From Planctomycetia bacterium (GTDB taxonomy: Bacteria > Planctomycetota > Phycisphaerae > Phycisphaerales > SM1A02): a stretch of DNA of 33,199 nucleotides. Shown here one piece after another: positions 1-33,199 of this stretch (position 1 is the first letter of the stretch; every line of letters starts with the position of its first letter). The notes under the pieces were generated by a model. It was not told the DNA's origin. It was given only the letters and a program-made list of their open reading frames with translations, and did not search any database. Where the stretch lies: contig SXUJ01000117.1 of assembly GCA_005790565.1 (NCBI GenBank), positions 1-33,199 of the forward strand. The letters run 5' to 3'. The translations under genes and the position numbers were made by a program.

Positions 1-60
1 ATGGGTGGAATGGGCGGTATGGGTGGCATGGGTGGCATGGGCGGAGGCATGGGCTTCTAG
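1..60 (+). CDS. groEL: C-terminal end of a GroEL chaperonin (5' part outside window)
   Basis: The first 60 bases read in frame as a run of Gly-Gly-Met repeats ending GGGMGF and a TAG stop. A GGM-rich tail is the hallmark of the GroEL C-terminus, where it lies disordered in the folding chamber. The groES gene follows 81 bases downstream on the same strand, and a second groEL follows that, so the assignment to a first chaperonin copy is strong although only 19 residues are visible. The rest of the gene lies upstream of the window. It cannot be told from here whether it has any unusual residues. The alternative, an unrelated Gly/Met-rich protein, is unlikely next to groES. Confidence 0.85.
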   Translation: MGGMGGMGGMGGMGGGMGF

Positions 61-141
61 CCCCACGCTCAAGCACGCGTCTGAATTTTTCCACACACAA
101 GTTTTCATTTACGAACACACTGACTCTCGGAGCAACACACC

Positions 142-435
142 ATGTCTTCTGTACGACCACTCGACGATCGGATTCTCATCAAGCCTCTCGAAGCTGCCAC
201 CAAGACGGCAAGCGGACTCTTTCTTCCCGAAAGCGCGAAGGAACGCCCCATGCAAGGCAAAGTCGTTGCGATCGGCCCAGGCCGCTTGCTTGACGACGGC
301 ACTCGCCAAGTCGTCAGCGTGAAGAAGGGCGACACCGTCGTCTATGGCAAGTACGCGGGTACGGAAGTCGAAATCAAGACGGTCTCGCATGTCATTCTTC
401 GCGAGTCAGAACTCCTCGGCGTGCTCGACGCTTGA
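142..435 (+). CDS. groES: GroES co-chaperonin (Cpn10)
   Basis: A 97-residue protein of normal Cpn10 length. It caps the GroEL ring and closes the folding chamber in the cytoplasm. The family start RPLDDRILIKPLE is present, followed by the mobile loop around residues 17-36 and the conserved KKGDTVVYGKYAGTEVE region. The hydrophobic tripeptide of the mobile loop, which docks onto GroEL (IVL in E. coli), reads LFL here. The ATG at 142 is preceded by a CGGAG Shine-Dalgarno at 128-132. The gene lies between two groEL copies (81 bases after the first, 72 before the second), so one GroES probably serves both. No CIRCE operator was seen, but the operon promoter is outside the window. Confidence 0.97.
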   Translation: MSSVRPLDDRILIKPLEAATKTASGLFLPESAKERPMQGKVVAIGPGRLLDDGTRQVVSVKKGDTVVYGKYAGTEVEIKTVSHVILRESELLGVLDA

Positions 436-507
436 AGTTGCAACCTCGCCTTTCGCACACGGTCTCTCAAGCCTTTCTCTCCTTACCACTGAATTCGGAG
501 CCTTCCT

Positions 508-2121
508 ATGGCCACTAAGCAAATGAAGTTTGAATCCGCAGCGCACCTTGAACTCAAGCGCGGCGTCGACCAACTTGTCTCCGCCGTTGCAATCACGATG
601 GGACCTGTGGGACACAATGTGCTCTTCCAGAAGAGCTTCGGATCCCCCACCATCACCAAGGACGGCGTGACGGTCGCGAAGGAAGTCGACCTTCCCGCGC
701 CATTCGAGAACATCGGCGCCAAGATGGTGCAGCAGGTCGCCAAGAAGACAGCGGATATCGCTGGCGATGGCACGACCTGTGCCACCGTCCTCGCGGGCGC
801 AATCTTTAATGGCGGTCTGAAGTACATCGCCGCCGGCAGCAACGCTGTTGCGATCCAACGCGGCATCCTCGCCGCCTCCCAGGCTGCATCGACCGCGATC
901 GACGAGCTCGCGCAGAAGTGCAAGGGCAAGGGCGACCTTGAAAAGGTCGCGACGGTTTCGTCGAATCACGATACGACCATCGGTTCACTCATTGCCGAAG
1001 CAATTGACAAGGTCGGCGCGGATGGCGTGGTGGAAATCGAAGAAGGCAAGACTGCCGATACCACGCTCAACTATGTCGAGGGCATGGCCTTCGACAAGGG
1101 CTACCTCTCGCCGTACTTCATGACCGATCCCAAGCGCGCGGAGTGCGTGATTGAGAATCCGCTCATCCTCCTGCACGAGAAGAAGCTCTCGAATCTCGCG
1201 GATCTGCTCCCTCTCCTAAACAAGGTTGCGACCGCTTCGAAGCCACTCCTCATCATTGCGGAAGAAGTCGAAGCCGAAGCACTCGCGGCACTCGTCGTGA
1301 ATCGCCTTCGCGGCGTGCTGAATGTGTGCGCGGTGAAGGCGCCTGGTTTCGGCGATCGCCGGAAGGCCATGATGGGTGACATCGCCACGCTCACCGGCGG
1401 GACCTTCTTCGCGGAGGACCTCGGTCGAAGCCTCGAAGATGTTGAACTCAAGGAACTCGGCTGTGCACGAAAGGTTGTCATCACCAAGGACGACACGACG
1501 ATCGTCGAGGGTGCAGGCAAGAAGAAGGACCTCGATGCACGCTGCGACCAGATCAAGACGCAGATCGAGCGCGCGACCAGTGATTACGACAAGGAGAAGC
1601 TCCAAGAGCGTCTCGCGAAACTCACGGGCGGCGTGGCGATCATCAGTGTTGGCGGTGCCACGGAAACAGCGATGAAGGAAGCGAAGGACCGCGTCGACGA
1701 CGCGCTCCACGCAACTCGCGCCGCTGCGAAGGAAGGCTACGTCGCCGGAGGCGGCGTCGCACTCGTACGCGTGCACGCAGCCGTGCTTGAAGGCAAGCGC
1801 AAGGCCAAGGGTGACGAGCGCTTCGGGTTTGACATCGTCGCCGAGGCGATCCTTCGACCGTGCGCGCAGATCGCTGCAAACGCGGGCTTTGACGGCGATC
1901 TCGTGGTCGCCAAGACGCTCGAAGCGAAGGGCAACACTGGCTTCAACGCCGCAAGCGGCGAGTATGTCGATCTCGTGAAGGCGGGCATCATTGATCCCGC
2001 ACTCGTCGTGAAGACCGCGCTCCTCAACGCCGCAAGCGTTGCGGGGCTCATGCTCACCACGAATGTCGTCATTGCCGAACTCAAGGAAGAGACTGCACCG
2101 GTCGAAGGCGCGGTCAGCTAA
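508..2121 (+). CDS. groEL: Second GroEL chaperonin, lacking the GGM tail
   Basis: A 537-residue group I chaperonin aligning along its whole length with E. coli GroEL. ATP-site residues K51, D52, G53, D87 and G88 keep E. coli numbering, and the Asp equivalent to the hydrolytic D398 is present in VDDALHATRAA. The apical stretch LSNLADLLPLLNKV and EALAALVVN keeps the hydrophobic residues that bind GroES and substrate. Several usually invariant positions differ: L31 is Met, K34 is Val, R36 is His and T91 is Cys. In the equatorial inter-ring segment the residue aligned with R452 is Ala. The protein ends in APVEGAVS with no GGM repeats, unlike the copy just upstream. The ATG has GGAG at 497-500. 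This is probably a specialised paralog sharing GroES; its client set is unknown. Confidence 0.95.
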   Translation: MATKQMKFESAAHLELKRGVDQLVSAVAITMGPVGHNVLFQKSFGSPTITKDGVTVAKEVDLPAPFENIGAKMVQQVAKKTADIAGDGTTCATVLAGAIFNGGLKYIAAGSNAVAIQRGILAASQAASTAIDELAQKCKGKGDLEKVATVSSNHDTTIGSLIAEAIDKVGADGVVEIEEGKTADTTLNYVEGMAFDKGYLSPYFMTDPKRAECVIENPLILLHEKKLSNLADLLPLLNKVATASKPLLIIAEEVEAEALAALVVNRLRGVLNVCAVKAPGFGDRRKAMMGDIATLTGGTFFAEDLGRSLEDVELKELGCARKVVITKDDTTIVEGAGKKKDLDARCDQIKTQIERATSDYDKEKLQERLAKLTGGVAIISVGGATETAMKEAKDRVDDALHATRAAAKEGYVAGGGVALVRVHAAVLEGKRKAKGDERFGFDIVAEAILRPCAQIAANAGFDGDLVVAKTLEAKGNTGFNAASGEYVDLVKAGIIDPALVVKTALLNAASVAGLMLTTNVVIAELKEETAPVEGAVS

Positions 2122-2130
2122 CCGAATGAC

Positions 2131-2183
2131 AACGCAGGGTCTCTGCATACGGCGCCTCCACGCTGCTGCCGAGACCCTGCGTT
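2131..2183 (+). terminator. Strong hairpin terminator after the second groEL
   Basis: A perfect 13-bp inverted repeat, AACGCAGGGTCTC at 2131-2143 and its complement at 2171-2183, encloses a 27-base loop and is followed by TTCTTCTC. It begins 9 bases after the groEL stop. It is a probable intrinsic or partial terminator separating the chaperonin operon from dnaJ. Confidence 0.8.
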
Positions 2184-2232
2184 TCTTCTCGAGCCTCGCA
2201 CGCTCGATTCCACTCCCGCTTCGGAACTACCC

Positions 2233-3384
2233 TTGTCCACACAGCGCGATTACTACGAGATTCTGAGCGTCACTCGCGAATCGAGTGGTGACGAAGTGAA
2301 GCGCGCGTATCGCCGCATGGCGATGAAGTGGCACCCTGATCGCAATCCAGGTAACGCCGACGCGGTCGTCGAATTCAAGTCGTGCACCGAAGCCTACGAG
2401 GTGCTCTCGGATCCAGAGCGTCGACAACTCTACGATCGGCACGGCCATGCCGGACTTCGCCAGCAGCCTGGCCACGATTTCAGCACGATGCATGTCGAAG
2501 ACATCTTCTCGATGTTCGGCGACATCTTCGGCGGTGGTGCGGGCGGTGGCGGTCGTCGCGCACGCGGCCCCGCGCGAGGGCTCGATCTTGAAACCGAGAT
2601 TGAAGTGTCCTTGCGTGAATGCGTCACGGGCACCAAACGAGAGGTCGACTTCAAGCGCGTCGATGTTTGCAAGGGCTGCACTGGAAGCGGCGCCGCGAAG
2701 GGCGCGAAAGCGGAAAAATGCACGGTCTGCGATGGCGTTGGTCAGGTTGCGCAGGCGGGATTTGGCGGAATGTTCCGCATGGTCACCGCGTGCCCCGAAT
2801 GTCGCGGTCGCCGCACGATCGTCAAGGACAAGTGCGCCGATTGTCGCGGAAAGGGTCGCGTGCCAACGCGACGCAAGGTTTCGGTCGCTATCCCGCCGGG
2901 CGTGGATGACGGCGTTGTTATTCGCGTAAGAGGTGAAGGAGAGCCGCCCGCGCCTGAGTCGAGTCCGGACGGGAGCGGAGCGAGGGGCGATCTTCATGTC
3001 GTCATTCGCATTTCAGACGACTCCGAAAGCAGCCGTTTCGAGCGACGCGGCGACGACCTCGTAACCGTTGCGCCTATGGCGTTCGCGCAAGCGGCACTCG
3101 GAGCGCAACTCAGCGTGCCCACCGTGGATGGTGGCGTCTGCATGGTGGATGTCCCTCCTGGCTCACAGCACGGAGATCCAATCCTCATCAGTGGGTTGGG
3201 CATGCCCAACCTGCGAACCAAAGATCGCGGCGACATGCATGTCGTCCTCCAACTCATTGTTCCCAAGAAGCTCTCTGCCGAACAGCGCACGCTGCTTGAG
3301 GAATACGCCAAGACCGAAAAGGTCGACATCCGTGAGCAAACAAGTTTCTGGAAGAAAATCAAGGATCAAATCGCTGGTGATTGA
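2233..3384 (+). CDS. dnaJ: DnaJ (Hsp40) co-chaperone
   Basis: A 383-residue full-length type I DnaJ, which delivers unfolded proteins to DnaK and stimulates its ATPase. The J domain spans about residues 5-70 with HPD at 34-36. A Gly-rich linker follows at about 95-113. Four zinc-binding Cys pairs lie at C146/C149, C163/C166, C187/C190 and C201/C204, then the C-terminal substrate-binding domains. The third zinc repeat reads CPECRGRR, lacking the last Gly of the CxxCxGxG pattern. The start appears to be TTG at 2233, giving STQRDYYEIL immediately before the J domain; no ATG fits and there is no clear Shine-Dalgarno. The gene lies 49 bases after a strong hairpin and 48 bases before grpE. No dnaK is in the window. 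Confidence 0.95.
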   Translation: MSTQRDYYEILSVTRESSGDEVKRAYRRMAMKWHPDRNPGNADAVVEFKSCTEAYEVLSDPERRQLYDRHGHAGLRQQPGHDFSTMHVEDIFSMFGDIFGGGAGGGGRRARGPARGLDLETEIEVSLRECVTGTKREVDFKRVDVCKGCTGSGAAKGAKAEKCTVCDGVGQVAQAGFGGMFRMVTACPECRGRRTIVKDKCADCRGKGRVPTRRKVSVAIPPGVDDGVVIRVRGEGEPPAPESSPDGSGARGDLHVVIRISDDSESSRFERRGDDLVTVAPMAFAQAALGAQLSVPTVDGGVCMVDVPPGSQHGDPILISGLGMPNLRTKDRGDMHVVLQLIVPKKLSAEQRTLLEEYAKTEKVDIREQTSFWKKIKDQIAGD

Positions 3385-3432
3385 TGCGCCCACAAGCGCA
3401 CTGCGCCCGAAGCCGACACTTAGGAACGCAAG

Positions 3433-3978
3433 ATGACTGAAGCTGACGACACAAACACCGACAAAGGCGAACCAAAGCTCGTTGACTGCGCGGAGGGAGC
3501 CGCCGAAGCCGACAGCATCGACTCGCTCATCGCTCGACTGGAGACGGAGCGCGATGATGCGATGGCGCTTCGCCAACGGGCGCTTGCGGACTACGCGAAC
3601 TTCCAGCGCCGATCGGTTGAAAATGAAGCCCGCGCGCGGCACTTCGGCATTGCCTCCTTCGCGCGTGCGCTCATGCCTGCGCTCGATCATTTCGATCTCA
3701 CGCTCTCGCAGGACCTCTCGAAACTCTCCGTCGAGCAGATTGCAAAGTCGGTGGAGATGACTCGCGCCGAACTCCAGCGAGCGCTTGAGCAGCAAGGACT
3801 CGTGAAGATTGATCCTGAGGTGGGCGCGGAGTTCAATCCAATGCAACACGAGGCGGTCACACAAATGCGCGTGGAGAGCCTCGCCCCTGGCGTGATCGCG
3901 ATGCGTTTCCAGTGCGGTTGGCGCTTGGGTGATGCCGTCTTGCGTCCCGCCAAAGTCGCGGTGACACCGACGGAGTGA
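3433..3978 (+). CDS. grpE: GrpE nucleotide exchange factor
   Basis: A 181-residue protein, normal for GrpE, which releases ADP from DnaK and so resets the DnaK/DnaJ cycle. A long charged helical region (about residues 28-75) contains the family motif DYANFQRRS. The C-terminal beta domain carries FNPMQHEAV and ends in the typical LRPAKVAV. The acidic N-terminus is unstructured-looking and variable, as in the family. The ATG has AGGAA at 3422-3426. It follows dnaJ by 48 bases and precedes the zinc-ribbon gene by 24, so these are probably co-transcribed. Confidence 0.95.
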   Translation: MTEADDTNTDKGEPKLVDCAEGAAEADSIDSLIARLETERDDAMALRQRALADYANFQRRSVENEARARHFGIASFARALMPALDHFDLTLSQDLSKLSVEQIAKSVEMTRAELQRALEQQGLVKIDPEVGAEFNPMQHEAVTQMRVESLAPGVIAMRFQCGWRLGDAVLRPAKVAVTPTE

Positions 3979-4002
3979 TTGGTACTCCAGATCCACTGCG
4001 GC

Positions 4003-4539
4003 ATGCCCACCTACGAATACATCTGCAACGCTTGTCAGCATGAGTTCGAGTCGTTTCACTCGATCAAAGCGCCCCCAATCAGCGTTTGTCCGAAGTGCAA
4101 GAAGCGAAAGGTTGCGCGTAAGCTCGGCATTGGTGGAGCAGTCATCTTCAAGGGTGGCGGCTTCTATGAGACGGATTACCGCAGCGAGAGTTACAAAAAG
4201 GGGGAAAGCGCGTCGCGCGAAAGCACAGAAGGAAGTGCGACGGCATCAACCCCTTCCAACGCGCCAGCCTCGACAGCGCCGGCCAAGGACGCGAAGCCCG
4301 ACTCCGCGTCATCGAAGGCCACGCCCGCAGCCGCGGCACCAATGACACCCGTAGCGGGGGCAACCCCCGCCAGCGCGGCGCCGCCAACCAAGCCAGAGGC
4401 ATCCGCGGCCAAACTCGCATCGGCGCGCGAGGCCACCCATCCTTCGCGCATCGGACGAGGGCACGGAAACATTGTGCAAAGCGCCGCCAAGGCAAACTCC
4501 GGCAAAAAACCTGCGCCACGCTGCAAGCGACCGAAGTAA
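4003..4539 (+). CDS. FmdB-family zinc-ribbon protein with a long low-complexity tail
   Basis: The 178-residue product begins MPTYEYICNAC, the signature of the FmdB/TIGR02605 putative regulatory zinc-ribbon family. Cys pairs C8/C11 and C29/C32 form a probable zinc site, followed by the family segment GGFYETDYRS. Family members are typically only 70-110 residues. Here an Ala/Pro/Ser/Thr-rich tail of about 100 residues follows, ending in a basic stretch (KKPAPRCKRPK), which could contact nucleic acid. The ATG at 4003 matches the conserved family start; an in-frame TTG at 3979 is less likely. Function is unproven in the family. The position between grpE and RNase R suggests a housekeeping or stress role. 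Confidence 0.85.
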   Translation: MPTYEYICNACQHEFESFHSIKAPPISVCPKCKKRKVARKLGIGGAVIFKGGGFYETDYRSESYKKGESASRESTEGSATASTPSNAPASTAPAKDAKPDSASSKATPAAAAPMTPVAGATPASAAPPTKPEASAAKLASAREATHPSRIGRGHGNIVQSAAKANSGKKPAPRCKRPK

Positions 4540-4562
4540 ACGGTTGCGCCAGACGCCTCGCC

Positions 4563-4568
4563 TACACT
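4563..4568 (+). promoter_or_regulatory. -10-like box TACACT close to the rnr start
   Basis: TACACT ends 10 bases before the ATG of the RNase R gene, and no Shine-Dalgarno lies between. The box is followed by TGC, as at tpiA, alaS and pdxJ. If it is a promoter the mRNA would carry only a few leader bases. Confidence 0.5.
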
Positions 4569-4578
4569 TGCTCCCCAC

Positions 4579-7098
4579 ATGCCCCTTCGATTCCGCGGCC
4601 GCATCCTCGACCACCTCTCTCACGAAACCTACAAGCCTTGCGAGTCGGCAGAGATCGCTCGGCAATTGCGCATCACGATTGAAGAGCGAGCGATCTTCGA
4701 GACCGCGATAAAGGAACTCGTCGCCGAGTCACTGCTTGAGATCGCGAAGGACGATCGCATTCGTCTGCCACAGCTTCCCGATGAAGTCGAAGGAACCATT
4801 CGCATCACCCAACGAGGGTTCGGATTTCTTCGCACGGGCCGGCAGTTCCGCGGCGGCGACTTGTATGTTCCTGCCGGCGAGACGAAGGATGCCGTCAACG
4901 GAGATCGCGTGCGTTGCAGGGTCGTCCGCCGAGGTCAGCGCACCGGCCGCGCCACGAGTGTGAGCGGCGCCAAGGATTACGGTCGCATCGGTGTCGTCGT
5001 CGAAGTGCTCGAACGAAAGCAATTGCGATTTGCAGGCAAGCTGACCAAGCAAGGTCGCGAGTGGATCGTCATCGCAGACGGGCGCGCGATCCGCGAGCCC
5101 ATCGTCATTCGGGATCCACACGCGAAAAACGCCAAGGCGGATGACAAGGTCATCGTCGAAGTGGTGCGATGGCCCGCGGACGGTTGTCTCGCGGAGGGCG
5201 TGATCACCGAGGTCCTTGGCGAAGCCGGGCGACCGGATGTCGAGACGCGCGCGTGCATCGCCGCATTCGATCTTCCGGGTCCCTTCGAGGAGGATGTCGT
5301 CGATGCCGCACGGCTGGCTGCGAGCAAGTTCGATCAGTGTTCGACGACGCACGACTGGGGCGACCGCGTCGACCTCACCTCCGACTTCATCTTCACGATC
5401 GATCCACCAGACGCGAAGGATTACGACGACGCGATTTCGATCACTCGAGATCACACCGCCGCCACCTGGACGCTCGGAGTGCACATCGCCGATGTCGCAT
5501 TCTTCGTTGAGCCAGGGTCCCCACTCGATATCGAAGCGCAGGAACGCGCCACGAGCGTGTATCTCCCGCGGCTCGTCATTCCGATGTTGCCCGAGCAACT
5601 CAGCAACGGCGTGTGCTCACTCCAAGAACGCGTCGAGCGATTCACGCTGAGTGTCTTCATCGATTTCGATGATCGCGGTCGGCCGACCTCGCATCGATTG
5701 CGCCGCACCGTCATCAAGAGCGCGAAACGCCTGACCTACCTCGAGGCGCAGGCGCTGATCGATGGAAAGATCGACGAGGCCCGCGCGCACGCGAAGACCG
5801 AGCCGGTGTACACCGAGCAATTGACGGAGTCCCTCCTCCTCGCCGATCAACTCGCGAAGCTCCTGCGCAAGCGCCGACAGAAGGACGGGCTCATTCACCT
5901 CGACCTTCCCGAAGTGGATCTTGTGTACGACGAGAACGGCAGTGTGATCGACGCGGTCAAAGAGGACGATGCGTTCACGCATACGCTCATCGAAATGTTC
6001 ATGGTGGAAGCCAACGAGGCGCTCGCACGCACCTTCGCGGACCTCACGATTCCCCTCCTCCGGCGCATCCATCCGGAGCCCGGGTTTGCGGACATCGAGG
6101 AGTTGCGTGTGTATGCGCGGCTCGCGCAATGGCGCCTTCCGGATGAACCCGCGCGCGCAGACTTACAGTCGTTGCTTGAGGCTGCCCGCAACTCACCCGC
6201 CGCTCGCGCGATTCACTTTGCGGTACTCCGCACGATGTCGAAAGCCACCTATTCGCCGGCGCTTGTTGGGCATTACGCACTCGCGAGTGAACACTACGCG
6301 CACTTCACGAGTCCGATTCGACGATACCCAGATCTCACCGTCCACCGTGTCGTGCACGCGTATCTTGATCTCACAGAGAACGGACAAGCGTCGCTAGGCG
6401 GACGGAAGCGCGCACAAATGATCGAGGATTTGCGTCTCGATCCACGCGTGCCTGACGAAGGTGGACTGATCGAACTCGGCGCGCATTGCTCCGATCGCGA
6501 AGTCACTGCGGAAGAGGCGGAGCGAGACCTCCGCTCCTTCCTCGTGCTGAAGCTGCTGCAAGAGAAACACCTCGGCGAAGAGTGTGTTGGGCTCGTCACC
6601 GGCACGCTGCCCAACATGGGCGTGTTTGTCTCGGTAGAACCGTGGCTCGTGGACGGTGTCGTGAAGACTCGAGACATGCCCGGCGGAGACCGTCGTGCGG
6701 ATCGCTGGGGGACCGATGGAAGATCTGGTCGACTCGTTGCGCAGCGATCGGGTGCGTCCATCGGACTTGGTGATCGCATCAAGGTCAAGATCACACGAGT
6801 CGATCTCGCGAGTCGCACACTCGATCTCGACATCACTGCATTCGCGCGAGTGTCGATGAAGGACGATGGGTCGCTCGAAGAAAAGGCCGCATGGAGTGCG
6901 AAGTCAACGCAGCCAGCTGCTGGGAAACCGCGCCATCGCTGGATGCCCAGTACCACCGAGAGTGAAAGCGCATCCGGCGCACCCTCGACAGACGCGCCAA
7001 CTCCATTGGGCGGTCGAGAGAACATTCCACGGGGCCGCATGAAAGACGGCAAGCGAGCGGGCTTCAAGAAGGGCCGCCGAGGCAAGAAGAGTTTCTGA
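4579..7098 (+). CDS. rnr: Ribonuclease R (RNB-family 3'-5' exoribonuclease)
   Basis: An 839-residue protein of RNase R length. It degrades structured RNA from the 3' end, acting in RNA turnover and quality control. An N-terminal winged-helix-like region (about 1-65) is followed by two cold-shock/OB domains (about 70-215). The RNB catalytic domain has TIDPPDAKDYDDAI, giving the four metal-binding aspartates D275, D281, D283 and D284. The later RNB motif HFTSPIRRYPDLTVHR is also intact. An S1 domain (GLVTGTLPNMGVFV) precedes a basic tail rich in Lys and Arg, as in E. coli RNase R. The ATG at 4579 is the natural start, with a TACACT box close upstream and no Shine-Dalgarno. Confidence 0.96.
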   Translation: MPLRFRGRILDHLSHETYKPCESAEIARQLRITIEERAIFETAIKELVAESLLEIAKDDRIRLPQLPDEVEGTIRITQRGFGFLRTGRQFRGGDLYVPAGETKDAVNGDRVRCRVVRRGQRTGRATSVSGAKDYGRIGVVVEVLERKQLRFAGKLTKQGREWIVIADGRAIREPIVIRDPHAKNAKADDKVIVEVVRWPADGCLAEGVITEVLGEAGRPDVETRACIAAFDLPGPFEEDVVDAARLAASKFDQCSTTHDWGDRVDLTSDFIFTIDPPDAKDYDDAISITRDHTAATWTLGVHIADVAFFVEPGSPLDIEAQERATSVYLPRLVIPMLPEQLSNGVCSLQERVERFTLSVFIDFDDRGRPTSHRLRRTVIKSAKRLTYLEAQALIDGKIDEARAHAKTEPVYTEQLTESLLLADQLAKLLRKRRQKDGLIHLDLPEVDLVYDENGSVIDAVKEDDAFTHTLIEMFMVEANEALARTFADLTIPLLRRIHPEPGFADIEELRVYARLAQWRLPDEPARADLQSLLEAARNSPAARAIHFAVLRTMSKATYSPALVGHYALASEHYAHFTSPIRRYPDLTVHRVVHAYLDLTENGQASLGGRKRAQMIEDLRLDPRVPDEGGLIELGAHCSDREVTAEEAERDLRSFLVLKLLQEKHLGEECVGLVTGTLPNMGVFVSVEPWLVDGVVKTRDMPGGDRRADRWGTDGRSGRLVAQRSGASIGLGDRIKVKITRVDLASRTLDLDITAFARVSMKDDGSLEEKAAWSAKSTQPAAGKPRHRWMPSTTESESASGAPSTDAPTPLGGRENIPRGRMKDGKRAGFKKGRRGKKSF

Positions 7099-7376
7099 GG
7101 CGCAGGATCGAGTCACGCTTGCAATCGACTTCGAATCGGCAAGTTGAGGTGAGGAAACAGATTGCTTCGGCGCGGTGATCTGCGTGACTGCGGCGCAAGT
7201 CTCGGATTCGATTTCCAACCGATGCCGACACTCGCCTCTTCGTCGCCGAACCACGAACTTGCGAGATTGATTCCACCCAAAACCGCCTCAAGCTCCGTCG
7301 CGTACCGAACCCCGCATCGTGAGGTAACATCCCAGTGTGGTTGAAGAGTTGGGGCTTTCCTTGAGGAGAAATCGCC

Positions 7377-8531
7377 GTGTCTACTTACTACCTCCGACGC
7401 AATGGAACCGACATCAGCGGCCCGTACTCCTCAGCGCAGTTACGAAACCTCGCGATGAACGATGGAATGACGCGGTGGGACTCGATTTCGGAAGATGCGG
7501 GATCAAAGTGGGTTCCGGTGATGAAGGTGCGCGGCCTACGTGAGATCTTCACTGCGTCGGCTCGCCCAATCCCGCCGAACGCACCCACGGAAACGACCGG
7601 GCTCACACAAGTCACCGTTGACCTCCCGCCCGACGAAGCGCACTCCGTCTTCGCACCGCTGCCATTCTCCTCGACACCACCACCGCCGCCGCTCGAAGAT
7701 GCGCCGCGGTCGCGCTCGCCATCACCACCGGTTGGATTGGTTGATCGAGTTCTTCGCACGGCGTTTCGATTCGCTCGTTCCATCTCCGTCCTCGTCATCC
7801 TCGTCTGCGGCCTTGTGCTCGTCGGAAGTGGCATCGGTGCGCTCTACGCCATCGCCCCGTACCAAGATCCCGATCAGACATTTCCAGTGCCGACTCCGGA
7901 GGCAGAGATTGCGCCTGCCGATCCATACGATGTGAAGTTGCCCTCCGCCGACGCATTCATCGCGCTCTGCTCGGCGCCGAAGCGACCGACGCCGGCGCCA
8001 AGCCGCTCCCCCTCCAAACCTCAACTCGGCGAGAACGAGGACGAGCCGGATCTCTGCGCCCAGTATTGGGACTCGATCAGCATTGTGATGCGGGAACTCC
8101 AACTCTCTGAGGAGTCACGACAACCCCTCTGCAATACAACACTCAAGTTCGCGCCGAGATTCCGTGAACCGTTCACTCGTGCATTCGCCGACTTCGCACA
8201 AGAGTTTGTGCGCAACCGCCCAACTGAAGTTGAATGCAATCCCGTCGACGCCGCGAATTACTTCATTCAAGAATTCAAGTTGAAGGTCGACGGCCTCGAG
8301 AGGGAACAGGCGGAGCAGGAACGAGATCGGCTTGCCCGAATGGAAGCGGCGATAGAAGAACGCAACGCACGCATCGCGGCCGCGCAACTCGACCTCGCGA
8401 AACGACAGGGGTTGCTCTTCCCATCGATCCTCGCGGCGGGCGCTTCGATCGCCGCGCTCTTGATCTTCCTTGTCCTTCCGCTCCTCATTCAGATCGAACG
8501 GAATACAAGAGATCAGCCGGACGCGGTCTGA
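7377..8531 (+). CDS. GYF_2 (DUF4339)-domain membrane protein
   Basis: A 384-residue protein starting at GTG 7377, with a strong GAGGAGAA Shine-Dalgarno at 7363-7370. Residues 3-55 (YYLRRNGTDISGPYSSAQL...WVPV) match the GYF_2 domain, a probable protein-interaction module that often sits on bacterial membrane proteins. A Pro-rich linker follows. There is one hydrophobic helix at about 136-160 and a second at about 350-371, close to the C-terminus. Between them lie a Cys-containing segment and a charged, coiled-coil-like stretch (about 300-345). It is probably an inner-membrane protein with the GYF domain in the cytoplasm and the middle segment outside. Its 3' end overlaps the oppositely oriented DUF1501 gene by 19 bases. 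No specific function can be assigned. Confidence 0.85.
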   Translation: MSTYYLRRNGTDISGPYSSAQLRNLAMNDGMTRWDSISEDAGSKWVPVMKVRGLREIFTASARPIPPNAPTETTGLTQVTVDLPPDEAHSVFAPLPFSSTPPPPPLEDAPRSRSPSPPVGLVDRVLRTAFRFARSISVLVILVCGLVLVGSGIGALYAIAPYQDPDQTFPVPTPEAEIAPADPYDVKLPSADAFIALCSAPKRPTPAPSRSPSKPQLGENEDEPDLCAQYWDSISIVMRELQLSEESRQPLCNTTLKFAPRFREPFTRAFADFAQEFVRNRPTEVECNPVDAANYFIQEFKLKVDGLEREQAEQERDRLARMEAAIEERNARIAAAQLDLAKRQGLLFPSILAAGASIAALLIFLVLPLLIQIERNTRDQPDAV

Positions 8532-9961
8532 TCAAGGATGCCCTGCACGACATGGCCGTGCACATCCGTGAGTCGCATATCCCGTCCGCCGAAGCGCCAA
8601 GTGAGCCGTCGATGATCGACGCCAAGAAGGTGCAAGATTGTCGCGTGGAGGTCATGCATGGACACGGGGTTTTCCACGGCCTTGTAGCCATACTCATCCG
8701 TCTCGCCATAGACGAACCCGCGCTTCACGCCTCCGCCGGCGAGCCAGATGGAGTACCCAAACGGATTGTGATCTCGCCCATTACTTCCCTGTGCAAAGGG
8801 CGTGCGCCCAAACTCCCCTGCCCACACGACCAGCGTTGACTCAAGCAAGCCGAGTCGCTTGAGGTCGTAGAGAAGCGCTGCGGTTGGCTGGTCGACTGCG
8901 CGCGCATTGTCCTCGTGTCCCTTGCGAAGATCAGAGTGTTGATCCCAGCGATCGTTCGCGGTGCGGGGAATGGTGAGCTCCACGAATCGCACGCCACGCT
9001 CGACGAGTCGCCTCGCGAGCAGGCATTCGTGCGCATAAATGCGCGTCGCTTCATCCTTCGCCTCAAACCCATACATGCGGCGGACCGCCTCGCTCTCGCC
9101 ATCGACATTCGCAAGTGCCGGCACACTCGCCTGCATGCGAAACGCGAGTTCTTGATTCGCAATCGCGCTCTCGACTGCATCACTCGACCCGCGCGATTGA
9201 AACCGTTCATCCAATCGTTCGAGCAGCGTTCGCTTGCACAGCGCCTCGCTCGCATCCTGATCACGCGATACGAGGTTCGCGATCGGCTGCGCGCGTGGCT
9301 TCATCCGCGACGCCTGATGGGTCGCAGGCAGGAACCCGTTCGAAAAGCAATCGAGGCCGCCAGGCGGCGTGAGCCCCCCGTCGAGAACCACGAATCCTGG
9401 CAGATTCGAACTCTCGCAGCCAAGTCCGTAGGAACACCACGCACCCATCGAGGGACGACCCGCGAGTCCCGCACCCGTATGCAAGAAGTAGTTCGCGTTC
9501 GTGTGCTCACTGAACTCGCTCGTCATGGAGCGAATGACGCAGAGTTCGTCGACCATCGTCGCGAGGTGCGGAAAGAGCTCTGATACCTCGATGCCGCTCT
9601 GCCCATGTCGGGCGAACTTCCATGGCGACGCGAGCAGATTCCCGTCATCGTTGAATTGTGTCTGGGCTTTCGAGAACGGCACCGGTTGGCCGTTCTCTCG
9701 TGTCAGCCTTGGCTTCGGATCGAACGAATCCACCTGCGATGGCCCGCCATCCTGGTAGAGGAAAATGACACTCCGCACACTTGCCCCAAGGTGCACCGCC
9801 GGCAGACTTCCGCCGGTTGCGATCCGCGTGAGCATCTCCGCGTTCGCTCGCGATGCATAGAGGCCGCCGAGCGCGAGGGCGCCAAATCCGCACGACAGTT
9901 GCGACAGCATCGCTCGACGAGAGACAGGCGGCGGCTGAAAATTTCCGCAATGGCTACTCAT
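8513..9961 (-). CDS. DUF1501 protein with a Tat-like signal
   Basis: A 482-residue member of the DUF1501 family, which is abundant in planctomycetes and distantly related to the alkaline phosphatase/sulfatase fold. The N-terminus has a twin-Arg motif (SRRAML, R15/R16) followed by a hydrophobic stretch, so export by Tat is likely. Family features include FLYQDGGPSQVDSFDPKP near the N-terminus, VWAGEFGRTPFAQGSNGRDH and HDLHATILHLLGVDH. The start at 9961 is fixed by an ATGA overlap with the stop of the upstream DUF1549/DUF1553 gene; a longer form starting at 10015 would overlap that gene further. The pair is a recurrent planctomycete gene couple whose biochemical role is not established; a role in handling complex polysaccharides or in the envelope is often proposed. 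Confidence 0.92.
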   Translation of the reverse strand: MSSHCGNFQPPPVSRRAMLSQLSCGFGALALGGLYASRANAEMLTRIATGGSLPAVHLGASVRSVIFLYQDGGPSQVDSFDPKPRLTRENGQPVPFSKAQTQFNDDGNLLASPWKFARHGQSGIEVSELFPHLATMVDELCVIRSMTSEFSEHTNANYFLHTGAGLAGRPSMGAWCSYGLGCESSNLPGFVVLDGGLTPPGGLDCFSNGFLPATHQASRMKPRAQPIANLVSRDQDASEALCKRTLLERLDERFQSRGSSDAVESAIANQELAFRMQASVPALANVDGESEAVRRMYGFEAKDEATRIYAHECLLARRLVERGVRFVELTIPRTANDRWDQHSDLRKGHEDNARAVDQPTAALLYDLKRLGLLESTLVVWAGEFGRTPFAQGSNGRDHNPFGYSIWLAGGGVKRGFVYGETDEYGYKAVENPVSMHDLHATILHLLGVDHRRLTWRFGGRDMRLTDVHGHVVQGILDQTASG

Positions 9962-12717
9962 CGCAGATGCGTGAACTCCTTCGCATTGAACAGCACGTGG
10001 CACAGCGCGACCCAAGCACCCGCGCGGGATCGACCGGCTCGCGTCTCCTCAGCGAGGAAATCGGATATGTCCGCGCGATCGGCCTCCGTGGCCGCACGCC
10101 CGTACGCCGCGAGAAAAGCCGCGTCGACGGCGGCTGCATCGGAGTCTTTCGATTCGAGCAGCACTCGATCCGCGAAGCGCTTCGCGAGTTCGTGCACGAG
10201 GGGATCGTTGAGCATCGCAAGCGATTGCGCGGGCACATTCGATCGATTTCGACAACCGACAGTGGTCGATGGCACAGGAGCGTCGAAGACTTGCATGAAC
10301 GGGTCGAGAAAGTTCCTGCGCACTTCGAGGTAGATACTCCGACGATTCGCGCCGTCGAGCGGACCACTCGTACTCGGTCGACCGCGGCCCGTCATGAATT
10401 CATCGAGGTAGACGGGCACACTCGGTCCCCCCATGTGCGCATCGAGAGACCCCGCAGCAACCAGCATCGAATCGCGAATCGCCTCCCCGTCGAGGCGGCG
10501 CACCATCGCACGGGAAAAGAACTCATTGTCGGAGTCCTTGTCGAGTGCATCCACGGATGGGTCACTTGACTGCCGATAGGTTCGACTCAGGACGACTTCG
10601 CGAATGAGTGCCTTGAGCGACTGATGGTCGCGCAGCCGCAATGCAAGTGCATCGAGCAATTCCGGATGCGTCGGCGGGCGACCAAGCTGACCGAAATCAT
10701 CCGGTGTGCGAACGATTCCACGCCCGAGCAAGTGGTGAACGACGCGATTGGCGAGCGTTCGCCAGACGAAGGGCGAGGACGGCGCCAACATCGCCGTTGC
10801 GAGCTCGCGACGGCCAGAACCGCTCGCGACCTGCGCGCCTCGCGACGGGGCAAGAAAGGAGAGCGCGGCTCGCGGTGTGCCCTCACCGTACTGGGCAGCT
10901 TTCCCTCGCACATGCACAGGCTCATCGAATCCAACCACCGCATCACGAGCTTCAAGCGTCCGACCGATGCTTGCCGCGGAATCAATCGTCGCAGCGAGCG
11001 CTGCTGCGGCCTCTCGGACACTCGACACTGCCGAGGACGAAAGCGGCGCGTCGCAGGTCGGTGCGTCGTCATCGAGCGGAGCCTCTCCATTTCCGCACGC
11101 AATCCAATCCACCTCGATCGCGCCATCGCCATCGTCGAGAATCTCGATGTAGGCGCGTTCACCAAGAAACCGCCCGAGGTCAATCTTGGCCGTGCGCCAT
11201 TCCGCCGACGGATGCTGACTACAAGACTCAAACAGCAGCGCGTTGGCTTCGTTCAGCCAATAGTTGTCGACGATCACGCGCAGCGAGCCGACATTGCCAC
11301 GCATTCGCGCGTAGGCGAATCGATTGGTGATCGTGAAGGGATTTGAAAGGAGACTCCCCTGCAACTTCGGGTGCATTCGTCCACTGTCGAGCGTGTCCGC
11401 ATCAAGCGATCCATCCGTCCGGCTGACCGGCTGCGGAAGCGAAAACGCCCAGCCGATGGAATGCCAGCGATCCGAAAACCCCGGCGAAAAGTCCTCGAGG
11501 AACGCACTCGCCTCTGCTGACGATTCCGGAATCACGCTGTGCACGCCACTGGTCAAAGCAAGGATTGCGCGATGCGCCGCCTCAACCGCAGTGGTGATGG
11601 TCGCGTCAGCCTCGGAAAAGCCAACGACTCGCTGCGTCGAACGGAGGACACCCAAGAGCGAGTAAAAGTCAGTGGTTGGAATCGGATCAAACTTGTGGTC
11701 ATGACAACGCGCGCAACTGACAGTCAGGCCAAGGAACGCTTTCCCAAAGACTTCAATCGAGTTCGCATGGCGGTCCGCTTCATCCTGCCGCACATCGGTG
11801 GGGGCATGCGTTGCTTGGCCCATCCACCAGAAGCTCGTCGCGATGGGCGCGACATTGTTGGCCACCCCCGCAACCGCTCGCGGCGTCGCCGAGTCACCCG
11901 CAACCTGTTCGGTCACAAACTGCGAGACGGGCAAATCGCGATTGAACGCATCGATGACCCAATCGCGATAACGCCACGCATGCGGAATCGCATAGTCAAA
12001 CTCATGCCCAAGCGTCTCGGAATAGCGGACACAATCGAGCCAATGACGCGCCCACCGTTCGCCAAATGCGCGACTCGCGAGCAATTCGTCGACGATCTCC
12101 CCCAGCATCGCCTCGCTCCCATCATGCAGATACTTCTCTCGCAGCGCTGCACTCGGGGGAAGCCCGGTCAAATCAAAGGCGATGCGCCGTAAGAGGACTT
12201 CTGCTTGTGCGTCCAGCGCCGGCGCGATCGCATGCGCTTCGAGCTTTGCGAGCACGAACCGATCAAGTTCGCCAAGCGGCCACGACTCATTCCGCACGCT
12301 CGGCACGGTTGCCCGAACAAGAGGCGTGAACGCCCACGGCGGCGTGTAGTGCGCACCTTCCGAGACCCACCTTTCAAGCGTCTCCATCTCACTCGCGGTG
12401 AGTGCGTCGTGACCCTCCGGAGGCATTCGCTCATCGAGGTCCGAGTGATGAATGCGCCACAAGAGGGCGCTCGCTTGCGGATCCGATGGCACAATCGCTC
12501 GCGCGCCACTGGCGAGTTGGGTCGTTGCGAACTCCGCGAGATCAAGTCGGAGTCCCGCCCGTCTGCTCGATGGATCAGGACCATGGCAGCGGTAGCACCG
12601 CGCGGCAAGCACCGGCCGCACTTCGCGATCAAAGTCCACTGCTTGAGGCAACGCCGCCTGCGCAACCGCACACAGCGCAATCGACAGCGGAAGCAATGAC
12701 ACCGCGAGAGGAGACAT
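9958..12717 (-). CDS. PSCyt1/DUF1549/DUF1553 secreted cytochrome-like protein
   Basis: A 919-residue protein with a signal peptide (MSPLAVSLLPLSIALCAVAQA). It is followed by a planctomycete cytochrome-like domain with CYRCH (C41, C44, H45) and the typical ERMPPEGH, whose Met could be a heme ligand. DUF1549 follows (LLRRIAFDLTGLPPS) and contains a second CxxCH, CARCHDHKFDPIP (C335, C338, H339). An inserted beta-rich segment lies in the middle. DUF1553 forms the C-terminal third (LANRVVHHLLGRGIVRTPDDFG...). Covalent heme at both sites is expected from the motifs but unproven. The start at 12717 gives a clean signal peptide and has a CATACT box 7 bases upstream; an ATG 99 bases further upstream would bury the signal. 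It is coupled by ATGA to the DUF1501 gene. Confidence 0.93.
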   Translation of the reverse strand: MSPLAVSLLPLSIALCAVAQAALPQAVDFDREVRPVLAARCYRCHGPDPSSRRAGLRLDLAEFATTQLASGARAIVPSDPQASALLWRIHHSDLDERMPPEGHDALTASEMETLERWVSEGAHYTPPWAFTPLVRATVPSVRNESWPLGELDRFVLAKLEAHAIAPALDAQAEVLLRRIAFDLTGLPPSAALREKYLHDGSEAMLGEIVDELLASRAFGERWARHWLDCVRYSETLGHEFDYAIPHAWRYRDWVIDAFNRDLPVSQFVTEQVAGDSATPRAVAGVANNVAPIATSFWWMGQATHAPTDVRQDEADRHANSIEVFGKAFLGLTVSCARCHDHKFDPIPTTDFYSLLGVLRSTQRVVGFSEADATITTAVEAAHRAILALTSGVHSVIPESSAEASAFLEDFSPGFSDRWHSIGWAFSLPQPVSRTDGSLDADTLDSGRMHPKLQGSLLSNPFTITNRFAYARMRGNVGSLRVIVDNYWLNEANALLFESCSQHPSAEWRTAKIDLGRFLGERAYIEILDDGDGAIEVDWIACGNGEAPLDDDAPTCDAPLSSSAVSSVREAAAALAATIDSAASIGRTLEARDAVVGFDEPVHVRGKAAQYGEGTPRAALSFLAPSRGAQVASGSGRRELATAMLAPSSPFVWRTLANRVVHHLLGRGIVRTPDDFGQLGRPPTHPELLDALALRLRDHQSLKALIREVVLSRTYRQSSDPSVDALDKDSDNEFFSRAMVRRLDGEAIRDSMLVAAGSLDAHMGGPSVPVYLDEFMTGRGRPSTSGPLDGANRRSIYLEVRRNFLDPFMQVFDAPVPSTTVGCRNRSNVPAQSLAMLNDPLVHELAKRFADRVLLESKDSDAAAVDAAFLAAYGRAATEADRADISDFLAEETRAGRSRAGAWVALCHVLFNAKEFTHLR

Positions 12718-12724
12718 CGATGGA

Positions 12725-12730
12725 AGTATG
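12725..12730 (-). promoter_or_regulatory. -10-like box CATACT close to the DUF1549/DUF1553 start
   Basis: On the minus strand CATACT ends 7 bases before the ATG at 12717, with no Shine-Dalgarno between. The first base departs from TAnnnT, so this is one of the weaker members of the set. Confidence 0.35.
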
Positions 12731-12916
12731 ACGCAAGAGACGGGCGTGGGAAATCCGGCGCTGGCAGTTTGCGCGCAGAGTTTGCAATCTCCGAGAAGTT
12801 CTCGCCGCAAGTGCAAGATTCAGCCCGCGCGTGCGGATGGCCTGTGTAGGAACTGAAAGGGCATCGTCCGCCAATTCAGGAAGACCAGAAAAAATCAATC
12901 TACAGAGGAACGAACC

Positions 12917-13549
12917 ATGAAGTTCAGCCGTACCACCCAATTGACTCTCAACGCCGCTGCTGCCGCAAGCGCAAGTTTGCTCATCGTCACCACCACACTT
13001 GCCGCTGGACTCGGCGCGATCGCAGCAATCCCCGGTACTCCGTTCGGCGTGACCGGAACCGCTCAAGCAACTGCGGTCGCGCAAGTTGTCGGCAGTCGAG
13101 TCGAAGTGATTTACTCCGCCGCGCCCGCGTTCATCGGATACTTCCCAGCTGCCGCGGGAACGATGACCACGCTCAACGGTCCTGGATTCCGGCTTTCCTG
13201 TGACCACGCTGGCGCGCGACCCATCTTCACGCTCGCACACACAGGCGCCGTTGGATTCGACATTGTCGAGATCCGACTGATCGGCAGGAACAATCTTGGC
13301 GGAAAGAAGTACTGTTTCGATCGCACCCTTCCCAACCCTGGAACCGCAGGCGGATTGGCGGGCGCCGACATCGCGTACCTAGGCGGTGCGGGCGGGTGGC
13401 TCGCGGGACCGGAGTACAGCGATCGCGTGAATGTCGTGGGGACCCTGGCGCAGAATGACACCTACATGAGACTCCGCGTGAAGTTCTCGACGCCGTTCGT
13501 CTCCAACAACTACCTCAGCTTCGGCCTTGACATTGACCGAATCTTCTAA
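12917..13549 (+). CDS. Small secreted protein of unknown function
   Basis: A 210-residue protein that I do not recognise. It begins with a basic MKFSRTTQ, then a long Ala/Leu/Thr-rich hydrophobic segment to about residue 35, consistent with a signal peptide or N-terminal anchor. The remainder has alternating hydrophobic residues, many Gly, Val, Thr and Asn, and only two Cys (in RLSCDHAG and KKYCFDR), which could form a disulfide. This suggests a compact beta-sandwich. GAGGA at 12905-12909 is a good Shine-Dalgarno for the ATG. It is monocistronic: the gene upstream is divergent, the one downstream is convergent, and two hairpins follow. Confidence 0.8.
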   Translation: MKFSRTTQLTLNAAAAASASLLIVTTTLAAGLGAIAAIPGTPFGVTGTAQATAVAQVVGSRVEVIYSAAPAFIGYFPAAAGTMTTLNGPGFRLSCDHAGARPIFTLAHTGAVGFDIVEIRLIGRNNLGGKKYCFDRTLPNPGTAGGLAGADIAYLGGAGGWLAGPEYSDRVNVVGTLAQNDTYMRLRVKFSTPFVSNNYLSFGLDIDRIF

Positions 13550-13570
13550 GGGCAAGAATGAAAGAACTTG

Positions 13571-13614
13571 GCACTTCAGACGAACCTCGACTCCGTCAGG
13601 TTCGTCTGAAGTGC
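13571..13614 (+). terminator. Perfect 17-bp hairpin after the secreted-protein gene
   Basis: GCACTTCAGACGAACCT at 13571-13587 is exactly complementary to 13598-13614 with a 10-base loop. It starts 21 bases after the stop codon. No T-run follows, so it may protect the 3' end or act with the second hairpin downstream rather than terminate alone. Confidence 0.6.
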
Positions 13615-13654
13615 AGGCGTTCCTATCCAACGCCAAGAGCACGCTCCTCACCTG

Positions 13655-13692
13655 CAGCCCATTCGTCTCTGTTCGCGAATGGGCTGTTTTTT
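13655..13692 (+). terminator. Rho-independent terminator
   Basis: An 11-bp stem, CAGCCCATTCG at 13655-13665 pairing with 13676-13686, has a 10-base loop and is followed by six T (13687-13692) and CTT. The T-run lies on the plus-strand side only, so it serves the 12917-13549 gene, not the protease gene that ends at 13711 on the other strand. Confidence 0.9.
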
Positions 13693-13710
13693 CTTCGACA
13701 AGAGATAGAG

Positions 13711-15249
13711 TTAGCACGGTCCCCACGCGCTCAGGACGATCGCGAGATCCGACGCGCCCACAATTCCATCCCCATCAAGATCGGCAATACTCGACGCGCT
13801 TCCCCAATAGGCAAGGATGAGCGAAATGTCTTGCGCGCTCACCACGCCATCCTGGTTGACGTCCGCTTCGCACGCGGACTCGGCAATGCCGAGGTAGAGG
13901 ATTTCCGTGTCGCTCCCTGCCGCATTCGTTGCGCGAACAAAGAGCATGTACTGGAATTGGCTCGGGATCGGATTCGGCCAAGAAATGACACCGGTCTGTG
14001 GATGAATTGAAACACCCGCCGGCGGAGACGCGACCAGCGACCAAGTCGTGGGGCTCATGTTGATCGGCCGAGTCAAGTGGGGAACTGGACTCGACCACGC
14101 GGCCCCCGCCGTTCCGAAGAACTGGCCAAGCGGCGAAACAATCTCTGGCGCAAACTGCAGAACATGCGCGGGCACACAGTACGCAGCGTCGTTGTTGTCT
14201 TCGAATTGCTCTGGGAAAATGTGCTGCGGGTCAACCACCGAAAGGACATGCCAGTCGCGTGACGCGATGTCGTTCGGAAGATCTGTGACAAGGTCAAAGT
14301 CGATCAACTCACCCCCTGGGAGATCCCACACGAGATCCGCGAGGAGCAAGTCTGAGGGATCAATCACTTCATCCGCAGAGAACCAAATGCGCTGCGTCAC
14401 GCCGAGCGCGTCCATCGAGCCGCGATTCTCAATCGCGCTTCGCACGGTAAGTTCCGCTCCCGGCAGCAGTGCACTTGGCGACGAGTGCACGGTGAATGCG
14501 CTCCCCACATGTTCGCCACTCCATGAAAAGTTAAGCGTCGCAAGGTCAATGACAGCGGGTGAGGTTCCGGGGTAAAGCAGCCGCGCACCAACGCGGTCGT
14601 CTGCATGGGTCTCGAAAACTCGCTCGACACCATTGGAACCACCATGCGCGTAGCCAGGATTCATCGAGCAGACGATCCATGGCGCGCCGGGAGTCTCCGA
14701 GCCCGTCGGTTCATGCGCGAGACCAATCGAGTGACCACACTCATGCATTGCCACAAGCTTGAAGCAGAACCCCTCAAGCCCGGGCACTGCCTCCTCAATA
14801 CAAGTTGGCTGCGCGACAAAGTTCCAACCAACTACGAGTGGTTCGTTGTTGAACTCCATGTCCATGTCGTACCACTCCGCGCCATCATTGACCGCGTATG
14901 TCACCGCGAGAACACCCGGATCAAGAACATCCGAGCCCACGGCGGTCGTGTCGCTATACCCATCAAAGTGATCGGTCGGAAAATCCTGCGGAAGGACCGC
15001 GTACAAGAAGCGAAACGCGCATCCGTCAATAGACGACCAATCTCCCATGGCACCGACAAGTTGTTGGGTCTGCACCGCGCCTGTGGGAAATGAACTCGGC
15101 ATGAGGTACCGAACGCATTGCTTCTGCGGCCACACGACGACTTGTCCGGCGTAGGTCCACGCGTTCCAACCTCCGGCAACCGCGAACAGGACGATCAAGA
15201 CGAAAAACGCAAGCACACGAATTCGGATCGAGGATGGGCTTGCAGTCAT
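13711..15249 (-). CDS. Secreted metzincin metalloprotease with a dockerin-like C-terminus
   Basis: A 512-residue protein. A hydrophobic signal or anchor lies at about residues 10-27. The catalytic domain carries HECGHSIGLAH, an exact HExxHxxGxxH zinc motif (H169, E170, H173, H179), and a Met-turn in CSMNPG (M196), as in matrixin-type (M10-like) metzincins. Residues of about 240-360 resemble a CARDB-like beta domain, and 365-456 an Ig-like domain (PQTGVISWPNP). The end (460-512) has two calcium-loop-like repeats, DVNQDGVVSAQD and DLDGDGIVGASD, i.e. a dockerin-like module bracketed by Cys460 and a final Cys512 (AWGPC). The start at 15249 is set by an ATGA overlap with the upstream gene and has GGGAG about 8 bases before it. 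The substrate is unknown. Confidence 0.9.
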   Translation of the reverse strand: MTASPSSIRIRVLAFFVLIVLFAVAGGWNAWTYAGQVVVWPQKQCVRYLMPSSFPTGAVQTQQLVGAMGDWSSIDGCAFRFLYAVLPQDFPTDHFDGYSDTTAVGSDVLDPGVLAVTYAVNDGAEWYDMDMEFNNEPLVVGWNFVAQPTCIEEAVPGLEGFCFKLVAMHECGHSIGLAHEPTGSETPGAPWIVCSMNPGYAHGGSNGVERVFETHADDRVGARLLYPGTSPAVIDLATLNFSWSGEHVGSAFTVHSSPSALLPGAELTVRSAIENRGSMDALGVTQRIWFSADEVIDPSDLLLADLVWDLPGGELIDFDLVTDLPNDIASRDWHVLSVVDPQHIFPEQFEDNNDAAYCVPAHVLQFAPEIVSPLGQFFGTAGAAWSSPVPHLTRPINMSPTTWSLVASPPAGVSIHPQTGVISWPNPIPSQFQYMLFVRATNAAGSDTEILYLGIAESACEADVNQDGVVSAQDISLILAYWGSASSIADLDGDGIVGASDLAIVLSAWGPC

Positions 15250-16073
15250 CGCGATGCTCCCTTCGGCGATGCGGGAAGCAACTTCCACTTTGGGCGAGTC
15301 GCACCGGTGCGCGCAACTTTCGCTGGCGCGTTCAGAGGCCGACCGCTCGATGTCTGAAATGGCACGGCGCGCGAATCGATCCAAATGCGAGGCGCGACGA
15401 CCAATCCCTCTGGCAGTGGTCGTGGAGTACTCGCGCCAAGAATCGGCTGGAGCGCAGCGTTCCACGCTTCGCTGGTCATCGCAGGATCCACCGCTCGCGT
15501 GGAGAGGTCTGCGCGATGCGGTTGCGCGCACGCGGCACTCGAGCACGTGTGTGTCCGTTGCGACCTTGCGTAGCGAACACTTGAATCGGGGTTCAATCCA
15601 GTCACCAATCCACCCGCACCCCGCACGACCGCTCCGTCCTTCCCTTGCTCAAGTCGAAAGGCTCCTTGCCATATTCCCGCACAGGGATGGGTCTTCCAAG
15701 ATGGGAGTAGACACAACATCCAGCGCTCACCGGCAACGAATGAGGGCGCGCCTGCGAGTTGCATGGTCATGCCGTTCATCGTCCCGCCTGGCACGATCCA
15801 CTCGAACGCGGAAGGACCAGAGCCCTTCAAGTACGCAACCTCGCAAAGCTGCACAACCGTCTCGATCTCGTGTCGATCGCTCGCCCAACGCGATGATGTG
15901 GATGCAACCGTCGCCCAGCACACTTGCGCCGAGAGGTCGGCGATCTCACGCATCGACATCGGTTTTACACTCGTCGCCTCGACCCGCACGGAGAAGCAGA
16001 GCACAAGCGCCGCGATGGCGATGAGCGCGCACGCGCGGCTGCCGACTCCGAAGCTTGCGCGTCTCACTCCCAT
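15246..16073 (-). CDS. Exported protein of unknown function coupled to the metzincin
   Basis: A 275-residue protein with a signal peptide ending near SVRVEA. The mature N-terminal half (MSMREIADLSAQVCWATV...EVAYLKGSGPSAFEWIVPGG...FVAGERWMLCLL) has the look of a beta-barrel-like exported domain that, in my recollection, is often encoded beside matrixin-type proteases; that is a recollection, not a search result. The C-terminal part is Pro/Ser-rich and low in complexity. Several Cys suggest disulfides. The stop overlaps the protease start (ATGA, 15246-15249), so the two are translated together. It could be an inhibitor, a chaperone or a partner of the protease. The start at 16073 is chosen for its signal peptide and the TATGTT box 6 bases upstream. 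Confidence 0.75.
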   Translation of the reverse strand: MGVRRASFGVGSRACALIAIAALVLCFSVRVEATSVKPMSMREIADLSAQVCWATVASTSSRWASDRHEIETVVQLCEVAYLKGSGPSAFEWIVPGGTMNGMTMQLAGAPSFVAGERWMLCLLPSWKTHPCAGIWQGAFRLEQGKDGAVVRGAGGLVTGLNPDSSVRYARSQRTHTCSSAACAQPHRADLSTRAVDPAMTSEAWNAALQPILGASTPRPLPEGLVVAPRIWIDSRAVPFQTSSGRPLNAPAKVARTGATRPKWKLLPASPKGASR

Positions 16074-16079
16074 ACATGC

Positions 16080-16085
16080 AACATA
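16080..16085 (-). promoter_or_regulatory. -10-like box TATGTT close to the protease-partner start
   Basis: On the minus strand TATGTT ends 6 bases before the ATG at 16073, and no Shine-Dalgarno is present. The spacing would put the first transcribed base at or next to the ATG. Confidence 0.4.
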
Positions 16086-16156
16086 ACCGCGACTGAGCGC
16101 GAGGCAAACGAGAGCCTCATGCAAACTCTCTTTGATGCCCGCACAGACCGCGCGAC

Positions 16157-16903
16157 CTACCGCTTCGCACTCACCGAGGCGCCGAAGATCTCACGGAAGA
16201 ACGAGCCGGAGCCCTCATACGCTCGTGCTGCCGCAATCGCGCGATACTTCACCCCAAAGCTCGGATCGTTCGCGGCGGGGTTCGTGAACGCATGCAGCGT
16301 TCCTCCAAATGCGTGCAGTTGCCAGTCGGCCTTGGCGCCTGACATTTCCGCTGCGAAACCGAGCGCTGCGTCGGGTGGGCACATTGGGTCATCCCAACCG
16401 TGATAGGCAACGACTTTGCACGCAATCGGCGGCTGTGCGCCGAGGTTGGGCGCTGCAAACAACGCGTGGTAGGCAATGACACCCAGCAGTCCGGGCGCGT
16501 TGGCCCGGGCGAGATCAAGTGCACACAATCCACCAAAGCAGAATCCAATCGCGGCGATGCGCGTGGAGTCTGCGCCAGCGATGCGAGATCCATGCGTCAC
16601 GCTCGCGAGGAGTCGGCGGCGCAGCAGCGCACGATCTTCCATGAATGGAGTCATAAGCTTGGAACATGAGGCGTGATCTCCGCCCCGTCGTCCTTTACCG
16701 TAGACATCGATCGCGAATCCGATGTACCCAAGGCTCGCGATCCATTCCGCTCGTTCACGATCGAACGCTTCGGAGCCGCCCCATGCATGGCAGATGAGGA
16801 CGATGGGTCTTGGAAGATCGGAGCAAGGGGCCGCAACAAATCCCTCCAGCTCAGTGTCGCCGTCAAAGTACTGCACCACTTCTCGTCGTTCGTTCGTTGA
16901 CAT
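16157..16903 (-). CDS. Dienelactone hydrolase-family alpha/beta hydrolase
   Basis: A 248-residue protein of typical dienelactone-hydrolase length. The nucleophile elbow GFCFGG gives Cys122. The acid is Asp171 or Asp172 in HGWDDPM and the base is His204 in GTLHAFTNP, completing the Cys-Asp-His triad of the family. The oxyanion region ICHAWGGSE (about 37-45) is also present, and there is no signal peptide, so it is cytoplasmic. The true substrate cannot be read from the sequence; dienelactone itself is unlikely without aromatic-degradation genes nearby. A TACACT box lies 7 bases before the ATG and there is no Shine-Dalgarno. Confidence 0.9.
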   Translation of the reverse strand: MSTNERREVVQYFDGDTELEGFVAAPCSDLPRPIVLICHAWGGSEAFDRERAEWIASLGYIGFAIDVYGKGRRGGDHASCSKLMTPFMEDRALLRRRLLASVTHGSRIAGADSTRIAAIGFCFGGLCALDLARANAPGLLGVIAYHALFAAPNLGAQPPIACKVVAYHGWDDPMCPPDAALGFAAEMSGAKADWQLHAFGGTLHAFTNPAANDPSFGVKYRAIAAARAYEGSGSFFREIFGASVSAKR

Positions 16904-16910
16904 CGTTCGG

Positions 16911-16916
16911 AGTGTA
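16911..16916 (-). promoter_or_regulatory. -10-like box TACACT close to the dienelactone hydrolase-like gene
   Basis: On the minus strand TACACT ends 7 bases before the ATG at 16903. The intervening CCGAACG holds no Shine-Dalgarno, so a leaderless transcript is expected. Confidence 0.55.
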
Positions 16917-17178
16917 ACGAGCGAGGTCCCGTTGCGACGACGCGCGCGGCGACGCGCCGCGGGATGGAGATTTCGATGGTTGAAAATTCCAAGAAGAAAA
17001 ATGGAGGTGAATTGCGGAGCGTGCTTCGAGTCGGAGTAGAACTCTCAGGTCGTCCTGTGCGCTGATCGGATGCGCAGAGAGCGAGACTAGGGGAAAGAAT
17101 TGGTTGGGCGTAGGACGTGCGCGTGATCGCTGGGCGACTCACGAACGCGCGGAGGTTGTTTCGCAGCAGTCCGCGAAC

Positions 17179-17183
17179 GGAGG
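17179..17183 (+). promoter_or_regulatory. Shine-Dalgarno GGAGG that fixes the FG-GAP protein start
   Basis: GGAGG lies 7 bases before ATG 17191. An in-frame TTG at 17104 has no such site, so the shorter form is preferred. Confidence 0.8.
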
Positions 17184-17190
17184 TTTTCTC

Positions 17191-18852
17191 ATGGCTGGAA
17201 AGATGGGTCAGTCGCAGTTGGTCGCAACGCGTGAGCTCGAAGCTCGCTCGAGGGAGCAAGGCGAAAGGCGTGCGTCATTCGAGCATGCGCGAGGTGGGCC
17301 GCACGAACGGAGCGCCGCGCCGTGGCGTAAGGATGTGGGAGTGCATGGCACGCGCGAACCAGGTTCGAGTCGCGCTCGACGATCGGCGTGGATCGTGGCT
17401 GGCTGCACGCTCTCCTGTTTGGCGCTCGTCCTCCACAACACGAGCGCGGCGGAATCGAGCCTCGCGCTCGCACACGAGCAACCTTCCACCGTCAATCGAG
17501 CGGAACCACAACGCGAGTTCGTGCTCTCTCCGAAAAAGGGGGCGTATGAGCCTCGGTTTGGGGCCACGCTCGCCGCGTCCGCTCGATGGCTCGCGGTCGG
17601 TGCGCCCATGGATCACGATGATGGCAATACGCCGGGATCAGTCCACCTCTACGCCGTCAACCGCACACCGCAGTTGGGCATCGATGCTCACGAGGTCGCT
17701 CGCGCAGATTCCCCCATCGCGGGTGATCGATTCGGCATTGCGGTTGCGATCCGGTTCGGAGAGACACCGGAACCCGAGATACTTGTGGGATGCGATGAGT
17801 CGGATGAAATCTTGCCCGATGCGGGATGCGTCCGCGTGCTTCATCTCGACGAGGGGCGACTCGAATCTGGCGCCATCCTGTTTTCTCCCCGACCGGAGCC
17901 TGGGGAGGCCTTTGGCCACGCGATCGCGGTCAGCGCCGGATGCATCGTCATCGGCGCTCCTCGCGGGGACTCCGTCGAAGTGCACTCCGACCCTGACGGG
18001 TCGATCCGATCGACACCCATCTATGACGCTGGGCATGCGTACATCTTTTCGAGAAACTCGCAGAGTGGTGCGTGGCACGCGACTGCCACGCTCGAACGCG
18101 AAACTCCCGAATCGAGTGCGTGGTTCGGCCGCGCTTTGGCGGCGAGCGGTGATTGGATTGCGGTTGGTGCGCCTGGCGTCGACGCGCTTGAAGATGGAGC
18201 GAGTTCCCAGACTGCGATGAGCGTTGGCGAGGTGAGCGTCTACCATCGCGACGCGAGCGGAGACTGGAACGCACACGCCACGCTTCGGCCACCCCGAGTC
18301 GCGGCGTTCGCCGCCTTCGGCAGTTCGATTGCTCTTGAGGGTGACACGCTCATCGTCGGCGCACCCGGGTACACGACGCCTGCTGTTGACGGAGAGAGCA
18401 ACCACACGACTGGCGCGGTATTCGTGTTCACGCTCACGGATGCTTCTCTGCAGTCCCCAGCAGTACTCACTGCACCCGACGGTGCTGCGAGCGCGTCGTT
18501 TGGCGTGTCGGTCGCGCTCGCGCGCGGTCAACTCCTCATCGGCGCTCCAGGGGCGAATGACGCTGGGCAGTCAAGCGGCGCGGCGTGGAGATTCGGTCGC
18601 GATGATTCAGAATCGCCGTTCTTTCCAACCGCGCGACTTCGAGCGGCGAGCGCGGGCGAGATGTTCCTCTTCGGGAGCGCGACGGCACTTCTCGATCGCT
18701 GCGCAGTGGTTGGGCGTTTCCACGACGAAGAGAGCGGCCATCCCCAGGGGTCGACGCACCTCTTCCCAAGTGACGCACCGCTCATCGCGCATCGAAGTGA
18801 ACCCGATGCATCCACTTCAGGCTGGAAAGCGGCGAGCGATGCCGCGCCGTGA
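17191..18852 (+). CDS. Membrane-anchored FG-GAP beta-propeller protein
   Basis: A 553-residue protein. About 65 charged, Arg-rich residues precede a single hydrophobic segment at about 66-84 (WIVAGCTLSCLALVL), so it is probably anchored with the rest outside the cytoplasm, or carries a very long signal peptide. The rest holds seven repeats of the FG-GAP type, for example FGATLAASARWLAVGAP, FGHAIAVSAGCIVIGAP, FGRALAASGDWIAVGAP, FGSSIALEGDTLIVGAP and FGVSVALARGQLLIGAP, plus two less regular ones. Seven repeats would close an integrin-alpha-like propeller. Loops such as DHDDGNT could bind calcium. There is no dockerin end and no catalytic motif, so a binding or adhesion role is likely. It stands alone between divergent and convergent neighbours. 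Confidence 0.85.
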   Translation: MAGKMGQSQLVATRELEARSREQGERRASFEHARGGPHERSAAPWRKDVGVHGTREPGSSRARRSAWIVAGCTLSCLALVLHNTSAAESSLALAHEQPSTVNRAEPQREFVLSPKKGAYEPRFGATLAASARWLAVGAPMDHDDGNTPGSVHLYAVNRTPQLGIDAHEVARADSPIAGDRFGIAVAIRFGETPEPEILVGCDESDEILPDAGCVRVLHLDEGRLESGAILFSPRPEPGEAFGHAIAVSAGCIVIGAPRGDSVEVHSDPDGSIRSTPIYDAGHAYIFSRNSQSGAWHATATLERETPESSAWFGRALAASGDWIAVGAPGVDALEDGASSQTAMSVGEVSVYHRDASGDWNAHATLRPPRVAAFAAFGSSIALEGDTLIVGAPGYTTPAVDGESNHTTGAVFVFTLTDASLQSPAVLTAPDGAASASFGVSVALARGQLLIGAPGANDAGQSSGAAWRFGRDDSESPFFPTARLRAASAGEMFLFGSATALLDRCAVVGRFHDEESGHPQGSTHLFPSDAPLIAHRSEPDASTSGWKAASDAAP

Positions 18853-19082
18853 CTGGATGGAGTTGGGTTCTCTGCACACCGGAACCGTGCGAATGAAAGG
18901 AGTCTGCATCGCTCCGAAGAATCGCAGCGAATCGATCGATCACAACGCGAGGGGCGCAACCCGCGAACACGGCGCGACGCGAGAGTGTTGCGTCGGCTGT
19001 GCCAACGGTGTCGCGTGCGTCGGTCGCGGCGCGTCATTTGTGCACGACTCGCCCGCGTATCTCGCCGATTCGTCGGCAAGGA

Positions 19083-20198
19083 TCAGGCGTAGAACTCACG
19101 CAGCACGAGTTCCCAATCACGCGTGGTCTCGCAGCGGACGAATGCCGACTTCACCGCATCGCTCTGCACATGGTGTCGGGCGAACTTGATGCCGAACTTT
19201 CGCATTCTGCGGCCAGCGACGGTCTCCCCATGCAGTTTGTGCGCAAGCTCGAAGTGGTCGAGCAGAGCCGCGCGCTGGTCTGTGAGCGTTGGGGGCGTTG
19301 CACTCTCGCCCGCCATCAACTGCCGTGCCTGCCGAAAAATCCACGGATTCCCAATGCAGCCTCGCGCAACGGAAACACCATGCACGCCGGTGTACGCATG
19401 CATTCGAAAGATGTCGTCAACCGTCCAAATGTCACCCGAACCGAAGATCACGCGATCGGCGCGGCGAGCGACAAGGTCGCGCAAGAACTCCCACTTCGCT
19501 GGGCCAAGGTACTTCTGCTGCACGGTTCGACAATGCACAACCGCCCATGCGTAACCGAGTTCGTAAGTCGCGTCGAAAATCGTCTCGAAGGCGCGTTCCA
19601 TCTCAGGCGTGTCATCGAAGCTCCGCCGCAGTTTGACGGTGCATGGAACACTCGTGGGAACCGCTTCACGGACGGCGCGAAGCACGGCGATCGCGTCGTC
19701 TGGCACCGCAAGAAAGTGTCCCCCTCGATTACTTTTCTTCACCTTCTTCACTGGGCACGCGAGGTTCACATCAACGACATCGTATCTCATCGAGACGATC
19801 AACTCCGCCGCGCGCGCCATCTCCGCAGGCAGCGTTCCCATGATCTGACCGGCAATCGGATGATCGTCGAGTCCCGCAGCAATGTTGTCCTCAATCTCAC
19901 CCATTCCGCACTCTGTGGCGAGAAGATCAGGATCCTCCCTCCGCCTCCCCTTCCCACCATTGATCAGTGTGCGGTCAAGCAGCGCTTCCGTCACGCAGAA
20001 GGGCGCCCCGTGTCGACGGGCAACGAGTCGCATCGCGCCATCGGAGTAACCCGCGAGCCCCGCTTGGAAGAATGGCGCATCAAAGCCAGCAATCGTCGAG
20101 GGAATCCGAGGATCCACCCTCCATGAACGAGCGATTTCCGAGACCTCTCGGGAAATCTCGTAACTCGAAGTTCCATTCGCATCAAGCTCAACGGACAT
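19083..20198 (-). CDS. dus: tRNA-dihydrouridine synthase (Dus family)
   Basis: A 371-residue flavoenzyme that reduces specific uridines of tRNA to dihydrouridine. The active-site Cys148 lies in DVNLACPVKKV. The flavin/phosphate-binding part is seen in VIFGSGDIW and SVARGCIGNPWIF. The C-terminal helical tRNA-binding domain follows (MRKFGIKFARHH). It resembles DusB most, but the subtype cannot be settled by eye. The start at 20198 is the nearest ATG before the conserved PFFQAGLAGYSDGAMR region, with a TACGCT box 7 bases upstream and no Shine-Dalgarno. The frame stays open for another 423 bases upstream, but that stretch is Arg-rich and not protein-like. Confidence 0.92.
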   Translation of the reverse strand: MSVELDANGTSSYEISREVSEIARSWRVDPRIPSTIAGFDAPFFQAGLAGYSDGAMRLVARRHGAPFCVTEALLDRTLINGGKGRRREDPDLLATECGMGEIEDNIAAGLDDHPIAGQIMGTLPAEMARAAELIVSMRYDVVDVNLACPVKKVKKSNRGGHFLAVPDDAIAVLRAVREAVPTSVPCTVKLRRSFDDTPEMERAFETIFDATYELGYAWAVVHCRTVQQKYLGPAKWEFLRDLVARRADRVIFGSGDIWTVDDIFRMHAYTGVHGVSVARGCIGNPWIFRQARQLMAGESATPPTLTDQRAALLDHFELAHKLHGETVAGRRMRKFGIKFARHHVQSDAVKSAFVRCETTRDWELVLREFYA

Positions 20199-20205
20199 GG
20201 AGCAC

Positions 20206-20211
20206 AGCGTA
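20206..20211 (-). promoter_or_regulatory. -10-like box TACGCT close to the dus start
   Basis: On the minus strand TACGCT ends 7 bases before the ATG at 20198 (spacer GTGCTCC). It is the same hexamer as at tpiA. Confidence 0.5.
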
Positions 20212-20328
20212 TTCGGATTCTCCCGCCGGAACCTCGGTTCTCTCGGTGTAAAGACTGATTTCGTCGCTTCGCTCCGAAGGATAAAGGCCTCCGCGAGCGA
20301 ACGCGTCCGAGGAACCAAACGACCTATG

Positions 20329-20373
20329 CGCGCCCTGCAGTCAACCTTGATCCGCGAGCGCAAGCAGGGCGCG
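20329..20373 (-). terminator. Hairpin downstream of the dapA-Nudix pair
   Basis: A perfect 10-bp inverted repeat (CGCGCCCTGC at 20329-20338 with 20364-20373) and a 25-base loop begin 15 bases past the Nudix stop on the minus strand. No T-run follows, so termination is only probable. Confidence 0.45.
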
Positions 20374-20388
20374 AACTCTCGCGTGCGC

Positions 20389-20922
20389 TCATCGCGGCAT
20401 CCACGACTCGTGCATCTTCGCCTCGCACGGCTCCATCCGGCAATCAATATGCAGCGCGAAGAAGCCACCTCGATGCTTCTGAACGGCCGGCCAAAGAATC
20501 CGCTTGTCGGTGTCGGGTATCGACAAGCGCTCAACATCCGCAATCGCGTGCCACTCCAACCGACCCTCCTCAAACTCCGCGTGGGCAAGCTCACGCGTTT
20601 CGATCGCGCGAGTAACTTCAAACAAGAAGATCAGCCAGTGCTCCTCGCCCTGATACGCAGCTTCGCTCACCATCCCGATGAGACGCACCTCATCATCGTG
20701 GAGGCGAATGCCGGCCTCCTCCCACACTTCGCGCCGGGCGCAATCATGAGGCGCTTCGCCTTCGGACACTTCAAGCTTGCCGCCGATCGGCGAGTAAAGG
20801 TCAGCGTTTGGCGGCTTCTTTCGGTGGAGCAGCAAGAGCCGGCCCTCGGTGTCGTAGAGGTAGCACAACACCGCGACCTTGTACGGGAATGCCCGCACAT
20901 CATGCGAGGACACCGCGCTCAC
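20389..20922 (-). CDS. Nudix hydrolase
   Basis: A 177-residue protein of the Nudix superfamily, which hydrolyses nucleoside-diphosphate-linked compounds. The Nudix box is at residues 47-71 (GGKLEV...RREVWEEAGI). The catalytic REVWEE metal site is intact, but the gap between the leading Gly and RE is two residues longer than in the canonical GX5EX7RE pattern. A C-terminal segment with ILWPAVQKHRGGFFALHID follows. The start is GTG at 20922, overlapping the dapA stop (GTGA), so translation is coupled to dapA. The substrate cannot be read from the sequence; an 8-oxo-dGTP-type sanitising role is one possibility. There is no known pathway link to dapA. Confidence 0.88.
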   Translation of the reverse strand: MSAVSSHDVRAFPYKVAVLCYLYDTEGRLLLLHRKKPPNADLYSPIGGKLEVSEGEAPHDCARREVWEEAGIRLHDDEVRLIGMVSEAAYQGEEHWLIFLFEVTRAIETRELAHAEFEEGRLEWHAIADVERLSIPDTDKRILWPAVQKHRGGFFALHIDCRMEPCEAKMHESWMPR

Positions 20923-21833
20923 GCTCCCGCCACACGAGCAATCTGACCGAGTCCAAACTCGGCCATGAGCGTCGAAATCTTCGAGACCGCGTCCTTCGAC
21001 GCCTCCGCGAGTGGCAGCCGAACCGTTCCTCGATCTCGGCCGAGCAGTTTCATTGCCGCCTTCAATGGCACGGGATTCACATCAATCGAAAGCAATCCCT
21101 TCGAGATTGGGAACAACTCCATATGAATCGACTTCGCGCCCTCAAAGTCGCCCTCAAGAAATGCGTTGCAAAGCGCTTGCACTCTCGCGGGAAGTAGATT
21201 CGACACAACGCTCACGACGCCTGAACTTCCGCACGCCGCGAAGGGAAGCGTGAGCGAGTCATCACCGGAGAGAATCGTGAGGTCCAACCCGCAGCGTTGA
21301 TGAATCTCGGTCGCAGAGTCCATCGAACCCGTCGCTTCCTTGATCGCGATGATGTTGGTGTGTCGCGCGAGCCTGGCAACCGTCTCAGGAAAGATCGGCA
21401 CTCCGCAACGGCCCGGAATGTTGTAGAGCACGATCGGCAATGCACAGGAATCCGCCACGGTCATGAAATGTCGATAGATGCCCTCCTGCGAGGGCTTGTT
21501 GTAGTACGGCGTGACTTGCAACCCCGCGTCGGCGCCGAGTTCGTGCGCAAGCTTCTGGTACTTCACGGCGTGCGCCGTGCAATTCGAGCCCGCGCCTGCA
21601 ATGACGGTGAGGCCGTGACGGTGCCCTGCATCGACTGCTCGTGCAACGACCTCCCGATGCTCCTCAAACTCGAGGGTGGGCGCCTCGCCTGTCGTTCCAC
21701 ATGGCACGATGCCAGAAACTCCGCCCGCAGCCTGAAAGGCGATCTGCGTCTCGAGCAATTCGAAGTCGACCTTCGCGGCATTGGCCGTGAATGGCGTGAC
21801 GATGGCGGTGTAGCATCCTCGCAAAGTAAGCAT
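20919..21833 (-). CDS. dapA: 4-hydroxy-tetrahydrodipicolinate synthase
   Basis: A 304-residue class I aldolase-fold enzyme. It condenses pyruvate with aspartate semialdehyde in the diaminopimelate/lysine pathway. All catalytic residues are visible: T47/T48 in CGTTGE, Y137 in YNIPGR, R142 in the same motif and the Schiff-base K165 in IAIKEATG. The length is normal and the enzyme is cytoplasmic. The start at 21833 (MLTLRGCYTAIVTPF) matches the family N-terminus. A TACGAT box lies 6 bases upstream and there is no Shine-Dalgarno. It follows pdxJ by 90 bases and overlaps the Nudix gene. Confidence 0.96.
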   Translation of the reverse strand: MLTLRGCYTAIVTPFTANAAKVDFELLETQIAFQAAGGVSGIVPCGTTGEAPTLEFEEHREVVARAVDAGHRHGLTVIAGAGSNCTAHAVKYQKLAHELGADAGLQVTPYYNKPSQEGIYRHFMTVADSCALPIVLYNIPGRCGVPIFPETVARLARHTNIIAIKEATGSMDSATEIHQRCGLDLTILSGDDSLTLPFAACGSSGVVSVVSNLLPARVQALCNAFLEGDFEGAKSIHMELFPISKGLLSIDVNPVPLKAAMKLLGRDRGTVRLPLAEASKDAVSKISTLMAEFGLGQIARVAGA

Positions 21834-21839
21834 GGCGTG

Positions 21840-21845
21840 ATCGTA
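21840..21845 (-). promoter_or_regulatory. -10-like box TACGAT close to the dapA start
   Basis: On the minus strand TACGAT ends 6 bases before the ATG at 21833 (spacer CACGCC). It suggests that dapA has its own promoter despite following pdxJ. Confidence 0.45.
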
Positions 21846-21923
21846 TCCGGTGGAAGTGAAAACTCCGATGAGCCACCACTCATTTCGCCGAAATACCACT
21901 CGCTTCGTCGGTGGTGTTGCTCG

Positions 21924-22709
21924 CTACACAGTTTCGGTCATTGCCCACTTCATCTGCGCGACCGCCTCCCGCAGCCCGACAAACACCGCTCGGCTCACGA
22001 TGGCGTGTCCGATGTGTAACTCCTGCAATCCTTGGATCGCCGCGATCGACCGCACATTGCGGTAGTGCAGCGCATGCCCAGCGTTGGCGCGCATTTCGAA
22101 TTGTTGAATACGCGCAGCCGCTTGGTTCACCCGTTCCAACTCCCTGCTGACTCCTTCAATCGTCGCGAAGGTCTTTGATGTTGCCGCGAGCGTGTGTGCA
22201 GCATGCGCGTAGGGACCGGTGTGAATCTCGCAGAATGCAAATCCGGCGCTGGCCGCCGCTTCGATCTGTCGTTCATCCGCGTCAATGAACGCGCTCACGG
22301 GAATGCCCGCGTCGGTCAGCGCGCAGACGCAGTCGCGGATGTGTGACGCTTGCGCCGCAATGTCGAGTCCTCCCTCCGTTGTAATCTCAAGGCGATTCTC
22401 CGGAACAAACATCGCCATATGCGGCTTGAGGGCGAGTGCGATCTGCACCATCTCATCGGTCGCGGCCATCTCAAGATTGAGCCGAGTTCGGACGGCATCC
22501 TTCAGCCTTGGAAGATCCGCGTCCTGAATGTGCCGGCGATCCTCCCGCAGGTGCACCGTGATCCCGTCCGCGCCGCCCGCCTCGGCCGCGAGGGCTGCTT
22601 CCACTGGATCCGGTTCATGCGTCTTGCGCGCCTGACGAATCGTCGCGACATGGTCAATGTTCACGCAAAGGCGCACCTTCGTAGTCGGGCTTTCCGGCGT
22701 CAAACTCAT
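21924..22709 (-). CDS. pdxJ: Pyridoxine 5'-phosphate synthase
   Basis: A 261-residue protein of the PdxJ family. It condenses 1-deoxy-xylulose 5-phosphate with 3-amino-2-oxopropyl phosphate in the DXP-dependent pathway to vitamin B6. Conserved segments are LCVNIDHVATIRQAR at the N-terminus, GADGITVHLREDRRHI, RLNLEMAAT, SAFIDADERQIEAA, CEIHTGPYA and NAGHALHYRN. All expected phosphate and substrate contact regions are present, and the length is slightly above E. coli PdxJ. The ATG at 22709 has a TAAACT box 6 bases upstream and no Shine-Dalgarno. It is divergent from phoU. Confidence 0.97.
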   Translation of the reverse strand: MSLTPESPTTKVRLCVNIDHVATIRQARKTHEPDPVEAALAAEAGGADGITVHLREDRRHIQDADLPRLKDAVRTRLNLEMAATDEMVQIALALKPHMAMFVPENRLEITTEGGLDIAAQASHIRDCVCALTDAGIPVSAFIDADERQIEAAASAGFAFCEIHTGPYAHAAHTLAATSKTFATIEGVSRELERVNQAAARIQQFEMRANAGHALHYRNVRSIAAIQGLQELHIGHAIVSRAVFVGLREAVAQMKWAMTETV

Positions 22710-22715
22710 TCCGCA

Positions 22716-22721
22716 AGTTTA
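22716..22721 (-). promoter_or_regulatory. -10-like box TAAACT close to the pdxJ start
   Basis: On the minus strand TAAACT is followed by TGCGGA and the ATG at 22709, nearly the same arrangement as tpiA (TACGCT, TGCGGT, ATG). The spacing predicts transcription starting at the ATG. Confidence 0.6.
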
Positions 22722-22794
22722 GCGAGCATCGACCACTCAACTCGTTCCTCGCTCCAAGCATCGCGGCGTGCAGTGAGCGCTCGCGACTCCGAGT

Positions 22795-22844
22795 CTGCTC
22801 CGAGCAGGAGGTTTCTCGCTCGCGGACTCGCCGAAGCGGAGTCC
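22795..22844 (+). repeat. Dispersed double-hairpin repeat, copy A
   Basis: Two small hairpins in series: CTGCT/AGCAG, and GGACTC at 22824-22829 pairing with GAGTCC at 22839-22844. About 70 percent of roughly 47 positions match the reverse strand of 28455-28505 by hand alignment. It lies between divergent pdxJ and phoU. Confidence 0.45.
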
Positions 22845-22875
22845 AAGGCGAATGCAAGCCTCGATCACGCAGGCG

Positions 22876-22881
22876 TATACT
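22876..22881 (+). promoter_or_regulatory. Probable -10 box TATACT of phoU
   Basis: TATACT lies 23 bases before the phoU start and is followed by an AGGAG Shine-Dalgarno, so this transcript would have a normal leader. No convincing -35 was seen. Confidence 0.45.
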
Positions 22882-22892
22882 CACACCCCCCA

Positions 22893-22897
22893 GAGGA
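22893..22897 (+). promoter_or_regulatory. Shine-Dalgarno AGGAG that fixes the phoU TTG start
   Basis: AGGAG lies 7 bases before TTG 22905. No ATG or GTG in frame is better placed. Confidence 0.75.
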
Positions 22898-22904
22898 GCG
22901 CCAC

Positions 22905-23585
22905 TTGCCGACCTTCGACGAAAGCCTCAAAGCCCTGCGCCAATCCATCAATGAACAGGGCGAACGCGTCCTTGCGCTCACACTCTGTGCAGTCGAGAGT
23001 TACTTCGACGGCGATCGCGAAAAGGCCCTCGCCGTCATCGCTGGCGATGAGGAAGTTGACCGCGTTGATGTGGAAATCGAGCGGAAGTCGGTGCCGCTCT
23101 TGGGAATCGGGATGAACGATGAGTTCCGCATTCGCTCGGTACTCACGATCGTCAAAGTGAACAATGAGCTCGAACGGATCGCCGATTGCGCGGTCGAGAT
23201 AGCCGAGCATGTCCTCAAGGACCAACCCGCTTCGGTGCGCGTGCCCGCGGTCTTTCGCGTGATGGCGAACAGCGTCATCGGCATGCTCCGCGACGCAAAC
23301 CGCGCGCTCGCAACCGGAAACGCGAACCTCGCGCAACAGGTACTCCTCTTCGATGACACCGTTGCGAAGTTCAAGAGTGAATTGCTCAAGACCGCGCAAG
23401 CGGATGTGGAAGATCAAACGATTACCATTGCATTCGCGTTTCGACTTCTCGGGATCACCAAGTCGATTGAGCGAATCGCCGATCATGCGACCAACATCTG
23501 CGAGCAGGTCATCTATCTGCAGGCAGGCCTCATCGTTCGGCATCGACCCGAGGGTTGGTCGGCACCCCTCCCACCAACTTCCTGA
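22905..23585 (+). CDS. phoU: PhoU-family phosphate signalling protein
   Basis: A 226-residue helical protein with the two PhoU repeats. Each has the metal-binding signature: NNELERIADCAVEIAE in the first and KSIERIADHATNICE in the second. PhoU represses the Pho regulon by linking the Pst transporter to the PhoR kinase. No pst, phoR or phoB gene is in the window. The start is TTG 22905, supported by AGGAG 7 bases upstream; the frame is open much further upstream but runs antisense through pdxJ. A TATACT box precedes it. The gene is 45 bases upstream of a UAP1-like gene and probably shares its transcript. Confidence 0.92.
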   Translation: MPTFDESLKALRQSINEQGERVLALTLCAVESYFDGDREKALAVIAGDEEVDRVDVEIERKSVPLLGIGMNDEFRIRSVLTIVKVNNELERIADCAVEIAEHVLKDQPASVRVPAVFRVMANSVIGMLRDANRALATGNANLAQQVLLFDDTVAKFKSELLKTAQADVEDQTITIAFAFRLLGITKSIERIADHATNICEQVIYLQAGLIVRHRPEGWSAPLPPTS

Positions 23586-23630
23586 TCCATCGCCTGCGTG
23601 GTCTCATCCACGCGCCGCCCCGAGTTCCGC

Positions 23631-25046
23631 ATGCAAGAACGCTTTGAATCCATCCGTCAGTCACTCGACGCAGTCGGGCAATCACATGTGCTCCGTCATT
23701 GGGGTTCCTTGCAAGCCAAGCAGCGTGCAGCGCTCCTCGCACAGTTGCAGGAACTCGACCTCGCGTTGCTCGTCCGATTGACATCGGAGACAGACGAGGC
23801 TGCGCCGGTCGACTTTGCCATGACCGAACCCGCGCTGTTCCGCGCGATCGGCGACCCGTCGCTCCCGTCCTTTCGCGCCGCTGGTGAGGAAATGCTGCGC
23901 GCGGGGAGAGTCGCAGCGTTCACCGTTGCGGGTGGTCAAGGCACACGCCTCGGCTGGCGCGGACCCAAGGGGAGTTACCCCGCGACCGTTGTCACAGGAA
24001 AGCCCTTGTTTCGCGTGTTTGCCGAACAGATCGCGGCGGCCGAGAAGCGGTACGGTCGCGTCGTTCCTTGGTACATCATGACGAGCCCGATCAACGACGA
24101 AGAAACTCGCGCGTTCTTCCAAGACAACAACTGGTTCGGCCGCAGCCCTCGCGACACCCTCTTGTTCCCGCAGGGGACGATGCCCTCGATCACCCTTGAT
24201 GGAAAACTCATCCTCGAATCCCCCTGCTCGCTCGCGCTGAATCCCGACGGCCACGGGGGATCACTCCGCGCGCTCGCCGCGAGTGGCGCAGTGGAAGACA
24301 TGAAGGCACGCGGCATCGAACAGATCAGCTACTTTCAAGTCGACAACCCGCTCGTGAAGGTGATCGATCCCGCGTTCCTTGGTCTGCATGCAACGGCACC
24401 TGATTCTTCCGGCGAAATGTCGAGCAAGATGGTCCGCAAGCGCAACGCCGCAGAAAAGGTTGGAGTGTTCTGCCATCACGCTGGCAAGACGATCGTCGTG
24501 GAGTACAGCGATCTTCCGCGCGCACTTGCAGAAGCAACCGACCCAGATGGCATGCTGCGATTCGCGGCCGGAAGCGTTGCGATCCACGCAATCTCCGTCG
24601 CATTTGTCGACCGATTGACGCAGGGCGACTTCGCGCTTCCCTTTCACCGTGCGAAGAAGAAAGTGCCGTACTACTGCGAGAGGACCGCGGCAACAATCGA
24701 GCCAAGCGAGCCCAACGCCATCAAGTTTGAGACATTCATCTTTGACGCACTCGTCCTCACCAAGCAATCGCTCCTCCTTGAAACGAGTCGCGTGGAAGAG
24801 TTCGCGCCGATCAAGAACTCCAGTGGCGAAGACAGCCCAAGTTCGAGTCATCAAACGCAGTCCAACCGCAATGGCGCATGGCTCGAACGCTTCGGGACGC
24901 AAGTCCCCCGCCGCGCCAATGGCGATGTCGATGCTCGCATCGAGATTTCTGCCGCCACCGCGCTGTACGAGGATGATCTGATGCCGCTCGCCGCAGCGGA
25001 ACAACTTCCGAAGCGGATCGTGTCTGATTCGGACGCTGTCCTCTAA
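23631..25046 (+). CDS. UDPGP-family pyrophosphorylase, UAP1-like
   Basis: A 471-residue member of the UDPGP family, which forms UDP-sugars from UTP and a sugar 1-phosphate. The nucleotide-binding loop AGGQGTRLGWRGPKG is at about residues 100-114. Further family segments are LNPDGHGG, YFQVDNPLVKVIDPAFLG, MSSKMVRKRNAAEKVGVF and KFETFIFDAL. These match the eukaryote-type UDP-N-acetylglucosamine/galactosamine pyrophosphorylases rather than bacterial GlmU, so UDP-HexNAc synthesis is the most likely activity. The preferred start is ATG 23631; a GTG at 23598 is possible. There is no clear Shine-Dalgarno, and it lies 45 bases after phoU, so it is probably read from the phoU transcript. Confidence 0.88.
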   Translation: MQERFESIRQSLDAVGQSHVLRHWGSLQAKQRAALLAQLQELDLALLVRLTSETDEAAPVDFAMTEPALFRAIGDPSLPSFRAAGEEMLRAGRVAAFTVAGGQGTRLGWRGPKGSYPATVVTGKPLFRVFAEQIAAAEKRYGRVVPWYIMTSPINDEETRAFFQDNNWFGRSPRDTLLFPQGTMPSITLDGKLILESPCSLALNPDGHGGSLRALAASGAVEDMKARGIEQISYFQVDNPLVKVIDPAFLGLHATAPDSSGEMSSKMVRKRNAAEKVGVFCHHAGKTIVVEYSDLPRALAEATDPDGMLRFAAGSVAIHAISVAFVDRLTQGDFALPFHRAKKKVPYYCERTAATIEPSEPNAIKFETFIFDALVLTKQSLLLETSRVEEFAPIKNSSGEDSPSSSHQTQSNRNGAWLERFGTQVPRRANGDVDARIEISAATALYEDDLMPLAAAEQLPKRIVSDSDAVL

Positions 25047-25062
25047 TCCTTTCAAGTATTCC

Positions 25063-25131
25063 GTGAATCGAAGTCGATGTACGCCGCGCCGACCCTGCGA
25101 GCGCGCGCCCTGTCGTGCGCATTCGATTCAC
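25063..25131 (+). other. Long-range hairpin in the leader of the membrane-protein gene
   Basis: GTGAATCGAA at 25063-25072 is exactly complementary to 25122-25131, enclosing 49 bases that are very GC-rich. It ends 12 bases before the GGAGG of the next gene. It could be an attenuating leader or the terminator of the UAP1-like gene; no T-run is present. Confidence 0.4.
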
Positions 25132-25153
25132 CGCTCCCCTTTCGGAGGTCTCC

Positions 25154-25732
25154 ATGAGCCGTTGCACGAATGTCTTCCTTGCCGCTCTTGTGGGGGCAGT
25201 CATCATGTTTGCGGCGGGTGCGGTCGCGCATATGTTCTTTCACCTCGGCGAGCGGAATTGGAGCGCGCTCCCGAACGAGAGCGCTGTGCTCAGCGAGTTC
25301 GCGGCCAACACTCGAACGCCCGGCGTCTACTTCTTCCCATTCGCCGATTGCGCCGAGACGGATGAAGCAGCGATGGCGGAGTACACGAAGAAGTATGAGA
25401 CGAGCCCGACGGGCTTGCTGTTCTACAAACCGCTCGGTGGCGACATGGACATGGGCGCAATCCTCGTAAAGGAATTCCTCGGGGGATTCATCGCGTGCGC
25501 ACTTGTCGCCTTCGTTGTCGGTTCACTTCCGGTTGGCATGCGCGGAACGGCCGTCATGTGCGGCTTGTTCGCGCTCGCGGTCTGGTGCAGCACGGAATGG
25601 TCGCATCATATTTGGTACGGCTTTCCGCTCGGATGGATCGTCGACGGCGCGATCGAATCAACCGTTGCGTGGATTCTCGCTGGTGCTGCGATAGGCAAGA
25701 TCTCAGGCGGCAAGGCCATGGTGCAAGCCTGA
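25154..25732 (+). CDS. Four-helix integral membrane protein of unknown function
   Basis: A 192-residue protein that I do not recognise. It has four hydrophobic segments: about 7-29 (VFLAALVGAVIMFAAGAVAHMFF), a second around LGGFIACALVAFVVGSL, a third around MCGLFALAVWC and a fourth around STVAWILAGAAIG. A loop of about 70 residues between helices 1 and 2 (LGERNWSALP...KPLGGDMDMG) is probably outside the cytoplasm. His residues near helix ends (AHMFFH, WSHHIW) are notable. ATG 25154 has GGAGG at 25144-25148; a longer form starting at 25115 is unlikely. Its stop directly abuts that of recJ on the other strand (TGATCA). Confidence 0.8.
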   Translation: MSRCTNVFLAALVGAVIMFAAGAVAHMFFHLGERNWSALPNESAVLSEFAANTRTPGVYFFPFADCAETDEAAMAEYTKKYETSPTGLLFYKPLGGDMDMGAILVKEFLGGFIACALVAFVVGSLPVGMRGTAVMCGLFALAVWCSTEWSHHIWYGFPLGWIVDGAIESTVAWILAGAAIGKISGGKAMVQA

Positions 25733-27565
25733 TCACCGCGCGGAGAGGGCGGCAGCGCTTCCTGACGCAACGACACGGAGGTCGACGACTTCCGCTTCGA
25801 TTTCACTCCTGCCACGAAACTTATTGAGCTTCGGCGTGAGTAATAGGTCGACGCGCGAGACACACTTCAATGCGGCAAGGTGTCTCCCAGCTCGCCACCA
25901 AGTGGCGCGCAAGAACTTCCCGCCAGACTTCAGTTGCAGCACGATATGAAGCGCGTCCCTCCCAAGCAGTGCAGGCGGCCCTGAAAACTCGACACCGCGA
26001 ACCAAGAACACCGGACTTGGATTCCCGCGACCGCACGGCTCAAGCGCGTGCATCGCATCAAGCATGCGAGTATCAAGCTCGTGTAGCTCGCATTCGACCT
26101 CGTAATCAATCACGCCCGCAGGCTGGACCTTGGCGATGCGCTCCGTCGCATACGAATTGATTGCGTCGCGAAATGCCCCGAGTTTCTCTCGCTCGCACTG
26201 CATCCCGACCGCCATCGAGTGTCCGCCATGAGTAAGGAGGTGTTCACTCGCAGCCTCAAGCGCCTTGTGCAACTCAAATCCCTCCAAGGACCGACCGGAT
26301 CCCTTGAGGTTCTCTCCCCTGCCACCCAGCAGGACGCATGGCCGACCAAATGTTTCGACAACCTTGGAGCAGGTGATCCCGATGACCCCGGGATGCCAGT
26401 CGTTGTCTGCGAGAACGATCACCGCTGTTTGGTTCTTTGGGTCCTGAAGTTGTACGCACACCTGCGCAAAGACTGCTGCTTCAATCTCCTTGCGCTCCAC
26501 ATTCAGTTTTTCGAACGTTCGAACAATCTCCAGTGAGCGCTTCGCGTCGGCGGTCGTGAATAGTTCGATGGCCTCTTCCGCGTGGCCAAGCCGCCCACAA
26601 GCATTGAGGCGCGGCGCAATCCGAAAGGCGATCGCCTCAGCCGTAATCTCCTCGCCGGTTCGGTTCGGCGGCAGCAGCGCGTCAAGGCCAGCGATCTCGG
26701 TCGATCGGATCGCCTTCAACCCGACTGCGGTGATGACTCGATTCTCGCCCTTCAGAGGGACTATGTCTGCAATGGTGCCTAGCGCGGCAAGGGGGACAAG
26801 GCGCATGAGTCGCTCACGAAGTACTTCGGCGACAGTGTCACTTCCGCAGTGTTTCACGGCGATCATCCACGCGAACTTCCATGCAACGCTCGCGCCACAA
26901 AGTTCCTTGAATCGATGCGTTGAGCCGGGGATCTGCGGATGAACCACGGCTAGTGCGTCTGGCAGTTGACCGTCCAAACGGCAGGGGTGATGGTCAGTGA
27001 TGATGAGATCGAGCGCGATGCTCTTCGCGTGCGCCGCAGGATCGATCGCGCTCACGCCGCAATCAACCGTCACGATGAGTTTCGCGCCACGATCCCGCAA
27101 ACCCGTGAGTGCGTCTGCATTGAGCCCGTACCCCTCTTCAATTCGGTGCGGCACATAGGTCGTGATCTCCCCGCTCTTTTTCATCAAGTCTCGGAGCTCG
27201 CGCAACATGTGCCAGAGAATGGCCGTTGCGGTTATGCCATCCACATCGTAATCACCGTACACAACAATGTGCTCGTTGCGCTCGATTGCCGCGAGAATCC
27301 GCCCCGCTGCCTTCTCGGCGTCAATGAGATCACGCGGGTGCTGCAGGGCGGCCAGCGATGGTCTTAGGAACCCCTCCCGCTTTGCGGGATCGCTCGCGTC
27401 GATGACTCCTCGAACCTCAAGAAACGCTTCCAGCGGCTCTTTTCCACCGAGTGCGCTTACCTCGCGCCCGCCCCATGTTCGCCACTCCCGACCGGTGATG
27501 CTCAATCGCGAATCATGCATTAGCGGCGTGGAGCGGGTGGAGGAGCGAGTGGCGGTTCGAGCCAT
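25733..27565 (-). CDS. recJ: Single-stranded-DNA exonuclease RecJ
   Basis: A 610-residue member of the DHH family. It degrades single-stranded DNA 5' to 3' in RecF-pathway recombination and in repair. The metal site is complete: GDYDVDG (D105, D107, D109), VTVDCG and TDHHP (DHH at 191-193). The DHHA1-like part carries LNACGRLGHA and THGGHSMAVG, and an OB domain ends the protein. The start is uncertain. ATG 27565 has a weak GGAA 6 bases upstream, whereas ATG 27520 (MHDSRLSITGREW) would give 595 residues closer to the family N-terminus. A short upstream reading frame overlaps both starts. Confidence 0.93.
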   Translation of the reverse strand: MARTATRSSTRSTPLMHDSRLSITGREWRTWGGREVSALGGKEPLEAFLEVRGVIDASDPAKREGFLRPSLAALQHPRDLIDAEKAAGRILAAIERNEHIVVYGDYDVDGITATAILWHMLRELRDLMKKSGEITTYVPHRIEEGYGLNADALTGLRDRGAKLIVTVDCGVSAIDPAAHAKSIALDLIITDHHPCRLDGQLPDALAVVHPQIPGSTHRFKELCGASVAWKFAWMIAVKHCGSDTVAEVLRERLMRLVPLAALGTIADIVPLKGENRVITAVGLKAIRSTEIAGLDALLPPNRTGEEITAEAIAFRIAPRLNACGRLGHAEEAIELFTTADAKRSLEIVRTFEKLNVERKEIEAAVFAQVCVQLQDPKNQTAVIVLADNDWHPGVIGITCSKVVETFGRPCVLLGGRGENLKGSGRSLEGFELHKALEAASEHLLTHGGHSMAVGMQCEREKLGAFRDAINSYATERIAKVQPAGVIDYEVECELHELDTRMLDAMHALEPCGRGNPSPVFLVRGVEFSGPPALLGRDALHIVLQLKSGGKFLRATWWRAGRHLAALKCVSRVDLLLTPKLNKFRGRSEIEAEVVDLRVVASGSAAALSAR

Positions 27566-27593
27566 AACAGTTTCCGAACGGACGATCAAACAT
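27513..27593 (-). other. Possible 26-codon upstream reading frame before recJ
   Basis: An ATG at 27593, 11 bases after a TACACT box (27605-27610), opens a 26-residue frame beginning MFDRPFGNCYG. It ends at TGA 27513-27515, overlapping the recJ N-terminus in another frame and ending just past ATG 27520. It could couple or attenuate recJ translation, or be chance. Confidence 0.25.
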
Positions 27594-27604
27594 GAGAAGC
27601 GGCG

Positions 27605-27610
27605 AGTGTA
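27605..27610 (-). promoter_or_regulatory. -10-like box TACACT upstream of recJ
   Basis: On the minus strand TACACT lies 39 bases before ATG 27565 and 11 bases before the ATG of the short upstream frame. It is the same hexamer as at rnr, the dienelactone hydrolase-like gene and the PDZ gene. Confidence 0.4.
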
Positions 27611-27833
27611 GTGCCGTCTGCCGAAACGCCTCCCAATCGCCAAATCGGGGCGGACATTTTCGCGAGATTCCCCTCACGATTCTCTTCCCAAACCCTTGAA
27701 CTTTCGTGATACTCCGCGCCATTCCCCCGAAGGACGATGCGGTGGGAAGTCCTGTGCTGCGCATTCTGCGCAATCTCAGTCTGCACTTCCTCTGGGATCG
27801 CGCGATCCCACTCCTCGCCACAAGGGACCACCC

Positions 27834-28454
27834 ATGCCACGCCGCTTCAAGACCATCCTTCTCTTCGGCGCGCCTGGTGCCGGCAAAGGCACCCAAGGCA
27901 AGATCCTCGGGAAGGTGCCGGGATTCTTCCACCTCGCCTGCGGTGATGTCTTTCGCTCGCTTGATATGTCGAGCGACCTTGGCAAGCAGTTTCTCGCCTA
28001 CTCCTCGCGCGGCGAGTTGGTTCCCGATGAACTGACAATCGAGATGTGGCGACAGAACATGCACGCGCAAACTGTGCTCAGTTTGTACAAGCCACATGTC
28101 GACATCCTCGTGCTCGACGGCATCCCTCGCAATGTGAACCAAGCCAAGCACCTCGAGAAACACCTCGATGTCCTCGAAGTGCTTCACCTTGTGTGCCCCG
28201 ACATCGAAGCGATGGTCGAGCGCATGCGCCGGCGCGCGCTCAAAGAGAACCGAATCGACGACGCCGACGAGAAGGTCATTCGCAAACGGTTCGAGGTCTA
28301 TGACCAAGAAACGAAGCCCGTCCTGGACTGCTACCCGAAGGAAATCATTCGCGAAGTCAACGCAATGGGCTCACCATCGGAAGTGCTCCAGCATGTGCTC
28401 GAACTCGTCGTGCCCGTCCAGAACAAGCACTTCCGCAATCCGCTCGCTTCCTGA
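27834..28454 (+). CDS. adk: Adenylate kinase (short form)
   Basis: A 206-residue nucleoside monophosphate kinase interconverting ATP, AMP and ADP. The P-loop is GAPGAGKGTQ (residues 12-21). The AMP-binding part has CGDVFRS and RGELVPDE, and DGIPRN replaces the usual DGFPR. The region after RMRRRALKENRIDD is short, so the long zinc-type LID insert is absent, as in short adenylate kinases. A related specificity such as UMP/CMP cannot be fully excluded by eye. AAGGGA at 27822-27827 precedes the ATG. The in-frame extension upstream to 27696 is not protein-like. It is monocistronic, with a convergent neighbour. Confidence 0.92.
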   Translation: MPRRFKTILLFGAPGAGKGTQGKILGKVPGFFHLACGDVFRSLDMSSDLGKQFLAYSSRGELVPDELTIEMWRQNMHAQTVLSLYKPHVDILVLDGIPRNVNQAKHLEKHLDVLEVLHLVCPDIEAMVERMRRRALKENRIDDADEKVIRKRFEVYDQETKPVLDCYPKEIIREVNAMGSPSEVLQHVLELVVPVQNKHFRNPLAS

Positions 28455-28505
28455 GCTTCACTCAGGCTGCGAGTGAGGAATCTGCGGCTTGGCGCAGATT
28501 CTCCG
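28455..28505 (-). repeat. Dispersed double-hairpin repeat, copy B
   Basis: It contains the perfect 9-bp hairpin GAATCTGCG (28478-28486) with CGCAGATTC (28493-28501) and the smaller CACTC/GAGTG hairpin beside it. Its minus strand aligns with copy A at 22795-22844, with paired changes in the stems. Lying between convergent adk and the PDZ gene, it may also act as a terminator. Confidence 0.5.
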
Positions 28506-28543
28506 TTGCAAGCGCTCAAACGACCGCGCTCAAGATTCGCCGC

Positions 28544-29668
28544 CTAGGGAAGTCGACTGATTTCGAGCACGATGCCGTCGACCCGCTCGGCGAGTGCGCG
28601 CAGGTGCGCCCGCGAAGCATCACTGAGCCCATCGCTCTCGGCCTGCTGACGCAGTTTTGTCGCCTCTATCAGGAGAAGCTTCATCGTCGCGTCGTCTGCG
28701 CCTCCGACCTTGCGCAGAAGCTCGAGACTCGCGAGCGCTTCACGCACGACTGGATGCGCATCAAGCGCTCGCGCCTTCTGCTCAGCCTCGACGCGCGCGG
28801 GCGCTTCGAGAACACGCGCCTTCTCCGCGAAACGCTCTGCGACCGCAGTGGCGAGTGCTTCGCGTTCGAGTGAAATCGGACTTGGCAACAGGTTGGCTGG
28901 CTCTGGTCCACCCTTCACTTCAAGCGTTTCCGTGCTTGCGAGCGCGATGTCGAACTCGTGCCGATCATGGATTGGCGCATCCTTCGCATCAAAGATCCCC
29001 TTCCCCTTCGCATCCCGCTGCTGCCGATAGAGCGAAACTGTCACCACCGTCCCAGGCTCTTTCGACTGCACAATGCGAATGAGGTCTTCACGCACTGCCA
29101 CCGCCTCACCATCAATCGCATACACGATGTCGTCGAGTCGAAGCGCTTTTTCCCCAGGCATTCCAGGAACCAGTCCTGTGACTCGAACCCCAAGGTCGTC
29201 CCGCATGGACTCCATGCGCACGCCGAGTGCGCCGCGCGGCGCCCGCAGAATGCGTTGCTGCAATGCTGAAATCAGCCGTGCGCGCGCCTCTCGATCGAGG
29301 TTGGGCCGCGCGAGAAGCGCCATGAGTTGCCGCTGATCCGCGTGGCGCTTGAGGAGCTCCTCACTTGCCCGAGATCTCACTTCAAAGGACGACGACGCGA
29401 GTTGGTCCACCATCGCAAGAAGCCATGGATCGACGACCACCGCATTCAGTTCCACATCCGTCGGAAGGGGCGGAGTCGCAACTGGTCCGCCAATCACGAT
29501 GCCGCCAGTCGCGCTGGGTTTTCTCGGAAGAGGTTGCCCGATGCCAGCACCCTGCCCTGGTCTGATGCTCGGAAGTCCTGCAGGCACTTGCGCACCGACC
29601 ATCGGCGACACAAGCAAGACCGTGAGCGCGAAGAGTTGCCGCGAAGATGTCGCGAGGTCAGAACGCAT
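28544..29668 (-). CDS. Exported PDZ-domain protein
   Basis: A 374-residue protein with a signal peptide (about 1-27, ending near VGAQ). A Pro/Gly-rich segment follows, then a short helical stretch at about 83-140 that resembles HEAT-like repeats (FEVRSRASEELLKRH). A PDZ domain is at about 145-218, with the carboxylate-binding-type loop GALGV and LRLDDIVYAIDGEAV. The last 110 residues are Ala/Glu/Leu-rich and probably coiled-coil. No protease domain is present, so it may be a periplasmic scaffold or adaptor. The ATG at 29668 follows TACACT and TGGAGT directly. It lies 56 bases after the phosphotransferase gene but seems to have its own promoter. Confidence 0.83.
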   Translation of the reverse strand: MRSDLATSSRQLFALTVLLVSPMVGAQVPAGLPSIRPGQGAGIGQPLPRKPSATGGIVIGGPVATPPLPTDVELNAVVVDPWLLAMVDQLASSSFEVRSRASEELLKRHADQRQLMALLARPNLDREARARLISALQQRILRAPRGALGVRMESMRDDLGVRVTGLVPGMPGEKALRLDDIVYAIDGEAVAVREDLIRIVQSKEPGTVVTVSLYRQQRDAKGKGIFDAKDAPIHDRHEFDIALASTETLEVKGGPEPANLLPSPISLEREALATAVAERFAEKARVLEAPARVEAEQKARALDAHPVVREALASLELLRKVGGADDATMKLLLIEATKLRQQAESDGLSDASRAHLRALAERVDGIVLEISRLP

Positions 29669-29674
29669 ACTCCA

Positions 29675-29680
29675 AGTGTA
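29675..29680 (-). promoter_or_regulatory. -10-like box TACACT close to the PDZ-protein start
   Basis: On the minus strand TACACT, TGGAGT and ATG 29668 are contiguous. The TGGAG could be a weak Shine-Dalgarno if transcription began upstream, but the spacing fits a leaderless start. Confidence 0.5.
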
Positions 29681-29724
29681 CGATCGGAAAACGCCTGTCA
29701 CCAATCGACCGCGATGCGAGAGTG

Positions 29725-30789
29725 CTAGAGCGTCGTAATCGCGCGCGATCGATCCCCGATCCAGTCAAGCATGTTCGCCACGGCCGTGAGCACGCGCTCC
29801 GCCGCGACACCCGCGAAACTTCCCTCGCGAGCAATCGGGACCGTCGCCTCCGCCGCGATCGCTTCGATCATCAGCCACGGAAGAATCGTTGCCTCCTCCG
29901 CGCTAATCTTGGTGTGCTCGTGGTAGCCGCGTATGAACGCCTGCATTCTTGCTGGATCGAGCCCCACCGGCCACTCGAGGGGATCGGCCGCTGCGCGACT
30001 CCGCAGCGAAAACTGCACGAGGCCATTCGCGATGTCAGCCGCGCGCGGCTCTTGCCGCGCGCTATCGAAGTCAATGACGGTGATGCCCCCGGTTTCCCGA
30101 AAGATCGTGTTCCCCGGATGCCAGTCTCCGTGGATCGGCTGCTGCGCCAATGCGTCGTACCCATACTTGGTCGCCTTCGACTCTGCCATCTCAAGTCGGG
30201 CTCGCACTCGTTCAAGTGCCTCTCCTAACATCGTACGATCGCACTCTGGATTCGCGTACAGCACCGCGTCGGGGATTCGCGCGATGGCCGCGTGCGCGTG
30301 CCGATTGTGATGCACTCGAGCATCGGGCATCTGCCCGACTGCACGGCAGGTGAGAAGCGCCGTGTGTAACTGCGCGAGCACCGTTCCTGCTTCGCGAGCA
30401 TGACCCTCCGACCGCGAGAAACGAACCCCTTCAACGAAGCGAAACAGTTCATAGCGGCGACCGTCAAGTTCCAGGAGTGTTTGTCCGGTGTTCCGCGTTG
30501 GAATCAACTCCGCGATGCTGATCCCACATGAGCCAACATGCTGCTGAATCGACTGGCAGAATCGCACTCGCTCCACCGAATCACGTTCGGTCGATCTGCG
30601 CTTCAGGAGGAACTCGCCCTGATCAGATCGAATACGCAGCTTCGGCGCGCGTCGAGATCCACGGTGGTACTCGCGAATCGTCTCAATCACGCCGAGGTCG
30701 AAGTGCGAAAGCACTTTCGCAATCTCCTTTGATTGAAATCGATCCCATTGGGCGCCTCGATCACCATGTTCGTCGGCGGGTCCACCCAT
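29725..30789 (-). CDS. Aminoglycoside/choline kinase-like phosphotransferase (APH family)
   Basis: A 354-residue protein with the APH-type kinase fold. The catalytic loop HGDWHPGN is at residues 220-227 (catalytic D222), and the metal-binding Asp is D240 in VIDFDSA. The ATP-binding Lys is probably K63 in EFLLKRR. The substrate is unknown; family members phosphorylate choline, homoserine, antibiotics or sugars, and nothing here indicates resistance. AAAGG overlaps the yicC stop codon and is followed after 6 bases by ATG 30789, so it is translated in step with yicC. An in-frame start at 30837 would overlap yicC and is less likely. Confidence 0.85.
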   Translation of the reverse strand: MGGPADEHGDRGAQWDRFQSKEIAKVLSHFDLGVIETIREYHRGSRRAPKLRIRSDQGEFLLKRRSTERDSVERVRFCQSIQQHVGSCGISIAELIPTRNTGQTLLELDGRRYELFRFVEGVRFSRSEGHAREAGTVLAQLHTALLTCRAVGQMPDARVHHNRHAHAAIARIPDAVLYANPECDRTMLGEALERVRARLEMAESKATKYGYDALAQQPIHGDWHPGNTIFRETGGITVIDFDSARQEPRAADIANGLVQFSLRSRAAADPLEWPVGLDPARMQAFIRGYHEHTKISAEEATILPWLMIEAIAAEATVPIAREGSFAGVAAERVLTAVANMLDWIGDRSRAITTL

Positions 30790-30799
30790 CACGAGCCTT

Positions 30800-31690
30800 T
30801 CATTCGGCGTTCTGACTCTGCTCTTTGATCCGGTCAATGGCCGTCTTCATTTCGACAACGCGCCGCGCGATCTCGACTTCCTGCGACTTGCTCGCGATCG
30901 TGTTCGCTTCGCGCAACATCTCCTGCGCGAGAAAGTCGAGCGTCCGACCCGCAGCCTCAATGTGCGAGGGAGCGATCACTTGCGTGTACTGCGCGAGGTG
31001 ACCACTCAGTCTCGTGATCTCCTCTGCGATGTCACTTCTCTCCGCAAAGACCGCCACTTCGCGCAGGATCGCTCCCTCGTCGACCTTCGCGCCCGCCTCC
31101 GCGAGTAACGCAATCATGCGGGTGCGCAGACGATCCTCATACGCCTTGACCGACGCGGGCGACAGCGCGCGCACGGCATCAAGTGCGGTCGCGATCACTT
31201 CGCCGTAACGAACAAGTTCCTTCGAGAGTTCCGCACCCTCACGCGCTTTCGCCACAAGCGCAGCAGCGACCGCTTCATCAACGAGGCCGAGCAACACTGG
31301 ACGCGCCAGTGCGAGTAACGCTTCGCCGCCCTGTGAGTGCGCGATGCCCGGCGCGGCGAGGAGGGATGCGAGATCGACCGTCGCGCGGTCTCGAAGTTCG
31401 ACCGGCAACGCATCCATGAGTTGTGAAAGCAATGCACGAACGGCTTCGGGATTGATCTCCACTCCTGCCACTCGCCCACCGGGCACAAACCGCACGACGA
31501 CGGAGACGCTTCCGCGCGAGAGTCGTTTGGCAACCAGTGCTTCGATCTCTGCCTCGAGCGCCGAGAGTTCTTCCGGAAGGCGAACGCCGCACTTAAAGAA
31601 ACGGTTGTTGACAGACTTCACTTCCACGGAGAAACGACAACCTTCGGCTTCGGCCGCTGCTGCTCCGAAACCGGTCATCGATCGAATCAT
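30800..31690 (-). CDS. yicC: YicC-family endoribonuclease
   Basis: A 296-residue protein of the conserved YicC family, whose E. coli member has endoribonuclease activity. The N-terminus MIRSMTGFG and VEVKSVNNRF are near-universal family signatures. The C-terminal DUF1732-like helical part includes EEITRLSGHL, GRTLDFLAQEMLREANTIASKS and VEMKTAIDRIKEQ. The length is normal. There is no Shine-Dalgarno or close -10 box. It follows secG by 42 bases and precedes the phosphotransferase gene by 10, so it is probably internal to the tpiA-secG transcript. Confidence 0.95.
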   Translation of the reverse strand: MIRSMTGFGAAAAEAEGCRFSVEVKSVNNRFFKCGVRLPEELSALEAEIEALVAKRLSRGSVSVVVRFVPGGRVAGVEINPEAVRALLSQLMDALPVELRDRATVDLASLLAAPGIAHSQGGEALLALARPVLLGLVDEAVAAALVAKAREGAELSKELVRYGEVIATALDAVRALSPASVKAYEDRLRTRMIALLAEAGAKVDEGAILREVAVFAERSDIAEEITRLSGHLAQYTQVIAPSHIEAAGRTLDFLAQEMLREANTIASKSQEVEIARRVVEMKTAIDRIKEQSQNAE

Positions 31691-31732
31691 CGTGAAGCCC
31701 TTGCAATCCTTTGCAGAGTGCGGTCTCTTCCA

Positions 31733-32173
31733 TCAAGGCGCGGCTGGCGCGTCAACCGGTGCCGGAGTTTCGATTGGTGGGATCGCTACTGGCGCGTCCG
31801 TCACTGGAGTAGGTGTCGCTGGCGCGTCCGTCACTGGCGCGACCGGCACCGCTGTGTCAGTCGCCGGAGTCACCGGGACCGAGTCCGTTGCGGTTGCCGC
31901 GTCGGGAGTAGGCGCGGGCGTGTTGCGCATCACATTGCTCGTGATGTTCAGACCGATGGCGAGCAGAAGGTAAACCACGAACGCGGCAATCGTTGCAACC
32001 GTGAGTGCGTCGCCCGTTCGTCCACCGAATGCAGTGTCTGTTCCACCACCGCCTGCGCCGCCGAACGCACCCGCGAGGCCGCCACCTTGAGGGCGCTGCA
32101 CCAGAATGATGAGCACCAGCGCGGCAGACACGAGGATGAAGAGGACGGTGAAAACGGAATACAGGGCGTTCAT
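31733..32173 (-). CDS. secG: Protein translocase subunit SecG with a Pro/Thr-rich extension
   Basis: A 146-residue protein. Two membrane segments lie at about 6-26 and 57-77, separated by the Gly-rich loop VQRPQGGGLAGAFGGAG typical of SecG, which assists SecYE in preprotein export. The C-terminal tail of about 65 residues is rich in Pro, Ala, Thr and Val with recurring PVTDAP units; ordinary SecG proteins lack most of it. The start at 32173 is chosen because GAGG lies 5 bases upstream; ATG 32191 is possible. It lies 43 bases downstream of tpiA, an arrangement common in bacteria. Confidence 0.92.
   Translation of the reverse strand: MNALYSVFTVLFILVSAALVLIILVQRPQGGGLAGAFGGAGGGGTDTAFGGRTGDALTVATIAAFVVYLLLAIGLNITSNVMRNTPAPTPDAATATDSVPVTPATDTAVPVAPVTDAPATPTPVTDAPVAIPPIETPAPVDAPAAP
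31789..31837 (-). repeat. Tandem direct repeat in the secG tail
   Basis: A 19-base unit beginning CTGGCGCGTCCG on the plus strand recurs exactly at 31789-31807 and 31819-31837, a 30-base period. It encodes the repeated VTDAP units of the SecG tail. Confidence 0.8.
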
Positions 32174-32216
32174 GAAAACCTCAAATGACACTCGGACTAG
32201 TTCGCTGCCGCTGACG

Positions 32217-33014
32217 CTAGGAGCACAGGGCGTTCACAATCGCGAGGAAGTCGTCGCTCTTGAGCGACGCCCCACCGATGAGCCCACCGTCGACCTCTTC
32301 GCACGCGAAGAGTTCGGCTGCGTTGTTCGCATTCACCGAGCCGCCGTAAATCACACGGATCGATTGAGCGAACGGAGCACTATACAGGTCAGCGAGCACT
32401 TCCCGAATGCTCCGATGCGCTTGGATGACATCCTGGACTGTCGCGGCGTCGCCGGTTCCAATCGCCCAAACTGGCTCATAAGCGACCACCAATGCACGCG
32501 CTTGCTCTGCGGAAATGCCGGACAGGCAGCCTTGCACCTGCTCCCTTAGCACTTCGCACGCACGGCCCTCCCGCCGTTGCGCGCGAGACTCCCCGACGCA
32601 GAGGACTGGAATCAAGCCGTTTTCAATGGCGCGAGTCAACTTTGCGTTGAGGAGTCCATCGAGTTCACCCAGCCCATGCCGCCGTTCTGAATGCCCGATA
32701 AGCACGGTCCGGCAGCCGAGATCAACAAGCATCGCCCCACTCGTTTGACCGGTGTACGCCCCTTGCGCATGCGCACTCAGATCCTGCCCGCCGACAAGGA
32801 TTGCACGGTGGCCGACCGCGTGGACTGTCGCGTGCAAGTAGGGAAACGGCGGAAAGATGGCGACATCCACGGTTGGCGCATGTCTGGAACCTCCGTTCGC
32901 CACATCGTCAGCCAACTCGGCGGCTCGCGCGCAGTCGGTGTTCATCTTCCAGTTTCCCCCGACAAACGGCCGACGCACAAGACGCGTGGTATCGGATTGC
33001 GAGGGGTGGTGCAT
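32217..33014 (-). CDS. tpiA: Triosephosphate isomerase
   Basis: A 265-residue TIM-barrel enzyme interconverting dihydroxyacetone phosphate and glyceraldehyde 3-phosphate. The catalytic residues are all present: K23 in GGNWKMN, H108 in IGHSER and E180 in [11 protein letters not shown]. The phosphate-binding YGGSVN and GGASLK near the C-terminus are intact. ATG 33014 gives an N-terminus slightly longer than most TpiA, but the TACGCT box 6 bases upstream supports it. The in-frame extension to 33188 would run antisense through alaS. It probably heads a transcript with secG, yicC and the phosphotransferase gene. Confidence 0.97.
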
Positions 33015-33020
33015 ACCGCA

Positions 33021-33026
33021 AGCGTA
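33021..33026 (-). promoter_or_regulatory. -10-like box TACGCT close to the tpiA start
   Basis: On the minus strand TACGCT, TGCGGT and ATG 33014 are contiguous. It forms the left half of a symmetric pair with the alaS box. Confidence 0.6.
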
Positions 33027-33045
33027 CACCGAGGATGCGAGGGCG

Positions 33046-33051
33046 TACTCT
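33046..33051 (+). promoter_or_regulatory. -10-like box TACTCT close to the alaS start
   Basis: TACTCT ends 9 bases before ATG 33061 with no Shine-Dalgarno. It forms the right half of a symmetric pair with the tpiA box. Confidence 0.55.
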
Positions 33052-33060
33052 TGCCTCCCC

Positions 33061-33199
33061 ATGCGCCCGTCCACCGCCGTCGCCATTCGCCAAGCGTTCA
33101 TTGATTTCTTTGTCGCCAAAGCCGCACACACCTTCGCGCCCTCAAGCGCCGTGGTGCCGCACGATGACCCGACACTGCTGTTCACCAACGCGGGAATGA
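33061..33199 (+). CDS. alaS: Alanyl-tRNA synthetase, N-terminal part (runs off the window)
   Basis: The frame from ATG 33061 reads without a stop to the window end. It gives 46 residues including [20 protein letters not shown] and [13 protein letters not shown]. These match the highly conserved N-terminus of alanyl-tRNA synthetase (in E. coli, IRQAFLDFF... and [12 protein letters not shown]), which charges tRNA-Ala. The rest lies outside. It is divergent from tpiA with only 46 bases between the two start codons. There is no Shine-Dalgarno; a TACTCT box lies 9 bases upstream. Confidence 0.95.

Follow-up and report, generated by a model that had tools for sequence, protein, structure and literature searches.

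The window analysed here, a 33,199-nucleotide stretch of a Planctomycetia bacterium (contig SXUJ01000117.1; the genome comprises 2.66 Mb in 177 contigs), carries two overlapping genes on its minus strand. The first encodes a 275-residue exported protein, hereafter the partner (15246..16073, minus strand), which has no Pfam or NCBIfam match and contains a predicted TIMP/NTR-like domain. The second encodes a 512-residue metalloprotease of the matrixin type (13711..15249, minus strand). Both open reading frames are real, and, as the initial annotation had claimed, the partner stop and the protease start share four bases, ATGA (15246..15249, minus strand). The same −4 overlap is found in 74 of 122 related pairs. 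Both proteins are predicted to be exported, as had also been claimed: signal-peptide-like N-termini can be read on partner and protease alike. By contrast, the promoter box that had been ascribed to the partner was not recovered: a consensus scan of positions 13500-16300, which covers the sigma-70 type only, returned 0 sites (0.4 in shuffled sequences). Beyond the protease gene, a perfect inverted repeat of 16 bp around a 10-base loop (13572-13613) and then a terminator-like hairpin (13654-13687) sit between two convergent genes and may end both transcripts. On the plus strand, a gene at 17104-18852 encodes a protein with FG-GAP repeats.

The zinc motif of the protease, HECGHSIGLAH, spans residues 169–179 (14713..14745, minus strand). 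Residues H169, E170, H173, G176 and H179 are invariant in 122 aligned proteases, a set that was selected on this motif, and besides HExxHxxGxxH the alignments reveal a later conserved Met and a DD...Y block. The window protease itself scores 20.2 bits against Matrixin (PF00413), or 22.1 bits when its first 249 residues are used, where the Pfam cut-off is 24; at E ≤ 0.01, however, PF00413 is matched by 121 of the 122 aligned proteases, the window's included. A PDB sequence search with the catalytic part of a related protease (L011) gave no match. Three modules follow, all encoded on the minus strand: a CARDB-like domain (residues 253–354, 14188..14493; 19.7 bits, cut-off 22.7), a He_PIG putative Ig domain (residues 371–449, 13903..14139; 20.1 bits, cut-off 24) and a C-terminal dockerin-like domain (residues 462–505, 13735..13866), which exceeds the cut-off for Dockerin_1 (27.4 bits) and scores 27.5 bits against dockerin_GC (cut-off 29). 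The propeptide of MMPs is ~80 residues long. The median distance from start codon to HExxH is 167.5 residues in the 122 split proteases, into which a signal peptide and catalytic domain fit but the usual MMP propeptide does not. These enzymes resemble the matrixins (PF00413, karilysin) in the zinc motif, the later Met and the DD...Y block, and in the MMP fold modelled for a natural fusion (L005, below), but differ in that the gene has no room for a long propeptide and is accompanied by a partner gene or fused domain instead.

The partner is far less easily placed. Searches of partner sequences against Pfam and NCBIfam identified no credible family, only single chance-level matches for a few members, and PDB sequence searches returned nothing credible and no TIMP. 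For the family analysis we used an alignment of 114 sequences (A2), composed of the window partner and 113 of the 121 other partners with a called start. DUF4131 was matched by 9 of these 114 at E ≤ 10 and by 2 at E ≤ 0.01. The best-conserved residues are T72, G84, G96, G97, G115, G133 and G137, and the N-terminus is not among them. No conserved cysteine is present in the partner alignments, which rules out a cysteine switch in the partner.

The predicted signal peptide of the window partner comprises residues 1–33 (15975..16073, minus strand), with cleavage between VEA and TSVKP, as judged from the sequence and from an AxA register over 122 partners; the predicted mature protein therefore starts with a threonine, T34. 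Signal sites were assigned by a simple rule together with this register rather than by a trained predictor, and the rule-based calls alone scatter, with 28 of 114 at the commonest distance. At the register positions around the predicted cleavage, Ala occupies −3 in 41% and −1 in 60% of 121 partners. In all 122 partners the first two predicted mature residues are never Asp, Glu, Lys or Arg, and the second is Thr or Ser in 59%. The window partner has no lipobox, a lipobox-like motif occurs in 4 of the 122 partners, and a C-terminal membrane-like stretch occurs in 1 of the 122 partners of split pairs.

To what extent the pair recurs was assessed in two samples. Among close relatives, 8 of 61 genomes (the window's own genome counted) gave a match, one of which (L006) proved to be a spurious chance match and was dropped. 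Two congeners of the window's species and a member of a different genus (L011, L012 and L004) share both the partner-to-protease order and the four-base overlap. A search profile (A1), built from nine partner domains, every one adjoining or fused to a zincin, so that zincin-linked members may be favoured, matched 128 of 392 genomes in a sample of the phylum. Up to eight candidates were scored per genome, and every match listed was examined. The 120 stretches around the listed matches, together with the earlier loci, yielded 165 classified domain frames, or 152 once repeats were removed. A script sorted these into 122 with the full motif downstream, 6 fused, 16 with no motif, 5 near the end of the locus and 3 with the motif elsewhere, and the remaining 24 (16 + 5 + 3) were sorted by reading. 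Three of the 16 were followed by a matrixin whose motif is altered (L161, L162 and L164, of which L161 matches Matrixin), one locus had a matrixin just upstream of the domain (L101), two had one ~2.8 kb downstream (L122, L146), and two of the 16 without motif (L063, L092) and three of the 5 near a locus end (L007, L047, L139) were fusions to zincins. After reading, the 152 loci thus comprised 125 with the matrixin downstream, 11 fusions, 3 with it nearby, 11 lacking one and 2 truncated at a contig end. Six further listed loci, counted without the duplicate filter used on the other 152, added five in which the motif follows in the same orientation (L200, L201, L202, L203 and L205; L201, counted here as downstream, contains undetermined bases and could be a fusion) and one fusion (L204).

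Altogether, of 158 domain loci among the matches listed, 130 are directly followed by a matrixin-like gene in the same orientation; the rest comprise 12 fused to a zincin, 3 with a matrixin nearby in another order, 11 with none and 2 at a contig edge. The initial annotation had placed similar domains beside matrixin-like genes elsewhere and proposed a conserved protease-partner system. This proposal is supported: in 142 of the 156 loci uncut by a contig end, the domain lies directly upstream of, or is fused to, a zincin, mostly of matrixin type. Nor do the homologs lie mostly away from metalloproteases, as 3 more have a matrixin nearby and only 11 of the 156 have none in the fetched stretch. 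The chance background amounts to 8 unpartnered motifs in 830,685 bases (101 loci), or ~0.01 motif per 2 kb of one strand, and two of these 8 are fusions and three are nearby cases already counted. Given this background and the 74 exact overlaps among 122 pairs, the pairing exceeds chance. The converse does not hold: of 150 Matrixin matches listed for a 149-genome sample, 59 lie within 1.5 kb downstream of a listed partner domain; this is a lower bound, obtained by comparing the 150 listed Matrixin places with 72 listed partner places, and some partners may be missed. A tblastn search of plasmids with three partners gave no match.

The 11 of 158 loci without a zincin in the fetched stretch indicate that the domain has other uses. 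Five stand-alone domain genes without a protease (L057, L106, L120, L127 and L163) have similar C-termini with RGKPGG or RGRPGG, and in two of them (L057 and L163) the downstream frame resembles, by eye, a folate-synthesis gene. At two loci (L122 and L146) the partner domain carries a C-terminal membrane-like stretch and is followed by a long exported protein that looks glycosidase-like by eye; a matrixin motif lies ~2.8 kb downstream of the domain.

The split pairs are tightly arranged. Beyond the exact four-base overlaps, any overlap is found in 91 of 122 pairs and the protease starts within 30 bases of the partner end in 110 of 122, although the protease start codon taken was the one nearest the partner stop, a choice biased towards small gaps. 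Over the 122 pairs, distances between partners correlate with those between proteases (Pearson 0.79, Spearman 0.46), a correlation that stems in part from shared species history. The nearest neighbour of a partner is matched among the three nearest of its protease in 86 of 122 cases, compared to a maximum of 9 in 200 permutations that ignore species relatedness. Much of this shared history is removed when pairs are compared inside genomes that carry more than one; here the protease of the same pair follows the best outside match of its partner in 46 of 60 comparisons, which are not independent of one another, as is also the case for loci of one genus.

To gain insight into the partner domain, we modelled it with AlphaFold from the 114 partners. 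Mean pLDDT per block is 91–97 for residues 41–120 and 84–92 up to residue 150; residues 151–200, which lie within the TIMP-aligned stretch, have values of 54–72. The model is predicted to form an OB barrel with flanking helices in the NTR topology. In a Foldseek search of the PDB the first five matches are agrin NtA and TIMP-2 (E 0.005–0.01, probability 0.94–0.99), followed by TIMP-1 and the netrin domain of PCOLCE, and none of the matches reaches an E of 0.001. In the VIA comparison the top match is N-TIMP-3 (3cki_B; Z 8.9, 2.8 Å, 115 residues aligned with a chain of 121), with the aligned part of the partner spanning residues 34–218 (15420..15974, minus strand). TIMP, NTR or complement C345C domains make up 44 of the 50 VIA matches listed, where complement stretches that do not bear that name are taken by us to be NTR domains. 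As Z scores of 7–8 are usual for unmatched models, the best partner value lies little above them. The fold score of the model is thus modest on its own, and the argument lies in the agreement of the match list.

The register of these alignments bears on function. In 13 of the 18 TIMP matches from VIA, partner residue 34 is placed on the first residue of the chain (numbered 1, 301 or 1001), and in the other 5 residue 36 is placed on residue 3; both pairings represent one register, and residue 34 directly follows the predicted signal peptide. In this register, the counterpart of the partner's predicted mature N-terminus is Cys1, with which TIMPs chelate zinc. According to PMC3679795, the metal is coordinated by both the amino and the carbonyl group of Cys1, and the Ser or Thr that follows as residue 2 reaches into the S1′ pocket. 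Profile comparison by hhalign of the 114 partners with three TIMPs recovers the same offset of 33 at P 0.012 and a probability of 3.6%, compared to P 0.54 for a control with the protease alignment; the nine-sequence partner alignment gives P 0.57 and a probability of 0.1%. Neither TIMP (PF00965) nor an NTR family is among the best 25 of 31 Pfam families for the 114 partners at E ≤ 10. The case for partner–TIMP homology from sequence is weak, and, given these profile scores (3.6% and 0.1%), the data carry a likeness of fold and register.

These modest values (Foldseek E 0.005, Z 8.9) would fit a mere operon of two envelope proteins with unrelated actions, the OB/NTR barrel being common and the TIMP likeness devoid of functional meaning, as would the 11 of 158 listed domain loci that stand alone. 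But the 74 exact overlaps in 122 pairs, the 12 fused loci and the co-inheritance of the pairs are not expected of unrelated neighbours, and we regard this explanation as very improbable. The predicted fold bears, instead, on the three roles that the initial annotation had entertained for the partner, namely inhibitor, folding helper or targeting subunit, and among these a TIMP/netrin fold, if the model is correct, favours an inhibitor.

Natural fusions place the two components in one chain. In other genomes of the family, single proteins consist of a signal peptide, partner domain, linker and HExxHxxGxxH (L005, L008, L009 and L010), and a further one-chain form (L007) has a variant zinc motif; all five contain Matrixin matches. 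The partner domain of these fusions thus lies between the signal peptide and the catalytic domain. The catalytic part of L005 was modelled with an MMP fold, for which karilysin is the first match (Z 17.5, 151 aligned, 2.8 Å), tied within 1 with human MMP-11 (Z 17.0), and PDB 8b2q, potempin A with karilysin, is named among the matches. The orientation of the partner relative to the catalytic domain is not confident in the fusion model (pTM 0.55). Behind the catalytic domain, three fused proteases (L005, L008 and L009) carry FG-GAP repeats, which may be compared with the FG-GAP gene in the window. The window's own genome contains a second, fused copy of the domain (L047, 547-1836, contig 118) with the zincin motif HEMGHSLG; this zincin had no Pfam match in the stretch scanned. 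By eye, one or two hydrophobic segments interspersed with basic residues connect the domain to the protease in L064, L134 and L139, and these proteins look like a merger of two genes with signal or anchor segments.

The position of the fused domain is that of a prodomain, and so the partner could be a prodomain in trans, a foldase without which the matrixin would not attain its active fold, inhibition being a side effect or absent; the domain would then have split off from the protease N-terminus or have been fused to it later. Such a role would fit the order of translation, partner first, and the lack of space for a long propeptide in the gene of the split protease. On the other hand, for 91 of the 150 listed matrixins no upstream partner was found (some may be missed), these enzymes presumably fold alone, and the closest folds to the partner are inhibitors and binding modules, making a foldase rather unlikely. 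The partner could also accompany the protease outside the cell as a subunit for targeting, anchoring or substrate binding. Agrin NtA and the NTR domains of procollagen enhancer and complement are among the nearest folds, and animal NTR-fold domains often bind matrix or other proteins. The membrane-like hydrophobic joins seen by eye in the three fusions above and the CARDB-like, Ig-like and dockerin modules of the window protease also fit. Those modules, however, may already provide anchoring, and split partners are rarely anchored themselves (1 of 122 with a C-terminal membrane-like stretch, 4 of 122 with a lipobox-like motif). A targeting role is improbable on this evidence.

Several known systems offer comparisons for the partner. 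Among the animal, disulphide-rich NTR domains, those of agrin NtA, PCOLCE and complement C345C have mostly binding roles; the fold predicted for the partner is the same. The TIMP family is distinguished by an N-terminal Cys-X-Cys and six disulphides. With N-TIMP the partner shares, in the model, the fold, the extent (115 residues aligned with the 121 of N-TIMP-3) and an N-terminal coil followed by a helix, and with TIMPs it shares the register of the predicted mature N-terminus and the association with matrixins. Unlike TIMPs, it lacks conserved cysteines and convincing sequence homology, is bacterial and is encoded with its protease. PotA, the potempin of karilysin, is a five-stranded OB barrel. 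It is absent from the displayed Foldseek and VIA matches of the partner, which excludes nothing.

The closest precedent in gene order is found in Tannerella forsythia, where, according to PMC7296668, the genes of KLIKK proteases, including the matrixin karilysin, lie immediately behind those of the potempins, small lipoproteins that each specifically inhibit the protease encoded next to them. As in these pairs, the gene of a small exported protein lies directly upstream of the protease gene, and the catalytic domain of a natural fusion is nearest to karilysin (Z 17.5). The partners differ in that a lipobox-like motif occurs in only 4 of 122, where the potempins are described, in the same source, as lipoproteins. 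They also belong to another phylum, and the modelled partner has an additional helix at its C-terminus and resembles TIMP/NTR folds.

The potempin precedent, predicted fold, N-terminal register and gene order together make an inhibitor the best reading, and we think it probable that the partner inhibits the matrixin of the downstream gene in the manner of a TIMP or a potempin and is made before it. In the mechanism that we propose, cleavage by signal peptidase would expose a mature N-terminus precisely where the domain begins, and the N-terminal strand of the partner would enter the active-site cleft, where its free amine would cover the catalytic zinc as does that of TIMP Cys1. Because the partner would be translated first, the protease would be silent while crossing the envelope; its gene has no room for an 80-residue propeptide, and the partner would silence it instead. 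Outside the cell, we infer, the protease would be released from, or outlive, its inhibitor. In the single-chain relatives the same domain may act in cis like a zymogen prodomain. A bolder version, to which we give distinctly less credence and which we offer tentatively, is a bacterial MMP–TIMP system. Here, a widespread operon would pair a matrixin with a homologue of TIMP that lacks the TIMP disulphides and chelates the catalytic zinc with its freed N-terminal amine, and in natural fusions the inhibitor would be a cis prodomain.

The initial annotation had supposed the system to be undescribed, and we found nothing to the contrary: the partner belongs to no Pfam or NCBIfam family, and literature searches on planctomycete matrixins, on bacterial TIMP-like or NTR domains and on inhibitor genes upstream gave no account of it among the matches listed. 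No literature was found on MXAN_2677 or on bacterial matrixin propeptides with karilysin, and, by a term look-up, neither PMC10755359 nor PMC3679795 mentions bacteria in its main text. Inhibitor–protease operons are a known kind. On these searches, what is new is a phylum-wide family with a TIMP-like fold, lacking the TIMP cysteines and paired with matrixins.

Such a role would provide a large, unnamed family of the Planctomycetota with a testable function and would explain how these bacteria export enzymes resembling matrix metalloproteases without harm to the envelope. Should inhibition be confirmed, more than 100 natural pairs would each encode a simple TIMP-like inhibitor, free of the TIMP cysteines, together with its target, a ready set for studies of inhibitor specificity. 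The pair bears, moreover, on the origin of the animal MMP–TIMP pairing: if the bacterial MMP–TIMP reading is true, the animal pair has a bacterial counterpart, via descent or via convergence on the same fold.
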